64,000 nucleotides of DNA from Gloeothece verrucosa PCC 7822 (lineage in GTDB: Bacteria; Cyanobacteriota; Cyanobacteriia; Cyanobacteriales; Microcystaceae): contig NC_014501.1 of the NCBI RefSeq assembly GCF_000147335.1, forward strand, positions 2,354,300-2,418,299, written 5' to 3'. The notes beneath the pieces are model-generated. The model was not told the origin of the DNA, searched no databases, and saw only the letters and a list, made by a program, of their open reading frames with translations. Shown here piece after piece: positions 1-64,000 of the stretch; the first letter of the stretch is position 1; each line of letters starts with the position of its first letter. Position numbers and translations under genes: made by a program.

Positions 1-1536
1 GAGAATATCTTCTTCTCGAAGAGTTTCTCGCAGGCGAAGGGTAAGCTCAGTAAATAACTGATTTTGCGTCGCTGTGGCATCTACTCGCTGGATAAGCCTA
101 GCGTGGTCAAGAGCAAATCCCACTTGAGTTGCTACCTGAGCGACTAAATCAATTTCTAACTGCTGCCAATTTCTCGGGCCTGAACATTCATGAGCAATAA
201 GCAGCCCAAACAATTGATCATCTTTGAGAATGGGAGCCACTAAATTCGCTTTTACCGCAAAAGGTTCGAGTTGTTGCAGATGACACTGGGTAAGTCCGGC
301 TTCATAAATATTATTAGTAGCAGACACTCTACCCTTCTGATAAGACTCCACATAATTTTCAGCAAAACAAGGGTCTTTAATTTTTGCCCACAAGGCTTTC
401 GGAAATCCAGGAACTACCGATTCAGCCACTACCGTTCCATACCAGTCAGCATCAAAACTATAGACAATCACCCGGTCTGTGGTCAGGGCCGAGCGAACTT
501 GTTCCACCGTCATTTTAAGAATATCTTCTTCTCGGAGGGATTCCCGTAAGCAAAGGGTAATATCGGTAAATAACTGGGCTTGCTCTGCTGCCTGATCCAC
601 CTGCTCTAAAAGTCTAGTATGATCGAGAGCAAATCCGACTCCGTTGGCTATCTGGGCGAATAAATCAATCTCTAGCTGCTGCCAGATGCGCGGCGTTGAG
701 CATTCATGAGCAATAAGTAAACCAAATACTTGATTATTGCGGATAATAGGTGCAATGAGACTGGCTTTGACAGCAAATCGCTCTAGTAGCCCAATATGCT
801 CATCAGAAAGTCCTGATTGATAGATATCATCCATAACATCTATTTGGTCATGGGGATATTGGCGATATGCCTCAAAAAAACCCAGGTCATTAATGGTGGT
901 CCACAGGGTTTTCGGCCAGATAGGAGCCACTGATTCAGCAATAAAGGTTCCCTCCCGATCATCCTCGAAACGAAAAATCACCACCCGATCAGTTTTGAGG
1001 GCTTGACGGACTTCTTCTACCGTTGTTCTAAGAACATTTTCCTCAGAGAAGGATTCCCAAATGTGGCGGCTGATAGTCATCAGAACTTGAAACGGTTCAT
1101 CAGCCGCTTCTTGTCTCCATAAAAGATTCGGTAGTTCTGCGGCGATGAGATTGAGGTTAGTTTCTAAGCCGCTCAGTTCGTTTTGTCGGGTTTCATCGGG
1201 GTCAACCACTGGCGAGCAATGCAACCGATTTACTAGGCTAGTGGAAGTTTGATAAGATTTTAAAATAGGGCGCAAAAGACGATCACTCAAGGCGATAGCC
1301 ATCGCAGCACTTACTAAGGTTGTTAATCCCGATACCCATGCAATCAAAGATAATTGTCGTTCTAATGCTTGTTGGGTTTTTTGATTGTCTAAAACATCCA
1401 CTGGTTTAGCAGGGACAAATTGCTCTTTCAAAGACTGAGTGCCTAAATAGCTCACTCCTGTAACACCTAAGACAGGTAAAGCCGTTAAAACCACCGCTCC
1501 CGTTATCAATTTAGCTTTTAGACTCCTTATGCTCAT
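1..1536 (-). CDS. PixJ-like membrane photoreceptor/chemoreceptor with tandem GAF domains (3'-truncated by window edge)
   Basis: The frame is open for 512 codons from an ATG at 1536 to the window edge, so the C-terminus is missing. Two hydrophobic segments lie at about residues 8-32 and 60-85. A linker is followed by GAF1 (about 165-325), GAF2 (about 335-490) and the first residues of a third similar repeat. GAF2 has both cysteines of a DXCF cyanobacteriochrome: D-P-C-F with Cys390, and the bilin-attaching Cys418 followed by His in a Thr-Gln-Cys-His context. GAF1 has Gly219 and Glu246 there, so it should not bind bilin covalently. The family is typified by PixJ, a phototaxis receptor with a C-terminal methyl-accepting signalling domain. 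That domain, or a kinase, should lie beyond the edge; which one cannot be seen. It is divergent from the Roadblock gene. Confidence 0.85.
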   Translation of the reverse strand, partial: MSIRSLKAKLITGAVVLTALPVLGVTGVSYLGTQSLKEQFVPAKPVDVLDNQKTQQALERQLSLIAWVSGLTTLVSAAMAIALSDRLLRPILKSYQTSTSLVNRLHCSPVVDPDETRQNELSGLETNLNLIAAELPNLLWRQEAADEPFQVLMTISRHIWESFSEENVLRTTVEEVRQALKTDRVVIFRFEDDREGTFIAESVAPIWPKTLWTTINDLGFFEAYRQYPHDQIDVMDDIYQSGLSDEHIGLLERFAVKASLIAPIIRNNQVFGLLIAHECSTPRIWQQLEIDLFAQIANGVGFALDHTRLLEQVDQAAEQAQLFTDITLCLRESLREEDILKMTVEQVRSALTTDRVIVYSFDADWYGTVVAESVVPGFPKALWAKIKDPCFAENYVESYQKGRVSATNNIYEAGLTQCHLQQLEPFAVKANLVAPILKDDQLFGLLIAHECSGPRNWQQLEIDLVAQVATQVGFALDHARLIQRVDATATQNQLFTELTLRLRETLREEDIL

Positions 1537-1716
1537 TAATCTTTTGTCTCTTTCTCTTCTCAATCTTCAATTAGCTGACTATCTTAATGCAAAATAACCG
1601 AAAAATCTATCTACATTTTTTGGGAAATTTTAGTAACTTTTGTTCTTGAGACTATTTGGGCTTTAATTGTTAAAATCGTAAGTGCTAATTTTCGGGGCTG
1701 CCAAAATAATCTGTCT

Positions 1717-2229
1717 ATGAACATTTATAAGATTAATGCCATTTTAGCTGAATTCATGTCTCAAACAGAAGAAATCGAGGGCGTTGTTTTGATTTCATCC
1801 AACGGACAGCTTCTCACCGAACCCATCGGTATAGATATTAATACAGCTATGATCCTCGGGGGAATATTTCTTCATCTTGCTCAAAACACTTATCAACAAT
1901 TAGACACTCAAGAAATTGAAAGTATTAGCCTTCGAAGCGGCGAGGGAAATCTGATTTTTACCGCTTGTTATCCGGAAGTATTTTTGTTAGTTAAATCCAG
2001 TAACTCTCTGTCTTTTGGTTTATTAGAAAGGAGAATCCATCTGGCGGCTAAAATGTTACAAGAGCAACTGCAAACAAATGCCGATTTGCCTACAGTGCCG
2101 CTTCAGGAAGAACCTTTACCTAAACCTGTGGTTTTTCCAGCTTCATCGGCTTCTAATTCGACAAACATACCCAAAAATAACCGAGGAATTAAAAATACTA
2201 GGATTCGCTATCGAGGACTGCCAGTATAA
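1717..2229 (+). CDS. Roadblock/LC7 domain protein
   Basis: A 170-residue protein with no signal peptide or membrane segment. Residues 1-120 fit the Roadblock/LC7 fold: an N-terminal helix, then a strand pattern around Gly-Val-Val-Leu-Ile-Ser-Ser-Asn-Gly, a helix with Met-Ile-Leu-Gly-Gly, and the strands Leu-Ile-Phe and Val-Phe-Leu-Leu-Val. The last 50 residues are Pro/Ser/Asn-rich and end in a basic stretch, probably disordered. Family members such as MglB dimerise and control small Ras-like GTPases, often in motility and polarity. No GTPase gene is visible here. The divergent neighbour is a phototaxis-type receptor about 180 bp away, so a link to motility is plausible but inferred. Confidence 0.75.
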   Translation: MNIYKINAILAEFMSQTEEIEGVVLISSNGQLLTEPIGIDINTAMILGGIFLHLAQNTYQQLDTQEIESISLRSGEGNLIFTACYPEVFLLVKSSNSLSFGLLERRIHLAAKMLQEQLQTNADLPTVPLQEEPLPKPVVFPASSASNSTNIPKNNRGIKNTRIRYRGLPV

Positions 2230-2315
2230 AGCCCAATAAAGTGAACCAGAGGCGGCGTTTTTACATGGCTGTGATCTTAACCACCAATTTTTTCAGTCAT
2301 AGCAGTTCAAAAGTT

Positions 2316-4145
2316 CTACTTTTTAGACAAAAGCAAGTTTTTATTGATCCGCAGAAGTTGATAAACGCCTTGTTGATCTAAAAGTTCATAATCTTGAGGA
2401 GTTAACCCTAATCTATCGAGATATTTTTGTTCAGTAATTAACAAGATAGTCGGTGAGGAAGCATCATTCAGTTCACTTTGTAAATCCTCAATCAAGCGAT
2501 GTTGATTATTAAAAAACTTGACATTTTGCCGAGTATAATAGACTAAACTCGGTCTAATAAATCCAAGCAAAACTAACTCCTCTTTGGGTTGTCGAACTTG
2601 AGTAATCACAGAGGAAATTTGTCGCAGAGGAAGTTGACTATCAGTATCTTTAATCCGAGCAACCGGCAGGGCAATAAAGCTAATAAAAGCCATAAACCCA
2701 ATTAAATTTGGTATCCACAACCAGCGCCAATCTCGTCGCCGTAATAACAAAAATATAGTCCCCAAAGTCACAAGTCCCCAGATCAAACCCCCAAGAATGG
2801 GCAATCCGGATTGTTGTAACATACTAGAAAATCCCGGTTTTCTGGGGTCTCCATCCACCAAACTAGGACTATAAAAACTCGCTGCCGCAAGGGCAAGTAA
2901 AATAATCAGATTAGCAATGGCAGTAGCTTTAAAAAACCTTCTATATTTAGCAAACTTCTTTTTATTCTTTTTATCAAATAAAGAAATCCAAAAAAGCGCC
3001 ACTAAAATAGCCCCTGCTGGCATAGCTGGCAGAACATAACTAGGAAGTTTGGTAGAAGAGGCAGAAAAGAACAGAAAAATAACTGCAAACCAGAATAGAC
3101 AAAATAAACCGAGATGAGTTGAACGCAAAGAAGAACGCCAAACATCCCTTTGCCAAAAACCGAGTTGAGTAACCGCTACCGGTAAATAAATTGACCAGGG
3201 AATTAACCCCACCAAAACCACAGGAATAAAATAATACCAAGGCCCCGGATGATGACTAACCACACTGGTGAAACGTTGTAAGTTGTGGTAGCCAAAAAAC
3301 ACATCGATATACTTTTGTCCATTGGCCAAAGTCACTAAAATAAACCAAGGAACGGCAATCACTAAAAAAATTAAGCCGCCCCGCCGCCATTTCATTTCTT
3401 GTAAAACTTCCTTGAAATTCCCCAGATAAAACAGAAAGGTACTGACAATAAACACGGGTAAAATCAAGCCAATGGGACCTTTAGCCAAGACGGCCAGAGC
3501 CATAAATACATAAAAAAGAATATACCACCCATCTTTAGCAGAAAACCCCCGAATAGGGCTTTCTTTTTCTTCTGTTGCATAGCCGAGAAAAAAGGATAAA
3601 AGTGCCATCCCCATCGAACTAGCCAGAAACATATCTGATACACCTGTTCTAGCCCAAGCAATCCAAGCGGGGTTAAGGGCGATGATTCCAGAACCTAGCC
3701 AAGCACTCAGCCACAGTTTAGAATCGTCTTTAGGACTTTCGGGAGGAGATAAAGGATTAGAAATTCCAAAGTAGCGTAGGGTGTAAAAGCCAAGCATAAC
3801 TAAGGCCATGGCCATCAAAGCTGAGGGAATTCTAGCCGCCCATTCATTAATTCCAAAGAGTTTAAAAGCGATGGCGATTAACCAATAAGTGAGGGGAGGT
3901 TTATCAAAGCGCGTCTCCCCATTCCAATAAGGGGTAATCCAATCCCCTGTCACCACCATTTGACGGGCGGCTTCTACAAACATGGGTTCTGTCTTATCCA
4001 TTAGCCCAATGCTGCCCAAATTCCCAAAAAAACCAATCCAGCTAATCAGGAATAACCAAAGTAAGGAAAAAATCCAGAGTTTTTTAGATTCTTGCTCCCG
4101 GCTTTTTCGCTGATTAGAAGGGGTATCTAGCTGCGCTTTGATCAT
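2316..4145 (-). CDS. Glycosyltransferase family 39 (ArnT/PMT-like) integral membrane protein
   Basis: A 609-residue multi-pass protein. A cytoplasmic basic N-terminus of about 25 residues is followed by a first membrane helix. The first external loop carries Asp-Lys-Thr-Glu-Pro-Met-Phe-Val-Glu-Ala, the acidic-pair motif of GT-C enzymes of the PMT/ArnT family, then Phe-Asp-Lys-Pro-Pro-Leu-Thr-Tyr-Trp. About ten more hydrophobic segments run to roughly residue 500, and a small soluble domain closes the protein. Such enzymes move a sugar from a polyprenyl-phosphate donor to a lipid or protein acceptor on the outer face of the membrane. The PAP2 phosphatase gene sits just upstream on the same strand, 19 bp away, and could recycle the released lipid carrier. 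Substrate unknown. Confidence 0.85.
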   Translation of the reverse strand: MIKAQLDTPSNQRKSREQESKKLWIFSLLWLFLISWIGFFGNLGSIGLMDKTEPMFVEAARQMVVTGDWITPYWNGETRFDKPPLTYWLIAIAFKLFGINEWAARIPSALMAMALVMLGFYTLRYFGISNPLSPPESPKDDSKLWLSAWLGSGIIALNPAWIAWARTGVSDMFLASSMGMALLSFFLGYATEEKESPIRGFSAKDGWYILFYVFMALAVLAKGPIGLILPVFIVSTFLFYLGNFKEVLQEMKWRRGGLIFLVIAVPWFILVTLANGQKYIDVFFGYHNLQRFTSVVSHHPGPWYYFIPVVLVGLIPWSIYLPVAVTQLGFWQRDVWRSSLRSTHLGLFCLFWFAVIFLFFSASSTKLPSYVLPAMPAGAILVALFWISLFDKKNKKKFAKYRRFFKATAIANLIILLALAAASFYSPSLVDGDPRKPGFSSMLQQSGLPILGGLIWGLVTLGTIFLLLRRRDWRWLWIPNLIGFMAFISFIALPVARIKDTDSQLPLRQISSVITQVRQPKEELVLLGFIRPSLVYYTRQNVKFFNNQHRLIEDLQSELNDASSPTILLITEQKYLDRLGLTPQDYELLDQQGVYQLLRINKNLLLSKK

Positions 4146-4164
4146 TTTTAATTTTTGCTAAAAA

Positions 4165-4836
4165 CTAAGATTTTTGATATTTTTTATCGGTAATTTTTAA
4201 AAGCCCTATAGAAAGGGTTAATAAAATAAAGCCTAGACTATAACCGCCTAAGATATCTGTAAACCAATGCACTCTTAAATACATACTTGATATGCCCATT
4301 AAAATAATAGTTACTATGGCGGTGGCGTAGAAATAGGGGGTATATTTGGGAAATCTAACCGAAAGGATATAAACTAATAAAAAATATAAAAGAAAATTAC
4401 CAGTCGCGTGACCACTGGGAAAACTTCTACCATCCACATCAACTAATCTTCCTAGGGGACGGGAGCGCCTTATCAAGGGTTTAACCATTTTATCAATTAA
4501 GATCAGAACCCCTAAAGAAGATGCTGCAACCACTTGGGCTTCTAACCAATAACGTCTCCAGCATAATATTGCTAAACTGACTAAAACAACAATGGCTGAA
4601 GTTTCTGCATCTCCCACCCAATAGAAGATTTTAGCCACATAGATAAATAGCGGCGGTAAACTATTTTTCAGTTGCACCAAAAAATTTTCATCAAATTCTT
4701 TTAACTGTACGTTTTTTTCTACGGCTAATACCGTCAGCCAAAGAAAAAATAAACCACAAATTCCTGAAATGATTAAATTAATTTTACCAAAAATCTCTAT
4801 CCATGAAAGGGATTTTAATTTATGTCTGGTTTTCAT
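4165..4836 (-). CDS. PAP2-family membrane phosphatase
   Basis: A 223-residue protein with about six hydrophobic segments. It has the three phosphatidic-acid-phosphatase motifs in order: Lys-(6)-Arg-Pro in the Lys-Pro-Leu-Ile-Arg-Arg-Ser-Arg-Pro stretch, Pro-Ser-Gly-His-Ala, and Ser-Ser-(4)-Arg-(1)-His-(3)-Asp ending His-Trp-Phe-Thr-Asp. The His residues of motifs two and three are the expected nucleophile and base. Family members dephosphorylate undecaprenyl pyrophosphate, phosphatidylglycerophosphate or other lipid phosphates at the outer membrane face. It lies upstream of the GT39 gene on the same strand, probably in one transcript, which favours a lipid-carrier substrate. This is inference. 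Confidence 0.88.
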   Translation of the reverse strand: MKTRHKLKSLSWIEIFGKINLIISGICGLFFLWLTVLAVEKNVQLKEFDENFLVQLKNSLPPLFIYVAKIFYWVGDAETSAIVVLVSLAILCWRRYWLEAQVVAASSLGVLILIDKMVKPLIRRSRPLGRLVDVDGRSFPSGHATGNFLLYFLLVYILSVRFPKYTPYFYATAIVTIILMGISSMYLRVHWFTDILGGYSLGFILLTLSIGLLKITDKKYQKS

Positions 4837-5167
4837 GTTGTTGAGCTAATCATTAATTGAATATTGATGAGGTAATACTCCTTTTTTGATCAAGGTTATA
4901 TATAGGAAGAAGCAGAAGGCAAGAGGCAGAAGGTTAAAAGCTTACTGTTATTAGGTTTGAGGTTTGAAAAATGTCCTAACCGCAAGAGCGGCTGCTATAC
5001 AATCTGATTTCCTCACTTAAACAGTATATTGGTATTTAAGGCTTTTTTCAGCCTATAGAGTAATGACTGACTCGTTTAAAAAATAGTTTCGTGATCCTTT
5101 GCCCGCCATTAGGTTGAGCTTGGTGCGGAACTCGCATTCTCCCCCAGTCTATTTCTGGGGATTGGGT
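4837..5167. other. Intergenic region, no convincing gene
   Basis: About 330 bp separate the end of the ExbD-like gene from the start of the PAP2 gene, both on the minus strand. It should hold the PAP2 promoter. A short perfect hairpin, CCCCAG-7 nt-CTGGGG, lies at 5142-5160 just beyond the ExbD-like stop; it has no T-run on the minus strand, so a terminator role is weak. A purine-rich low-complexity stretch lies near 4910-4935. Nothing else recognisable was seen. Confidence 0.5.
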
Positions 5168-5869
5168 TTACTGAACGCCGATTTCTCGGCCCTTAGAACC
5201 AAATACAATGGGATTGTCACTATTATGAGGCTCCCATCCCACATCAAATCCTTTTTTGATGGCTTTTTCTCTAGCAAGGCGAAAAGCGGAAAAACTATCT
5301 TGTCGGACAATAAAAGCTAAATAATCTTGTTTAGGATTGAGTTTTTGTAAAACTGACTCGAATTCAGAGTTAGGTTCAGTAAATTGTTCTACTGTCTCAC
5401 CGACTTTTTCATTGAGCGGCTCATACAACAAAGCATTTAAGTCATATAAACGAACATTATAAGAGTTCGTGGTAACTTGAAAATTCTTTATTTTTTCAAC
5501 GGACTTAAGTTTGCACTGTTCATAATCTTGTAGCCGCTCAGTATAAGTTTGATAAGCCGAGGCATCGGACGTATCAGGAAGCTTAGGATGAGGACAAGAG
5601 GGTAAAGATTTTGTTAACAATCCTAACTGATGCTGAACTTCTTCATCATCGATAAAAATAACCCGATTTTTATTCACTTCAAAAAAGTGAGGTTTTTTGT
5701 TAGTTTTAGCTACCAAGGGGGTATGAATAATTTTACCGCCTTGCACGCTGACCAGAGTAATAAACAAACTAATAAACATTAATACACCCACTGTATTAGT
5801 GAGAATATCTAAAAATGAGTCTAAATTTTGAGTAGGTAAACTTAAAGTACGATGTTGCCTTCTTCTCAT
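5168..5869 (-). CDS. ExbD/MotB-like membrane protein 2 (keeps the membrane Asp)
   Basis: A 233-residue protein with a basic N-terminus and one membrane helix at about residues 18-42. The helix starts Ser-Phe-Leu-Asp-Ile-Leu-Thr-Asn-Thr-Val-Gly, matching the ExbD/TolR pattern Pro-Phe-Ile-Asp, so the ion-carrying aspartate is present. A soluble domain follows, with a coil-like middle and a C-terminal unit (Ile-Val-Arg-Gln-Asp-Ser-Phe, then Lys-Gly-Phe-Asp-Val-Gly-Trp-Glu-Pro) that is clearly paralogous to the end of the upstream ExbD-like protein. Its ATG overlaps the upstream stop (ATGA at 5866-5869), implying translational coupling. Role by family: stator partner of an ExbB/TolQ/MotA-type channel. 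No OmpA-like peptidoglycan domain is visible. Confidence 0.72.
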   Translation of the reverse strand: MRRRQHRTLSLPTQNLDSFLDILTNTVGVLMFISLFITLVSVQGGKIIHTPLVAKTNKKPHFFEVNKNRVIFIDDEEVQHQLGLLTKSLPSCPHPKLPDTSDASAYQTYTERLQDYEQCKLKSVEKIKNFQVTTNSYNVRLYDLNALLYEPLNEKVGETVEQFTEPNSEFESVLQKLNPKQDYLAFIVRQDSFSAFRLAREKAIKKGFDVGWEPHNSDNPIVFGSKGREIGVQ

Positions 5870-6327
5870 TTTTTTGCCTCAAATTTAACTTTAATTCCTT
5901 CTTCAATAGGTTCATAACCCATGTCGATTCCTTGCTTTTCTATCACCTCCCTAATTTCTTGAAAAATATCAAATCCATCGGGACGTACCACCACAATTAA
6001 ATACTCTTTATTTTTATGATTTTTGACTTTTTCTAGCAAGGTTTTAAATGGAGAAGATGGACTATATAAATTAGCTTTTTTAACTAATTTTTTGCTGGGA
6101 TAAATAATTACTCCGTCCCCTTTACATTCTATATAATTAGGAAGTTTACTAGAGTTTTTTCCATTTTCTCCTTTAGCGACAATAGTCACTGCGCCATCTT
6201 CGCCAAACATTTGAGTCGTTAAAACAATGATTAATAAAATTAGTGTTCCTATCGTACAGGCTAAGATAGACAAGAAAGGAAACAATTCGACTTCAGTAGA
6301 AGAACGGGAAAACCGACGACGACGCAT
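5866..6327 (-). CDS. ExbD-like membrane protein 1 (membrane Asp replaced by Ser)
   Basis: A 153-residue protein: Arg-rich N-terminus, one membrane helix at about residues 15-42, then a small soluble domain. The helix begins Phe-Pro-Phe-Leu-Ser-Ile-Leu-Ala-Cys-Thr-Ile-Gly, which aligns with Phe-Leu-Asp-Ile-Leu-Thr-Asn-Thr-Val-Gly in the downstream paralogue; the ExbD aspartate position is Ser here. The C-terminal unit (Val-Val-Arg-Pro-Asp-Gly-Phe, Gly-Ile-Asp-Met-Gly-Tyr-Glu-Pro) matches that paralogue too. It is 14 bp downstream of the ExbB-like gene and overlaps the next gene by 4 bp, so the three are one operon. Likely a subunit of a heteromeric stator; its function is unknown. Confidence 0.72.
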   Translation of the reverse strand: MRRRRFSRSSTEVELFPFLSILACTIGTLILLIIVLTTQMFGEDGAVTIVAKGENGKNSSKLPNYIECKGDGVIIYPSKKLVKKANLYSPSSPFKTLLEKVKNHKNKEYLIVVVRPDGFDIFQEIREVIEKQGIDMGYEPIEEGIKVKFEAKK

Positions 6328-6341
6328 ACGGGTTTATCTCC

Positions 6342-8096
6342 TTATTCATCTGACTCAGCAAAGGTAATAATCCGAGGCTTACTTAACTTTTCTAAACTGG
6401 GTTTAAGTTCTTTAATTTGTGACATAGCTTCTTTAATGACTTGTTCCACTGGCTCGACTTTTTCTAGGGATTTAATTAAATGATCTAAGCTGGTTTTTAA
6501 TTGGGTGATATCAGAGAGTTTATAAGCCGCATTTTCTAAAGATTGAATTCGGGTTTCGAGAAGATTAGCCGCCTGTTTAAGTTGCTCAGTCATTTGGTGA
6601 GATTGAGTCGTTAAAGCACCGGATAATTGCGTGTAGTTGCTCTTCAAGCTTTCAGCCAGATGATTAATCTGTGTTAGTAAACTTTGGTTAACTTGCTGTT
6701 GATTTTCTAGAGAACCGGTGTAATTAACTTTCAGTTGTTCCACTAGATGATTAATCTGTGTCAGTAAACCTTGGTTAACTTGCTGTTGATTCTCGAGAGA
6801 ACCTGTGTAATTAACTTTCAGTTGTTCTACGAGATTGTTTATTTTTGTCAGTAAATCTTGGTTGACCTGCTGTTGATTTTCTAGAGAATTTCGGTAATTA
6901 CTTGTCAATTTCTCTACTAAACCATTAACTTGATTAATTAAATCTTGGTTAACTTGCTGTTGATTTTCTAGAGAATCCGTATAGTTAATTTTTAACCCCT
7001 CGAATAAACGGTTAATTTGCCCGGTTAAATCCTGATAGGCTTGTTGTTGTCTTTCTAGAAAAGTGGTAAACCCTTGTCTATCCTGTAAACTCAGTTGATT
7101 AATTTCATTCAGTTGAGTGATAAAACTTTGATTATTTTTTTGAATTTCCGTTAATTCATTTCCTAAAATGAGTCTTAAATCAGTCACCGCTTGTTTAGCA
7201 TATTCATGGGCGGGTTCAATCAAATCTTGTGCCCGAGGAAAAGACTCTTGAATGGCTTGATTAACGGCTTCCTTAAGGTTTTTTTGCTCTAAACTATTGC
7301 TTTCTTCTTTAAAGCGAGGCAGTAATTCATCGTTAATAAAAATATCAATAGCCAGCAATAATCGAGATTCATATCGTTCGACCAACACCATAGGAATCAT
7401 CACTAATACACTGAGCAACAAAGCTAATAAGGTGGTATCAAAAGCCACCGCTAACCCACTGGTGACGGTGCCAATACCTTGTTTAATTTGTCCAATATCA
7501 CTAGACTTTTCTAAAAATCCATTAAAGCCATTCACCGCTTGACTAATTCCTACCACAGTTCCAATAAAACCTAAGAGCGGAATGGCCCAGATTAAAATCC
7601 GAGGAAAAGCATAAGAAGATTCTGAACTACTGACATAAAAAGAAGCATCATCTAGGGCAAATTCGCTGGCGGTCTTGCGGCTATTAGATTGACTATAAGC
7701 GGCAATGACGCGGCTACAGCGTAGGCCCACCAACGAGTTTTCTCTAGCGAGATTTTTTTGAAAGGTTAAAACTTCTAAAGATTGAGGATTATTAAAGTTA
7801 ATCACATCGGAGATCCAAATCCGCTTAAGTGAGCGAAATTCCCGATTAATTTTGATTAACTTGATCAGCGTTAAGGTAGCAACAATACAAGCAAACCAAA
7901 TGGCTAACGGCTGAGTCCATCCTCGATCATAAAGTAAAATCCCCAGATAAGAAGCTCGAAAAGGTAGAACAGCCACATAAATAATAATAGACAAGGCCAA
8001 AGCAAGGGTTAAAATAAGCCCAAAACTGACCTCTAATCTCTTTCTTTCAGAATCTCCAGATGTAGGAGAAAAATTAGCACCTCGTTTTTGTTTCAT
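6342..8096 (-). CDS. MotA/TolQ/ExbB-family ion-channel protein with long repetitive coiled-coil tail
   Basis: A 584-residue protein. Two hydrophobic segments lie near residues 22-46 and 62-82. The MotA/TolQ/ExbB core spans about 165-260, with Pro-Leu-Leu-Gly-Phe-Ile-Gly-Thr-Val-Val-Gly-Ile and Gly-Leu-Ala-Val-Ala-Phe-Asp-Thr-Thr-Leu-Leu-Ala-Leu. The C-terminal 320 residues have no membrane segment, are Gln/Asn/Leu-rich and predicted coiled coil. They include five 29-residue repeats of the type Asn-Tyr-Thr-x-Ser-Leu-Glu-Asn-Gln-Gln-Gln-Val-Asn-Gln. Ordinary ExbB and TolQ (about 230-240 residues) lack this tail; ZorA-type and some motility stators have long tails. It is first of a three-gene operon with two ExbD-like genes. 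The task powered by the channel is unknown. Confidence 0.8.
   Translation of the reverse strand: MKQKRGANFSPTSGDSERKRLEVSFGLILTLALALSIIIYVAVLPFRASYLGILLYDRGWTQPLAIWFACIVATLTLIKLIKINREFRSLKRIWISDVINFNNPQSLEVLTFQKNLARENSLVGLRCSRVIAAYSQSNSRKTASEFALDDASFYVSSSESSYAFPRILIWAIPLLGFIGTVVGISQAVNGFNGFLEKSSDIGQIKQGIGTVTSGLAVAFDTTLLALLLSVLVMIPMVLVERYESRLLLAIDIFINDELLPRFKEESNSLEQKNLKEAVNQAIQESFPRAQDLIEPAHEYAKQAVTDLRLILGNELTEIQKNNQSFITQLNEINQLSLQDRQGFTTFLERQQQAYQDLTGQINRLFEGLKINYTDSLENQQQVNQDLINQVNGLVEKLTSNYRNSLENQQQVNQDLLTKINNLVEQLKVNYTGSLENQQQVNQGLLTQINHLVEQLKVNYTGSLENQQQVNQSLLTQINHLAESLKSNYTQLSGALTTQSHQMTEQLKQAANLLETRIQSLENAAYKLSDITQLKTSLDHLIKSLEKVEPVEQVIKEAMSQIKELKPSLEKLSKPRIITFAESDE
6639..7073 (-). repeat. 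Five tandem 87-bp units inside the ExbB-like gene
   Basis: The motif ACTTGCTGTT (plus-strand reading) and its variants recur at 6691, 6778, 6865, 6952 and 7039, exactly 87 bp apart. This gives five in-frame units of 29 residues, the last two nearly identical at DNA level. A sixth, degenerate unit appears to follow towards the C-terminus. In-frame length and heptad-like Leu spacing indicate extension of a coiled coil by unit duplication. Copy number may vary between strains. Confidence 0.9.
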
Positions 8097-8183
8097 TTTT
8101 TAATAGCTCAAGATCTTAAATTGGCGGTCTTTAGTTAAAAGTTATAACTAATCACTGTTAATTGTCTCAGTGTAACGCACCTG

Positions 8184-9626
8184 CTACTTCTGCAAAAGCG
8201 GCAAAGTGATGGAAAAAATACTCCCTTGTCCCGGTTGGGAAGATAAAGAAATATGACCATCCATTCCCTCTACAAGGGTTTTGACGATCGCAAGACCTAA
8301 CCCTGTTCCTCCCGTACTGCGGCTTCGTGCTTCATCTGCTCGATAAAACCGTTCAAAAATTCTAGCTTGATCCGGCAAAGAAATACCGATACCCCGATCA
8401 CATACCTGTAAAATGCAGGAGTGCTGTTGTGCTTCTAACTTAACCGTAATGGGCGTTTGAGCATCAGAATATTTTACGCCGTTATCAATGAGATTGTATA
8501 ACACCTGTCTGAGACGAACCGGATCAGCTTGAATGGTTATAGGATCACAAGGAATGACAAAATCTATTTGCCGATCAGCGTATTTTTGGGTTTTTTCCAT
8601 TACCTCTTTTAACCAATCATTGAGGATAATGGGTTCTAGATGAAAGTGCATCCGCCCACTATCGGCCCGGGCCAGGTCTAACAAATCTTGTAGCAATTGA
8701 ATGGTACGATCAGCTTCAGAAAGGGCAATTTCTAAGGCTTCCCGTTGAGTAGCTGTTAAATTATTCCCACGACGCAAGGCGCTTTGAAGATAACCCGAAA
8801 CAATGGTTAAAGGCGTTCGTAATTCATGGGAAACATCACTAAGTAACTGTCTTTGATGTTCCCACGCCTCGGAAAGACGGTTTAACATTTGGTCAAACGT
8901 GTGAGCTAATTGTTTCACTTCTCGGGGCGCATTTTTTAAGTCAATACGTGCTTCTCCCAATTTTTCAGCAGAAATACTTTCGGTTAACTGAGAAATTCGT
9001 TGTAAAGGTTGCAGAGAATGCCTAACATACCAAGCAATAGTCACTGTCATGATACCAATGGCGATCACGGTAGCCATGCCTAAATTGATCATCAGACTAA
9101 AAAACATGACTTGATCGCCGGTGATATCTTGAGCGATATAAATGTGACCTAAATTGACTCCTTTTACCTTGAGCGAATTAGTACACAGTAACCAGTAACG
9201 TCCATTGAGGTATTGTAGCTCGGGTTGAGAGAAAATTTGCTTAAAGGCGAGTAAATTTTGGCCATTACTGCCCATTTTAAGCGGCATCGACTCGGCCGTA
9301 ATTTGGCCTTGAGGATTTTTTGCCCATAGTAAGGTTTTATTATCGGTTAAATTATCAATGGCTTTTTGCAGTCCAGTTTCTAGGGTTACCATATCGCTGT
9401 AAATTTCCACATCATGAGGAAAGCGATCAGTGATGTAGCGAATATTTTGTTTATGAGTTTCTATGAGTATATTTTGCATTTTCCAACTGATCCACACCGC
9501 CACAGTTCCTAACCCCAGTGCAGAAACAGTTGCTACTCCAAGGGTGAGACGAACTCGTAACGAGGTAGCATTAATCTGGTGAGGAAGTCTAAGGAGAGGT
9601 TGGAAAAGGCGATCAAGAAACTTCAT
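8184..9626 (-). CDS. Sensor histidine kinase (TM-sensor-TM-HAMP-HisKA-HATPase)
   Basis: A 480-residue protein from the ATG at 9626. The frame stays open further upstream, but those 58 codons are not kinase-like, so I choose 9626. A first membrane helix lies at about residues 30-50, an extracytoplasmic sensor of about 110 residues follows, a second helix at about 175-200, then HAMP. The phospho-acceptor His267 lies in Ser-Asp-Val-Ser-His-Glu-Leu-Arg-Thr-Pro. The ATPase domain has an N-box (Leu-Ile-Asp-Asn-Gly-Val-Lys-Tyr), Asp-Arg-Gly-Ile-Gly-Ile, and Gly-Thr-Gly-Leu-Gly-Leu-Ala-Ile-Val. No response regulator is adjacent, so it is an orphan here. It sits 87 bp upstream of the ExbB-like gene on the same strand. 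Signal unknown. Confidence 0.88.
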   Translation of the reverse strand: MKFLDRLFQPLLRLPHQINATSLRVRLTLGVATVSALGLGTVAVWISWKMQNILIETHKQNIRYITDRFPHDVEIYSDMVTLETGLQKAIDNLTDNKTLLWAKNPQGQITAESMPLKMGSNGQNLLAFKQIFSQPELQYLNGRYWLLCTNSLKVKGVNLGHIYIAQDITGDQVMFFSLMINLGMATVIAIGIMTVTIAWYVRHSLQPLQRISQLTESISAEKLGEARIDLKNAPREVKQLAHTFDQMLNRLSEAWEHQRQLLSDVSHELRTPLTIVSGYLQSALRRGNNLTATQREALEIALSEADRTIQLLQDLLDLARADSGRMHFHLEPIILNDWLKEVMEKTQKYADRQIDFVIPCDPITIQADPVRLRQVLYNLIDNGVKYSDAQTPITVKLEAQQHSCILQVCDRGIGISLPDQARIFERFYRADEARSRSTGGTGLGLAIVKTLVEGMDGHISLSSQPGQGSIFSITLPLLQK

Positions 9627-9814
9627 CGATAGTAATAGAAGACAGGGGTGCAACGCTCGTGTTCCACACTGCACGCTCAATATATTAGAGTATGACCCAT
9701 AAAGATGATTTTTCCTTGATGTAAAGCTGAGTTTTTGCTGAAAAGATGTCAGGCGGCTCGTCAATAGCGGTAAACTTAAGAACAAATAAGAAATTAACAT
9801 AAAGGGAAAGAAAT

Positions 9815-10237
9815 ATGAACAACCGTCCTGTAGGTGTAATTATTCTCGCTGTCTTAAATTTAGTCGGGGGAATTTGGGGGATTATTTTTAATTTAATCCT
9901 CTTTCTTTTGGGTGGCCTGTTGCTCACTGGCGGCGTTGTTTCGGGTAATGCCCAAATTACCGGAGGAGGTGCTGTGCTGCTGGTAACCACTGCTGTTTCT
10001 TGGTTTATTAGTGTGTTAGCCATCGGCGTTAGCTATGGACTTTTTACCCTTAAAGATTGGGCTTATGGTGTAACATATATTATTCAAATTGTCAATATTT
10101 TAATCAATGTGATTCGATTCTTTCAATCAGGCGGCTTTTTTGAAATGACAGGAGCGCTCGTTAACGTGGCGATTGCCGTCTTTATCATATATTATCTGAA
10201 TCAGCCCAATGTAAAAAATGCTTTTGGTAAAGCTTAA
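9815..10237 (+). CDS. Small hydrophobic membrane protein, function unknown
   Basis: A 140-residue protein that is almost entirely hydrophobic, with about four membrane helices (roughly 7-28, 45-70, 85-105, 112-132) and glycine-rich turns. The start ATG follows GGGAAAGAAAT, a fair ribosome-binding site. It is divergent from the histidine kinase, and the two promoters must share about 190 bp. I do not recognise a specific family. The composition is coding-like and the minus-strand frame over it is a shadow. Confidence 0.65.
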   Translation: MNNRPVGVIILAVLNLVGGIWGIIFNLILFLLGGLLLTGGVVSGNAQITGGGAVLLVTTAVSWFISVLAIGVSYGLFTLKDWAYGVTYIIQIVNILINVIRFFQSGGFFEMTGALVNVAIAVFIIYYLNQPNVKNAFGKA

Positions 10238-10349
10238 TAACCTTAAACCAACAAGTTGTAGAGTGGATTAGGTCTGGGGAGCATTTTAATAATCAACAGA
10301 TAAATTTTGATCTACGTCCTAACCCATCCTAGAGATGTTTTTGTAGGGG

Positions 10350-10808
10350 TTATTCGTCCTCGCCAACAACAAACAAATTTTCAGCATCTAAAACATATTC
10401 TTTTGTAAAAGGACATTCAACAGGAAAATCTTTTTTAGGGATTCCTGTCTCAGCAGAGGCTAATGATCTAGCTTTTTCATAACATTCATCAAAAATCTCA
10501 TTGAAGTAAGGCTTTAAACTCGCACTGTCTTTAAAAGCCTTGTTAATCCTTTGACAATGCTCAACAATACTGTATCTCCAGCTATTTTTACGTTTAGAGG
10601 CTTGAAATTCCCATTTTAACAAGTGCATTAATAGCTGTTTTAAATTATTGAAGAGTGCGTTTTTGTCGCTTCTTACCATCGCCTCTAAATCTTCTATTAA
10701 ATTCTCATAATCAATCTGGTCAAGTTGGCGCTCTCGTAATAATTGGGCTGTAGTCAATAGCCAGAGATTGTAATCGGTATCATAAAGTTTTTTGGTCTGA
10801 ATATCCAT
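10350..10808 (-). CDS. DUF29 family protein
   Basis: A 152-residue soluble, mostly helical protein. It has the DUF29 signature: an N-terminal Tyr-Asp-x-Asp-Tyr-x-x-Trp segment, a central Asp-Tyr-Glu-Asn-Leu-Ile-Glu-Asp-Leu-Glu helix, and a Leu-Leu-x-His-Leu-Leu-Lys-Trp-Glu-Phe-Gln helix followed by Ser-Trp-Arg. DUF29 is abundant in cyanobacteria, often in many copies per genome, and has no established function. It stands alone here. A large imperfect inverted repeat lies just upstream of its start. Confidence 0.85.
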   Translation of the reverse strand: MDIQTKKLYDTDYNLWLLTTAQLLRERQLDQIDYENLIEDLEAMVRSDKNALFNNLKQLLMHLLKWEFQASKRKNSWRYSIVEHCQRINKAFKDSASLKPYFNEIFDECYEKARSLASAETGIPKKDFPVECPFTKEYVLDAENLFVVGEDE

Positions 10809-10845
10809 ACAATTTTTATCCTCTATAAAGTGACAAATTGACTAG

Positions 10846-10909
10846 AGCCGCTTAACATCGCTGTGATCTAAAATCTTCTCGGCTGGTTGATCACAGGTCT
10901 TAGGCGGCT
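10846..10909. repeat. Imperfect inverted repeat (about 21-bp arms)
   Basis: The left arm at 10846-10868 (AGCCGCTTA...GCTGTGATC) is nearly the reverse complement of the right arm at 10889-10909 (GATCACAG...TTAGGCGGCT), with about 20 nt between them. It lies upstream of the DUF29 gene and downstream of the ABC transporter operon. It could form a hairpin or be a dispersed intergenic repeat; there is no T-run beside it. Confidence 0.6.
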
Positions 10910-11046
10910 TGACTAACTGTATTTTAGAGGGTGCGGCGTGAATACGAGAAACTTAAATTTCAACTCAACCCCGACAGTAATCGACAAGCTGCCAAATATA
11001 TACAATAGCCCATATTTTTACCTAAAAAAAATCTAAAAACCCCACC

Positions 11047-11820
11047 TTAACTCACTCTGATTTCCTCCGGCCTAACCCTCAATAAATCCATAATCTCTTC
11101 TGTATAACGATAAAACTCTCCCTGACGTTTAATCTTATAATCTCGTTGGGGGGGTAACTTAATACTAATTTCGCGCTGCACAGTTCCGGGTCGAGAACTT
11201 AACACATAAATACGCTGTGATAAAAATACGGCCTCATCCACATCATGAGTAATCATCAAAATTGTGCAACCGGTCTTTTGCCAAATTTGTAACAAAAAAT
11301 GTTGCATAATTTCCTTAGTGTGTACATCCAAAGCGCCGAAAGGTTCATCCATCAATAAAATTTTAGGACGACAAGCTAAAGCCCGAGCGATCGCCACTCG
11401 TTGCTGCATTCCTCCAGACAATTCTTTAGGAAAACACTGGGCAAATTCCGATAACCCAACCACATGAAGATAATAAGAGGCAATTTCCCTTCTTTCTCTC
11501 GGGGGAATGTGTTGTAATTTTAAACCAAACTCGACATTTTTCTGAATATTCATCCAAGGATAAAGAGTATAGTGCTGAAAGACCATGCCGCGATCAGGTC
11601 CAGGTCCAATGATCGGCACCCCATCCACTAGAATTCTGCCTCGGGTTGGGTAATCTAACCCTGCAATCATTCTTAGCAAAGTGGACTTACCTGAGCCGGA
11701 TGCACCCACCACACAGAGAAGTTCTCCTATTTCTAGGTGCATATTAATTTCTTTTAAGACTGCTAATTCTCCTTGTTCAGAAGAAAAATCCTTGTATAAA
11801 TTGACAATTTCTAAGTGCAT
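11047..11820 (-). CDS. ABC transporter ATP-binding protein, NitT/TauT type
   Basis: A 257-residue ATPase. Walker A is Gly-Ala-Ser-Gly-Ser-Gly-Lys-Ser at 39-46, followed by the Q-loop (Val-Phe-Gln-His-Tyr), the signature Leu-Ser-Gly-Gly-Met-Gln-Gln-Arg, Walker B Ile-Leu-Leu-Met-Asp-Glu-Pro-Phe, and the H-loop Ile-Thr-His-Asp. The Asp-Glu-Ala-Val-Phe-Leu ending is typical of the nitrate/sulfonate/taurine subfamily (SsuB, TauB, NrtD). It is third in an operon: binding protein, permease, ATPase. Substrate cannot be read from this subunit. Confidence 0.92.
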   Translation of the reverse strand: MHLEIVNLYKDFSSEQGELAVLKEINMHLEIGELLCVVGASGSGKSTLLRMIAGLDYPTRGRILVDGVPIIGPGPDRGMVFQHYTLYPWMNIQKNVEFGLKLQHIPPRERREIASYYLHVVGLSEFAQCFPKELSGGMQQRVAIARALACRPKILLMDEPFGALDVHTKEIMQHFLLQIWQKTGCTILMITHDVDEAVFLSQRIYVLSSRPGTVQREISIKLPPQRDYKIKRQGEFYRYTEEIMDLLRVRPEEIRVS

Positions 11821-11853
11821 AATCCCTCACCATTACCATTCATCAATCAACCC

Positions 11854-12687
11854 TCAATCTACTGCCCATTTACAAGATAAACGAGCTAAAAAACGAAAAG
11901 ATAAATCAATCGCAAAACCGATCACACCCAAAACAATTAAACAAGCAAAAATCTCATCCGTTTTTAAGAACTTCTGAGCTAATAAAATTCGTTTACCCAA
12001 CCCCGTTTGTGCCGCCACCAATTCCGCCACCACGACTAAATTCCAAGCGGCTGCCATATTAATGCGAAAAGTATCTATAATATTGGGGATAACATAAGGA
12101 ATAATCACTTGCCGCACCACTTGAAAGCGATTTCCTCCCAAGGTATAAGCCACTTCAATTAACTCCTTGGGAATAAATTTAACACCATCCATAATCATCA
12201 ATGTATTAAAAAAGACTGTCCCTAAAAAAATCAGAGCAATCTTAGAAGGTTCATCAATGCCTAAATAGATCATTAAAAGAGGAATAAAAGCCGGGGCAGG
12301 CATATAGCGAACTACGCCCATAATGGGTTCAACTAATGCCCGAATACTAGCGAACGCTCCCATAGAAATTCCTAGGGGAACTGCTACTATAGCGCCTAAG
12401 AAAAATCCTAAAGAAACTCTTAAAAAACTAATCCAGGTATCTTTTAGTATTAATCCTTGTTGCCAAAGATGAATAAAAGCTTGACAAACATCTAAAGGAG
12501 AAGGCAAAAAAACCGGTTTTATCTCAGTGAAATTACAGATTAATTGCCAAATCGCTAGAGGAAGTAATATGGATGATCCCATCAAAAACCAATGAAGAGA
12601 TCGAGGGATATCTTCTGCAATGCGCCAAAAGACAGTCGGTTTAAGATTTTTAGAAATAGAGCTAATAACCGTCATGGAAAGAGTCAA
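11854..12687 (-). CDS. ABC transporter permease, NitT/TauT type
   Basis: A 277-residue permease with about six membrane helices. It has the cytoplasmic EAA loop near residue 180, where Tyr-Thr-Leu-Gly-Gly-Asn-Arg leads into Val-Arg-Gln-Val-Ile-Ile-Pro, the contact site for the ATPase. The conserved Pro-Ala-Pro-Ala-Phe-Ile-Pro-Leu stretch of SsuC/TauC permeases is present. It lies between the binding protein (38 bp upstream) and the ATPase (33 bp downstream). It forms the membrane channel of the importer, presumably as a homodimer. Confidence 0.92.
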   Translation of the reverse strand: MTLSMTVISSISKNLKPTVFWRIAEDIPRSLHWFLMGSSILLPLAIWQLICNFTEIKPVFLPSPLDVCQAFIHLWQQGLILKDTWISFLRVSLGFFLGAIVAVPLGISMGAFASIRALVEPIMGVVRYMPAPAFIPLLMIYLGIDEPSKIALIFLGTVFFNTLMIMDGVKFIPKELIEVAYTLGGNRFQVVRQVIIPYVIPNIIDTFRINMAAAWNLVVVAELVAAQTGLGKRILLAQKFLKTDEIFACLIVLGVIGFAIDLSFRFLARLSCKWAVD

Positions 12688-12725
12688 GTTTATCTTGATG
12701 GAAGGTGTCTATTTACACTTTATCC

Positions 12726-13745
12726 TCAAGATTGTTTACCTGCCAAGGCTTTAACAAAATGATTATTAAATATTTTATTTATGTCGGGTAGTTTCTCAGT
12801 AAATTTAAATTTTAAGAGAAAATCTCCGATTTTTTGGGCAGCATAAGGCATATGTTTCATGTTATTACCCGGGCTAAAAGCTTCTAGGTTATCCTCGAGA
12901 GTAAAAAATTTAACGCCTGCTTCAAATTTCTTTAAATCTTCTACCGTAACATTAGCACGTTTAGCAAGAATTTCATTGGCTCTTTTAGGATTTTTTTGCA
13001 TAAATTCACGGATGTCAAACCAAGTTTTTACGATAGCTTGAACTTGCTGAGGTTGTTCATCAATGAATTTTTGAGACACCACTAAAAGATCGGCAATTGC
13101 GCCGGGAAAATCTTTTGAACTAACTAACTCTTTACTTCCTGACCGTTGAAAGGCGGTTAACCAAAAAGGAGCGAATGCCCCAACAGCATCGACTTTTCCT
13201 GTTACAAAAGATAACACTGCTGCCCCAGTTTCTAAGGGAACAATTTCTACATCTTCTCTAGACATTCCGTGTTTTTCCAGAGCTAACGCTAAGAGAAAAT
13301 CATCCACAACTCCCTCTTCTACAGCCACTTTTTTTCCTCTCAGGTCTTCAACTTTGTTAATTTCTTCTGAAACGATGATTTTATCATTGCCGGCAGAATT
13401 ATCATTTACTAAAACTACCACTTCACCATTGACGGCATCAGCCGCAAAAGCTATGGTGTCATTAAGGGTCTGACAATTTCCATCGAGTTGTCCGGCCGCT
13501 AGAGCTTGTAAAGACTCTAAATATCCGTCAAACCACTTAAGTTGAACATTGACTTTATTGGCTGTAAATAATCCTTCCTCTTCGGCGATCGCCCAAGGCC
13601 ACCAACCAACCCACGTACTATAGCCAATGACAATGGGTTTTTCGTTGAGGACTTGATCCCCTCGATAAATTTGACAACCAACTACTAATAACAAACTGAG
13701 GGAGAATAACAGGAAAACCGAGAGTATTTGACGAATTTTCAGCAT
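12726..13745 (-). CDS. ABC transporter substrate-binding lipoprotein, NitT/TauT type
   Basis: A 339-residue protein with a lipoprotein signal: basic Lys-Ile-Arg, a Leu/Ser/Phe core, and a lipobox ending Val-Val-Gly-Cys with Cys24 as lipidation site. The mature part has the SsuA/TauA fold signature: Tyr-Ser-Thr-Trp-Val-Gly-Trp-Trp-Pro-Trp near the start, a central Asp-Leu-Arg-Gly-Lys-Lys-Val-Ala-Val, and Gly-Lys-Val-Asp-Ala-Val-Gly. It is shorter than NrtA/CmpA (about 440 residues), so nitrate or bicarbonate specificity is less likely than a sulfonate or similar small organic anion. It leads the operon and is divergent from the SulP gene only 27 bp away. Confidence 0.88.
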   Translation of the reverse strand: MLKIRQILSVFLLFSLSLLLVVGCQIYRGDQVLNEKPIVIGYSTWVGWWPWAIAEEEGLFTANKVNVQLKWFDGYLESLQALAAGQLDGNCQTLNDTIAFAADAVNGEVVVLVNDNSAGNDKIIVSEEINKVEDLRGKKVAVEEGVVDDFLLALALEKHGMSREDVEIVPLETGAAVLSFVTGKVDAVGAFAPFWLTAFQRSGSKELVSSKDFPGAIADLLVVSQKFIDEQPQQVQAIVKTWFDIREFMQKNPKRANEILAKRANVTVEDLKKFEAGVKFFTLEDNLEAFSPGNNMKHMPYAAQKIGDFLLKFKFTEKLPDINKIFNNHFVKALAGKQS

Positions 13746-13772
13746 TAATCAACCAGGGATTTACTATAATTT
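13746..13772. promoter_or_regulatory. 27-bp divergent gap between ABC importer and SulP gene
   Basis: The start codons of the substrate-binding protein (minus strand) and the SulP transporter (plus strand) are only 27 bp apart. There is no room for two separate promoters, so each promoter must lie within the start of the opposite gene, or one start is misplaced. No ribosome-binding site is obvious for the SulP ATG at 13773; the next in-frame ATG is far inside the protein. Confidence 0.5.
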
Positions 13773-15992
13773 ATGTGGCGTACAACTAAGTTACCAATAT
13801 CATTTGAATTCAACGATCTAATACCTAGCCTAGCAGTAAGTGTCATCAGTGGCGCAATCGGCATTATGATTTCGATCTCCTATGCGGCTTTGATTTTTTC
13901 GGGAAATCTAACTAATCATATTGCCGCAGGAATAGGTATTGCTTTGATCAGTGCTGTGGTTTTTCGAGGAGTGATCGCTTTAACCAGTTCTTTTCCGGGT
14001 ATGATTGCTGATAGCGATGCCCTACCCACTGCTATTTTAGCCATCAGTGCTGTAGCGATTCAAGAGCAAATGTCATCAACATCCGGCATCAATGAAGAGG
14101 AAATTTTTTATACGATCATCACAGTTATTGCGCTTACTTCTGTTCTGACAGGTGTATTTTTATTAACTTTAGGACGATTAAAAATTGGGGGATTAATTCG
14201 CTTTATTCCTTATCCGGTTATTGGAGGATTTTTAGCTGGCACGGGATGGTTATTAATTCAAGGTGCTATGCAAGTGATGACAGATATTAGCCCCAGTTTT
14301 TCTAACTTCTCGGTATTTTTTCAATCCAATATTATAGTTCATTGGCTGTTTGGTTTAATCGTGGGAGCTTGCTTATTTGTTATCTCTCGAACTACCAATC
14401 ATCCCCTAAGCGTACCCGGTATATTAGCTTTATCTATTATTATATTTTACCTTTATGTCTGGGCAACTGGCGTAACAATTGCCGAATTACAGTCCTCGGG
14501 ATGGTTATTTAGTCAATTTCCCGAAGGGGGGATCTGGCAACCTTTTAAATTATCAAATTTGAATCACGTTAACTGGATGGCGGTTTTCGGACAAGTGGGA
14601 AATTTAATCACTATCATGATTGTTAGTGCTGTTTCTATTATGTTGACTGTCAGTAGTCTAGAAATTGTCAGTCAACAAGATATTGAAATTAACCAAGAAT
14701 TAGAAGTTGCCGGCATAGCTAATATTATTTCTGGTACCTTGGGGGGAATGGTCGGTTATCAGATTTTAGCTGACTCTGTTTTGGCTTATAAAATGGGGGC
14801 TAAAACTCGCTTGGTGGGCTTTTTGACGGCTGTAGTCTGTTTAATTGTTGTGATTGGCGGAGCCTCGTTATTTAGCTTGATCCCTAAACCCATTTTTGGG
14901 GGAATGTTATTGTTTCTTGGCTTAGATTTTTTTGGAGAATGGATTCAGCAATCTCGCTTCAAACTTGCTCAAGCAGATATTTTTGTTGTTCTGTTGATTG
15001 CTGTTATTATTGTTTTTGTCGGATTTCTTCAAGGAGTGGCTATTGGTTTGATCTTAGCTGTAGTAATTTTTGTCATCAACTACAGTCTCACTGATGTGAT
15101 TAAACAACAACTTTCAGGAGCCAATTGCCAAAGTAATGTACAGCGTTTTCAGTCTCAAGAAAATTTGCTCAAAAGCTTAACTGATCAAATTCATGTCATT
15201 AAACTACAAGGTTTTATTTTTTTTGGCACTGCCAATCACTTAGTGAATCAAATTCGTCGCCGCATGGCTGATCCTCAAAAAATGCCTTTGCGCTATGTTA
15301 TCTTAGATTTTCGTCATGTAAGCGGCTTAGATTCTTCGGCTATATTTAGCTTTATTAAGTTAAAAATTTTAGCTCAACAAAATAATTTATCTATTCTTTA
15401 TACCACCATTCCTAACTCGATTGGAAAAAGGCTTTTACAAGCTGATTGTTTAGATGATGAACATAAACTTGCCTTGCTTTTACCTACTTTAGATCGAGGA
15501 TTAGAATGGTGTGAAAATCAATTATTAGAAGAATTTATTAATCTTCAAGAAAGTCCACAAACTTTAGCTGAACAACTCACTCAACTTTTCCTTAGACCGG
15601 AACAAGTGTTTAAATTTATGAAATATTTGATTTGTTTAGATTATTCGTCCGGTGAATTAATTTTTAAACAGGGCGAACCCTCTGATGGACTATATTTTTT
15701 AGAATCTGGTCAAGTGACCGTTATGATCGAAACTTCTTCTCAACAACGCAAACGTCTGCGGACATTTCAAGTGGGTACTATTTTGGGAGAAATGGGCATC
15801 TATGATGACTCGCCTCGTTCAGCTTCTGTGGTGGCTGATAGACCGAGTTGCGCCTATTTCTTATCTCAAGAAAATCTCAAGAAAATGGAGAAATTTGACG
15901 CTCCCTTAGCCGTCGCTTTTCATCGTTTTATTGCTCAATTGCTAGTCAAACGATTTAAACGAGTTCAACAAGATTTACTTGAGTCGGCTTAA
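13773..15992 (+). CDS. SulP-family anion transporter with STAS and cyclic-nucleotide-binding domains
   Basis: A 739-residue fusion. The SulP membrane core has roughly ten or more helices over residues 15-430 and includes Phe-Ile-Pro-Tyr-Pro-Val-Ile-Gly-Gly-Phe. STAS follows at about 455-575 (Ile-Leu-Asp-Phe-Arg-His-Val-Ser-Gly-Leu-Asp-Ser-Ser). A cNMP-binding domain lies at about 605-735 with the phosphate-binding cassette Gly-Glu-Met-Gly-Ile-Tyr-Asp-Asp-Ser-Pro-Arg-Ser-Ala; the Glu and Arg that hold the cyclic phosphate and ribose are near residues 672 and 680. SulP proteins carry sulfate or bicarbonate (BicA). The cNMP domain is an addition, suggesting gating by cAMP or another nucleotide. 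It is divergent from a NitT/TauT importer. Confidence 0.9.
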   Translation: MWRTTKLPISFEFNDLIPSLAVSVISGAIGIMISISYAALIFSGNLTNHIAAGIGIALISAVVFRGVIALTSSFPGMIADSDALPTAILAISAVAIQEQMSSTSGINEEEIFYTIITVIALTSVLTGVFLLTLGRLKIGGLIRFIPYPVIGGFLAGTGWLLIQGAMQVMTDISPSFSNFSVFFQSNIIVHWLFGLIVGACLFVISRTTNHPLSVPGILALSIIIFYLYVWATGVTIAELQSSGWLFSQFPEGGIWQPFKLSNLNHVNWMAVFGQVGNLITIMIVSAVSIMLTVSSLEIVSQQDIEINQELEVAGIANIISGTLGGMVGYQILADSVLAYKMGAKTRLVGFLTAVVCLIVVIGGASLFSLIPKPIFGGMLLFLGLDFFGEWIQQSRFKLAQADIFVVLLIAVIIVFVGFLQGVAIGLILAVVIFVINYSLTDVIKQQLSGANCQSNVQRFQSQENLLKSLTDQIHVIKLQGFIFFGTANHLVNQIRRRMADPQKMPLRYVILDFRHVSGLDSSAIFSFIKLKILAQQNNLSILYTTIPNSIGKRLLQADCLDDEHKLALLLPTLDRGLEWCENQLLEEFINLQESPQTLAEQLTQLFLRPEQVFKFMKYLICLDYSSGELIFKQGEPSDGLYFLESGQVTVMIETSSQQRKRLRTFQVGTILGEMGIYDDSPRSASVVADRPSCAYFLSQENLKKMEKFDAPLAVAFHRFIAQLLVKRFKRVQQDLLESA

Positions 15993-16270
15993 GTTCAAGT
16001 CAAGGGTTTTGTTTTAGCCGCTTATGAAGATTTATGACTAACTCTCGAAACCTTAGCCGAGTTTAGCTCCGCTTGACTTTAGCGAAGCCTGAAAAACGAA
16101 GTCCGAAAATTTACGTAAGAGTATACTAGCATATTTTGTCAATGCCCGCTACTTATACGTGTAAAAATAACAAAAGTTTCTGATGACAAATTCTCAGACT
16201 GAACTGTTATCTTAAATTAAGATCATTTAAATTCTCAGTAACTAACTATAAGTATTCAGGAGTTATAATC

Positions 16271-16687
16271 ATGGTTCAATCTACCGAAACCTCTCCCGTA
16301 TCAGATCTTTCCGTTTTAACATCCATTACAAGAACAAAAGCACCAGTGACAGAAATGCGTCCTTGGGGGTCTTTTACCACTTTAGAGGAAGCCGCAGGCT
16401 ATAAAATTAAACGTATAGAAGTTAATCCAGGACATCGCCTAAGCTTACAAATGCACCATCATCGCAGTGAACACTGGATTGTGGTTTCCGGGACAGCTAA
16501 AGTGATTTGTGGAGATAACGAGCAAGTTTTATCGGCTAATCAATCAACTTATGTTCCTCAATGTACTGCCCATCGATTAGAAAATCCAGGAGTCATTAAA
16601 TTGATCTTGATCGAAGTCCAAAATGGTGAATACTTGGGAGAGGATGACATCATCCGTTTTCAAGATGACTATGCCCGTCATGTCTAA
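16271..16687 (+). CDS. Cupin protein, mannose-6-phosphate isomerase type II-like
   Basis: A 138-residue single-cupin protein. After about 30 variable residues come Arg-Pro-Trp-Gly-Ser-Phe and Gly-His-Arg-Leu-Ser-Leu-Gln-Met-His-His-His-Arg-Ser-Glu-His-Trp, the metal-binding motif of type II phosphomannose isomerases, then Tyr-Val-Pro-(5)-His-Arg-Leu-Glu-Asn-Pro-Gly. Most type II enzymes join this cupin to a GDP-mannose pyrophosphorylase domain; here it stands alone. Likely role: fructose-6-phosphate/mannose-6-phosphate isomerisation feeding GDP-mannose for glycans, though a sugar-binding role without catalysis is possible. The ATG follows an AGGAG box. Confidence 0.85.
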   Translation: MVQSTETSPVSDLSVLTSITRTKAPVTEMRPWGSFTTLEEAAGYKIKRIEVNPGHRLSLQMHHHRSEHWIVVSGTAKVICGDNEQVLSANQSTYVPQCTAHRLENPGVIKLILIEVQNGEYLGEDDIIRFQDDYARHV

Positions 16688-16712
16688 AGCTAAAATATAA
16701 CTGCGGATTTTT

Positions 16713-16741
16713 CTCCCTGGAGTACGTCACTCTCTAGGGAG
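16713..16741 (+). terminator. Hairpin after the cupin gene
   Basis: A 10-bp stem with one G-U pair (CTCCCTGGAG / CTCTAGGGAG) and a 9-nt loop, 26 nt after the cupin stop. There is no T-run, so it may protect an mRNA 3' end rather than act as a classical terminator. Confidence 0.4.
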
Positions 16742-16814
16742 CTATCACTAGATAAAGAAAAGTAAAATTTGCTCTTAAGAAGTTATTTGTTAAGTTATAA
16801 AAACCTTTTTGCCC

Positions 16815-17144
16815 ATGATTGACTTAACCGGTGCCGCCGCCAATGAGATCAGACGTTTACAACATAGCCGCTCTTTAGGCAATAGTTATTTTCGAGTGAG
16901 GGTAAAACCCGGCGGATGTTCAGGGTTATATTATGTACTAGACTTCTGTCCCCAACCGGAAATCGGCGATCACATTTATGAAAGTCTGGGTATTAACATC
17001 ATTATTGATGCGGACACTCATCACTATCTTAAAAAGCTCACCATAGATTATGCTGAAGATTTAATGGGGGGTAGCTTTCGTTTCCATAATCCTTCCTCGA
17101 GTGAAAATTGCGGTTGCGGCTTATCTTTTAACATCGCGGTGTAA
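16815..17144 (+). CDS. IscA/SufA/HesB-type iron-sulfur assembly protein
   Basis: A 109-residue protein from the ATG at 16815; a TTG six bases earlier is possible but less likely. It has the A-type carrier cysteines: Gly-Gly-Cys-Ser-Gly near residue 35, and Cys-Gly-Cys-Gly near the end, in the Glu-Asn-Cys-Gly-Cys-Gly-Leu-Ser-Phe context. The fold markers Asp-Leu-Met-Gly-Gly-Ser-Phe and Asn-Pro are present. Such proteins carry Fe-S clusters or iron from the scaffold to apo-proteins. It lies upstream of rpsL with a terminator-like hairpin between, so it is probably not part of the ribosomal operon. Confidence 0.9.
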   Translation: MIDLTGAAANEIRRLQHSRSLGNSYFRVRVKPGGCSGLYYVLDFCPQPEIGDHIYESLGINIIIDADTHHYLKKLTIDYAEDLMGGSFRFHNPSSSENCGCGLSFNIAV

Positions 17145-17178
17145 ACCGGCAAGAAACCAACCGGTTGCCATTTTTTTT
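17144..17178 (+). terminator. Terminator after the IscA-like gene
   Basis: AACCGG / CCGGTT stem with an 11-nt loop, followed after GCCA by eight T residues at 17171-17178. It overlaps the last base of the stop codon and separates this gene from rpsL. Confidence 0.7.
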
Positions 17179-17278
17179 GCCCTTGACACACCATCATGAA
17201 TTTAGTTACGATTATAAGTTGCTGACCATTCTAGAATAAAGATTGGGAGATTATACTCAAGCTTTAATTACTTGACTC

Positions 17279-17650
17279 ATGCCCACAATTCAACAACTAA
17301 TTCGTAGTGAACGCTCTCAAATCCAGAAAAAGACGAAATCCCCAGCGCTAAAACAATGTCCTCAGCGCCGAGGAGTTTGTACTAGAGTATACACCACAAC
17401 TCCGAAAAAACCCAATTCGGCTTTACGCAAAGTAGCCCGGGTTCGTTTAACCTCGGGGTTTGAAGTAACAGCTTACATTCCAGGGATAGGACATAACTTA
17501 CAAGAACACTCAGTGGTTCTCATTAGAGGCGGTCGGGTAAAAGATTTACCTGGGGTAAGATATCATATCATCCGGGGGACATTGGATTCGACGGGTGTAA
17601 AAGACCGCAAACAAGGGCGCTCTAAATACGGAACTAAACGTCCCAAATAA
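17279..17650 (+). CDS. rpsL: 30S ribosomal protein S12
   Basis: A 123-residue protein, the usual length for bacterial S12. It has the decoding-centre segments Thr-Thr-Pro-Lys-Lys-Pro-Asn-Ser-Ala and [10 protein letters not shown], and the C-terminal Lys-Tyr-Gly-Thr-Lys-Arg-Pro. The Lys-Pro-Asn residues linked to streptomycin sensitivity are unchanged. It is first gene of the str operon (rpsL, rpsG, fusA, tuf), followed 75 bp later by rpsG. Confidence 0.99.
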
Positions 17651-17725
17651 AACATTCAACAGAGCCAACATTGGAGGGAAAAAACCCCTAAAAGTCTCAT
17701 CGCGTGAAAAGGAAAAATACAAACC

Positions 17726-18196
17726 ATGTCTCGACGAAAAAACCTTAAAAGGCGACCCATTCCGCCAGACCCCGTGTTTAATAGCTATTTAGTAAACATG
17801 ACCATCAGACGGGTAATGCGCTCAGGGAAAAAATCCCTAGCCTCAACCATCGTTTATGATGCGTTAAAAAATGTAGGAGAAAGAACCGGTAGAGACGCTC
17901 TCGAAGTATTTGAGCAAGCGGTTAAAAACATTACGCCTTTAGTAGAAGTGAAAGCGCGTCGGGTGGGAGGGGCAACCTACCAAGTCCCGATGGAAGTTCG
18001 CCCAGGACGAGGCACCACATTAGCTCTGCGTTGGCTAATCTCCTTTTCTCGCAATAGAAATGGTCGCACCATGGCCGCTAAATTAGCATCCGAAATAATG
18101 GATGCTGCCAACGAAACGGGAGGAGCCATTAAAAAACGCGAAGAAACTCACCGGATGGCCGAAGCTAACAAAGCCTTCGCTCATTATAGATATTGA
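17726..18196 (+). CDS. rpsG: 30S ribosomal protein S7
   Basis: A 156-residue protein, standard bacterial length. It begins Met-Ser-Arg-Arg and has the S7 core [14 protein letters not shown] and the C-terminal [12 protein letters not shown]. It nucleates the 30S head by binding 16S rRNA. It is second gene of the str operon, 154 bp before fusA. Confidence 0.99.
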
Positions 18197-18337
18197 TTAC
18201 TTGTAATCACCGAAGGCATTCGGGACGTGGCGGTGGATAACCCTACTCTGCCGCTTAAAAATTTTCGCAAAGAAAAGTATAGAATTGTAAATAGTGTAAA
18301 AAAAATAGTACAAATAACACAACTAGCAGGAAAAAAT

Positions 18338-18350
18338 AAAGGAGGTTGCT
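18338..18350 (+). promoter_or_regulatory. Strong ribosome-binding site deciding the fusA GTG start
   Basis: AAAGGAGGT ends about five bases before GTG at 18351. The near-perfect Shine-Dalgarno sequence and the start of EF-G homology directly after it fix GTG as the initiator of fusA. Confidence 0.85.
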
Positions 18351-20426
18351 GTGGCACGTAGTATCCCGCTGGAGAGAGTACGCAACATCGGAATCGCGGC
18401 TCACATAGACGCGGGCAAGACAACAACGACTGAACGAATCCTATTTTATACGGGAATCGCTCACAAACTCGGTGAAGTTCATGAAGGAACTGCCACTATG
18501 GATTGGATGGCCCAAGAGCAAGAAAGAGGAATCACCATCACCGCCGCGGCCATTAGTACCAGTTGGCAAGATCACCGAATCAACATCATTGATACCCCCG
18601 GACACGTAGACTTCACCATTGAGGTAGAACGTTCCATGCGGGTATTAGATGGAGTGGTTGCCCTATTCTGTTCAGTGGGAGGTGTCCAGCCCCAATCAGA
18701 AACGGTATGGCGACAAGCCAACCGCTATAACGTGCCCCGTATTGCCTTTGTTAACAAAATGGATAGAACCGGGGCAAACTTCTTCAAAGTCTACGACCAA
18801 ATAAAAGATCGCCTGAGAGCTAATGCAGTTCCCATTCAGATCCCAATTGGCAGTGAAAGTGATTTTCATGGCATCGTAGATTTGGTGCGGATGAAAGCGA
18901 AAATTTATAAAGATGATTTGGGTAAAGAAATTGAAGATGCCGAAATCCCAGCAGATTTGGTAGATCAAGCCCAAGAATTTCGCACCATTCTAATTGAAGC
19001 AGTAGCAGAAACCTCAGAAGAATTATTAGAAAAATATTTAGAAGGTGAGGAATTAACCGAGGAAGAAATAAGACAGGGCATAAGAAGAGGAACAATTACT
19101 GGAGCAATTATGCCCCTGCTTTGCGGTTCTGCCTTCAAAAATAAAGGGGTACAACTTCTACTGGATGCAGTAGTAGACTACTTGCCCTCTCCCTTAGACG
19201 TTCCGGCCATTAAGGGTGTATTACCCAATGGAGAAGAAGCGTCTAGAACAGCCGATGATAACGCGCCTTTTTCAGCCCTAGCCTTCAAAATAGCAGCAGA
19301 TCCTTATGGAAGACTAACCTTCCTACGGGTTTATTCAGGGGTTCTGAGCAAAGGCAGTTATGTCTATAACTCAACCAAAAATATAAAAGAGCGAATCTCT
19401 CGCCTCATCGTCTTAAAATCTAACGATCGCATTGAAGTCGATGAACTGCGAGCCGGAGACTTAGGGGCAGCCATTGGGTTAAAAAATACCATCACCGGCG
19501 ATACCTTATGTGATGAAGCGAATCCGATCATCCTAGAATCCCTCTTTATTCCTGAACCTGTTATATCGGTAGCGGTTGAACCCAAAACTAAGCAGGACAT
19601 GGAAAAACTGGGCAAAGCTTTACAAGCTTTATCCGAAGAAGATCCGACCTTCAGAGTCAACACAGATCCTGAAACTAATCAAACGGTAATCGCCGGAATG
19701 GGAGAATTACACTTAGAAATTCTCGTAGACCGGATGCTCAGAGAGTATAAGGTAGAAGCAAGCGTCGGTAAACCCCAGGTAGCTTACCGCGAAACCATTC
19801 GCAAAACCACCAAGGCAGAAGGAAAATACATCCGTCAAAGTGGTGGTAAAGGTCAATATGGTCATGTGGTGCTGGAAGTGCAACCAGCAGAACCCGGTAG
19901 CGGCTTTGAATTCGTCTCCAAAATTGTAGGAGGTTCGATTCCCAAAGAATATGTTCCTGCGGTAGAACAGGGGATTAAAGAAACCTGTGAAACCGGAATT
20001 ATAGCCGGTTATCCCGTGATTGACTTAAAAGTGACCCTACTCGATGGGTCTTACCACGAAGTAGACTCATCAGAAATGGCTTTCAAAATTGCCGGTTCAA
20101 TGGGCATTAAAGAGGCGGTTAGCAAAGCCTCTCCAGTTATCCTCGAACCCATGATGAAAGTAGAAGTAGAAGTCCCTGAAGATTTCCTTGGCGATGTAAT
20201 AGGAGACCTCAACCGTCGTCGGGGTCAAATTGAAGGCATGAAATCTGAGGAAGGACTAGGCAAAGTTTCTTCTAAAGTCCCTCTCGGAGAAATGTTTGGT
20301 TACGCGACCGATATTCGCTCCAACACACAAGGACGAGGAATCTTCTCGATGGAGTTCAGTCACTACGAAGAAGTCCCTCGTAACGTTGCTGAAGAGATCA
20401 TCTCTAAAAGCAAAGGAAACGCCTAA
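18351..20426 (+). CDS. fusA: Elongation factor G
   Basis: A 691-residue translational GTPase, normal length. G1 is Ala-His-Ile-Asp-Ala-Gly-Lys-Thr-Thr near residue 17; G3 is Asp-Thr-Pro-Gly-His-Val-Asp; G4 is Asn-Lys-Met-Asp. Domains II-V follow, with the domain IV segment Gly-Gly-Lys-Gly-Gln-Tyr-Gly-His. It moves tRNA and mRNA through the ribosome after each peptide bond. Third in the str operon with a GTG start. It lies 158 bp before tuf. Confidence 0.99.
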
Positions 20427-20584
20427 CACAATCAATCATGCTCAATGAATAGTGAAGAGTTTTGGGGATTAGAAATTAGAGCAATCAAAAAAATCTCTAT
20501 TCTAAAACCCAAAACCGCCAACCTAATCATTGATAATGAAAAATGAACAACCAGTGAAAAGATCTCAAAAGGAATAGTTAATAA

Positions 20585-21817
20585 ATGGCACGCGCAAAAT
20601 TCGAACGGACTAAACCTCACGTCAACATCGGTACTATCGGTCACGTTGATCACGGGAAAACCACCTTAACCGCAGCAATTACTATGGCTTTAGCCGCACA
20701 AGGAAAAGCCAAAGCCAGAAAATACGATGATATTGATGCGGCTCCCGAAGAAAAAGCACGGGGTATTACTATCAATACCGCTCACGTAGAGTATGAAACT
20801 GACGAACGTCACTATGCTCACGTAGACTGTCCAGGACACGCTGACTATGTGAAAAACATGATCACCGGTGCGGCTCAAATGGACGGCGGAATTCTAGTAG
20901 TATCTGCTGCTGATGGTCCCATGCCTCAAACCCGTGAGCATATTCTCTTAGCCAGACAGGTTGGTGTACCTAGCTTGGTTGTCTTCTTAAATAAAGCAGA
21001 CATGGTAGACGACGAAGAACTGCTCGAACTCGTAGAACTAGAAGTTCGGGAATTATTAAGTGAATATCAATTCCCTGGAGATGACATTCCTATCGTTATT
21101 GGTTCTGCTAAAGAAGCCGTAGATGCTTTAACCGCAACTCCTGGCATCAAAAAAGGAGACAACCAGTGGGTTGACAAAATCCTCGCCTTAATGGATGAAG
21201 TAGATGCCTACATTCCCACTCCTGAACGGGATGTTGACAAGCCTTTCTTAATGGCAATAGAAGACGTTTTCTCCATCAGTGGTCGGGGAACTGTTGCTAC
21301 TGGACGGATTGAACGCGGTAAGATTAAAGTCGGCGAAACCGTTGAAATAGTGGGTGTTAAAAAAGATACCCGGAGTACCACAGTAACTGGGGTAGAAATG
21401 TTCCAAAAAGTCCTCGAAGAAGGATTAGCTGGGGATAACGTTGGTCTATTACTGCGGGGTGTTCAAAAAGATGAGATCGAACGGGGTATGGTTATTGCTA
21501 AACCCGGTTCTATCAAACCTCACACCGAGTTTGAAGGGGAAGTCTACGTTCTCACCAAAGAAGAAGGTGGTCGTCACACTCCTTTCTTCAAAAATTATCG
21601 TCCTCAATTCTACGTTCGGACTACCGACGTAACCGGCACGATTAAAGACTACACCTCTGACGAAGGCGCATCTATAGAAATGGTGATGCCCGGTGACCGG
21701 ATTAAAATGACCGTAGAACTGATCAACCCGATCGCTATTGAGCAAGGGATGCGCTTTGCTATCCGCGAAGGGGGACGTACCATCGGTGCGGGTGTTGTCT
21801 CTAAAATTATTAAGTAG
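20585..21817 (+). CDS. tuf: Elongation factor Tu
   Basis: A 410-residue GTPase. G1 [11 protein letters not shown] starts near residue 18; G3 Asp-Cys-Pro-Gly-His-Ala-Asp-Tyr; G4 Asn-Lys-Ala-Asp-Met. Domains II and III follow, with a C-terminal Gly-Arg-Thr-Ile-Gly-Ala-Gly-Val-Val. It delivers aminoacyl-tRNA to the ribosome. A cyanobacterial insertion near residue 185-195 (Thr-Pro-Gly-Ile-Lys-Lys-Gly-Asp) explains the length above the E. coli 394. Fourth in the str operon. Confidence 0.99.
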
Positions 21818-21837
21818 GACAACTTAAACCTTCAACA

Positions 21838-21881
21838 ATGACCAGTAATTCAGTAACCTTTCTGTTCTGATAGCTGGTCAT
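21838..21881 (+). other. Hairpin between tuf and rpsJ
   Basis: ATGACCAG at 21838-21845 pairs with CTGGTCAT at 21874-21881. An inner CAG/CTG pairing is also possible. There is no T-run, so it may attenuate or process the transcript between tuf and rpsJ rather than end it. Confidence 0.4.
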
Positions 21882-21935
21882 TAATCCTCTGTTAATCCTA
21901 AAATTCTGAACCTTGAAAACTCAAAAAAAACAACT

Positions 21936-22253
21936 ATGGCTACACTTCAACAGCAAAAAATTCGCATCCGTCTGAAAGCTTTTGACCGTCGTTTATTAGA
22001 TACTTCTTGTGAAAAGATTGTCGATACAGCTAATCGAACAAACGCTACAGCAATAGGACCAATTCCTTTACCTACTAAGCGAAGAGTTTACTGTGTCCTG
22101 CGCTCGCCCCACGTTGACAAAGACTCCCGAGAACACTTCGAGACTCGGACTCACCGCCGAATTATTGACATTTATCAACCTTCCTCTAAAACGATTGATG
22201 CTTTGATGAAATTGGATTTACCCGCCGGGGTTGATATTGAAGTTAAGCTTTAA
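21936..22253 (+). CDS. rpsJ: 30S ribosomal protein S10
   Basis: A 105-residue protein of standard length. It has the S10 pattern Ile-Arg-Ile-Arg-Leu-Lys-Ala-Phe-Asp, Gly-Pro-Ile-Pro-Leu-Pro-Thr-Lys, and [11 protein letters not shown]. In cyanobacteria rpsJ follows tuf rather than heading the S10 operon, as seen here. S10 is part of the 30S head and also of NusB-S10 antitermination complexes. Confidence 0.99.
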
Positions 22254-22256
22254 TAG

Positions 22257-22342
22257 TTAACAGTTAACCGTTAACAGTTATCAGTTATTAATATCTTCTT
22301 TTTAACTTTTTTAACTGCTCACTATTCACGGTTAACTGTTAA
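22257..22342. repeat. GTTAAC-rich inverted repeat after rpsJ
   Basis: A perfect 15-bp inverted repeat: TTAACAGTTAACCGT at 22257-22271 and ACGGTTAACTGTTAA at 22328-22342. It begins three bases after the rpsJ stop. The arms are themselves made of TTAAC/GTTAA units. It resembles intergenic palindromic repeats common in cyanobacteria and could end or stabilise the rpsJ mRNA. Confidence 0.7.
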
Positions 22343-22526
22343 AGGTTAACTAGAGATAAAAATTAGTTGCCTTATTAATGCAGTAGACAGACAAAGCCAT
22401 CTAGGTTGAATCACTAACCCCAGATCAAGGAAATCTTCAGACTAAAAACGAATAACCGGGGACTAACCCTTAAAAATCCGTTAAAGTATAAAGAGGACAG
22501 CATAAGCATCGCATTCTAAAGGTACA

Positions 22527-23168
22527 ATGGCATCCTCTTCTTCAATTGCAGTTAGAGAACTTCCCCTGTTCCCCCTTCCGGAAGTGGTTCTGTTTCCAGG
22601 TCGTCCTCTTCCCCTCCATATTTTTGAATTTCGCTACCGCATCATGATGAATACCATCCTAGATGATGATCGCCGTTTTGGTGTTTTGATGGTAGATCCG
22701 GTGCGAGGGGAGATCGCTAACGTGGGTTGTTGTGCTGAAATCATTCGTTTTCAACGCCTACCCGATGATCGCATGAAAATTTTGACCGTTGGACAACAAA
22801 GATTCCGAGTGCTTGAATATGTTCGCGAAAAACCTTACCGAGTTGGCTTAGTGGAATGGATAGAAGATGAGTCTCCCACAGAAGACCTTAGACCTCTAGC
22901 CAAAGAAGTAGAAAACTTACTGCGGGATGTGGTTCATCTCTCGGCTAAGTTGACGGACCAAAAAATTGAACTTCCTGACGATTTACCGAGCTTACCAAGA
23001 GAGTTATCTTACTGGATCGCGGGTAATCTGTATAATGTGGCTTTTGAACAACAAGCACTCCTAGAAATGCAGGATACCTTGGCTCGCTTAAAACGAGAAG
23101 CCGAAATTCTTACTTCTACTCGCAGTCATTTAGCCGCTCGTACAGCCCTTAAAGATGCTTTAAATTAA
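22527..23168 (+). CDS. LON peptidase substrate-binding domain protein
   Basis: A 213-residue protein consisting only of the Lon N-terminal domain: Arg-Glu-Leu-Pro-Leu-Phe-Pro-Leu-Pro-Glu-Val-Val-Leu-Phe-Pro-Gly at the start, His-Ile-Phe-Glu-Phe-Arg-Tyr-Arg, and Phe-Gly-Val-Leu-Met. A helical half follows with no AAA+ or protease domain. Stand-alone forms are common in cyanobacteria, and their role is not established; substrate recognition or adaptor function is a guess. Its stop overlaps the stop of convergent pheA by 4 bp. Confidence 0.92.
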   Translation: MASSSSIAVRELPLFPLPEVVLFPGRPLPLHIFEFRYRIMMNTILDDDRRFGVLMVDPVRGEIANVGCCAEIIRFQRLPDDRMKILTVGQQRFRVLEYVREKPYRVGLVEWIEDESPTEDLRPLAKEVENLLRDVVHLSAKLTDQKIELPDDLPSLPRELSYWIAGNLYNVAFEQQALLEMQDTLARLKREAEILTSTRSHLAARTALKDALN

Positions 23169-24028
23169 AGATTAGCTATCATCGATGATTCTATCTTTAA
23201 TATTCGGTAACTCCCAAAAATCTTAATGATTTCAGTACAATTAGCTAATTGGGCTAATGCCGCTTGGGTTGAGTCGTCGCTGATACTGTTTTCTAAATCT
23301 ACAAAAAACAAATACTCTCCCAGGGAGCGCTTGGTGGGACGTGATTCAATGCGGGAAAGGTTAATGCCTCGGTCAGCAAAAATTTGAAGGGCTTTAACCA
23401 AAGCACCCGGCTCATTTTTTGGCACACTAAACGCTAAAGCACTGTGACTCCCGTTGGTTGTTGGGGACCTCCCCACCACCCAAAAGCGGGTACAGTTATC
23501 AGGATAATCATTAATCTCATCAGCAATAATGGGTAAGTTGTAGAGTTTAGCCGCACGGGGAGAGGCAATGGCGGCAGTGGTGGGTTCCAAATTGACATAT
23601 TTTAGGGCTTCTGTGGTGGAACTGGTAGCCACAAGCTGAACTCTTGGCAGAGACTTTTCTAGCCATTTTTGACATTGCGCGAGGGCCTGGGGATGAGAAT
23701 AAACCGTTTTAATCTCTTCTAGAGTGGCGGCACAAGAAAATAGTGTATGAATGATCGGTAACACTAACTCTTGTTGAATTTGAAGTTGATCAAACTCCCA
23801 GAAGGTATCTAAGGTGATGGCGACACTTCCCTCTGTTGAATTTTCTACAGGTACTACTCCTAAGTCTACTTCTTCGTGAGCCACTGCATATAAACTTCGG
23901 GCAATGGTCGGACAAGGAGATAATTGAGTAAGTTGACCGGTTTGTTTTTCTAACCATTGAGCATAAGCGAGTGCGGCTGTTTCTGCATTGGTTCCTTGGG
24001 GTCCCAGATGGGCAATCGAAATTACCAT
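23165..24028 (-). CDS. pheA: Prephenate dehydratase
   Basis: A 287-residue enzyme with the prephenate dehydratase domain at about 1-190 and a C-terminal ACT domain at 200-280. It has Gly-Pro-Gln-Gly-Thr near the start, Val-Pro-Val-Glu-Asn-Ser-Thr-Glu-Gly-Ser-Val, and the catalytic Asn-Cys-Thr-Arg-Phe. The ACT domain has Glu-Ser-Arg-Pro, the phenylalanine-feedback site. It converts prephenate to phenylpyruvate in phenylalanine synthesis. There is no fused chorismate mutase, as is normal outside enteric bacteria. Confidence 0.96.
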   Translation of the reverse strand: MVISIAHLGPQGTNAETAALAYAQWLEKQTGQLTQLSPCPTIARSLYAVAHEEVDLGVVPVENSTEGSVAITLDTFWEFDQLQIQQELVLPIIHTLFSCAATLEEIKTVYSHPQALAQCQKWLEKSLPRVQLVATSSTTEALKYVNLEPTTAAIASPRAAKLYNLPIIADEINDYPDNCTRFWVVGRSPTTNGSHSALAFSVPKNEPGALVKALQIFADRGINLSRIESRPTKRSLGEYLFFVDLENSISDDSTQAALAQLANCTEIIKIFGSYRILKIESSMIANL

Positions 24029-24312
24029 AAGCGATCTAACATTGAGTTTTTAGTTCTTGCTATTAGTATCATCTCCTGAAACTGTCTGTTTCCCTCTACT
24101 TCCTAATTAATGGCTCATTAATAATCAATAATGAGAGTTTTGTCAATATATATTAATATTTTGTACAAGTTTGTCTTATAATTGTCAATAAATGCAACAA
24201 AGGTGCGGTTTTCCTCTCGTTGAGGTCGTATAATTACTAAATCAATTTTTATAAAATTTTAAGAATTGTAAAGTAACATTAACAAAGAAGACAAAGCTGA
24301 GAGAGTCTATCT

Positions 24313-24885
24313 ATGGAAACACGCTTTACTGCTTCGGAGACTGTGGAAATTCCAGTGGAGGAACAAACCATTCCCATACAGCATTATTTGCGGCAGCCGC
24401 AACGATTGGTGAGTGCTATTGCCAATCCTAACTTAATGGAACAGCTATCAGACTCGCAATTCCGGCTGAAAATGCGTCCTCTAAATTTTATGGACCTGTA
24501 TCATTTTCAACCTACAGTGGTGTTAAAAGTTTGGGCAGACGCAAAAGGAACCGTGTATTTGCTCTCAGAAAGTTGTGAAATTCGCGGGTTTGAATATATT
24601 AACGAGCGCTTTTCTTTAAAAGTCAAAGGAATTTTAGCACCTATTCAGAAAAACGATCAAACTTATCTTCAAGGACAGGCAGATTTAGAAGTAAAAGTTG
24701 AATTACCACCAGCCCTCAGCTTAACCCCTAAACCGTTATTAGAAGTCACAGGGAATGGATTACTTAAAAGTGTTTTAGTACAAATCAAGCAACGGTTACT
24801 CTCTCAGCTATTAAAAGATTATCGTCACTGGGCACTCAGCGAAGAAGTTGCTGTCAGCAGTCAGGTAAAAGAAGCGCTGACTTAA
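24313..24885 (+). CDS. DUF1997 family protein
   Basis: A 190-residue soluble protein with the DUF1997 pattern found in cyanobacteria and plastid-bearing plants: His-Tyr-Leu-Arg-Gln-Pro-Gln-Arg-Leu-Val, Phe-Arg-Leu-Lys-Met-Arg-Pro-Leu-Asn-Phe, then alternating strands and a C-terminal helix with Leu-Leu-x-Asp-Tyr-x-x-Trp. The fold is probably a beta-rich lipid- or ligand-binding one; function unknown. It stands alone between pheA and convergent rnhB. Confidence 0.85.
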   Translation: METRFTASETVEIPVEEQTIPIQHYLRQPQRLVSAIANPNLMEQLSDSQFRLKMRPLNFMDLYHFQPTVVLKVWADAKGTVYLLSESCEIRGFEYINERFSLKVKGILAPIQKNDQTYLQGQADLEVKVELPPALSLTPKPLLEVTGNGLLKSVLVQIKQRLLSQLLKDYRHWALSEEVAVSSQVKEALT

Positions 24886-24929
24886 CTTTGTCACTCATTA
24901 GCATATTTAAATTAAGATAATTATTTTAG

Positions 24930-24954
24930 GTTGGGTTGAGGTAAGAAACCCAAC
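24930..24954. terminator. Hairpin between convergent DUF1997 and rnhB genes
   Basis: GTTGGGTT pairs with AACCCAAC around an 8-9-nt loop; it touches the rnhB stop at 24955. It could serve transcripts from both sides, though neither side has a long T-run. Confidence 0.45.
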
Positions 24955-25602
24955 TCAATTGTTTATAGACAAACTTTTCTGACAAGGCCGAAAAGACAAA
25001 CGATGTTGGGGTGAAGGTCCATATTTAAGCAGCGCTTCTCGATGTCGAATGGTTCCATAACCCTTATTAGCAATTAAATCATAGTGAGGATATTTCCGAG
25101 CCAGCCGCACAATTAATTGATCGCGCCAAACCTTCGCCAGAATAGAAGCCGCCGCAATCACTGGTGATCGCTCATCTCCCCTAACAATATTTTCCTGCCT
25201 GATAGCTAAATTAGGAATCGGCTGTTTTCCATCCACCAAACACACAGCCGCTTCAACCTTTAACTTAGCTACCGCTCGATACATAGCTAGTAAAGAAGCT
25301 TGTAAAATATTGATGCGATCAATATCCATAACAGTAGCAAAACTGACATGAAAATCCAGTGCCATTGCCTTAATTTGTGCGGCTAATTCGCTACGTTTTT
25401 TCGGGGAAAGTTGCTTACTATCCTTGACTCCCAGTGCTGTTAATTGAGGTAGGGCGGAGACTGGTATAATGACTGCCCCCGCCGCTACTGGGCCAAACAA
25501 TGCCCCTCGTCCAACTTCATCGACACCAGCAATTAAAGTCTCTTGACTTTTCACTTCCGGCAACAGAGAAATATCAAAAGTAGGCAGTATTGGCTTTGTC
25601 AT
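24955..25602 (-). CDS. rnhB: Ribonuclease HII
   Basis: A 215-residue enzyme from the ATG at 25602 (a TTG three bases earlier would add one residue). It has Gly-Val-Asp-Glu-Val-Gly-Arg-Gly-Ala-Leu-Phe-Gly-Pro-Val, carrying the first two acidic residues, then Asp-Ser-Lys-Gln-Leu and the later Asp of Leu-Val-Asp-Gly. It removes ribonucleotides from RNA-DNA hybrids and single misincorporated ribonucleotides. It lies directly downstream of rne and is probably co-transcribed, an arrangement typical of cyanobacteria. Confidence 0.96.
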   Translation of the reverse strand: MTKPILPTFDISLLPEVKSQETLIAGVDEVGRGALFGPVAAGAVIIPVSALPQLTALGVKDSKQLSPKKRSELAAQIKAMALDFHVSFATVMDIDRINILQASLLAMYRAVAKLKVEAAVCLVDGKQPIPNLAIRQENIVRGDERSPVIAAASILAKVWRDQLIVRLARKYPHYDLIANKGYGTIRHREALLKYGPSPQHRLSFRPCQKSLSINN

Positions 25603-25606
25603 CAAA

Positions 25607-27571
25607 TTAATTGGTAGCAGCAGAAGAACGACGACGACGACGACGAATCACAGGACGATCATCAGAACTATCCTGATCCTCCTCATGAGCAAAGAAATCC
25701 TCCTCTATACTTCCATTATCTTCTACCGTTGGTATTAATTCGGTTTCTGGTTGAGCAATCTCAGAAATGGGAGAGACAGAATTAACCACCGGTTCTGAAA
25801 CAGATGTTATCTCTCTAATTTCCCTAGTTTCCTTGTCTTTGGGTTTTACAGAAACAATGACGGTTCTAGGGTCTTTAAATTCTCGTTCTAACAGTATTAA
25901 CGGAGAAATCCCCATTTCTGAGTAAACATCTTGCTCTAAATCCGACATTTCCACAGATACCCTTTCTAAAGGCATCTCATCCCGTCTTTGATTTCTGACT
26001 CCTCGCTCTCTTCTATCTTCTCGAGGGGGTTCGTATTCTAGATCTAACTCCCGTTCAGGAATGCCCGGCAAAATTTTCGTACCGCCTTCTTCTTTAATCA
26101 GATCATTAGAACGACGACGGCGACGACGACGGGCAGCCGCTAAGCCTTGGTCTTGATAGTTAGGATGATACAACAAGTCCATTTGTTGAGAAGTTTCATC
26201 CCCATCATCATAGTTAGCATCAAAACTGGGTTCAGGTTCGATAATTGGCTTTTCGGGTAGTCGAGGCGCGTGAGTTACTGCCGGTACGGTAGGCGGTGGG
26301 CTAAAGGAGAGAGTTTCTAGACTAACGACATCTGATTCTCCCGGCAGATGAGCTAAATGGCCTAACCCGCTACAGGTGGGACAGGGTTGACCAAATAGTT
26401 CATAAATATTTTTCCCTTGACGTTTGCGGGTTAATTCCACTAAACCCAATTCTGAGAGTTGGGCGATTTGGGGCCTAGCTTTATCGGCTTTGAGGGCTTT
26501 ATTAAAATGTTCTAGTAGTTTCAGTTGATCGCGGCGGGAGTCCATATCGATGAAGTCTACCACGATGACTCCCCCGATATTCCTCAGTCGTAGCTGACGG
26601 GCAATTTCTGTAGCGGCTTCGCTATTGGTCCAGAGTACGGTTTCTCGAGAAGTAGCTGAACGAGTAAACGAACCGGAGTTAACATCAATGACGGTTAACG
26701 CTTCGGTGGGTTCGATGATAATATAGCCTCCCGAGGGTAAATCTACTCTCGGTTTAAGGGCTTCTCGAATAGCGGCGTTAACGCGAAAATAATCTAAGAC
26801 TGATTGAGATTCTCGATGATAGTCGATCACCACCCCTTCGGGTGAGCGTCCTCCACTCCATCCGATTAAATGCTGTTTGACTCGCTTAACTGAGGCGGGG
26901 GTATCTACCACGATGCGGTTGACATCTGAGGTATACATATCCCGCAGCACCCGTTGAATAAAGTCATCATCTCGGTTTAAGAGGACCGGCGGACGGGTTG
27001 AAGCCGCTTGTTGTTGAATCAGTTCCCATTGCTTTTGAAGCACTTCTAGGTCTTCCATGATCGCTTCTTCGGCTTTTCCTTCTGCCTCAGTGCGAACCAA
27101 AAGCCCCATGCCGGCTGGTTTCACTAATATAGCCAAGGCTCTTAAGCGGCTGCGTTCATCTTCGTTTCTGATGCGTCGAGATAAGTTTACTCCTCTGCCA
27201 TAGGGCATTAAGACTAAATAGCGTCCGGGTAAGGTAATATTTCCCGTCAGACGTGGGCCTTTATTGCCGGTGGGTTCTTTCATCACCTGTACTAGCACCT
27301 TTTGTTGAGGGGCTAATAATTCTGTAATGGCTCCGGCTGTTTTTTTCAGGCGTAGAGGCCCTAAATCTGTTACATGAATAAATCCATTGCGTTCTGCATC
27401 CCCAATATTAACAAATGCTGCATCTATTCCGGGAATTACATTTTCTACTAAGCCTAAATATATGTCTCCTACTTGTTGATTGCCTGTAGCAACGACTAAT
27501 TCTTGAATTTGATCTTCCCAGAAAACAGCCGCAATGTGATGCTGCTCCGCGATAATAATTTGTTTTGGCAT
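25607..27571 (-). CDS. rne: Ribonuclease E/G
   Basis: A 654-residue protein. The catalytic half (about 1-400) has an S1 domain near 35-120 (Tyr-Leu-Gly-Leu-Val-Glu), the Asp-Val-Asn-Ser-Gly-Ser-Phe metal site with a downstream Asp-Phe-Ile-Asp-Met, and the zinc-link Cys-Pro-Thr-Cys near 396. The C-terminal 250 residues are acidic/Pro-rich and disordered, with an internal basic block near residue 485 and a terminal Arg6-Ser-Ser-Ala. In Anabaena that terminal motif binds polynucleotide phosphorylase. It starts mRNA decay and processes rRNA. It is followed by rnhB. Confidence 0.96.
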   Translation of the reverse strand: MPKQIIIAEQHHIAAVFWEDQIQELVVATGNQQVGDIYLGLVENVIPGIDAAFVNIGDAERNGFIHVTDLGPLRLKKTAGAITELLAPQQKVLVQVMKEPTGNKGPRLTGNITLPGRYLVLMPYGRGVNLSRRIRNEDERSRLRALAILVKPAGMGLLVRTEAEGKAEEAIMEDLEVLQKQWELIQQQAASTRPPVLLNRDDDFIQRVLRDMYTSDVNRIVVDTPASVKRVKQHLIGWSGGRSPEGVVIDYHRESQSVLDYFRVNAAIREALKPRVDLPSGGYIIIEPTEALTVIDVNSGSFTRSATSRETVLWTNSEAATEIARQLRLRNIGGVIVVDFIDMDSRRDQLKLLEHFNKALKADKARPQIAQLSELGLVELTRKRQGKNIYELFGQPCPTCSGLGHLAHLPGESDVVSLETLSFSPPPTVPAVTHAPRLPEKPIIEPEPSFDANYDDGDETSQQMDLLYHPNYQDQGLAAARRRRRRRSNDLIKEEGGTKILPGIPERELDLEYEPPREDRRERGVRNQRRDEMPLERVSVEMSDLEQDVYSEMGISPLILLEREFKDPRTVIVSVKPKDKETREIREITSVSEPVVNSVSPISEIAQPETELIPTVEDNGSIEEDFFAHEEDQDSSDDRPVIRRRRRRSSAATN

Positions 27572-28121
27572 TGAATTCCCTCAAACTTGTATGGTTGGTT
27601 AAGACGGATAATCTATGCTGTGTTCGTCGATTGGACTGTTCTTAAACACGGTCATTGGTTAAACTCTTCTTATCAAATATCGAGTTGAGCAGTAGAACAA
27701 TTACATTCTGTACATACCTATTTCAACTCACAAACGACTGTAAGGCTGTAAACGGTCTTTAAAGTTATGACTTTCCTTACTTTGGTTTACCTTTACCCAT
27801 AAGGAATACATAAATTTTTGGCTAAATCTTTCAAGTCCTTCTTGTGTAAATACGCGCTCGAATGCAGAATATCAGTTAGGGGTTAGCTCAGGATAGACGC
27901 TATGGAAACAAGGAGTATTTAACTCTGCATTCTATTTTTTTCAGTATGCTCTAACGACTACAGCAGATAGCTTTTGTCTAATTATCGCACTTTTGCTCCA
28001 CTAGAGCTATTCCTGTTTCCTTGTTTCTCAATAACCACTTTAGCAGTAGCTTTATTTTAGATTATTTTAACTTGAATATAACCTGAAAAGGATCACGATG
28101 GCAAGACAAATTTGAATTATG
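27572..28121 (-). promoter_or_regulatory. Long rne leader/promoter region
   Basis: About 550 bp without a gene separate the cysteine desulfurase stop from the rne start, both on the minus strand. The sequence is AT-rich with several T- and A-rich tracts. In Synechocystis the rne 5' leader is long and is cut by RNase E itself for autoregulation; a similar arrangement here is inferred from length and composition only. No coding frame, tRNA or named riboswitch was recognised. Confidence 0.5.
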
Positions 28122-29288
28122 TCATACCTTAATCAAGGCTTGACGAAGAGACTCTATGGTTTTTCTGGTGGTTATTGCCACTTTGTCTATTTCTTCGAGG
28201 GTATTAAACCTGCCAATGCCAAATCTTAAAGAGGCATAGGCTAATGATTTCTCATGTCCTAAAGCGCTTAAGACGTGAGAAGGGGCTGTCGAACTCGATG
28301 AACAAGCTGATCCTGAAGAAACCGCTACCGTTGATTGCATTCCTAGTAATAACGCATTTCCATCCACTCCTTCTACACTAATATTTAAGTTACCGGCGAG
28401 TCTCTGGTCCGCATGACCATTTAGATGTATTCCTTCTAGTTGGCTTATTTGTTGCCAGAGGCGGTCCCGTAACATTCTGAGTCGTCCGGTTTCAGACGGC
28501 ATTTGTTCTAGTCCTATTTCTACTGCTTTAGCCAAGCCGACAATTTGAGGTGTAAATAATGTTCCCGACCTTAATCCTTTTTCTTGTCCGCCTCCTTGAA
28601 TTTGGGATGCTAGACGTACTCTAGGGTTACGACGACGAACATATAAAGCACCAATTCCTTTGGGCCCATAAACTTTGTGGGCCGTCATAGACATTATATC
28701 TATGTTTTGGCTCTTTACATCTAGGGGGATTTTGCCGAGCGCTTGTGCGGCATCGGTGTGAAATAGAACTTGATGAGCGTGACAAATTTTCCCAATTTCG
28801 GCTATGGGTTGGATGACTCCAATTTCGTTATTGGCTGTCATCACCGAGACTAAAATGGTGTCGGACCGTATAGCTTTCTCTAATTGTACCAAATTTATTA
28901 ACCCATCCCCAGTTACAGGAAGATAAGTCACTTCAAATCCCAAACTTTCCAGATATTTACAGGGATCTAAAACTGCATGATGTTCGGTAGAAACCGTAAT
29001 GATGTGCCGCCCTTTACTAAAATATGCTTCGGCAACGCCTTTGAGCGCTAAATTGTTGGCTTCTGTGGCCCCACTGGTAAATATTATTTCTTCTGGGGTA
29101 GCGTTGATCGCATCCGCTAGGATTGCTCTAGCTTTTTTGATGGCTGCTTCTGCTTCCCATCCATAAATGTGAGTAATACTAGAAGCATTGCCAAAGTGTT
29201 CGGTAAAATAGGGCAGCATGGCTTCTAGTACCCGTTTATCCATTGGGGTTGTTGCCTGGCAGTCGAGGTAAATTGGGCGTTGGAGCAT
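28122..29288 (-). CDS. iscS: Cysteine desulfurase, NifS/IscS type
   Basis: A 388-residue PLP enzyme from the ATG at 29288 (a TTG 18 bases earlier is possible). It has Tyr-Leu-Asp-Cys-Gln-Ala-Thr-Thr-Pro near the start, Ser-Gly-Ala-Thr-Glu-Ala-Asn-Asn, Thr-Asp-Ala-Ala-Gln-Ala, the PLP lysine in Thr-Ala-His-Lys-Val-Tyr-Gly-Pro-Lys-Gly, and the catalytic cysteine in Ser-Ser-Gly-Ser-Ala-Cys-Ser-Ser. The long loop after that cysteine marks group I. It takes sulfur from cysteine for Fe-S clusters and thio-cofactors. No scaffold gene is adjacent. The choice of iscS over nifS is by lack of nif context. Confidence 0.93.
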   Translation of the reverse strand: MLQRPIYLDCQATTPMDKRVLEAMLPYFTEHFGNASSITHIYGWEAEAAIKKARAILADAINATPEEIIFTSGATEANNLALKGVAEAYFSKGRHIITVSTEHHAVLDPCKYLESLGFEVTYLPVTGDGLINLVQLEKAIRSDTILVSVMTANNEIGVIQPIAEIGKICHAHQVLFHTDAAQALGKIPLDVKSQNIDIMSMTAHKVYGPKGIGALYVRRRNPRVRLASQIQGGGQEKGLRSGTLFTPQIVGLAKAVEIGLEQMPSETGRLRMLRDRLWQQISQLEGIHLNGHADQRLAGNLNISVEGVDGNALLLGMQSTVAVSSGSACSSSSTAPSHVLSALGHEKSLAYASLRFGIGRFNTLEEIDKVAITTRKTIESLRQALIKV

Positions 29289-29603
29289 AAACAAGTTATC
29301 AATCAAGCATAGTGATTATGGTTGTTATGGGTTTGCGCTCGCTCAACTTGTGGTGAAAAATGTACCTACTTTATTGTACATCATTTTTTAACCTTTTATA
29401 TATATCGCGGTACTTGTCAAGCCAAAGGCAAGCGGCCAAAGTTTATCCCCCGAGCCTTTCCCAGCTTACTCAATTCGCTTAACACCCCTCTATATTGATA
29501 AAGACGTTGCCGCCAACGTCTCTAAAAATTCTCAAATTTTGTTGTTAAAGGATTAAAATTTAGATGACTTTATTATTTTTGTGCTTATTCTTTTCTTAAA
29601 AAA
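29289..29603. other. Intergenic region upstream of the cysteine desulfurase
   Basis: About 315 bp between two minus-strand genes. A 22-bp inverted repeat, ATGTAC-10 nt-GTACAT at 29360-29381, lies about 70-95 bp upstream of the desulfurase start and could be an operator. The remainder is AT-rich without a recognisable gene. Confidence 0.45.
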
Positions 29604-30329
29604 TTAACCTTTAATTAAAACGCCGGGTTCTTTTTGAATAGGTAATATATCTAAAAAGTCCGTTTGGGCACAATATTTTAAGTCTTCATGACAGTTTAAC
29701 CCCAATAACCGTTGACCATGACTGCATTTATGGAACATTTCTAGTAAATTATTTTGCCACTGAGTATAAAGCGCTCTAGCGGCTATGACTTCATCATTGC
29801 CAATTTCAATATTGTCTTGATGCTGCATCAGCAAATCAGCGATCGCGCCGGCACAAACAGCATCTTCTAAAGAATAGCCGCCTTGCCATCCCGAACCGAG
29901 TAACCATACCGTAGAGGGATTTTTCTCGAGTAAATAACTGACGATCGTTTTTCGATTGATCAAAGCGGCGGCTAATACGGTATGAGATTGTTCGACTCGT
30001 TGTAAGGCACGGGTGCCATTAGTGGTACTGATAAATAGACGTTTTCCTTGTACCAATTCAGGACTACAATCCAACGGCGAGTTACCTAAGTCACATCCTT
30101 CTACCTTAGCCCCCCCTCGTTCTCCCGCCAGAAGACGCTTTTCTGGCAACCAAGTCGAACTGACTTCGAGCAACTGTTCAAGAGAACTAAAGGCTTGTAC
30201 GGCTTCAGCACCAGCATTTAAAGCGGTTGAGATGGTTGTGGTAGCCCGTAATACATCGATCACTACGGCACAATCAGGTAAATCATGCGTCGGTGTTAAT
30301 TCGGGGGTGTGATAAACAAAAAGTTTCAC
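29604..30329 (-). CDS. comB: 2-phosphosulfolactate phosphatase family protein (ComB)
   Basis: A 241-residue protein. It has the ComB signatures [12 protein letters not shown], Gly-Glu-Arg-Gly-Gly, Gly-Asn-Ser-Pro, and Thr-Thr-Asn-Gly-Thr-Arg-Ala. The founding enzyme removes phosphate from 2-phosphosulfolactate in coenzyme M synthesis (Mg-dependent). ComB homologues are widespread in cyanobacteria, which do not make coenzyme M by any known route; sulfolactate or another phospho-acid may be the substrate. No ComA or other pathway gene is in the window. Confidence 0.9.
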
Positions 30330-30544
30330 GACTTAAACCCTTACAGAAATAGCTAATTTTGACAATGTGTAGATTTTATCATGTCTGGTTAGAGGTGTTC
30401 GGGAATTTTTTAGAGTTATTTTGTTCCTCTCCACTAAGATTCTAAAATTTTTCTTATTTGGCCAACAAAATGGAACAAATCTCGTCTTATTGACCCAGTC
30501 ATATTTAAGTTAAGAAATTTTCCTTTATATAAGCTAAAAGGATC

Positions 30545-31771
30545 ATGAAACTCTCATTATCAAGCCCCTTGGCTGTTTTAGTATCAATTATCTTTACCCA
30601 ATTTCCGGCTTATAATTTGGTCAGCGCTGCCACTTTTGATCAACAGGAAGTAGATCAATCTTCGTTTATTGCGATCGCTAGGCCCTATGGAAATAATAAA
30701 TACGATCTATTAATTATTCGCCAAATTCCCCAACAACGACAGTGTTGGAGTGAAAGTGGCACGAAACCGGTCACAGTAGACCCTCTGTTGCTCAACTTTG
30801 ATTTTACGGGCAGTTGTGAACGCAGTACCGATAGTAATGGCTATTCGGTTCGCATTGATGGTGAAGATTATGGGTTAAATTATTTGCTCTCCATTGAACA
30901 GCGTAATGGGGAATTAGTCTTGGTTGCGCTAAATCGGGTTGATCCGTCTAAACCGCCCATTGTGATCGGTAGAACCTACGGAATGACTCAAGGTCTTTTG
31001 AAAATCTTTCTTAACCCCGGATGGCGATTTACCAAACGGACTTATCAAGGCAAAGTTTTAGGCCATGTGTATTTGACTGGGGATACTCAAGCGATGGTTC
31101 CAGAAGATAGTTCGGCGGTGTCTTCTTCTAATCAATCCGATACAGCCGCCCCCTCGAGCCAGCAGAACGGAAATACTAGCCCAACGGTTTCGCAGCAGTC
31201 GCCTGATGAATATACTTTTACGGCTGAATCTTCTGAACCTCCGGCCGCATCGAGCAATAATTCGTTTTCTAATGATAGTTCTCTAGAATCCTATCGTTCT
31301 GAGCGAACTCCTTCGGTTCCTGCGGCTAACAGTAACACTCGAGCTAATGTTCCTAATACTAAGAAATATTCTGGTGAATTACCCCCTCCCCCGTTTTCTC
31401 CGTCTTCTTTGCCGCCAGTTGCTCCCCCCTCTCAAAATCCTAACAATCAAATTGTTCCCCCTCCCTCTCTCAACTCGTCTAATTCACAACGTCAAAATTT
31501 ATCGGATACGCTCAATAATCTTAATAACAATTCTGGGCGAACGCCTTCTAGTCGTTCCATCGCTCAAGCGAAAAATTATAAAGTTTTAGTGGAGGCTAAA
31601 ACCGGTTCTCAACAACAACAATTGCGCTCACTTTATCCTGAATCTTTCCCCACAAAATACAATGGCCAGTCTTTTTGGCAAGTGGGAGTATTTAGCACGG
31701 CTGATAATGCCCAAAACGTGATCCAAAATTTAAAAAATGCAGGGTTAAATAGCCGAATGATTCCTTTTTAA
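30545..31771 (+). CDS. Exported DUF3747 protein with SPOR-like C-terminus
   Basis: A 408-residue protein. A signal peptide (Met-Lys-Leu-Ser...Ser-Ala-Ala) is cleaved near residue 29. The DUF3747 domain spans about 30-180 with several Cys and Trp residues, ending in an Asp-Thr motif. A Ser/Asn/Pro-rich linker of about 150 residues, including proline runs, leads to a C-terminal unit of about 65 residues (Phe-Trp-Gln-Val-Gly-Val-Phe-Ser-Thr, Ala-Gly-Leu-Asn-Ser-Arg-Met) that resembles a SPOR domain, which binds denuded peptidoglycan. Likely periplasmic or wall-associated. The SPOR reading is my inference. Confidence 0.78.
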   Translation: MKLSLSSPLAVLVSIIFTQFPAYNLVSAATFDQQEVDQSSFIAIARPYGNNKYDLLIIRQIPQQRQCWSESGTKPVTVDPLLLNFDFTGSCERSTDSNGYSVRIDGEDYGLNYLLSIEQRNGELVLVALNRVDPSKPPIVIGRTYGMTQGLLKIFLNPGWRFTKRTYQGKVLGHVYLTGDTQAMVPEDSSAVSSSNQSDTAAPSSQQNGNTSPTVSQQSPDEYTFTAESSEPPAASSNNSFSNDSSLESYRSERTPSVPAANSNTRANVPNTKKYSGELPPPPFSPSSLPPVAPPSQNPNNQIVPPPSLNSSNSQRQNLSDTLNNLNNNSGRTPSSRSIAQAKNYKVLVEAKTGSQQQQLRSLYPESFPTKYNGQSFWQVGVFSTADNAQNVIQNLKNAGLNSRMIPF

Positions 31772-31786
31772 CTAACCAATGAATCG

Positions 31787-32983
31787 TTAGTTTTGCAGTA
31801 AAAGCCGCTCATCATCTAAAAAATCATCTCTGATGATGGGCAAAGTCACCATAAAGGTTGTTCCCACTCCCACTTGACTTTTAACCTCAACATAGCCGCC
31901 ATGAGTCTCTACACAGCGTTGCACAATAGCTAATCCTAAACCCGTTCCTGCAATATTATCTACATTAGTGGCTCGAAAGAAAGGCTTAAACAGTCCTTCT
32001 ATTGCCTCTGGTGGAATGCCAATACCTTGATCTTGAACCGTAAAAATGACTTGCCCTTTTCCTTCAATTAAATCTAAGCGAATTATGCCGCCATTAGGAG
32101 AATATTTCAGAGCATTTCCGAGCAAATTATTTAAAATATGTCTAAGAAGATTATCATCCCATAGCCCATCATTAAAATTTCCATCGGCCTTAAAAATGAG
32201 TTGATGAGCCTCACTAATATTGAGACGAAAAGCCTGTAATATATTAGCACAAAATTCTTTTAAATTGAGAGGAACTGGATTAAATTTGAGTCTGCCGGCA
32301 TCGGCTCTGCCAATAATTAAAACTTCTGTTAACAACTGATCCATATCTTTAATAGCAGAACGAATCATTTGAAAATAGTTCAGTTGTTGTTCTTGGCTGA
32401 GTCGATCACGACAATCTTCTAATAAACCAGCCGACAAAAGAATCGTATTTAGAGGGTTGCGGAAGTCATGGGAGAGCATCGAAACAAACTCAGTTTTAAG
32501 CTGATTGATTTCTTTGGCTTTTGTGAGTTCGGCGGTGCGTTCCTCTACCCGCATTTGTAATTTCTCATTCATTTGTTCTAACTGTTGGGCCACTTGCTTG
32601 CGCTCAATGGCATAACACAGAGAACGAACCAAAATTTCTAGGGTGACGTGGCGTTTAACGAGATAGTCTTGCGCTCCTCGTCTGACGGCTTCGAGAGCGA
32701 GGTGATCATCATTGGTGTTGGTGAGAACCACAATGGGAACATGAGGAGCAATTTGCACTAAAGGGTTAAGAGACTCTAACCCTTGACTATCGGGTAGAGT
32801 CAAATCTAATAAAATGATATCAAATGGCTCAGAGCGGATTTTTTCTAGCCCTTCTCGTAGCCGCTTGACATGACATAAATTAAATTGTTTCAGATGAGAA
32901 CCCTTGAGAATTTCTTGCAGAAGTCTGGCTTCTGCCAAATTATCCTCAATTAACAAAACGTTGACTGTGCTGGTGAGTACCAT
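31787..32983 (-). CDS. Receiver-histidine kinase hybrid
   Basis: A 398-residue protein from the ATG at 32983; an upstream in-frame GTG at 33007 is less likely. An N-terminal receiver (about 1-125) has the phospho-acceptor in Ile-Ile-Leu-Leu-Asp-Leu-Thr-Leu-Pro and the Lys of Leu-Val-Lys-Arg. A coiled linker with Val-Glu-Glu-Arg-Thr-Ala-Glu-Leu leads to HisKA with Met-Leu-Ser-His-Asp-Phe-Arg-Asn-Pro and HATPase with Asn-Leu-Leu-Gly-Asn-Ala-Leu-Lys-Tyr and Gly-Thr-Gly-Leu-Gly-Leu-Ala-Ile-Val. No membrane segment. It is 64 bp downstream of rcp1 and probably co-transcribed, so it may receive phosphate from the phytochrome pathway. Confidence 0.9.
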   Translation of the reverse strand: MVLTSTVNVLLIEDNLAEARLLQEILKGSHLKQFNLCHVKRLREGLEKIRSEPFDIILLDLTLPDSQGLESLNPLVQIAPHVPIVVLTNTNDDHLALEAVRRGAQDYLVKRHVTLEILVRSLCYAIERKQVAQQLEQMNEKLQMRVEERTAELTKAKEINQLKTEFVSMLSHDFRNPLNTILLSAGLLEDCRDRLSQEQQLNYFQMIRSAIKDMDQLLTEVLIIGRADAGRLKFNPVPLNLKEFCANILQAFRLNISEAHQLIFKADGNFNDGLWDDNLLRHILNNLLGNALKYSPNGGIIRLDLIEGKGQVIFTVQDQGIGIPPEAIEGLFKPFFRATNVDNIAGTGLGLAIVQRCVETHGGYVEVKSQVGVGTTFMVTLPIIRDDFLDDERLLLQN

Positions 32984-33047
32984 CGTTATGCTGTTTACCC
33001 TCTCCACCTCTACCCTAACGCGATTTTGTTGCTTTTTAACATAAATT

Positions 33048-33503
33048 TTAGATTTTCTCGTCTGATGGTAAGGTAGCAGTGGTTAACCAAAAAGTTTCTA
33101 TTTCTTTGACAATGCGGAACAATTCGCTCAGATTACGGGATTTGCTGATAAAGCAATTCACGTGTAACTCATAGCTGTGGTCAATATCTTCCTCATTGCG
33201 GGAGGTACTTAAAACCACGACCGGAATTCGTTTGAGCGTTGGATCGGCTTTGATTTCGGCTAAAACTTCTCGTCCATCTTTTTTAGGCAAATTTAAGTCG
33301 AGAAGAATTAGATTAGGGCGGATAGCTTCTTTATACTCTCCCTCTTGACGAAGATAGTCCATAGCTTCCACCCCATCCCGGGCGATCATGAGCGTATGTT
33401 CAGTAGAGCTAGTTTTTAGGGCTTCTTGGATTAAGCGAATATCAGCTTTGCTGTCCTCCACTAATAATATAATTTTGGGCTTTACGTCCTCTCCGTAGCT
33501 CAC
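33048..33503 (-). CDS. rcp1: Response regulator, Rcp1 type
   Basis: A 151-residue single-domain receiver without output domain. It has the acidic pair in Val-Glu-Asp-Ser, the phospho-acceptor in Ile-Leu-Leu-Asp-Leu-Asn-Leu-Pro-Lys-Lys-Asp-Gly, and the later Ser-Lys. The Rcp1-like features are Leu-Ile-Gln-Glu-Ala-Leu and Val-Leu-Ser-Thr-Ser. No ATG precedes the domain. AGGAGG lies eight bases before the GTG at 33503 and only two before the GTG at 33509, so I choose 33503. The gene overlaps the end of cph1 by 62 bp. It is the expected phosphate acceptor of the phytochrome. Confidence 0.92.
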   Translation of the reverse strand: MSYGEDVKPKIILLVEDSKADIRLIQEALKTSSTEHTLMIARDGVEAMDYLRQEGEYKEAIRPNLILLDLNLPKKDGREVLAEIKADPTLKRIPVVVLSTSRNEEDIDHSYELHVNCFISKSRNLSELFRIVKEIETFWLTTATLPSDEKI

Positions 33504-35757
33504 GATCACGTCCTCCTACTGGAATTGTAAAGTAGAATGTTGCCCCCTCTTTGAGTTCAGATTCAACCCAGATGCGTCCCCGGTGACATTCGATAATCTT
33601 TTTACAGATGGCTAGTCCCATACCGGTGCCTGGATATTCATCTCGGGTGTGTAGGCGTTGGAAGATGACAAAAATCCGTTCGGAAAATCGAGGATCAATG
33701 CCGATCCCATTATCGCTAACGGAGAATAACCAAGCCTCGTCTAACCTTTTTACCCCAATATGTATCTCAGGGCGTTTTTCACTGCGGAATTTAATGGCAT
33801 TGGCTATCAAATTTTGGAATAATTGCATTAATTGAGTTCCATCGGCCAGCACTGTGGGAAGGGGATCATGAGTAATGATAGCTTCATTTTCTCCGATCCG
33901 CCGCCGCAAATTACTTAAGGCTTTGTCTAAGGCTGTTTCTGCTTCAGTGAGTTCAAATTCTACCTGCTGTAGATCGACTTTAGAATAAGCCAATACATCA
34001 TCGATCAGGGTTTGCATCAAACTCACACCATCTACAGCAAATTGAATGAATTCTTGTGCGTCTTCATCGAGTTCTTCTCGATAACGTAATTCTAACAGTT
34101 GAACGTAGTTAGCGACTTGATTTAGGGGTTCTTGTAAGTCGTGTGAAGCAACGTAAGCAAATTTTTTCAGTTCTGAGTTAGATAATTCTAAATCATGGGC
34201 CAGTTGAGCGAGTTCTTCGGCTTGAGCTAAAATGGTATTGGCGATCGCTTTTCTCAGTTCTAGAGCCGCATTCAGTTCTGAGGGTTTCCAGTGTAAAGAT
34301 TTCAGGCGGACAGTTTCTTTCCAGAGGGCGAAAGATTTCCGAGGACACAGTCGTAATTCTCCATCTTCGGTGGTGGTTTCGTAAGCTTTATTGGGGTTGC
34401 CTCCCCAATTGACGGTTTGAATCACTTCTGGACGGAACCATAACACATAATTGCGTTTGGCGATGGGGATAGCGAGTAATCCACTGGCCACATCTTTATA
34501 TTTTCTCGCATCTGGATAAACCCGAGGCAAAGAATCGGTATAAAAGACTTCTTCTTTGACGTTTTTCTGTAGCCATTGAATTAAATAATTGAGGTCTTCT
34601 TCGTCGGGAGTTTGCCCCAATAAAGTATATTTTCCCCCGAAACAAATGGCGGCTCCGGTGGCGTTTGTCAGTTCTAATAAGTTGGGGTCATGTTTAACTA
34701 ATCCATCAATAAAGTGTTCTTCGCTAGACATATACTCCACTAATCTTGAGCGAACATAGTTCAGCTTCATGCGGTAGTCATAGTCTTCGGTTTCTTCTTT
34801 GATAGATATTTCTGAAAATACGACTCGCCCTAAAAATTCGCAAGCTTTCCGCACTTCATAAGGCACTAATTTGGGGGTTTGATGGTGACAAGCAATGAGT
34901 CCCCAAAGCTTGTTATCTTTAATCAGAGATATGGTTAAAGATGCCCCCACTTCCATATTATGGAGATATTCTAAATGACAAGGAGAGGGACTTCTCAAAA
35001 TAGATAGGGTTAAATTTAAAGGCTGTTCTGTGGTGGGATTAACGGCTGGGATCATGTCCACCGGTGTCGCCTGACTATCGGGAATAATTCTGATCCAATT
35101 GGCGGTAAATAATTTTCGGGCTGGTGCGGGAATATCCGATTCTGGATAGTGTAAACCTAAATAGGGTTCGAGTTCTTCTCGTTTGTCTTCTGCAATGACA
35201 TCGCCGTGATTTTCGCTATCAAATTTATATAACATTACCCGGTCAAATCCGGTTAGTTTTCTGACTTCTTGGACAATAATCTGACAAAATTCTGTTAATT
35301 TAGCAGATTTTTCGAGTTGATTAATGGAAGTTTTCGCTAGGTGATAAAAGCTGAGGAAAGGAATATTTTCATAAGTCATGGCCGGTTCTAATTCTAAAAT
35401 TAATAAACCATCGGCATTGCGATGAAATACTCCATCAAAAACTACATATTCATCGCCCTTAACTCTTGCCCAAATTTTGGAAGGATTTAAGGCATCAAAA
35501 TTATTTTCGATTATCCCTTCTTTTAGACGATCAATTTGGAACGGATCAAAAATATCTTCTAGCTTACTCTGTAAAATCTGATCAATACTAATTCCTAATA
35601 TCGTTTCGGCATTACTACTTACTTGTATCACTTGTAAATCGGGTTCGGCTAACACTAGCAAAACTCCATAAGACTGAATTCTATTATATAAATGAATCGG
35701 TTCTTGTTCTAAACGATTTAAGCCGATATTCGCTATTGATAAATCTACAGCAACCAT
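33442..35757 (-). CDS. cph1: Bacterial phytochrome histidine kinase, Cph1 type
   Basis: A 771-residue PAS-GAF-PHY-kinase protein. PAS spans about 20-125; GAF 140-310 with Asp208-Ile-Pro and the bilin-attaching Cys260 followed by His (Pro-Ser-Pro-Cys-His-Leu); PHY 320-500 with the tongue motif Pro-Arg-Lys-Ser-Phe at 472-476. HisKA has His539 (Ala-Ser-His-Asp-Leu-Gln-Glu-Pro), and HATPase has Asn-Leu-Ile-Ala-Asn-Ala-Ile-Lys-Phe and Gly-Thr-Gly-Met-Gly-Leu. A GAF cysteine with no N-terminal one indicates phycocyanobilin, red/far-red sensing. GGAGAG precedes the ATG. The last 62 bases are shared with rcp1. C-terminal residues after the kinase are basic and variable. Confidence 0.97.
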   Translation of the reverse strand: MVAVDLSIANIGLNRLEQEPIHLYNRIQSYGVLLVLAEPDLQVIQVSSNAETILGISIDQILQSKLEDIFDPFQIDRLKEGIIENNFDALNPSKIWARVKGDEYVVFDGVFHRNADGLLILELEPAMTYENIPFLSFYHLAKTSINQLEKSAKLTEFCQIIVQEVRKLTGFDRVMLYKFDSENHGDVIAEDKREELEPYLGLHYPESDIPAPARKLFTANWIRIIPDSQATPVDMIPAVNPTTEQPLNLTLSILRSPSPCHLEYLHNMEVGASLTISLIKDNKLWGLIACHHQTPKLVPYEVRKACEFLGRVVFSEISIKEETEDYDYRMKLNYVRSRLVEYMSSEEHFIDGLVKHDPNLLELTNATGAAICFGGKYTLLGQTPDEEDLNYLIQWLQKNVKEEVFYTDSLPRVYPDARKYKDVASGLLAIPIAKRNYVLWFRPEVIQTVNWGGNPNKAYETTTEDGELRLCPRKSFALWKETVRLKSLHWKPSELNAALELRKAIANTILAQAEELAQLAHDLELSNSELKKFAYVASHDLQEPLNQVANYVQLLELRYREELDEDAQEFIQFAVDGVSLMQTLIDDVLAYSKVDLQQVEFELTEAETALDKALSNLRRRIGENEAIITHDPLPTVLADGTQLMQLFQNLIANAIKFRSEKRPEIHIGVKRLDEAWLFSVSDNGIGIDPRFSERIFVIFQRLHTRDEYPGTGMGLAICKKIIECHRGRIWVESELKEGATFYFTIPVGGRDRELRRGRKAQNYIISGGQQS

Positions 35758-36222
35758 TTTTTCACTCTCCTTGAATCTTTACTTCTAGCTCTGACTAGAT
35801 GTTTATTATAGACTTTTGTTTTAATTTTCTTTTGCTTCTCTCAATGCCAAGCTGGTAATATTTACTTATTGAAGCCGATCTTTTCTCCAGCAAAGTTTAA
35901 GGTTTTTTTAATTTTTCTGGTGGATTTTTTTTGCAGCAAAAATACTCATTGAAGTATATTTTTAAGTATAGCCTAGAAATTCCCTAAAATTTCTCACTGC
36001 CTTATTACAATTTGCGACTAAAAATCACGAATTGTAGGATTTTGTGAAATTATGTTAAGCTCAGGAAAAATAGAGTCATCCGACTCCCAACTCCGGCAAA
36101 GAGCGCAGAAGAAGCAGCGACTCCCGTGTGCTGTCTCGTAAAATGGTAGAATAATTAACATATATTTATACTTTCTCAATCAGAAAGCGCGGCAACGGTA
36201 ACATAAAAATAAAAAAACGGCT
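35758..36222. other. Divergent intergenic region between cph1 and secA
   Basis: About 465 bp holding the promoters of two divergent genes. It is AT-rich with T-tracts near 35880-35930. A short palindrome GAGTC-ATCC-GACTC lies at about 36071-36084. No reading frame, RNA gene or named regulatory motif was recognised. Confidence 0.5.
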
Positions 36223-39027
36223 ATGTTGAAAGCTTTATTCGGAGACCCTAACACTCGTAAACTCAATAAATTTCAACCCCTCGTCACAGAAACAAATCTG
36301 CTCGAAGAAGAGATCAAGAAATTATCAGACGACGATCTCAAGCGCAAGACAGACGAATTTAGAGAACAATTGGAAAAAGCTAACAATGACCGCGAAATAG
36401 AAGAAATTCTTGACGAAATTTTACCGGAAGCTTTTGCCGTTGTGCGAGAAGCCTCACAGAGGGTTTTAGGGATGCGCCACTTTGATGTGCAACTGATGGG
36501 GGGCCTCGTGTTGCACAAAGGACAAATTGCTGAAATGAAAACCGGGGAAGGAAAAACCTTAGTATCTACCTTACCCGCTTATCTCAATGGATTAACCGGC
36601 AAAGGCGTTCACATCGTCACTGTTAACGACTATCTGGCCCGTCGTGACGCGGAATGGATGGGACAAGTTCACCGTTTTCTCGGGCTGAGTGTGGGCTTAA
36701 TTCAAGCGGGGATGAGTCCAGAAGAACGTAAGAAAAACTACGCCTGTGATATTACCTATACCACCAATAGTGAATTAGGATTTGATTATCTACGGGACAA
36801 TATGGCCACCTCGATGGCAGAAGTGGTACAACGTCCCTTTAGCTATTGCATCATTGACGAAGTGGACTCAATTTTAATCGACGAAGCGAGAACCCCTCTA
36901 ATTATTTCTGGTCCCATTGAACGCCCCACCGAAAAATACTATCAAGCCGCCGAAATCGTCAAACAATTAGTCAAACAAGAAGTAGAAGACGGCCCCGGAG
37001 ATTATGAAGTCGATGAAAAAGCCCGCAATATTTTGCTGACGGATGACGGGTTTAAAAAAGCCGAAGAACTCTTAGGTGTTAAAGATTTATACGATCAAGA
37101 AAACCCTTGGGCCCATTACATTTTTAACGCCATCAAAGCCAAAGAACTCTTCCTCAAAGATGTGAACTACATCGTCCGTAACGGCGAAGTGGTGATCGTC
37201 GATGAGTTTACCGGACGGGTATTACCCGGCAGACGTTGGAGTGATGGACTCCACCAAGCCATTGAAGCCAAAGAAAGAGTGGAAATTCAACAGGAAACCC
37301 AAACCCTAGCCACCATTACCTATCAAAATTTCTTCCTGCTTTATCCTAAACTCTCAGGCATGACCGGTACAGCCAAAACCGAAGAAACCGAGTTAGAAAA
37401 GGTCTATAACTTACAAGTAACCATTATTCCCACCAACCGGCCCTCTCAACGCTACGACCTGCCGGATGCCGTTTATAAAGGGGAAGGGGGGAAATGGCGA
37501 TCCGTCGCTGACGAAGTGGAAGAATTGCATAAAATGGGTCGTCCGATCTTAGTCGGAACAACCAGCGTCGAAAAATCAGAACTTTTATCTAGGTTACTGC
37601 GAGAGAAAGAAATTCCCCATAACTTGCTCAATGCGCGTCCTGAAAACGTAGAACGGGAATCAGAAATCGTAGCCCAAGCCGGGCGAAAAGGCGCTGTCAC
37701 CATAGCCACTAACATGGCAGGGCGAGGAACCGATATTATCTTGGGGGGAAATTCAGACTATATGGCCCGTTTGAAAATTCGGGAATACTTGATGCCGAAA
37801 ATTGTCAGACCCGATGACGATGAATTAGCGGTCAGTGTCCCCAGTTTAGGAGGTCGTCGTCGTCCCCAAGGGTTTGCCTCTGATAGGAAGGTGAAAACCT
37901 GGAAAGCGTCTGCTGATATTTTCCCCACTGAATTGTCAGAAGCCACCGTTAAAGGCCTCAAAGAAGCCGTTAAAATTGCTGTGGAATACTATGGCGAGCA
38001 AAGTTTGGCCGAATTAGAAACCGAGGAAAAAATTGCGATCGCCTCAGAAAATGCCCCCACAGATGACCCCGTAATTCAAAAACTGCGGCAAGTTTATAAA
38101 AAGATACGCGGTGAATATGAAATTTTTACCAGTCAAGAACATAAAGAAGTGGTAGAACTCGGCGGACTACACGTCATTGGAACAGAACGCCATGAGTCAC
38201 GACGCATTGACAACCAGTTACGGGGACGGGCCGGTCGTCAAGGCGACCCCGGATCTACTCGTTTCTTCCTCAGTTTAGAAGATAACCTGCTGAAAATTTT
38301 TGGGGGTGATCGAGTGGCGCGGCTGATGGAAGCTTTACAGGTAGAAGAAGATATGCCCATTGAGTCAGGAATGCTGACCCGTTCTTTAGAAGGGGCCCAA
38401 AAAAAGGTAGAAACTTACTACTATGACATCCGTAAGCAGGTGTTTGAGTATGACGAGGTGATGAATAATCAACGTAAAGCCATTTACGCAGAACGTCGGC
38501 GGGTGTTAGAAGGGCTAGACCTTAAAGAACAGGTCTTACAGTATGCTGAAAAAACGATGGACGAAATTGTCGAAGCTTACGTTAACCCTGACTTACCCCC
38601 CGAAGAATGGGACCTCAACACCTTAGTCAGTAAAGTCAAAGAATTCGTCTATCTGCTACAGGATGTCGAACCCGCCGATATAGAAGATATGACGGTCTTT
38701 GAAATTAAGAATTTCCTCCATGAAGAGGTGAGGAAAGCTTATGACGTTAAAGAACAGGAAGTCGATCATGTTCGTCCGGGACTGATGCGAGATGCAGAAC
38801 GGTTTTTTATCCTGCAACAAATTGATACCCTTTGGCGAGAACACCTACAAGGCATGGAATCATTACGAGAGTCCATTGGCTTACGGGGTTATGGACAAAA
38901 AGATCCTTTGATCGAGTATAAGCAAGAAGGCTATGAAATGTTCTTGGAAATGATGATTGACATTCGTCGCAATGTGGTGTACTCTCTGTTCCAATTTAAA
39001 CCCCAAGGACAGCCGCAAGCAGTGTAA
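36223..39027 (+). CDS. secA: Preprotein translocase ATPase SecA
   Basis: A 934-residue protein, normal for cyanobacterial SecA. Walker A Met-Lys-Thr-Gly-Glu-Gly-Lys-Thr is near residue 105, the DEAD-like Ile-Ile-Asp-Glu-Val-Asp follows near 210, and Gly-Arg-Ala-Gly-Arg-Gln-Gly-Asp near 665. The helical scaffold with Trp-Arg-Glu-His-Leu closes the protein. The Cys-rich zinc tail of proteobacterial SecA is absent, as usual in this phylum. An extra loop near 525-560 (Gly-Gly-Arg-Arg-Arg-Pro) matches plastid/cyanobacterial forms. It drives export through SecYEG in plasma and thylakoid membranes. Confidence 0.98.
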
Positions 39028-39495
39028 ACTCGAGTGAGGAAATGGGTTGAAAAATCCACTTTAACATCACTAAAAAAGTTTCCGAGAATATGACACTCAT
39101 TAAAGCGTCACTTACTCCTATGTGCCCACAATAGAACTAGATTATATTTTAATTGTGTGAGGAGTGAGAAGAAAGACAGAGCCTTTGAAGTCGAAACATG
39201 GCAAGACTTTCAAGGGCTTTTTCATTTGTCGGAATTCCTAACCGGTTTCTCTCACTTTGTCGATATAATAAATAATAAATTAACCCCTAAAGCGATTTTT
39301 TAAGTGAGCTTTTATGCGTAGCTCATTGACTTATTCTTTTTAATATTAGTTGAGCTTAAATTTTATGTGATTAGAGATTACTTAACGTGAACGGCTCATC
39401 TAGCATAAGATTAGAATAAAATCTGTTACCGTTTAATATTTTGGGAATGATAGGCTAAAAATACTGCTCTCCTTCGCCATCTTCCAGATTCTAAT
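39028..39495. other. Intergenic region after secA holding a candidate small RNA
   Basis: About 470 bp between secA and the LuxR-type regulator. It contains a 7-bp hairpin near 39089-39108, the candidate small RNA described separately at 39150-39221, and AT-rich sequence with the promoter of the regulator. No protein gene was recognised. Confidence 0.5.
39150..39221 (+). ncRNA. Candidate small RNA ending in an intrinsic terminator
   Basis: A -10-like TATATT at about 39144 is followed by TTGTGTGAGGAGTGAG. A stem-loop then forms: GAGCCTTTGAAGTC from about 39179 pairs imperfectly with GACTTTCAAGGGCT, and TTTTT follows at 39217-39221. This gives a transcript of about 65-70 nt. The segment 39155-39165 (GTGTGAGGAGT) is the exact complement of the 11-nt core of the cyanobacterial small RNA Yfr1. 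Alternatively it is only a distal secA terminator. Confidence 0.35.
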
Positions 39496-40176
39496 ATGCC
39501 GTTGTTGATTTTAATTGCTGATGATGACCCTGGAATTCGCCTGGCAGTCAAGGATTACCTAGAACTGTCAGGATATTCAGTTGTAACTGCTAAAAATGGC
39601 CAGGAAGCCCTATCTCTGTTAGAAACTTACCATCCCCACCTGTTAGTATCCGATATTAAAATGCCGCGCACAGACGGCTATGAATTAGTGGCCCAGGTAC
39701 GTCAACGTCCTGAATTTCGTCTGTTACCGGTAGTATTTTTGACGGAAAAAAGCACTACCCATGAAAGAATTCGCGGCTATCAAGCGGGTTGTGATGTCTA
39801 TTTGCCTAAACCCTTTGAAATGGAGGAACTTGGGGCGGTAATTCGCAATCTCCTGGAGCGATCGCAGATTATGGAATCTGAATGGCGTTATAAAAACCGA
39901 CAACTCCAAGAAAAACAAGCTGAGTTGAAAAAAAGTCAACCCCCTCCTCCACTCCCCGAATTACCTACCCTCAATCCTCCACCCGAGTTAACCGCACGAG
40001 AAAAACAAGTGCTAGAATTACTCGCTCAAGGACTGTCAAACGTGGAAATTGGCCAGCAACTTCATTTAAGTCCAAGAACCGTAGAAAAGTATGTTAGTAG
40101 CTTACTCAGAAAAACCGAAACCAATAATAGAGCAGAATTAGTGCGTTTTGCCCTAGAACATCATCTCGTTGATTAA
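39496..40176 (+). CDS. Response regulator, NarL/LuxR family
   Basis: A 226-residue two-domain regulator. The receiver (1-125) has Asp-Asp-Asp near residue 10, the phospho-acceptor in Val-Ser-Asp-Ile-Lys-Met-Pro, and Lys in Leu-Pro-Lys-Pro-Phe. A coiled, Pro-rich linker follows, with a proline run near 150. The LuxR helix-turn-helix (165-225) has Leu-Thr-Ala-Arg-Glu-Lys-Gln-Val-Leu and Asn-Val-Glu-Ile-Gly-Gln-Gln-Leu. It resembles the Ycf29-like regulators of cyanobacteria and red-algal plastids; that identity is not certain. It overlaps the convergent phosphatase gene by 4 bp. No kinase is adjacent. Confidence 0.9.
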   Translation: MPLLILIADDDPGIRLAVKDYLELSGYSVVTAKNGQEALSLLETYHPHLLVSDIKMPRTDGYELVAQVRQRPEFRLLPVVFLTEKSTTHERIRGYQAGCDVYLPKPFEMEELGAVIRNLLERSQIMESEWRYKNRQLQEKQAELKKSQPPPPLPELPTLNPPPELTAREKQVLELLAQGLSNVEIGQQLHLSPRTVEKYVSSLLRKTETNNRAELVRFALEHHLVD

Positions 40177-40658
40177 TGCTCTTGCAAGCCCTTTAGCTTG
40201 ACTTCCTCGAGTAAGCCACTACAAGCATCTAACAGCAGATCGATCACTTGATTAAACCCTTCGGGTCCGCCATAGTAGGGATCAGGAACCTCTTTGATGG
40301 AATAATGAGTCGCAAACTCACAAATTAAGCGAACTTTGTCTTGATATTGACCACTCGGATCTAGCCGCCGAATATCGCGATAATTTTCGCGGTCCATCGC
40401 TAAAATTAGGTCAAAATTCTCAAAATCTGAGGGTTGAAATTGTCGGGCTTTGCCCTTGAGCGGAATGCCTCGACCACTAGCGGCGGCATTCATACGACGA
40501 TCAGGCGGCTCACCAATATGATAATTAGAAGTTCCTGCCGAATCACAAAGAATTTTCTCACTCAAACCAGCCTGTTCAATGAGATGATTCATGATATTCT
40601 CTGCCGAAGGAGAACGGCAAATATTACCTAAACAGACGAATAGCAGCTTATAAGGCAT
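40173..40658 (-). CDS. Low-molecular-weight protein tyrosine phosphatase
   Basis: A 161-residue protein. The P-loop Cys9-Leu-Gly-Asn-Ile-Cys14-Arg15-Ser begins right after the first strand, and the general acid Asp is in Asp-Pro-Tyr-Tyr-Gly-Gly near residue 128. It hydrolyses phosphotyrosine or similar esters via a phosphocysteine intermediate. In bacteria such enzymes often regulate polysaccharide export kinases; no such kinase is adjacent here, but a glycan locus lies about 9 kb away. Confidence 0.95.
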   Translation of the reverse strand: MPYKLLFVCLGNICRSPSAENIMNHLIEQAGLSEKILCDSAGTSNYHIGEPPDRRMNAAASGRGIPLKGKARQFQPSDFENFDLILAMDRENYRDIRRLDPSGQYQDKVRLICEFATHYSIKEVPDPYYGGPEGFNQVIDLLLDACSGLLEEVKLKGLQEH

Positions 40659-40815
40659 AGATAATTACAATTCTCATCAAGTCCTAGATTATAGCGATTT
40701 TAGGACTGGATGAAACTAAAGTATAATTTTTCAATCTTTAGAGGTTTGCGCTCTCATACTGCATAAATTTCATCACTCAAGGTAAGATGGCTATAATTTA
40801 CTAGAGGAAAAGCCA

Positions 40816-42222
40816 ATGCTCAAATTACCCCTACCTCGTCGGCGTTCATCTTTTTACCGCGCTCCCTATTACAAGAAACCTAAGCGTTATGGAAAAGTTC
40901 CCCTGTTGTTGCTGGTGGTTTCTCCAGCGATATTAATCCTGCTGTTGGAAATTATCGCGCGGCTTTATGTGGGAATCAGTGGCAAAACTAATGAAATCGC
41001 TGGCCTGTCCCCCCTAGACAAAGCTTATGGTCTAAAATTTTTGACCGAAACTCAGAAACCCATTGAAGGGTTATCTGATAGCGGAAATTTAATTGTTACC
41101 CGTAATCCGTCTTTGGGTTACAAACTGGTAGAAAATCAAAAAAATCAATTTTGGACTATTAATGCACAGGGTTTTCGTGACCAAGAACCCCTTCCTCTAG
41201 CTAAACCTAAGAATGAATTTCGGATTTTTATTTTTATTTTAGGGGGATCAACGGCTTTTGGAGAAGGAACTAAGAAAAACGAGGACACCATCAGTCATAA
41301 ATTAGAACTGCGGCTGCAACAACGAGTGGCACAACAAACCCGAACTCCCGAAAAATATCGTCCAGATGTGTTTCCTTTTTTTGTTCCCACTCGGGAAAAG
41401 TTGATGCAATTACCGGCTAAAATTTATCCGAAAAAATATCGAGTTATTAATGCTGCTGTACCGGGTTATACTTCGGGAAATTCTTTGGCTCAATTTGCCT
41501 TGGCGATTTTTCCCTATCAACCCGACATGATTGTTATTATTGATGGGTACGCTGACTTAATGTTACCGAGTAGCCAAGCTAAGGCCGATATTCCCAAAGT
41601 TGACGAGTTTTTACAGGATGCTTCTGGACATTATCGAACTTATTTAAATCAATCTTTTCAGCATTGGCTAGATCAAACTTATTTGGTTAAAACGCTAGGC
41701 CAAATCGCTTTCAGACCTCAACCGACTTTAGCACAAAGTTCATTGATCGTTCCTTCAGAAACGAGGTCTTTAGAACAATATTTACCCCCTGATCAAAAAG
41801 AATTAAATCTTCGACTCAAACGTTATCAAGAAAATCATAAGCAACTGGTTCGTCTAGCCGCCGTCGCTCAAGTGCCGGTTATTATTGCGACTCAACCTGA
41901 AATTACAGGTCGTAAATTTGATAAATTGTCACCTCAAGAAAAAGTTATTGTAAATGAATTAGGACAAGGCTATCGGGAAAAAATGCCAAAAACTTATCAA
42001 AAATTGGTGTTAGTTAATCAACAGTTGGCTAAAGCCTTTCCCAAAAATGTGACCGTGCTAAATTTATATAATTTAAATCCAAATTTATCTAAACCCATGT
42101 TTTTAGATCCGATTCATTTGACCGAAAATGCTAATACTTATATGGCGGAAAAACTTTATTACACCCTCACGGATTGGGAAAAGATTCAAATTATTCCTCA
42201 GAATTTTTATCTAAAAAATTAA
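40816..42222 (+). CDS. Membrane-anchored SGNH/GDSL hydrolase-like protein
   Basis: A 468-residue protein with a basic N-terminus, one membrane helix at about 29-53, and a large extracytoplasmic domain. Block I is Ile-Leu-Gly-Gly-Ser-Thr-Ala-Phe-Gly near residue 140-148, giving the nucleophile serine; Asn-Ala-Ala-Val-Pro-Gly-Tyr supplies the Gly/Asn oxyanion region; Asp-Pro-Ile-His-Leu-Thr near 433 supplies the Asp/His pair. Family members deacylate or acylate envelope polysaccharides. The substrate is unknown; O-acetyl groups of glycans are a reasonable guess. Confidence 0.83.
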   Translation: MLKLPLPRRRSSFYRAPYYKKPKRYGKVPLLLLVVSPAILILLLEIIARLYVGISGKTNEIAGLSPLDKAYGLKFLTETQKPIEGLSDSGNLIVTRNPSLGYKLVENQKNQFWTINAQGFRDQEPLPLAKPKNEFRIFIFILGGSTAFGEGTKKNEDTISHKLELRLQQRVAQQTRTPEKYRPDVFPFFVPTREKLMQLPAKIYPKKYRVINAAVPGYTSGNSLAQFALAIFPYQPDMIVIIDGYADLMLPSSQAKADIPKVDEFLQDASGHYRTYLNQSFQHWLDQTYLVKTLGQIAFRPQPTLAQSSLIVPSETRSLEQYLPPDQKELNLRLKRYQENHKQLVRLAAVAQVPVIIATQPEITGRKFDKLSPQEKVIVNELGQGYREKMPKTYQKLVLVNQQLAKAFPKNVTVLNLYNLNPNLSKPMFLDPIHLTENANTYMAEKLYYTLTDWEKIQIIPQNFYLKN

Positions 42223-42320
42223 GCGGCTCAAACCTTGGGGATTAAACTTTTATATTCATCTTGTCTTATGGGAAATATTTAAATCAGTAGAGCGAAGAGA
42301 ATTCGCCGCTACTAGAATAG

Positions 42321-43613
42321 CTAAAGATTGGTATTTCCCCTTAAGAATTCTACTTCAAAAAACGACAAGTCCAACTTGCCCAAATAACTGCTATAAGCGA
42401 TTAAAAAATTTTCTAAAATCCTGATGAACCATGTAACAGAAGAGAGAGGAAATAACTCATAGCGTTTAAATATTAAAGCTAATTTTGTATCTAAATGCGG
42501 TTTTACTTTAGGACAAAAAATAAGAATTTTGACCAGTAAATGGACTGTTCTGGTTCCGCCTAAATGAGTAACCAAGTGACTTAAAAAATAAGATTTATCA
42601 CTTGAAATCTCTTCAACAAGCAAAAAATTAAGAAGATTAATACAGGTATTTAACAATAAAAATTCGTTCAATTTTCGAGAATTTTCCTCGGGACAAATAT
42701 CCTGAATTTTTTTGTATAAAACCTCAAAAAAATGCTGATTATCAAACTCAAAATCAACTAAATTTTTCGTTAAATACTTATAAAACTTATTTTTGAAATT
42801 TTGATAAGAAGATGAAAAAATTTGCTGGCGATTAATGCTTTGAGCTTTGCGGCTAAAAATTTGAAGTGCCCTGTGTAGTTCGACCTCTTTTAACCAAGTA
42901 GGATTAGCAGGTTTTTTGAGCAGAAAAACTGCTCCCTGGGTCAATTTATTTTGTCTTAATCTAGTATGATAAAAAAGATATTTAACCAGTGCTAGTTCAA
43001 ATTCTTGTCGTCTCCGGGTTTTTAGATTGCTGATCCCAAGACTATATTCATAACTACTATCTTGAGTGAGTAAGCAATGTCGATAAAGAAAAGAATAGCG
43101 ATAAAGTAAGTCTCCTAGAATTTGAGGCTTTTGAGCCAAAACAGCTTGCTGAGGGTAGATAGCTCTGGCTAGGCGTTGAAGTTGTAAATAAGATTGAGTT
43201 TTTTTGTAATTGTCAAGCCAAAGTCGGCTATAACCTGAAGATGGGAGAGAGATAATTTTAGCATTTAAACCTACCCCTTCAAGGGCAAAATCTTGATTAA
43301 ATAAAGAGACTAATGTGAAAATGGCTGGATAAGTAGAAGACTCTTGGCACCACTGATCAATCATGATTTGACAACAATAATTGATCATTTCATGAAATTG
43401 TTTTTCTCCTTTCTGAGAAAAAAGAAGGGGTTTTAAGGTTGAATAAACAGAAGGATCAAGGGGGCTTTTTTCCTCAAAAATTAAACCGCGAAATTCTTCG
43501 AGAGTTTCGGCTGCGGAATGAGTAATAACAAGCTGTTTAAAATGTTCATAAATTAGATTCTGAGCCGAGGTACTCAATAAATAATTTTGCTGGGAATAAC
43601 TTGACTTAAGCAT
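42321..43613 (-). CDS. Uncharacterised protein, partner of the FHA-EAL gene
   Basis: A 430-residue soluble protein, rich in Leu, Phe, Tyr, Gln and Lys and probably all-helical, with no signal peptide or membrane segment. I recognise no domain. It lies 50 bp downstream of the FHA-EAL gene on the same strand, so co-transcription is likely. Notable stretches are an aromatic Tyr-Arg-Tyr-Ser-Phe-Leu-Tyr-Arg-His segment near residue 180 and a basic Lys-Thr-Arg-Arg-Arg-Gln segment near 203. A role in the same signalling step as its neighbour is inferred from position only. Confidence 0.7.
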   Translation of the reverse strand: MLKSSYSQQNYLLSTSAQNLIYEHFKQLVITHSAAETLEEFRGLIFEEKSPLDPSVYSTLKPLLFSQKGEKQFHEMINYCCQIMIDQWCQESSTYPAIFTLVSLFNQDFALEGVGLNAKIISLPSSGYSRLWLDNYKKTQSYLQLQRLARAIYPQQAVLAQKPQILGDLLYRYSFLYRHCLLTQDSSYEYSLGISNLKTRRRQEFELALVKYLFYHTRLRQNKLTQGAVFLLKKPANPTWLKEVELHRALQIFSRKAQSINRQQIFSSSYQNFKNKFYKYLTKNLVDFEFDNQHFFEVLYKKIQDICPEENSRKLNEFLLLNTCINLLNFLLVEEISSDKSYFLSHLVTHLGGTRTVHLLVKILIFCPKVKPHLDTKLALIFKRYELFPLSSVTWFIRILENFLIAYSSYLGKLDLSFFEVEFLRGNTNL

Positions 43614-43663
43614 TTTAAATTTACCATAGTTTTTTTTTAAAAATATAATAAAATATGAAAATT

Positions 43664-45082
43664 TTAACTTCCTTGAGAAACCTGAACTAATAACAACTTA
43701 GTAGCATCGGTTACCGTTAAAGGTAGACTGATTTTATATCCTTGAATTTTTTCAAAAGTTAACTTAGATAAGAGTTTTAATTGTTCGTCGGTTTCTACTC
43801 CTCCAGCAACGATATTCAGCTTAGTGAAACGTCCCCAAGCGATCACGGCTGACAGTAGGGCCAACTGTTGCGAGCTACTGGTAAAGTTTTTGATAAATGA
43901 TTGATCGAGCTTGACCGTATGAAAAGGATATTTTTGTAAATAAGATAATGAAGCATATTCTCTGCCAAAATTATCTAGAGAAAGACGAACTCCCAAATTT
44001 TTAAGATCCGCCAAAATTTGGTTAGCTAAGTCCTCATTTTTCATGATAGTTTTTTCGGTTATTTCTAGCTCGAGCAGTTGGGAAATAATGCCGGTTTCAT
44101 TTAAAACCCGACTGATCATGTTCATCAAATTGCTATCGCGAAACTGTTTAGCCGAAAGATTAACAGAAATTGATAGCGTAGGTAATCCTAATTGTTGCCA
44201 AATTTTCATTTGTTGACAAGCTTGTTTCAAGACCCATTCACCAATAGGAATGATTAGCTCTGTTTTCTCGGCAACCGGTATAAACTGATGTGGCAAAATT
44301 ATGCCTTTTTTAGGATGCTGCCAGCGCAATAGAACTTCTAAGCTATCAATTTTTTTAGTTTTCAGATTATATTGAGGTTGGTAATATAAGGCAAATTCTT
44401 GTTTTTCTAAAGCTCGTTGAAGAGAACTTTCTGCTTGTGATAGTTTAGAAGCTTCTATCAATAAATCAAAATTTTTAATCAGTTGCTCATCGAGAGAGGC
44501 TTGGTGAGGGTTTGTGTCTTTAAATTGGAAAAAATTTAAATTAGTATTATAAGACTCTGAGGGCGACAGGGGAAGCATTTGAGCTAGAGGCATTGTATCC
44601 TCTTGCTCAGTGGACTCTAATTTGATGATGGGAGAGAGTTCTTTTTCTATTTCTAAAAATTCTTGGAAAAGATCCGGGGTAGTATTTTCATTGATAGTTT
44701 TTAAACTCATTAATTTTTGGGGGTGTTCAACCGCATGATAAACGGCATTTACTTGACAACCAAAATTAATTTTATCTCCATCTTTTAATTCTTTTACATA
44801 ACATTTTCTGCCATTGACAAAAAGACCATTATGGCTTTTTTGACCTTGCAGATTTCCATCCAATATCCAATAAACATATTGCTTAGTAATGGGGTCTTTT
44901 TTTTGAATTAACGTCGCATGTTTTCGAGAAACTTTTTGAAAGTCTATAACAATAGCGTTACTCGCCTCGCGACCGAGACTATAAGTTTTTTGGGTTAACT
45001 TAATTATTTGTCGATAACCGGAATATTCAAGGACTAGAAGGTACACCGTATTTTTACATAGAGCCATCTTATTAAGATACAT
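43664..45082 (-). CDS. FHA-EAL domain protein (c-di-GMP phosphodiesterase-like)
   Basis: A 472-residue fusion. The FHA domain (about 12-118) has Gly37-Arg38, Val-Ser-Arg-Lys-His55 and a later Asn-Gly, so phosphothreonine binding looks intact. A linker of about 90 residues leads to EAL (about 218-465). The expected catalytic positions are E249 (as Glu-Val-Leu), N308, E340, D370, K391, E430 and Q447, all kept. The second Asp of the usual Asp-Asp-Phe-Gly pair is Asn371, and loop 6 reads Asn-Phe-Gly-Arg-Glu-Tyr instead of Asp-Phe-Gly-Thr-Gly-Tyr. No GGDEF domain. It may be a c-di-GMP sensor or weak enzyme controlled by Ser/Thr phosphorylation. Start could be Met6. Confidence 0.88.
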   Translation of the reverse strand: MYLNKMALCKNTVYLLVLEYSGYRQIIKLTQKTYSLGREASNAIVIDFQKVSRKHATLIQKKDPITKQYVYWILDGNLQGQKSHNGLFVNGRKCYVKELKDGDKINFGCQVNAVYHAVEHPQKLMSLKTINENTTPDLFQEFLEIEKELSPIIKLESTEQEDTMPLAQMLPLSPSESYNTNLNFFQFKDTNPHQASLDEQLIKNFDLLIEASKLSQAESSLQRALEKQEFALYYQPQYNLKTKKIDSLEVLLRWQHPKKGIILPHQFIPVAEKTELIIPIGEWVLKQACQQMKIWQQLGLPTLSISVNLSAKQFRDSNLMNMISRVLNETGIISQLLELEITEKTIMKNEDLANQILADLKNLGVRLSLDNFGREYASLSYLQKYPFHTVKLDQSFIKNFTSSSQQLALLSAVIAWGRFTKLNIVAGGVETDEQLKLLSKLTFEKIQGYKISLPLTVTDATKLLLVQVSQGS

Positions 45083-45441
45083 TCTCTCTACAAGATCTCA
45101 TCAAAAATATTAAGATTAATTTCACAATTTTGCTGTGATATGGGTACAAGAAAACAGTGATTTAGATCACTAAACCGTTTGCCTAAACCGAATTTTCCGA
45201 GGGGTCTGTTCTCTGAGTCGGTGTTCCCCGAGCCTGAGAACTGGTCAATTGTGCAAGTAGTCTCCTAGCTTAAATTGGAAGAATTTCTGCAAAATCTGTA
45301 GTCAGAGAAAATGCGGCACTATGATTAATGATTAAAGATGTCCAAGTCCTTTAGCTTATCAGTCCGGATTGAACAGTTTTTGAGTCACCCTAAACCGCTA
45401 AACTGAATAACAGATACATTGATAACGAGTAGATACAGTCA
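45083..45441. other. Divergent intergenic region between FHA-EAL gene and argB
   Basis: About 360 bp holding two divergent promoters. The middle (45180-45260) is more GC-rich than its surroundings and contains repeated GAG/CTGAG words without a stable hairpin that I could build. No gene was recognised. Confidence 0.5.
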
Positions 45442-46335
45442 ATGAGTATTGAAAGCGAATACATCAAGCAAGAAGCAGCCACACGGGTAAGAATTTTAAG
45501 CGAAGCTTTGCCCTACATTCAAAAATTTGCTGGTCGTACAGTGGTTGTTAAATACGGTGGTGCAGCCATGAAAGACAGTTCTCTCAAGGACAAAGTGATG
45601 CGAGATATTGTTTTTATGTCTTGTGTGGGATTACGTCCTGTAGTGGTGCATGGTGGAGGCCCAGAAATCAATAGTTGGTTGGATAAATTAGGCATAGAAC
45701 CTCAATTTAAAGACGGGCTAAGAGTGACTGATGCCCCGACGATGGATGTCGTAGAAATGGTACTGGTAGGACGTGTCAATAAAGAAATAGTCTCCTTGAT
45801 TAATCAAGCTGGTGGGTTAGCGGTGGGATTATGTGGTAAAGATGGGAATTTAGTTAAAGCACGTCCTGTGGGTAAAGAAGGGATTGGTTTTGTCGGTGAA
45901 GTGGCTAGTGTGGATACCCGATTAATTACCTCTTTGGTAGAAAATGGCTATATTCCCGTTATTTCTAGTGTAGCCGCCGATGAAAGTGGACAAGCTCACA
46001 ATATTAATGCAGATACCGTAGCCGGAGAAATCGCGGCGGCTTTGGGAGCCGAAAAAATGATTTTACTGACAGATACAGCCGGAATTCTGGAAGATTATAA
46101 AGATCCCTCTACCTTACTCACTAAATTGGATATTCAACAAGCCAGAGATTTAATTAGTGCAGGGATTGTTGGCGGTGGCATGATTCCTAAAGTGACCTGT
46201 TGTGTGCGATCGCTGGCTCAAGGGGTTCGGGCGGCACACATTATCGATGGTCGTGTCCCCCATGCTTTACTGTTGGAAATCTTTTCTGATCAGGGAATTG
46301 GGTCAATGATTGTTGCTTCAGGTTATACTAAATAA
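45442..46335 (+). CDS. argB: Acetylglutamate kinase
   Basis: A 297-residue amino-acid kinase. It has Val-Val-Lys-Tyr-Gly-Gly-Ala-Ala-Met near residue 36, Val-Val-His-Gly-Gly-Gly-Pro-Glu-Ile near 72, the Asn-Ile-Asn-Ala-Asp segment near 190, and Gly-Gly-Gly-Met-Ile-Pro-Lys near 246. It phosphorylates N-acetylglutamate, the second step of arginine synthesis. Cyanobacterial forms have an N-terminal helix and bind PII (GlnB) when nitrogen is plentiful; the N-terminal extension of about 20 residues is present. Confidence 0.97.
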
Positions 46336-46427
46336 AGACCCTGTCTGTAAGTTGCTGCCAAAAGTAGTAGTAATTACCGTACATTTTGTAAAAAAGACTT
46401 GCCTGAATCCCCTTGATTGAGGTAATC

Positions 46428-46502
46428 TTAGGTAAGAGCGCTTCTTGATCGCTTAACATACATAAGTTGGTAAAATATAAATATCAAAGAAGCGTTACCT
46501 AA
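46428..46502. repeat. Long inverted repeat upstream of the DUF4327 gene
   Basis: The left arm, 46428-46449 (TTAGGTAA, GAG, CGCTTCTTGAT), matches the reverse complement of 46483-46502 (ATCAAAGAAGCG, TTACCTAA) except for small bulges, with about 33 nt between. The inner part holds TAAAAT, a possible -10 box. It ends 44 bp before the DUF4327 start. Confidence 0.7.
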
Positions 46503-46545
46503 ATAGATTTTGTAAAACTTAGTTGATTGCACACAAATTGAGTAT

Positions 46546-46764
46546 ATGACTAATCAAGTCGCTCACCCAATGGTGAAGTTTCAGCGTAAAGTGACTACAC
46601 TTGTTGAGTCAAAAGTAATCAAATCTAGCGATAGCATCTGGAAATTAGCCCTTCTTTATGGAGATGAATGGTCTTTTTGGAAGAAAGAACTGCTAGATTT
46701 TGGCTTCACTATGCAAGATCCAGTCCAAGAAGTCTTGTTAGTAGAAGCTTGGGATGAAGAGTGA
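46546..46764 (+). CDS. DUF4327 family small protein
   Basis: A 72-residue soluble protein matching the cyanobacterial DUF4327 pattern: Pro-Met-Val-Lys-Phe-Gln-Arg-Lys-Val near the start, Asp-Ser-Ile-Trp-Lys-Leu-Ala-Leu-Leu-Tyr-Gly, and a C-terminal acidic helix ending Glu-Ala-Trp-Asp-Glu-Glu. Likely two or three helices. Function unknown. It is preceded by a large inverted repeat and followed by the convergent PP2C gene. Confidence 0.8.
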   Translation: MTNQVAHPMVKFQRKVTTLVESKVIKSSDSIWKLALLYGDEWSFWKKELLDFGFTMQDPVQEVLLVEAWDEE

Positions 46765-46861
46765 GCAACAAGAATTGACTACCCTAAATGCAAAGATTTA
46801 AAGACCGTGAATCTATCATCTCAATAATTGAGTGACTAGATCACGACTGGTCACAATAACT

Positions 46862-48910
46862 TTACAGGGGTTGGTCAAAATAAGGCTGAAGTTTAATTCT
46901 CACGATGATAGCAGTGATGTTATCATGTCCATTTTTCTGATTGGCCAAAGCCATCATCTTTCGCAGTCCTTCATCTAAATTCGCACTAGAGCTAATTAAA
47001 GGAGTCAAACAAGTTTCATAATTTGTTTCCAGGAATTGATTATCAGAAAGCCCATCAGAACACAATAACAGAAGAGTATCCTCATGCAAGTCTAGATATT
47101 TGATATCTGGCTTGACATATTGATTCTCATGAGGACCTAACGCTTGAGTCAGTTGGTAAGCATCAGGGCGAGAGTAAGCGATCTCAGGAGCAATGCCTTC
47201 TGTGATAGCTCGTTGTCCTACTTCATGATCTACCGTTAATTGTTCTAAACCCCACTTGCGATTGATTTGGTAAATCCGGCTATCACCCACGTGGGCAATG
47301 ACCACTCGAGTTCCTTCTAGCAATACCATCACTAGCGTAGTCCCCATACGACCACTACCATAACTATCTTGGTCTTGATTAACTTGGTAAATCGTCTCGT
47401 TGGCTAATAAAATTCCCTGTTCAATGGTTTCTGCATCCGGTAACTCCTGAGTCCAATGAGTCGCAAAGTAACGTTGCAGGGTATCAACGGCTAAAGCACT
47501 AGCCACCTCTCCAGAGGCATGACCCCCCATGCCATCGCACACAATATACAAGCCTTTAGCGCGAACTTTTTGCCCTCGATTACTATGTTGTTTGGTAATC
47601 TCAGTTTCTATGCCAAAATGATCCTCATTATGTCGCCTTTGACGACCAATATCAGTGGCACCAGCATCACTTAGACTAAGGAGTTGCATCGGTAAGTCAG
47701 CCGTTGACAAATCCTCACTCATATTGCCCTCAATAATGGTTTCGTCCTCTTCCTCTGTATCGAGAGACTCATCGTTTTGATAGAACTCGAACGGCAGAGA
47801 CATGGCCTCAACTTTTTGCTCATCAACGTCGTAGCCATTGAGTGACTCTTCGGAGAGGTTGAGGTCTTTAACTTGCTGCTGATTACCTAAATTTTGCAGT
47901 TCAAGACATAATTGACTGATGCTATCAATTTCTCCAGCAATCACTTGTTTTACCAACTCCAAAAGCGGCTCTAGGTTTTGCTGCTGAGACTCCTGCAACA
48001 ACTCTTGCCACATTCGCCCTAAATCCTCAAGAGTGGGTTGAACATCGGCAGGATCATCATACAATTGCATTAATCCAAGCGTTTGATCTTCATCAACTCG
48101 CAAATTATTTTTCATCAATAAGCTTTGACAACAGTGGACTTCAGACAGAGGAGTCCACAAAGAAGCCATTTCATTAAACCAATAGAGGATTTGTAAACTG
48201 GGTAATTCTTCAGTGGACAAAAATAGAGAAAGAGGCTGCCAGTTTGAGCGATTTTCTAGAAGAATGATATCTTGGCTCTCATCAGACCAAACTTCGTGTA
48301 TTTCTGGAATTAAAGGATAAAATTTTCCTAAACTCAAGTACGGAAGTGCCAGTTGAGAAATTCCCAACTGATGCCATAATAAATTTTTCATGGCGAGGGT
48401 AGCATTAGCGGCGTGATCATCCTGATTTAACCATTCCCCTTGCTCTTCTAATAGTGCCTTTAAGACCGACTTCTGTAAGGGTTGGCAGTCCACTACTAGC
48501 CCTTCCAAGCATAGGGGTTTAGGGATTTTTTGCGGACAAACTCGGGTTTGAACATCAGCCATCAGGCGATAACGTTGCCCTGGGTCTAGATATGGCTGTT
48601 CAAGAATTGCGGTTGCTGACTGCTGTGAGGAGTCAAACAACGGCTCAGGGGTAGGGGACTCTTTGAGCGGCTGATGACCCGCTAGACTCCCATCTACAAA
48701 AACAGGTTTTGTTGCCGCTTCGCCCTCAAGAGCGATCACTGCCCACCATACTGTGGCTGTAAATGCGCCGCAATGGGGACATTTTTCAGCTTCAAAAGAA
48801 ATCATTGTTCCACATTCACCACAGTCTTTATAGGATAAAGAAGTTCCGCAGCGCGTACAAGACTGGCTCGAGTTAGGATTGTCATATTGGCATTGGGGAC
48901 AAACAAGCAT
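46862..48910 (-). CDS. Zinc-ribbon PP2C-type Ser/Thr phosphatase
   Basis: A 682-residue multidomain protein. The N-terminus holds two zinc ribbons within residues 1-48 (four Cys-x-x-Cys pairs). Residues about 120-355 have no named domain but follow the order of a protein-kinase C-lobe without catalytic residues. An acidic linker leads to PP2C at about 430-680. The metal ligands are in Asn-Glu-Asp-His-Phe, Cys-Asp-Gly-Met-Gly-Gly-His, Ser-Asp-Gly-Leu-Ser-Asp and His-Asp-Asn-Ile-Thr, so the phosphatase looks active. No membrane segment. It removes phosphate from Ser/Thr in targets that may include FHA ligands. Stands alone, convergent with DUF4327. Confidence 0.92.
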   Translation of the reverse strand: MLVCPQCQYDNPNSSQSCTRCGTSLSYKDCGECGTMISFEAEKCPHCGAFTATVWWAVIALEGEAATKPVFVDGSLAGHQPLKESPTPEPLFDSSQQSATAILEQPYLDPGQRYRLMADVQTRVCPQKIPKPLCLEGLVVDCQPLQKSVLKALLEEQGEWLNQDDHAANATLAMKNLLWHQLGISQLALPYLSLGKFYPLIPEIHEVWSDESQDIILLENRSNWQPLSLFLSTEELPSLQILYWFNEMASLWTPLSEVHCCQSLLMKNNLRVDEDQTLGLMQLYDDPADVQPTLEDLGRMWQELLQESQQQNLEPLLELVKQVIAGEIDSISQLCLELQNLGNQQQVKDLNLSEESLNGYDVDEQKVEAMSLPFEFYQNDESLDTEEEDETIIEGNMSEDLSTADLPMQLLSLSDAGATDIGRQRRHNEDHFGIETEITKQHSNRGQKVRAKGLYIVCDGMGGHASGEVASALAVDTLQRYFATHWTQELPDAETIEQGILLANETIYQVNQDQDSYGSGRMGTTLVMVLLEGTRVVIAHVGDSRIYQINRKWGLEQLTVDHEVGQRAITEGIAPEIAYSRPDAYQLTQALGPHENQYVKPDIKYLDLHEDTLLLLCSDGLSDNQFLETNYETCLTPLISSSANLDEGLRKMMALANQKNGHDNITAIIVRIKLQPYFDQPL

Positions 48911-49531
48911 AGATCTTTTTCAAAACGAAAGTTAATGAATAATCAAGTCAAAATTCACTTGACCCCTTACTTTTATTTTCCATCTAAAATCGCGATATGT
49001 TGATCAATAAAGTAAGAAGAAGTGTTAACAAATGCAAAATAAAGCATTTTGACTCACTGGTTTCTCCACTGGACTAAAATTAGCTGTAATACCGGCGATT
49101 TTAGCCGCACGAGGATCAACACTGCTCCTTCCATAGGGAAAAAGGAGTATCAGGCCTTACATCCGGGTGAGCGAACTAGGATTTTGAGCAGATTCGTTTT
49201 ATTAAAGCGGATTTCCATCAAGAGTGTCTTATTGACCATCAGTCAACAAGCTCAGACAAATAGATGTTTTAAATGATTCAGTTGGGGGCATTGGGAGCAG
49301 GAGCAACCGCGAAGAAACTCGCTTGACTGACTGGCTAAATAGACTTGACCTCAATCTCCCTAGAGTCTTTATTGTTTGTTGAATGCGAGTAGTAACTCAG
49401 CAAGTTACTGAGCTTGTTAATCGGGCGTGATTGACTTCTCAGCAGGGATTGTCTCCTCTGGCCAAGTCAGGGATATTACCCCTAATGCTATACTTCCTAG
49501 TGTACTCGATACTCCCGACCATCGGGAAGAT
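48911..49531. other. Intergenic region between PP2C gene and glycan locus
   Basis: About 520-620 bp between divergent genes. An AAATGC/GCATTT hairpin lies near 49030-49049, and AGTAACT-CAGCA-AGTTACT forms a tight hairpin at 49391-49409, just upstream of the first glycosyltransferase. One open frame of 75 codons (49049-49276, TTG start) does not look like a protein gene. No RNA gene recognised. Confidence 0.45.
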
Positions 49532-50614
49532 ATGAATAAAAATCCTTTTCCTTTAGTCAGTATTTTAATTCCCACTTATCAAGGGGAAAAATTTCTCGGG
49601 GAAACTTTATCCTCGGCCTTATCTCAAACTTATCCCCACCTAGAAATTATTCTGAGCGATGATAGTTCTACCGATCAAACCCTGCAAATCGCTCGAATTT
49701 ATCAAGAGCAAAGTCCACATCACTTTAAAATTTTCACGAATCCCGATCAGGGAATGATTAACAACTGGAATTATTGTATTTCCCAGGCTCAAGGAGACTA
49801 TATTAAATTTTTGTTTCAGGATGATATTCTTAAGCCGAATTGCCTCGAAGAAATGGTTAAACTATGCCAAAAAAATGAGAAAATCGGCATGGTTTTTTGT
49901 CAAAGAGAACTAATATTGTCAAAAGAGGCAGAAACTTTGCAAAGCTGCCTAAATATCTATAATAATTGTCAAAATTTACATGAGCATTGGTCAATACTTG
50001 AAGAAATTCAATCAGGAGAAACTCTGTTAAAAGACCCTAACTTTTTGCAAGAGCCTATGAATAAAATAGGCGAACCTAGCAACGTACTGATCAAAAAAGA
50101 AGTATTTGATCAACTCGGAACATTTGATGCCGATTTATGTCAAGTAGTTGATGTAGAAATGTGGGCTAGGGTCATGCTTTATTATCAAATAGGCTTCATT
50201 GATCAAACGCTGTCTTATTTTCGTATTCATCCCGAGCAAGAATCAGTCAAAAATCTTGAGACAGGAGAATCTATACGAGATCACTTACGTTTTTATAAAA
50301 AGCTACTGACCTCATCCTATTATAATTTACTCCCCGAATCTTTAAAAATGAACATCTATGAAAAATTGGAAAACTATCGCAATGATTTAGAAAAGCAACG
50401 AGACCGGGGAATAGCTAGAATTCAACAGCTAGAAGCTCACGAAGCCGACTTAGAATCGGAATTAAGAAAAACTCAATCAGATTTTTTCCGAGTGCAAAAA
50501 GAGTTAGAAAAATGCCAGGCAACTCTTCAACAAATAAAAAGCAGTCTCTTCGGAAAAATGCTCTTTGCTGGGTTGAAATTAAAAAGAATTGTTCAGGAAA
50601 GCACAGAAAAATAA
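49532..50614 (+). CDS. Glycosyltransferase family 2 with C-terminal coiled coil
   Basis: A 360-residue protein from the ATG at 49532; the frame is open to a GTG at 49427, adding 35 residues without family similarity. GT-A fold: Leu-Val-Ser-Ile-Leu-Ile-Pro-Thr-Tyr-Gln-Gly near the start, Ser-Asp-Asp-Ser-Ser-Thr-Asp, and Phe-Gln-Asp-Asp-Ile as the metal-binding DxD-like site. A His-Pro near residue 230 ends the domain, followed by a coiled coil of about 60 residues. It probably adds a sugar from a nucleotide donor to a lipid-linked glycan at the cytoplasmic face. First plus-strand gene of the locus. Confidence 0.85.
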   Translation: MNKNPFPLVSILIPTYQGEKFLGETLSSALSQTYPHLEIILSDDSSTDQTLQIARIYQEQSPHHFKIFTNPDQGMINNWNYCISQAQGDYIKFLFQDDILKPNCLEEMVKLCQKNEKIGMVFCQRELILSKEAETLQSCLNIYNNCQNLHEHWSILEEIQSGETLLKDPNFLQEPMNKIGEPSNVLIKKEVFDQLGTFDADLCQVVDVEMWARVMLYYQIGFIDQTLSYFRIHPEQESVKNLETGESIRDHLRFYKKLLTSSYYNLLPESLKMNIYEKLENYRNDLEKQRDRGIARIQQLEAHEADLESELRKTQSDFFRVQKELEKCQATLQQIKSSLFGKMLFAGLKLKRIVQESTEK

Positions 50615-50654
50615 TTTTTTTTGACTCGACTAAACTTTAGGAGGATAGAAATTA

Positions 50655-52766
50655 GTGTTTAAAATCAAGCAGTTAATTAAAAAATTTTTGTTTGCTTTAT
50701 CCGAAGAAGGAATAGGAATTGCTCTCTGGCGAACCCAAAGAAAAATTATTAAAAAAATCGTTAAAACGGTCACGGGAAAAGAAATTTTTCAAGCGGATAT
50801 AGAGGTACTAAAAATTGCTCAATTAGAATCTCCTAAGCCCATTGAAATAGAAACATCAGACGATCCTTTAGTATCGATTATTATTCCAGTTTACAATCAA
50901 TTTTTATATACATTTAATTGCTTAAACTCCATTAGCAAAACCTTAGATAAATCCTTCAGTTTTGAAGTAATTGTCGTTGATGATTGCTCCACTGATGAAA
51001 CAGAAAAAGGCTTAGAGCAAATAACCGGAATTCGCAGGTTAAAAAATTCTAACAATATGGGTTTTATCCGCTCCTGTAATGCGGGTTCTTCTGCGGCTAA
51101 AGGAAAATTTTTATATTTTTTAAATAATGATACTCAAATTTTATCTGGCTGTTTAGAAAGTTTGTTAGACTTGATCCAAAATAACCCAAAAGTCGGCGCA
51201 GTAGGGTCTAAATTGATCTATCCAGATGGAAGACTTCAAGAAGCCGGAGGAATTATTTGGCAAGATGCTTCAGGATGGAACTATGGACGACTTCAAAATC
51301 CTGATGAACCCGAATATAATTATGTCAGAGAAGTTGACTATTGTTCGGGGGCGAGTTTATTAGTTCGGGCGGATATTTTTCGTCAATTAGGGGGATTTTC
51401 TGAGACATTTTTACCGGCTTATTATGAAGATACAGATTTATGTTTTGCCCTCCGAAAACTCGGCTATAAAGTTTTATATCAACCTCAATCAAAATTGATT
51501 CATTATGAAGGAATTACTTCAGGCACAGATTTAAACAGTGGCGCGAAACAGTATCAACAAGTCAATTACACCAAATTTCAACAAAAGTGGAAAGAAGAAC
51601 TGAGCAAGCATTTTTCTAACGATCCTAATCATGTTCCCAAAGGCGCAAGACGGTTACAAGGAAAACCCACCATTCTCGTTATTGACTCTTATGTTCCCCT
51701 TTATGACCGGGAATCCGGTTGTGTCAGACTACTAGGTATTTTAAAAATTCTTCAGAATCTAGGTTACTCGATTATTTTTCTACCCGATAATGGGTTTCCT
51801 GAAGAACCCTATACCTCGACGCTACAAGGGATGGGAATAGAAGTCTTATACTCTACCCCCACACAACCGAACTTAGAAGAACAGTTAATTAATCGATTAT
51901 CTTTAGTGGATACAGTGTGGTTATGTCGTCCCGAATTATGTGAAAAATATTTAGATTTGATTAGACATTATGCTAAAGTTCCGGTTATTTACGACACCAT
52001 TGACTTACATTTTTTACGCATAAAAAGACAACAAGATTATTTATCCGGAGATTACCAGAATACTACTTGGTCTTGGGAAACCTATCAAAAACAGGAAACC
52101 AAATTTGCTCAAGCAACAGAAGCCACAGTGGTAGTAACTGAGGTGGAAAAAAAGACATTAAATGATTTGGATATCAATAAAGTTTGGGTCATTCCGAATA
52201 TTCATCATCCCTATGAAGGTCAATTAAAAAGCTTTGAGCAACGCTCGGATTTAGTCTTTATCGGCAGTTATAATCATCCTCCGAATATTGACGCGGTGAT
52301 CTGGTTATGTCAGGAAATTATGCCCATTATCTGGCAGTCTAACCCTGAGATTAAAGTGATTTTATTGGGCAGTAATATGAAAGATGAAGTTAAAGCCCTA
52401 GAAAGCGAACGAGTCATTGTTCAGGGATATGTGGAAGAGGTAGAACCTTATTTTCTCACAAGCCGCCTGTTTGTGGCTCCTTTACGATTTGGTGCCGGTA
52501 TGAAAGGTAAAATTGGTCATAGTATGTCCTATGGACTCCCTACGGTTACCACAAAAATTGGTGCAGAGGGTATGGGATTAACCGATGGCTATGATGTCCT
52601 GATTGCTGATGAACCCCAAGCGTTTGCTCAAAAAGTTTTGCAGTTATATAATAATGCCGAACTTTGGCATCATCTTTCTGAAAATAGTCTCAAAACCATA
52701 TCTCAATATAGTCCCGAAAAGGTTCAAGAAAAGTTGGCAGAATTATTATTTCATCTGAGAAAATAA
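50655..52766 (+). CDS. Bifunctional glycosyltransferase (GT2 + GT4-like)
   Basis: A 703-residue fusion with GTG start at 50655 behind AGGAGGATAG. After a basic N-terminus comes a GT2 domain (about 72-330) with Val-Ser-Ile-Ile-Ile-Pro-Val-Tyr-Asn, Val-Asp-Asp-Cys-Ser-Thr-Asp, Asn-Asn-Asp-Thr as metal site, and Tyr-Tyr-Glu-Asp-Thr-Asp as the catalytic acidic segment. A GT-B domain of GT4 type follows (about 345-700) with Phe-Ile-Gly-Ser-Tyr and Phe-Gly-Ala-Gly-Met-Lys-Gly-Lys. Two successive sugar additions by one protein are implied. It ends 5 bp from the convergent minus-strand gene. Confidence 0.88.
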   Translation: MFKIKQLIKKFLFALSEEGIGIALWRTQRKIIKKIVKTVTGKEIFQADIEVLKIAQLESPKPIEIETSDDPLVSIIIPVYNQFLYTFNCLNSISKTLDKSFSFEVIVVDDCSTDETEKGLEQITGIRRLKNSNNMGFIRSCNAGSSAAKGKFLYFLNNDTQILSGCLESLLDLIQNNPKVGAVGSKLIYPDGRLQEAGGIIWQDASGWNYGRLQNPDEPEYNYVREVDYCSGASLLVRADIFRQLGGFSETFLPAYYEDTDLCFALRKLGYKVLYQPQSKLIHYEGITSGTDLNSGAKQYQQVNYTKFQQKWKEELSKHFSNDPNHVPKGARRLQGKPTILVIDSYVPLYDRESGCVRLLGILKILQNLGYSIIFLPDNGFPEEPYTSTLQGMGIEVLYSTPTQPNLEEQLINRLSLVDTVWLCRPELCEKYLDLIRHYAKVPVIYDTIDLHFLRIKRQQDYLSGDYQNTTWSWETYQKQETKFAQATEATVVVTEVEKKTLNDLDINKVWVIPNIHHPYEGQLKSFEQRSDLVFIGSYNHPPNIDAVIWLCQEIMPIIWQSNPEIKVILLGSNMKDEVKALESERVIVQGYVEEVEPYFLTSRLFVAPLRFGAGMKGKIGHSMSYGLPTVTTKIGAEGMGLTDGYDVLIADEPQAFAQKVLQLYNNAELWHHLSENSLKTISQYSPEKVQEKLAELLFHLRK

Positions 52767-52771
52767 GAGGA

Positions 52772-53698
52772 TTAAGGCGTTTTAGAAACTTGAATTTGAC
52801 TAAAAGACCCGAAACCCGCCCCGGCCACTTCTGCCAAAATACTAATCAAGCGATATAAAGCCACCGCACTCAAAATAATAGCAACGGGAAAATCCTGACG
52901 ATTTAATAAAGCAATCATGGTGGCTTCAAATACCCCTAAACCCCCGGGAGCGCCGGGTACGATTAATCCCAGTAACCAAGCCAAACTAAAAACACTAATT
53001 AATTGAGGTAGATAAATAGGATTGACAGTCATTAAAGCCATTAAAGTAACAATAAAACCAATACCTCTAAATCCTAAAAACCCGATTTCTCCTAACAGGG
53101 GTAATAGAGGATAAGAGTCTATCTGCACTGAGCTAATAGAATGACCTGGATTTTTTAAGCGGCTCAGACGCTTCATCAGAGGATTCAGAATATAGGGATG
53201 TATCCCCAATAAAACGGCAATTAAAGCCAAAAATTCGCACAACAAAATCGGATTATTTCCCTGGCTTTTAATCAATCCTAACCCACTACTCACCACAGCA
53301 ATAGAAAGTGCGGCGGCTGCCATTAACACAGGTTCTAATAAAACGCTCACACTAGCCGCTTCTAAAGAACCACCCACCTTATGAACAGCCGAAATACGTC
53401 CGTAAAAGTGCCAAACATTACCCGGCAGATACTTAGCCAAATTCGTTTTCAGATAGACACAAACCGCCCATCTTGGGTTCACCGGTTGTTTAAAAATTTT
53501 CAGAATCCAAGTCCAAACCCAACCCGACCAAGTATGAGCAAAAAAAGTTATCATGGCGGCAAGAATCAGCAGCCACCATCCTTGTGTTTCTAGGCGAACT
53601 GATGCTACCTGTTGCCAGTGGTCTTTAAGGGTTTTAAGGATAAAGAACAAAGTCCCGCCAAAAATTAGCCAACGAAGATAAGGTTTAATCGCTTTCAT
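52772..53698 (-). CDS. Lysylphosphatidylglycerol synthase TM-region family protein
   Basis: A 308-residue protein with about eight membrane helices. It has the family markers Asn-Leu-Ala-Lys-Tyr-Leu-Pro-Gly-Asn-Val-Trp near residue 90 and Gly-Leu-Ile-Val-Pro-Gly-Ala-Pro-Gly-Gly-Leu-Gly-Val-Phe-Glu near 240. It lacks the soluble lysyl-transferase domain of MprF; such stand-alone TM units are often found beside glycosyltransferases and may move lipid-linked sugars across the membrane. It lies 10 bp downstream of the DPM1-like gene, in the same minus-strand operon. Confidence 0.85.
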   Translation of the reverse strand: MKAIKPYLRWLIFGGTLFFILKTLKDHWQQVASVRLETQGWWLLILAAMITFFAHTWSGWVWTWILKIFKQPVNPRWAVCVYLKTNLAKYLPGNVWHFYGRISAVHKVGGSLEAASVSVLLEPVLMAAAALSIAVVSSGLGLIKSQGNNPILLCEFLALIAVLLGIHPYILNPLMKRLSRLKNPGHSISSVQIDSYPLLPLLGEIGFLGFRGIGFIVTLMALMTVNPIYLPQLISVFSLAWLLGLIVPGAPGGLGVFEATMIALLNRQDFPVAIILSAVALYRLISILAEVAGAGFGSFSQIQVSKTP

Positions 53699-53708
53699 AA
53701 GTTTAAGC

Positions 53709-54704
53709 TTATTCCTTGAGCCGCAAAGATTGACCGACTAATTGAGGCAGAGAATAAGAAAGATAGGCCATGCGCTTAACTTCTCGTCTTCCCCTAGCCA
53801 CTGAATCTAAAATCAATCCACAGGTAAGACTTAAAAAGGCTAATAACATAATAGAAGCTGAAAGAATTGCTGTGGGAAATCTCGGTACTAAACCCGTTTC
53901 TAAATAATTAATAAAAATTGGTATCGCTAAAGCGATGGAAACACAACCCAGAAACAAAGATACTAAGCTAAAAAAGAGAAAGGGACGAATTTCTTTAAAT
54001 AATAATAAAGCGGTTCCCAAGACTCGCCAACCATCGGTAAAGGTTCTCAGCTTACTTTCTGAACCTGGAGGACGAGAACCATAAATAGTAGGTTCTTCGG
54101 CAAAAGGAATTTTTAACTCTAGAGCGTGTATTGTTAACTCAGTTTCTATTTCAAAGCCATTGGATAAGGCCGGAAATGATTTAACAAAACGACGAGAAAA
54201 AACTCGATAGCCCGAGAGCATATCTACCAGTCTAGCACCAAATAAAAATTGCACAAAACCAGTCAAGAAACGATTGCCCATTTTGTGACCAGGACGGTAA
54301 GCTTGGGGGGTATTTCCTGCCACACGACGCGCCCCCACTACCATATCTAATTGTTCGGTTAATAATCTTTCTATCAGCCGTTTGACTGCACCGACTTCAT
54401 AGGTATTATCGCCATCGGCAAGAACATAAATATCAGCGTCAATATCGGCAAACATTCGCCTAACCACATTGCCTTTTCCAGGTAGATATTCATGACAAAC
54501 AATCGCGCCTGAAGACTGAGCTTGCTCTACAGTATCATCGGTTGAGCGGTTATTATAAACATATATTTCTGCTTGAGGAAGGGCTTTTTTAAACTCAGAA
54601 ACTACTCGAGCAATGGTTAATCCTTCATTTCGACAAGGCAAGAGGACAGCGATTCTATAATTATTTAGTGCAACTTGATTTATTTTCTGTAAATGATCTA
54701 GCAT
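53709..54704 (-). CDS. DPM1/GtrB-like polyprenyl-phosphate glycosyltransferase
   Basis: A 331-residue GT2 protein. The GT-A domain (about 15-235) has Val-Leu-Leu-Pro-Cys-Arg-Asn-Glu near the start, Asn-Asn-Arg-Ser-Thr-Asp-Asp-Thr, and Ala-Asp-Gly-Asp-Asn as the metal site, plus Gly-Tyr-Arg-Val-Phe-Ser-Arg-Arg. Two C-terminal membrane helices lie near 245-270 and 285-310. Such enzymes transfer glucose or mannose from a nucleotide donor to polyprenyl phosphate, making a donor for GT-C enzymes like its neighbours. It is between the multi-TM GT-C candidate and the LPG-TM protein. Confidence 0.88.
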   Translation of the reverse strand: MLDHLQKINQVALNNYRIAVLLPCRNEGLTIARVVSEFKKALPQAEIYVYNNRSTDDTVEQAQSSGAIVCHEYLPGKGNVVRRMFADIDADIYVLADGDNTYEVGAVKRLIERLLTEQLDMVVGARRVAGNTPQAYRPGHKMGNRFLTGFVQFLFGARLVDMLSGYRVFSRRFVKSFPALSNGFEIETELTIHALELKIPFAEEPTIYGSRPPGSESKLRTFTDGWRVLGTALLLFKEIRPFLFFSLVSLFLGCVSIALAIPIFINYLETGLVPRFPTAILSASIMLLAFLSLTCGLILDSVARGRREVKRMAYLSYSLPQLVGQSLRLKE

Positions 54705-54762
54705 AATCTAATTATTTTTTAAGTAATTTCAAGGAAAACAAAACTATTTTTAAGGGGATTTT

Positions 54763-56451
54763 TTACGGACATTTTTTAACAATCGTCAGGGGGGTATTTT
54801 GTCTGGTGACCGAATAAACTACAGGACATTCCGGAAAAGCTTTGTGATAATCATAGCGGGGAAGTCCCATGTAATAATCGGGTAATGGGTCTTGACCCAG
54901 GTGAAAATCATCACGGTTAATTAAGGTAAATTTATGATGGAGATCAGAAAATATTTCGGCGGCAAATAAGGGGCCGGCTATGACAATTTTAGAATTGGGT
55001 TCTGCATTTTTATTAAGCCATTCCATTCCTTCCCTTAAACTTAATCCCCAATAATCCGTTTCTTGTTGATTGTAGGCAGCCGCTAACCCTCCATAAGTTC
55101 TATTAAAATAACTATATTGATAGGGATGTAGAGCCGACATATCTGTAATAATTAAACTAAATTGGATCATCAGTAAAGTGACCGCAAAAATTTTAAGTGG
55201 CTTATTATTGATTTTTTTATAAATCCAAATCAAACCCGTAGCTGATAGAGCGGCTATGGCCGGCAGGATAAATAAAAAATGTCGGATTCCATCATAAATT
55301 GTCGAATGTTTTAAAATCGCGACGGTGGGAATAAAAAACACTTGCAACAAAACTAAAATTGCACAAGCTCGTCGATTTTCGGGGAATTTTTTATAGTTGA
55401 TAATTATGGCCATTACACCGATTAAAAAAGCCAGTAGAAAAATTATCGGTACAGTAATAGTCAACAGTCGAAGTAAATAATACCAAGGCAAAGATTTACC
55501 GGGTATAAATTGCCCGTCAAATAATACAGAGTTATCCCAAAGACTATATTTAGAAAAATTATCCAAAGCGGCAAAAAACCATTGGATGGGGTTAGACCAA
55601 GAAGCGGGATAACAAAGAGTGGTGATTAAAAACCAACTCCCGATCATTAAACCGTAAAAAGGCGCAAAGTTTTTAATTTTTAAAGAGAGAGCCTTCAGAT
55701 TGAGATGGGTTAATAGATGAGCGGCTATCACAAAAAATATCATTAAAAACCCCCCTACCCTAATGCCTGTAAATAAACCGGCAAGACCTCCATATAATAG
55801 GGAATATAGGGTTATTTTATTCTTTCCTATTTTCAGATGTTCGGCTTCTACTTGATAATAATAATTAAGTAAACAAGCTCCTAACCAAGTGGAAACCGTA
55901 AACATAACAGCAAAGGGAATATCTTTAGGATTAAAAAAGCTATGTCCCCAAAATTGAGGAAACAAAGCTAAAACTATAGGAGCAAACCAAGCGTATTCCC
56001 AACCGGTCAATATAGCGACAATTCCCCCAACAGCAACGAAAGCCAGTAAAGAAAATATAAAAGTAACAATATGTTTAACTTGTATTCTTCGTTTTAATTT
56101 CAGGACATTTTTTTCATGTTCATTGAAAGTATTACTCGCTTGAACTGACTTAAAATCTCCCAAAGGTTTAGTTAAATCATAAATTTGATCGGCGGCATAA
56201 TTAAAAATAAAACCATAATATTTTGAATCTCTAGGTATCGGCGTTCCATCCTTAATATATTGCCGAACCCATTGAACCATATAAATTTCTATCCATTCAT
56301 CCCAAGTTGCTCCATAATGACTAACCGTAGATAATCCAATTACCGCGATCAAAATGATCACTAAGAAAAATTTTAAATAAGCTTTATTAAGATTATCTTT
56401 TAAAATAGCTATTTTCACAGTTTTGGGAATTATGAGGTTAATCGGTAGCAT
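54763..56451 (-). CDS. GT-C type membrane glycosyltransferase candidate
   Basis: A 562-residue protein with about eleven membrane helices. The first external loop has Gly-Ala-Thr-Trp-Asp-Glu-Trp-Ile-Glu, the Asp-Glu pair of GT39-like enzymes; later Phe-Phe-Asn-Pro-Lys-Asp and a short soluble C-terminal domain with Leu-Arg-Glu-Gly-Met-Glu-Trp-Leu. Likely takes a sugar from polyprenyl phosphate and places it on an outer-face acceptor. It heads the minus-strand operon with the DPM1-like synthase and the LPG-TM protein, a logical donor-carrier-transferase set. Acceptor unknown. Confidence 0.75.
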   Translation of the reverse strand: MLPINLIIPKTVKIAILKDNLNKAYLKFFLVIILIAVIGLSTVSHYGATWDEWIEIYMVQWVRQYIKDGTPIPRDSKYYGFIFNYAADQIYDLTKPLGDFKSVQASNTFNEHEKNVLKLKRRIQVKHIVTFIFSLLAFVAVGGIVAILTGWEYAWFAPIVLALFPQFWGHSFFNPKDIPFAVMFTVSTWLGACLLNYYYQVEAEHLKIGKNKITLYSLLYGGLAGLFTGIRVGGFLMIFFVIAAHLLTHLNLKALSLKIKNFAPFYGLMIGSWFLITTLCYPASWSNPIQWFFAALDNFSKYSLWDNSVLFDGQFIPGKSLPWYYLLRLLTITVPIIFLLAFLIGVMAIIINYKKFPENRRACAILVLLQVFFIPTVAILKHSTIYDGIRHFLFILPAIAALSATGLIWIYKKINNKPLKIFAVTLLMIQFSLIITDMSALHPYQYSYFNRTYGGLAAAYNQQETDYWGLSLREGMEWLNKNAEPNSKIVIAGPLFAAEIFSDLHHKFTLINRDDFHLGQDPLPDYYMGLPRYDYHKAFPECPVVYSVTRQNTPLTIVKKCP

Positions 56452-56743
56452 GAGATATTTAGGGGGATAATCATTGAATGGTTCAGCTTAGGAAACCTTT
56501 ATTCTATCTGGGGTGTCTGTTCATATCAAGCAATTCACTCTCGTTTTCCACCCTTAAAAAAATTGAGAATACTAGGCTTACTCTTTGAGACGACTACAAT
56601 TAACTCAAAAAGTTCCCTTATTATTCTCAAATCCTATGTCTAGCTAAAAATAAATTGTCAAGTCGCATAAAAAATTAACTTGTGATTTTTGACCAAACAT
56701 GAAATAATAATTTTTTTAAACATTATCGAGTCTATAGCTATCG

Positions 56744-58363
56744 ATGAAGACTTTTAGACTGAAAAATATCTCTACCCCTGTGATATTAGCGCTCAGTTAC
56801 TTTTTACTTGGGGCATTAGTGACAATTATTTTCGGACAAGATGTCAATTGGGACCTGCGAAACTATCATTTTTATAATCCCTATATGTTGCTGACAGACC
56901 GAATTAAATATGATATCTTACCGGCTCAAATTCAAACCTTTTTTAATCCTTTATTAGATATTCCTTTTTTTGTCAGTATATATTATCTAAAAATTCCCTC
57001 AATTATCGTCAATTCTTTCCTAGGAGGACTGCACGGTTTAAATTTGTGGTTTGTTCATTATATTCTCTATTTTTCTCTTATTAATTTGAAGGATACCTAT
57101 AAACATTTAATTAGCTTATTAGCGGCGTTAACCAGTTTTTGGGGAGCGGCTTATTTATCTGAATTAGGAACCACAATGGGTGATAGTACCGCCAGTTTAT
57201 TTGCCCTAGGGTCTTTATTAATTATTATTTATAGTCTCTCTAAACATCAAGATATTCCTCTAAAAAACTTGATGATAGCGGGTTTAGTCATGGGGTTAGG
57301 TGTAGGGCTTAAACTGACAGTTGCCCTATATGGTATTAGTTTAATTGTCGCTATTAATTTTATCCATAATAATTGGCCACGAAAGATTAGGAATTTAGGG
57401 ATTATAATCGGCACAATGTTTAGCGGGTTTATGCTCACTGCTGGCTATTGGATGTTTTTGATGTGGAGCAACTTTTCTAATCCTCTTTTTCCCTTTTTTA
57501 ATAAAATTTTTCAATCGCCTTATATTGAAACCGATTTTAATTTAAAAGATGCCAGATTTCTTCCTCGTAACCTTTTGCAAGCTATATTTTATCCTTTTTA
57601 TTTTTTGCATAATCCCAATTTAGTCGCTGAATTAAAGTTTAGAGATGTACGATTCTCACTGGCTTATATTTTAATTGTTTTCCTGCTCGGCTTTGCTTTA
57701 TATAAAAAGTTTTATAATCCCCAGAAAACCAGCAAAAACCCTCTTATAAATGAGAATGCTTTTCGTCTATTTCTCCCTTTTTTTACAGCCGCTTATCTGA
57801 TCTGGTTAATTCAGTTTTCTATTTATCGATATTTAATTGTTTTAGAACTTTTAACGCCCGTTTTAATTGTTTTAGTAATTGGCTATATTTATCCCCTTCC
57901 GAAAATAACAAAACATCTTTCCATCGCCTTATTTTTTACGTTAATAATAACTGTTCAACCGCTTGATTGGTGGCGAATTGCTTGGTCATCTAATTATTTT
58001 GGGATTGAGAAAAATTTACTCAATCGATACGAAAACTCGGTAATTGTTATGTGGGGTGGAGAACCAATGGGCTATGTAGTCCCTTATTTTCCTCGTCATA
58101 CGCGATTAGTTCGTATTACCGGCAATTCGGGATTAAGTCCTAATACTTTAATGAGAAAAAATGCTGAAAAAATTATTAAAGCTACTCCCGAAAAGTCCCT
58201 GTATTTATTAGAAATAAATTTTGAAAAAAAAGAACCTGATAAACAACTAGCTAAACAGAAAGATTTAGCGGCGTTAGGATTAACCATCAATCCGATTAAT
58301 TGTCAACCTTTATCTACCCACATAGAAAAATATACCATCTGTCAACTCAACAAAGTTAATTAG
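56744..58363 (+). CDS. Multi-TM membrane protein, putative GT-C glycosyltransferase
   Basis: A 539-residue protein with about ten membrane helices. The loop after helix one carries Asp-Val-Asn-Trp-Asp-Leu-Arg-Asn-Tyr-His-Phe-Tyr-Asn-Pro-Tyr, a conserved stretch in a cyanobacterial/proteobacterial family often annotated only as hypothetical; its Asp residues suggest a GT-C active site. A short soluble C-terminus (about 420-539) closes the protein. Plus-strand start follows AT-rich DNA; next gene begins 13 bp after the stop, so co-transcription with the GT2 gene is likely. Confidence 0.7.
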   Translation: MKTFRLKNISTPVILALSYFLLGALVTIIFGQDVNWDLRNYHFYNPYMLLTDRIKYDILPAQIQTFFNPLLDIPFFVSIYYLKIPSIIVNSFLGGLHGLNLWFVHYILYFSLINLKDTYKHLISLLAALTSFWGAAYLSELGTTMGDSTASLFALGSLLIIIYSLSKHQDIPLKNLMIAGLVMGLGVGLKLTVALYGISLIVAINFIHNNWPRKIRNLGIIIGTMFSGFMLTAGYWMFLMWSNFSNPLFPFFNKIFQSPYIETDFNLKDARFLPRNLLQAIFYPFYFLHNPNLVAELKFRDVRFSLAYILIVFLLGFALYKKFYNPQKTSKNPLINENAFRLFLPFFTAAYLIWLIQFSIYRYLIVLELLTPVLIVLVIGYIYPLPKITKHLSIALFFTLIITVQPLDWWRIAWSSNYFGIEKNLLNRYENSVIVMWGGEPMGYVVPYFPRHTRLVRITGNSGLSPNTLMRKNAEKIIKATPEKSLYLLEINFEKKEPDKQLAKQKDLAALGLTINPINCQPLSTHIEKYTICQLNKVN

Positions 58364-58376
58364 CTTAAGCCTAAGT

Positions 58377-59288
58377 ATGCTCAAAAGTCAACCCCCTTGT
58401 TTTTATTTTCTAATAGTCAACTATTATTGTACTCCTCTCATCAGTCGTTTAATGGCTTCTCTGAGAGAAAATCAAGTGAATGATTTCTCTATTGTGATTG
58501 TCAACAATTCACCTGATGATGAGCAAATTAGAACCCTGAAAAGTGAAAACATTTATCTTTTAGAAGCGAAAAAGAATTTGGGCTTTGGAAAAGCTTGTAA
58601 TTTAGGATTAAACTGGATTTATGCAGAAAACAAAGAAGCCATTGTTTGGTTAATTAATCCGGATGCCTATTTGCTTCCTGATTCTCTCCCTAAAGCTAGT
58701 CAATTCTTTGTCAATCACCCGGAAATTTCCCTCCTGGGGACAGAAGTTTATGAACCATCAGGTAAAATTTGGTTTGGTTGGGGTAAATTTAGCGTCAAAA
58801 CCGGTGAAATTGTTGTGGTAGAGGAATCTTTAGATTATCAGGATAAACCCTATTTATCAGCCCAGTGGGTAACGGGTTGTAGTCTTTTGATTAATTTAAA
58901 ACAATTTCAAGAAAGTCCCTATTTTGATACCGATTATTTTCTTTATTATGAAGATTTTGATTTTTGTCAGCGTTATGCTAAAGGAGGCCATTTAATCGCC
59001 ATCACCAATCAAATTAAAGTGATTCATGAAGCATCTTCTATTACGCTAAAATATGGATATCTCAGACTGATTCATAACATTTATAGTTATTTGCTCAGTT
59101 TAGAAAAACATACAAACCCCTTGCTTCTTTGGGGGAGATTTATCCGCATGATTTTCATGTCACTGGTTATCCTTCCTTTAAAACCGAAGTTTGCCTTAGC
59201 TAAACTTCAAGGAATTTTCTTGTATTGTCAACGATTCATCAACTTATCATTCATTGATAAGCAAACTCATGTTAAAAATTTTAATTGA
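58377..59288 (+). CDS. Glycosyltransferase family 2, rhamnosyltransferase-like
   Basis: A 303-residue protein. The GT-A fold is seen in Phe-Leu-Ile-Val-Asn-Tyr near residue 12, Val-Ile-Val-Asn-Asn-Ser-Pro-Asp-Asp, Gly-Phe-Gly-Lys-Ala-Cys-Asn, Leu-Ile-Asn-Pro-Asp-Ala (metal site), and Tyr-Tyr-Glu-Asp-Phe-Asp-Phe-Cys. This set is typical of WbbL-like rhamnosyltransferases. The C-terminus has one hydrophobic segment that may hold it to the membrane. Its end overlaps the next gene by about 20 bp. Confidence 0.88.
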   Translation: MLKSQPPCFYFLIVNYYCTPLISRLMASLRENQVNDFSIVIVNNSPDDEQIRTLKSENIYLLEAKKNLGFGKACNLGLNWIYAENKEAIVWLINPDAYLLPDSLPKASQFFVNHPEISLLGTEVYEPSGKIWFGWGKFSVKTGEIVVVEESLDYQDKPYLSAQWVTGCSLLINLKQFQESPYFDTDYFLYYEDFDFCQRYAKGGHLIAITNQIKVIHEASSITLKYGYLRLIHNIYSYLLSLEKHTNPLLLWGRFIRMIFMSLVILPLKPKFALAKLQGIFLYCQRFINLSFIDKQTHVKNFN

Positions 59289-60402
59289 TGGCACAGCTTT
59301 AAGACCCAAACCCAGTGGAATAGGCCTTTATGTTTATCATTTAATTAATGGTCTTCAACAGTTGCAAAAAGATGAAAATTTTCACTTGTCAGTTTCTTAT
59401 CAGCCTTCGGTCAAAAATTGGCTAAAAAGAAATTTATCGGTTCCCGAAAAACTGCAAAAATATGCCAATATTTATTGTTTACCTATTCCCGTAACCCTTT
59501 CTAATTTTTTAGCCAAATATCCTAATCCAAGTTTAGCCTATTTTGAAAAATATTTTGGGTCGCCTGATATTGTTCATGGCCCCGATCATGTGGTTTATCC
59601 CTGTCGTAATAGTTTAAAAGTGATGACTATTACCGATCTGACTTTTATTAAATATCCTCAATTGGTTAACTCAATTGTTAGAACTTACACGGGGCGAGTT
59701 AAACAATGTTTAAAATGGACGGATTTAGTGATTACCATTTCCGAAAGTTCTAAAAATGATCTCATTAATTATTTAGGCGTTAAGCCAGATAAAATTTATG
59801 TAACTCCCTTGGCGAGCCGCTATTCATCCGAAGATTTTTTAACAGAAAAAGCACCCTCGTCTTCAAAACCTTATCTCCTTTTTGTCAGCACGATCGAACC
59901 GAGAAAAAATATTAATACTTTAATTTTTGCCTTTAATATACTCAAACTCCATTATAAAATTGACCATCGTTTAGTGCTGATCGGACAAAAAGGTTGGAAA
60001 TATCAACCGATATTTGAAGCCATCGCCAATTCTCCTTGGAAACAGGATATTGAACATTTAGATTATTTATCAGATGAAAAAGTGGCCGAATTCTATCGCC
60101 ATGCCGATGTTTTTGTTTATCCTTCTATTTATGAAGGTTTTGGTCTTCCCGTTTTGGAAGCGATGACCTTGGGAACACCAGTAGTCACCTCTAATACCTC
60201 TTCTCTACCTGAAGTGGCCGGAGATGCTACCCTTTTGATCAACCCTGATGATGCTCAGGAATTAGCTGAGGCAATTTATCAGGTTATTACTGATTCTCAG
60301 TTGCGTCAAGATTTAATTGAGAAAGGAAAAAAAAGAGCAAAATTATTTTCTTGGGAGAATACCGCTAGAGAAACACTTAAGGCTTACCGGAGTTTGTTAT
60401 GA
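59269..60402 (+). CDS. Glycosyltransferase family 4
   Basis: A 377-residue GT-B protein from the ATG at 59269 (a TTG 15 bases earlier is possible). N-terminal Ile-Asp-Gly-Thr-Ala-Leu-Arg-Pro; donor-side motifs Phe-Val-Ser-Thr-Ile-Glu-Pro-Arg-Lys-Asn near 210 and [15 protein letters not shown] near 290, the GT4 signature with its two catalytic Glu residues. It adds a hexose, often mannose, to a lipid-linked chain. Overlap with the upstream GT2 gene implies translational coupling. Confidence 0.92.
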   Translation: MLKILIDGTALRPKPSGIGLYVYHLINGLQQLQKDENFHLSVSYQPSVKNWLKRNLSVPEKLQKYANIYCLPIPVTLSNFLAKYPNPSLAYFEKYFGSPDIVHGPDHVVYPCRNSLKVMTITDLTFIKYPQLVNSIVRTYTGRVKQCLKWTDLVITISESSKNDLINYLGVKPDKIYVTPLASRYSSEDFLTEKAPSSSKPYLLFVSTIEPRKNINTLIFAFNILKLHYKIDHRLVLIGQKGWKYQPIFEAIANSPWKQDIEHLDYLSDEKVAEFYRHADVFVYPSIYEGFGLPVLEAMTLGTPVVTSNTSSLPEVAGDATLLINPDDAQELAEAIYQVITDSQLRQDLIEKGKKRAKLFSWENTARETLKAYRSLL

Positions 60403-60409
60403 TTTTTGT

Positions 60410-60435
60410 CCACAGATGAACACAGATAAATAATC
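60410..60435. repeat. CACAGATGAACACAGATAA-type intergenic repeat, copy 1
   Basis: CCACAGATGAACACAGATAA fills the gap between the two GT4 genes. A near-identical sequence in inverted orientation lies at 63824-63845. Short repeats of this type occur between genes in many bacterial genomes. Confidence 0.6.
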
Positions 60436-61521
60436 ATGGATAAAAAATTATTGGTTAATTTGTCTTTTCTTTTATCTCAGCCTACGGGTTTAGCGACTTA
60501 TGCGTCGAATCTTTTTCCTTATTTACAGCCGCTAGAACCTATTTTATTGACAGCTAATGCTATTGATAATTTTAACTGTTTTCTGGTGCCTCCCAATCTC
60601 ACTCAAGCACAAGGGACAAAAGGAAATGTTCAGCGTTTATGGTGGACTCAGTTTCAAGTTCCTAATATTTATCGTCAATTGAATAGTTCTCTTTTATTTT
60701 CGCCGGTTCCTGAAGCCCCTATTTATACTAATTGCCGCTTTGTGGTGACGGTACATGATTTAATTCCTTTACGCTTTCCTAAACGGTTTTCGGCTTTAAC
60801 CCTGTATTGTCGTTATTATCTTCCCCGAGTTTTGGCTCAAGCTGAACATATTATTTGTGATTCGATGGCCACAAAAAAAGACTTACAAGCGTTTTTTGGC
60901 ATTCCGGACTCAAAAATTACCCCTGTGCTTTTGGCCTACAATAAAACTCATTTTCGCCCCCTTCCCAACGAGATTAAACGGCCTCAAATTCCTTATTTTT
61001 TCTATATTGGCCGTCATGATCCCTATAAAAATTTACATCGTCTCATTAGCGCCTTTGCCGCACTTCCTCACTGTCAAAACTATCAACTTTGGATCGCTGG
61101 ATCTTCCGATCCTCGATTTACCCCTCTTCTCAAAACTCAGGTGGATGAATTAGGATTATCTCAACAAGTTATTTTTCTCGATTATCTCCCTTATGAGAAA
61201 TTGCCCTTAATCCTCAATCAAGCTTTAGCCTTAGTCTTTCCCTCTCTCTGGGAAGGGTTTGGACTACCCGTCTTAGAGGCGATGGGATGCGGAACCCCTG
61301 TCATTACCTCTAATCTTTCCTCCTTACCCGAAGTGGCCGGCGATGCGGCATTATTAGTTAATCCCTATAATATCGAAGAAATAACCGCAGCAATGCAAGC
61401 GATCGGTACTGATGAACCCCTCAGAACCCGGCTGAGTCAACAAGGGTTACAACAAGCGAGTCAATTTAGTTGGGAAAAAACCGCCTCTAGCACAATTGAA
61501 GTGTTAAGCGGCTACTGGTAA
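60436..61521 (+). CDS. Glycosyltransferase family 4
   Basis: A 361-residue GT-B protein. It has Pro-Thr-Gly-Leu-Ala-Thr-Tyr-Ala near residue 16 (acceptor side), [10 protein letters not shown] near 192, and [15 protein letters not shown] near 268. It is a close relative of the preceding GT4 protein: the shared [10 protein letters not shown] stretch suggests tandem duplication. Last gene of the glycan locus. Confidence 0.92.
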
Positions 61522-61815
61522 CTCTCTGAAGATAGATCAAGCTACTGGTGCGCCATCCCTAAAAGCCTTGCCTATTACTTTTTGCCTATTGTCCAACTAC
61601 CCAATTCAGTATTGTCACATAAATTTCATCTCAATATCATACTGAAGTCATACCCACAACCTAGATTAAAGATGTCAGCCTCAATAAACCGTTTTCCCGT
61701 AAAGCTTCTTACACACCGTTTTACTCCGAAAACTCCTCACACACCTAGGGCTGACTTTCCTCTTTAGCCTAAATTGAATATTTAAATTCTTAAGCGAAGT
61801 TAAAACGGACATACT

Positions 61816-63057
61816 ATGACAAATACTATCGACATCCATGACTCCAATTTTAAACCAAAACCAAAACCCTCTCCTTGGAAACGCGCCTTAACTTATGGTT
61901 CCCTGGTTATATTGGGCGCAGGAATGGGAATCGGTGGATCTTATGTATTTAGTAGTCCTTCTCTTCTAGCACGGACTACTGATAACCCTACCCAGTCACA
62001 ACCATCAATCAATTCATCAACTCCATCTCCTCAAATTGCCGTTCCTATCAATTTTGTTACCCAGGTGGTTCAAGAAGTCGGTCCGGCAGTAGTACGTATA
62101 GACTCATCTCGCACGGTGACGACCCAAACCCCACAGGTATTTAATGACCCTTTTTTCCGTCAATTCTTCGGTTCTGATCAGCCCGAAATCCCTAATAAAC
62201 AAGTACAACGGGGAACCGGTTCAGGTTTTATTATCAGTTCAAGAGGGGAAATTATCACCAATGCTCATGTGGTAGATGGCACTGATAAAGTCAATGTTAT
62301 TCTTAAAGATGGACGTACCTTAATCGGCAAAGTCTTAGGGAGTGATCCCATCACCGATATTGCTGTGGTTAAAGTAGAGGCCGATAATCTCCCCACTGTT
62401 AAACTCGCTGACTCAGATCATCTACAAGTGGGCGAATGGGCCATCGCTATTGGTAATCCTTTAGGATTAGATAATACTGTTACCACAGGAATTGTCAGCG
62501 CCACAGGAAGAAGTAGCGCGTTAATTGGGGCAGGCGATAAACGGGTACAATTTATTCAAACCGATGCCGCCATTAATCCGGGTAACTCTGGTGGGCCTTT
62601 ATTAGATGCTCAAGGCAATGTGATCGGTGTCAATACCGCTATTATTCAAAATGCTCAGGGAATTGGCTTTGCGATCCCCATCAATAAAGCGCAACAAATC
62701 GCCCACCAATTAATTGCTAATGGCAAAGTCAACCATGCTTATCTCGGAATTCAAATGGCTCAAGTAACTCCCGATCTTAAGGAGCAATTGCAAGAAACTA
62801 AAGGCTGGAAAATTTCCGAAAATCAGGGAATTGTCATTGTCGGTGTGGTTCCTAACTCTCCCGCGCAACGCTCCGGATTAAAAGAAGGAGATGTGATCAC
62901 CGCCATTGATGGAAAATCGGTTAATGATCCCTCTCAAGTGCAAGAAGAGGTGGAAAATTCCCGAGTCGGCAATAATATCCCCTTACAAATTAATCGAGAG
63001 GGTAAAACCGTTAAACTCAGCGTCCAAGTCGGAGTTTTACCTCAGCAAGCTTCTTAG
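61816..63057 (+). CDS. HtrA/Deg-type trypsin-like serine protease with PDZ domain
   Basis: A 413-residue protein. An N-terminal membrane anchor or signal lies at about 24-46. The trypsin-like domain (about 80-290) has the catalytic triad His151 (Thr-Asn-Ala-His-Val-Val), Asp181 (Thr-Asp-Ile-Ala) and Ser258 (Gly-Asn-Ser-Gly-Gly-Pro). One PDZ domain follows (about 305-405) with Tyr-Leu-Gly-Ile and Gly-Leu-Lys-Glu-Gly-Asp-Val-Ile. It matches the HhoA/HhoB/HtrA group of cyanobacteria, which degrade damaged envelope proteins under heat and light stress. Which of the three it is cannot be settled here. Confidence 0.95.
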   Translation: MTNTIDIHDSNFKPKPKPSPWKRALTYGSLVILGAGMGIGGSYVFSSPSLLARTTDNPTQSQPSINSSTPSPQIAVPINFVTQVVQEVGPAVVRIDSSRTVTTQTPQVFNDPFFRQFFGSDQPEIPNKQVQRGTGSGFIISSRGEIITNAHVVDGTDKVNVILKDGRTLIGKVLGSDPITDIAVVKVEADNLPTVKLADSDHLQVGEWAIAIGNPLGLDNTVTTGIVSATGRSSALIGAGDKRVQFIQTDAAINPGNSGGPLLDAQGNVIGVNTAIIQNAQGIGFAIPINKAQQIAHQLIANGKVNHAYLGIQMAQVTPDLKEQLQETKGWKISENQGIVIVGVVPNSPAQRSGLKEGDVITAIDGKSVNDPSQVQEEVENSRVGNNIPLQINREGKTVKLSVQVGVLPQQAS

Positions 63058-63067
63058 TTTTTTTAGT

Positions 63068-63082
63068 CGGGAACCGTTCCCG
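63068..63082. other. Perfect 15-bp palindrome after htrA
   Basis: CGGGAAC-C-GTTCCCG lies 11 bp after the protease stop. It could be a hairpin of the mRNA 3' end or a protein-binding site. Confidence 0.5.
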
Positions 63083-63115
63083 GCACTAGCCTAGGATAAG
63101 TTTTTCAGGGTAGGA

Positions 63116-63146
63116 ATAGGGTGAGTTTTTCACCCTATTTTTTTTT
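63116..63146 (+). terminator. Intrinsic terminator of the HtrA-type gene
   Basis: A perfect 9-bp stem, ATAGGGTGA / TCACCCTAT, with a 5-nt loop, is followed by an unbroken T-run at 63138-63146. This is the clearest intrinsic terminator in the window. Confidence 0.9.
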
Positions 63147-63322
63147 CGTCACTTATATCATAAAATTTATAAAAAAACAACTATCTTTCTACTGATTTCT
63201 CTACTCAACAGCCCGCCCCACTTAAAGCGATTTTTATCTAAAGGAATGATTCTATTAGGGGATTTATCGATTATTTTTAAGTTAACTCCCCGACGCTAAA
63301 AGGTAGCTGAAAATAGTTAATT

Positions 63323-63784
63323 ATGCTAAAAACAATTCCCAAAAACTGGTTGACTTGGAACTGTGATGTTGAAGAAAATAATAGTTTTGTTGGTAAACTT
63401 GAATTCTCATGGCGAGACACCACCGGAAAAATTCTCACTCAAAAATCTGACTATCGAGTTAGGTATAAAGGCTTATTAGCCGTGAAATTTTTTTTCGATA
63501 ATTATGAAAACCGTTTAGGATATGCTGAAATGGCTAATCCATTGATTCGAGTGGTGAAACTCAATTATGCAGAAACTCAGTATCAACTAAAAGCCGCTTC
63601 AATGTTCTCAAAGAAATTTATCTTACAGCAAAAAAAACAAACTCTAGGCATCATCGACTCTAAAAACATTTTAGATCGGCAAGCCATTATTGATTTACCC
63701 ACCACCCTACCCTTAGAATTCAGACTCTTTGTCACTTGGATAGTGTTATGGTTTTGGCGACGTTCAGAAAGAAATATTACTTAA
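63323..63784 (+). CDS. Uncharacterised small protein
   Basis: A 153-residue protein with alternating strand-like segments and Trp/Tyr-rich motifs (Trp-Leu-Thr-Trp-Asn-Cys, Phe-Ser-Trp-Arg-Asp) and a C-terminal hydrophobic aromatic segment (Thr-Trp-Ile-Val-Leu-Trp-Phe-Trp-Arg-Arg). No family recognised with confidence; the beta-rich pattern is vaguely like a LURP/tubby-type barrel, which is a guess. The last 20 residues could touch the membrane. Confidence 0.65.
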   Translation: MLKTIPKNWLTWNCDVEENNSFVGKLEFSWRDTTGKILTQKSDYRVRYKGLLAVKFFFDNYENRLGYAEMANPLIRVVKLNYAETQYQLKAASMFSKKFILQQKKQTLGIIDSKNILDRQAIIDLPTTLPLEFRLFVTWIVLWFWRRSERNIT

Positions 63785-63823
63785 AGCCGCCAACAAGACA
63801 CAACCCAAAAAAATTATATCTGT

Positions 63824-63845
63824 ATTTATCTGTGTTGATCTGTAG
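63824..63845. repeat. CACAGAT-type intergenic repeat, copy 2 (inverted)
   Basis: ATTTATCTGTGTTGATCTGTAG is the reverse complement, with two mismatches, of the repeat at 60410-60435. It lies between the unknown 153-residue gene and the probable crtH. Confidence 0.55.
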
Positions 63846-63916
63846 ACAATAAATCCTATAGCAACTAGCCGCAAATATGTCACAATTATAGCAAAACTCT
63901 CTTAACCTCAAGCTAT

Positions 63917-64000
63917 ATGAATGCAAGCTCGACAACCGATACCCACTACGATGTAATTGTTATCGGCTCTGGTATCGGCGGATTAGTCTCAGCTACCCAA
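63917..64000 (+). CDS. crtH: FAD-dependent oxidoreductase, probable carotene/prolycopene isomerase (5' end only)
   Basis: Only the first 28 codons are in the window. They encode a short polar lead followed by Tyr-Asp-Val-Ile-Val-Ile-Gly-Ser-Gly-Ile-Gly-Gly-Leu-Val-Ser-Ala-Thr-Gln, a Rossmann dinucleotide-binding start with Gly-x-Gly-x-x-Gly. This wording is close to cyanobacterial CrtH, which isomerises cis-carotenes in carotenoid synthesis, but other FAD-dependent desaturases or isomerases start similarly. The identity beyond FAD-binding is inferred. Confidence 0.6.
   Translation, partial: MNASSTTDTHYDVIVIGSGIGGLVSATQ

Follow-up and report, generated by a model that had tools for sequence, protein, structure and literature searches.

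Conserved three-gene ExbB/ExbD1/ExbD2 operon of Cyanobacteria and Planctomycetota with a missing aspartate in one of its two putative axle subunits

The window analysed here, a whole stretch of 64,000 nucleotides from Gloeothece verrucosa PCC 7822, carries a confirmed three-gene channel/motor operon encoding an ExbB-like channel subunit and two different ExbD-like axle subunits, called ExbD1 and ExbD2. The trio is not a local oddity, as it belongs to a conserved and widespread family. Its most distinctive trait, overlooked in the initial annotation, is the absence of the Asp residue in one axle subunit of the two. With a rough probability of 0.55, the trio would be an ion-driven motor of the TolQR/ExbBD class having a heterodimeric axle, an ExbB5:ExbD1:ExbD2 composition and one ion site. 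The features concerned are the following.

6342..8096, minus strand: ExbB/TolQ/MotA-like channel subunit, 584 aa (Pfam MotA_ExbB, AlphaFold2 model, structural matches to TolQ/ExbB/ZorA/MotA)
7557..7559, minus strand: Thr180 codon of ExbB, threonine ring (alignment of the ExbB sets)
7431..7439, minus strand: Asp220-Thr221-Thr222 of ExbB, AFDTT motif (alignment of the ExbB sets)
6658..7059, minus strand: 87-bp (29-residue) tandem repeats in the rod (Tandem Repeats Finder, 3.7 and 2.4 copies)
6345..6383, minus strand: conserved C-terminal rod tip SKPRIITFAESDE, family consensus KPRRITLVE (alignment)
5866..6327, minus strand: ExbD1-like axle subunit, 153 aa, TM motif LFPFLS without Asp (ORF, alignments; Ser in 41/43 loci)
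6268..6270, minus strand: Ser20 codon of ExbD1, at the ion-carrying Asp position (alignment; Ser20 matches the Asp of E. coli ExbD)
5168..5869, minus strand: ExbD2-like axle subunit, 233 aa, TM motif NLDSFLD with Asp kept (ORF, alignments, structural model)
5807..5809, minus strand: Asp21 codon of ExbD2, retained ion-carrying Asp (alignment)

The tight operon described in the initial annotation is real, with three ORFs on the minus strand separated by a gap of 14 bp (6328-6341) and then joined by an overlap of 4 bp (5866-5869). The assignment of the first gene to the ExbB family also holds, the Pfam MotA_ExbB match reaching 27.3 bits for a cut-off of 22.9, as does the tail of about 320 residues, which follows the last long membrane-type helix and is predicted to be mostly helical in the AlphaFold2 model. 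A by-eye reading of this model gives four putative transmembrane helices, at residues 25-46, 61-90, 163-197, and 201-261. In structural searches, the ExbB core matches TolQ with a Z of 14.2 over 209 residues, ExbB with a Z of up to 13.0 and ZorA with a Z of 10.8-9.5, and the first 29 of the best 50 rows are TolQ, ExbB, ZorA or flagellar stator A chains; when ranked by E-value in Foldseek, ZorA comes first. As modelled, the core appears structurally nearest to TolQ/ExbB, then to ZorA. The ZorA-like architecture previously proposed thus stands for the layout, a channel plus a rod, whereas the core lies nearer to TolQ/ExbB by structural Z (14.2-11.9 vs 10.8-9.5). An extra N-terminal helix and the long tail go beyond the matched TolQ/ExbB chains. 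The search of full-length ExbB against profiles of solved structures was swamped by coiled-coil matches.

Three partly overlapping sets of ExbB sequences were aligned, including 43 cyanobacterial, 46 pattern-seeded and 20 planctomycete proteins, in which Thr180 is invariant (43/43, 46/46, and 20/20), Asp220 is found in 43/43, 40/46, and 14/20, respectively, and Thr222 is present in all aligned sequences. Asp220, an acidic residue standing beside the threonine ring, could take over the ion site, which would go against the reading preferred here. Further along the protein, residues 371-486 are made of four 29-residue units, a stretch that is mostly gap in the 26 other rows of a 27-row family alignment, so the rod of this copy is lengthened. 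The tip motif ending the rod is found in 41 of the 43 cyanobacterial ExbB.

The two smaller genes were initially read as two different ExbD-like proteins, and this reading is supported by the TM motif, a sub-significant profile alignment and a weak structural match. No match naming ExbD1 or ExbD2 was obtained with Pfam, NCBIfam or PADLOC, and the planctomycete ExbD1 and ExbD2 gave sub-cut-off Pfam matches only. The ExbD1 profile aligns with E. coli ExbD at a sub-significant E of 0.89. For the periplasmic domain of ExbD2 (model pLDDT 81), a structural search weakly places ExbD 8pek (Z 6.6) and TolR 5by4 (Z 6.4) in first positions, directly followed by an unrelated chain (5.7); neither ExbD nor TolR is among the best 50 rows of Foldseek, and the comparison of ExbD2 with solved-structure profiles gave nothing of note. 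Two Cys residues of this larger periplasmic-type domain, C92 and C119, show no variation in sets of 26 and 35 aligned rows. Pfam detects no vWA domain in ExbD1 or ExbD2 of the window or in nine planctomycete ExbD1/ExbD2 proteins scanned, and no OmpA-type domain in ExbD1/ExbD2 at E<=1. The consistent gene order and co-occurrence make the trio more than a chance arrangement.

Indeed, an order-wide search of 243 genomes found ExbB in 54 of them (E<=1e-60), of which 53 encode all three proteins, the single genome short of a full trio having a contig that ends inside ExbD1; ExbD1 is present in all 54. The order ExbB, ExbD1, ExbD2 is conserved in 39 of 43 cyanobacterial loci examined, and ExbD1 is the next gene downstream of ExbB in 43/43, even where ExbD2 has moved. 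In two drafts outside these 43 (G133 and G159), ExbB and ExbD1 stand on different contigs. ExbD2 is found apart from ExbB in six genomes (G041, G064, G117, G083, G149, and G159), each copy keeping the NLDSFLD motif. The same trio is present in Planctomycetota, where two loci (L257 and L259) include ExbB plus ExbD1 with no ExbD2 found in the 20 kb covered, a point against the reading preferred here. As for a conserved fourth partner, no non-trio cluster occurs in more than 11/43 cyanobacterial or more than 4/20 planctomycete stretches. A viral origin was considered and rejected: neither the ExbD1 profile nor the ExbD2 pattern picked up a relative in viral contigs, and ExbD1 gave none in phages.

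Among 5:2 motors, the ion-carrying Asp is expected in every axle subunit; here, ExbD2 has it and ExbD1 carries Ser at this position, aligned with the Asp of E. coli ExbD, in which Asp25 is the functional residue. In the 43 cyanobacterial loci, the ExbD1 residue is Ser in 41 and Asp in two, and ExbD2 has Asp in 39/39 adjacent copies as well as in the displaced copies of the other four loci. Planctomycete ExbD1 proteins mostly have Ala at the Asp site. In pattern-seeded loci, at least four of which are also among the 43 cyanobacterial ones, ExbD1 could be read in 54/80, with no Asp in 51 and Asp in three. When planctomycete stretches were seeded by ExbB alone, 10/15 displayed an LFPF-type ExbD1 without Asp and 5/15 an Asp in both subunits (L262 and L271-L274). 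Asp is also found in both subunits in cyanobacterial loci L092, L093, and L121 and planctomycete loci L152 and L169, and since such trios exist, operation with a single Asp is not obligatory. In one genome (G059), Asp is lost in both ExbD subunits. An ExbB tree of 85 rows includes four changes of Asp state, with the cyanobacterial Asp forming one nested clade (97% SH-aLRT). By parsimony on this tree, the cyanobacterial trios would descend from an asymmetric ancestor, and Asp would have been regained once, in a nested clade.

In the mechanism proposed, the ExbD2 helix alone would carry the ion-binding Asp inside the threonine ring of an ExbB pentamer, while ExbD1 would be a structural, ion-silent partner helix. 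With a single ion site, each turn would consume five ions and proceed in five steps of 72 degrees, instead of needing ten ions and steps of 36 degrees. The ExbD/TolR-like domains of both axle subunits, on the periplasmic side, would be placed at the cell wall; in the cytoplasm, the tails of ExbB are expected to gather into a rod, and its conserved tip (KPRRITLVE in cyanobacteria) may contact a cytosolic partner encoded elsewhere. What the data show directly is the linkage of the three genes, the asymmetry at the Asp position with its conservation, the threonine ring, the fold class to which ExbB belongs and the tip motif; stoichiometry, rotation, ion identity, wall binding, bundling of the rod, the partner and the biological role are inferred.

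ExbD1 could also stand outside the axle, with ExbD2 homodimers driving ExbB pentamers and the Asp-less ExbD1 acting as an inhibitor, an assembly factor or an exchangeable dead subunit setting ion leak. The complete ion site in ExbD2 alone, the trios with Asp in both subunits and the unlinked ExbD2 in 5/14 ExbB-bearing genomes of one family (f13; G041, G064, G083, G117, and G159) are in favor of this possibility, which is nevertheless unlikely given that ExbD1, next downstream of ExbB in all 43 loci and found in all 54 genomes having ExbB, is the subunit most tightly linked to it. Another possibility is a second, ordinary energiser of the Ton or Tol type that would use a TonB encoded elsewhere; this would agree with an ExbB core nearest to TolQ and ExbB by Z and with the presence of a TonB_C protein in the genome. 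The trio resembles TolQR/ExbBD in its A-subunit fold, its threonine ring and its single-TM B subunits, whose periplasmic fold may be ExbD/TolR-like, to judge from a weak match. It departs from them in having two distinct B subunits, of which one lacks Asp, and in the extra N-terminal helix and the ~320-residue tail of its ExbB, foreign to the matched TolQ/ExbB chains. The initial annotation had noted the absence of TonB, OmpA and ZorD nearby, and whole-genome profile searches place no TonB_C, OmpA or ZorD match inside the window; the single TonB_C match of the genome is located ~284 kb from the trio. With a canonical ExbB and its adjacent PLIDV-type ExbD present elsewhere in the genome, ~1.37 Mb from the trio, and no non-trio gene recurring in more than 11/43 loci, such an energiser is very improbable.

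A Zorya-like anti-phage device is also quite improbable, and so is a type III CRISPR effector that would depolarise the membrane. The trio shares with ZorAB a 5:2-class A subunit, a long cytoplasmic rod and weak profile matches, the curated ZorA model giving 29.9 bits without reaching its cut-off of 100, but it has two B subunits, both without OmpA-like domain. The OmpA profile has no match in the genome at E<=0.001, controls being positive in 5/14, and the ZorD model has three matches, none inside the window. A profile search for EH_Signature, which marks ZorC, gave no match in any control. None of the partner genes listed as missing in the initial annotation (TonB, TolA, TolB, Pal, OmpA-domain, flagellar and ZorC/ZorD helicase genes) was seen by eye among ORFs at 1-20 kb; PAP2, glycosyltransferase-like and histidine kinase genes lie closest to the trio in the window. 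One clade does adjoin defence genes: L063 and L076 have, immediately upstream, a CARF-HEPN gene belonging to a Cmr locus, L064 has a CBASS cyclase, a 2TM effector and a helicase beside the trio, and a CARF-RelE gene (L100) and a viperin-like gene (L085) are found ~4.9 kb and ~6.5 kb away, respectively. Clear defence neighbours (Cmr/CARF, CBASS, viperin) were seen in this clade only. With these five loci excluded and L099 of the same clade kept, 120 trio neighbours from 20 loci on long contigs were compared using PADLOC (E<=1e-20) with 120 genes located ~0.2 Mb away on the same contigs. At least one neighbour was matched by 88 models, compared with 52 for the controls, yet the models overlap heavily, so that neither figure is a protein count, and no single model exceeds 2/120 neighbours, whereas several reach 3/120 controls. 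These counts show no clear excess, and a defence island is not taken up as a reading for the whole family. The 25 most-matched models are mostly of the PD-T4-6 and Cas12f/u types in both sets, and the most frequent Pfam families among the same neighbours are Uma2 and Epimerase (3/120 each). Among the matches listed, cas10 is near the trio (~8 kb) in one genome (G201).

By the tests run, the trio fits none of the named Ton, Tol, Mot or Zorya systems. The idea of an undescribed system, put forward initially, holds in this respect; it must be tempered as the family is widespread and the pairing of a tolQ-like gene with two distinct B-type subunits is already in print, both for AglRQS (PMC9389320) and for the heterologous tolR-like pairs of the PVC group (PMC12204202). 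Like the trio, the AglRQS gliding motor of Myxococcus, known here by description, combines one A subunit with two different B subunits; AglQ and AglS are both reported with a conserved Asp in the portion of PMC9389320 used, whereas the trio has Asp in one B subunit only. The heterologous tolR-like pairs outlined in PMC12204202 likewise accompany a tolQ-like gene, planctomycetes included, and may overlap with the planctomycete trios found here. The same source, as far as drawn on, describes TPH-vWA pairs with one Asp per monomer, which differ from the B subunits of the trio by their vWA domain, and the sections drawn on mention neither a cyanobacterial trio nor an Asp loss. In the open-access literature searched, which includes PMC12505986 and PMC11890865, no paper was found to deal with this trio in cyanobacteria or with an axle subunit lacking Asp.

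Models of 5:2 motors, as presented in PMC9389320, treat the two axle subunits as equivalent, from which ten ions per turn and steps of 36 degrees follow, and a review calls the 10-fold symmetry of these motors almost certainly universal. An Asp-less axle subunit in a conserved family thus offers a ready-made test of the two-equivalent-subunit model, with natural controls at hand in the form of two-site revertants, a derivative with no site and sister trios with two. If true, a 5:1:1 single-site motor would break the 10-fold symmetry of 5:2 motors. The analysis also provides a testable family for three hypothetical or generically named proteins in two phyla. A broader reading, tentative and somewhat doubtful, would see here an ancient rotary motor class common to Cyanobacteria and Planctomycetota, obligately 5:1:1, with a single ion site, a broken 10-fold symmetry and a natural two-site revertant clade, and perhaps recruited in one partly plasmid-borne clade as a type III CRISPR/CBASS membrane effector.

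Directly upstream of the trio, after an 87-bp gap, stands a histidine kinase gene (8184..9800, minus strand) with HAMP/HisKA/HATPase domains. A homologue is absent from this position in L067, L083, and L099, and none is visible in the remaining stretches checked; it is found directly upstream in L065, L113, and L184. The kinase is possibly co-regulated with the trio, as a neighbour common to close relatives rather than a core part.

The operon proposed in the initial annotation, three tightly spaced genes, one junction being a 14-bp gap and the other a 4-bp overlap, is borne out at its coordinates on the minus strand:

6342-8096, minus strand: ExbB-like channel subunit, above the Pfam MotA_ExbB cut-off
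5866-6327, minus strand: ExbD1-like axle subunit, without a match to any named family
5168-5869, minus strand: ExbD2-like axle subunit, without a match to any named family

The contig bearing this trio measures 6.09 Mb in a genome of 7.84 Mb, which holds at another site a second, canonical ExbB with an adjoining PLIDV-type ExbD. A histidine kinase gene (8184-9800) lies immediately upstream of the trio, as in loci L065, L113 and L184 of relatives, and no adjoining response regulator was noticed. At 13773-15992, a SulP-like transporter displays an apparent C-terminal cyclic-nucleotide-binding region, the translation being judged by eye.

In 5:2 motors, an aspartate on each of the two axle helices takes up the ion (PMC9389320). 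The corresponding residues in the window are Asp21 of ExbD2 and Ser20 of ExbD1, the latter being aligned by the ExbD1 profile on the Asp of TPFID in E. coli ExbD (sub-significant, E 0.89), in the same register as in ExbD1-profile alignments to ExbD2-type proteins. This asymmetry was followed in 43 stretches, namely the window and 42 fetched ones, two of them plasmid-borne. The ExbD2 motif NLDSFLD includes the Asp in 39/39 adjacent copies, and the four remaining loci (L088, L101, L102, L104) keep it in displaced ExbD2 copies. The ExbD1 motif LFPFLS bears Ser in 41 of the 43 loci and Asp in two (L092 and L093). A natural Asp-less derivative is found in G059, a genome of the same order, where the Asp is absent from both ExbD-like proteins, all three genes are retained and ExbB keeps Thr180, Asp220 and Thr222:

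L288:3830-5834 and L287:5236-5976: natural Asp-less derivative in G059

ExbB matches at E<=1e-3 occur in 65 of the 243 genomes sampled from the order, 54 of them strong (E<=1e-60) and the other 11 weak only (E 1e-4 or worse). ExbD1 is present in 55/243 genomes, i.e., the 54 with strong ExbB and G148, which has ExbD2 and a partial ExbD1 without a clear ExbB. ExbD2 is also present in 55/243, comprising 53 of the 54, G148, and G128, whose copy is a short remnant containing a stop; in G224, the sole strong-ExbB genome without ExbD2, the contig stops within ExbD1. The trio is complete in 53 genomes. The order ExbB-ExbD1-ExbD2 is found in every stretch with an adjacent ExbD2 (39/43), and no recurrent extra gene cluster stands beside the trio in more than 11 of the 43. 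ExbD2 lies far from ExbB on the same contig in G041, G064, G117 and G083, and on a separate contig in the drafts G149 and G159. It is intact in 6/6 of these genomes, and this retention after dispersal argues that the three proteins work jointly. Downstream of ExbD2, 11/43 loci have a short membrane protein gene, LapA-like by eye (e.g., L072:9670-9897), found in loci of family f19 such as that of Xenococcus PCC 7305. The ExbB of G085 (L096) contains two in-frame stops, one TAG and one TAA, and this copy may reflect decay or misassembly.

The AlphaFold2 model of ExbB (mean pLDDT 73, block means >=82 over residues 21-190 and 211-260) consists of four long membrane-type helices followed by long helices, without strands. 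Its top structural match is TolQ (Z 14.2, 209 residues, rmsd 4.3), followed by ExbB (Z up to 13.0), ZorA (10.8) and MotA (10.2), and its best Foldseek match is ZorA (E 6.4e-4). The predicted core class is thus firm; the nearest subfamily is not, because the two rankings differ at the top. Across three partly overlapping aligned sets (n=43, 46 and 20), Thr180 and Thr222 are invariant, and Asp220 is kept in 43/43, 40/46 and 14/20. Among the 43 loci, the length of complete ExbB proteins varies between 371 and 584 aa; tandem repeats of 87 bp (29 residues) make the window copy the longest. The C-terminal tip KPRRITLVE occurs in 41/43 cyanobacterial copies, and planctomycete C-termini differ from it; a constant tip on a variable rod is what would be expected if a cytoplasmic partner docked there. 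Residues and folds suggest a 5:1:1 motor in which an ExbB pentamer would enclose one Asp-bearing and one Asp-less helix, with periplasmic domains toward the cell wall and rotation or gating transmitted to the ExbB rod.

A one-genome-per-species collection, scanned with a DNA pattern of the ExbD2 motif, gave at least 117 stretches. The 80 loci listed comprise, by title, 64 from Planctomycetota, 14 from Cyanobacteriota (at least four of which also belong to the 43), one from Chloroflexota and one from an unassigned MAG. As the pattern demands the ExbD2 Asp, it is informative only for the ExbD1 residue, readable in 54 of the 80: Ser 12 and Asp 1 in cyanobacteria, Ala 34, Thr 2, Gly 1 and Asp 2 in planctomycetes, Ser in the Chloroflexota-titled MAG and Ala in the unassigned one. 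A planctomycete ExbB query matched 22/149 genomes of the phylum, the weaker matches giving short loci only, of mixed nature. Among 20 planctomycete stretches, five (L266-L270) come from genomes with pattern-seeded loci, and the other 15, spread over 11 genomes, had ExbB as their only seed. Ten of these 15 (L256-L261, L263-L265, L275) encode an LFPF-type ExbD1 with Ala or Ser, ExbD2 not being found in the fetched stretches L257 and L259. In the other five (L262, L271-L274), which are sister trios, both B-type subunits have Asp, e.g., FxFQD and LELLLD. Glu replaces ExbB Asp220 in L262, L271 and L272, and the planctomycete homologues L251 and L253 have an N-terminal Cys-rich segment, zinc-ribbon-like by eye.

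A quick maximum-likelihood tree was built from 85 ExbB cores, and on it the ExbD1 residue changes state four times by parsimony. Cyanobacterial ExbB proteins form a single clade (100% SH-aLRT), in which the Asp-bearing ExbD1 loci L092, L093 and L121 make up one clade (97%) nested among Ser-bearing relatives; by parsimony, Ser would be ancestral in cyanobacteria and Asp regained once. The ExbD1 transmembrane segment of L092 shares 15/25 positions with its own ExbD2 vs 11/25 with a sister ExbD1, which suggests partial conversion. Long, open branches are common among the planctomycetes, where the state may have arisen once or more than once.

One A subunit (ExbB/TolQ-type) with two B subunits (ExbD/TolR-type) is already known: AglRQS shares this composition with the trio, but both its B subunits are reported to bear the Asp (PMC9389320). 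Heterologous tolR-like pairs of the PVC group are also published (PMC12204202) and may include the planctomycete trios. Neither the cyanobacterial trio family, nor its link with planctomycetes, nor an axle partner that has lost its ion site was found described in the open-access literature searched.

Five trio copies lie near defence genes. Two are plasmid-borne (Anabaena cylindrica pANACY.03 and Microcystis NIES-2481 p1), and the remaining three are chromosomal or from draft assemblies. Outside their clade, any one PADLOC model matched at most 2/120 trio neighbours vs 3/120 control-window genes; the models matched, counted as models and not proteins, were 88 among 120 neighbours vs 52 among 120 controls. 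A family-wide defence role is neither supported nor excluded. In L063 and L076, a Csx1/Csm6-type CARF-HEPN gene ending a type III-B Cmr operon lies immediately upstream, an arrangement resembling a CRISPR accessory operon that includes the trio:

L063, 10381-14571, same direction: CARF-HEPN gene and trio, gap 78 bp
L076, 6987-11230, same direction: CARF-HEPN gene and trio, gap 127 bp

In L064 (7065-14595), carried by the Microcystis plasmid, genes for a CBASS-type cyclase, SLATT 2TM effector and HKD/SNF2 helicase directly precede the trio. A CARF-RelE gene lies ~4.9 kb away in L100, and viperin-like and kinase genes, named by identity with annotated L063 genes, ~6 kb away in L085. These five loci fall in one ExbB-tree clade (95%), together with L099, L177 and G059, and the trio was possibly recruited to defence in that one clade.
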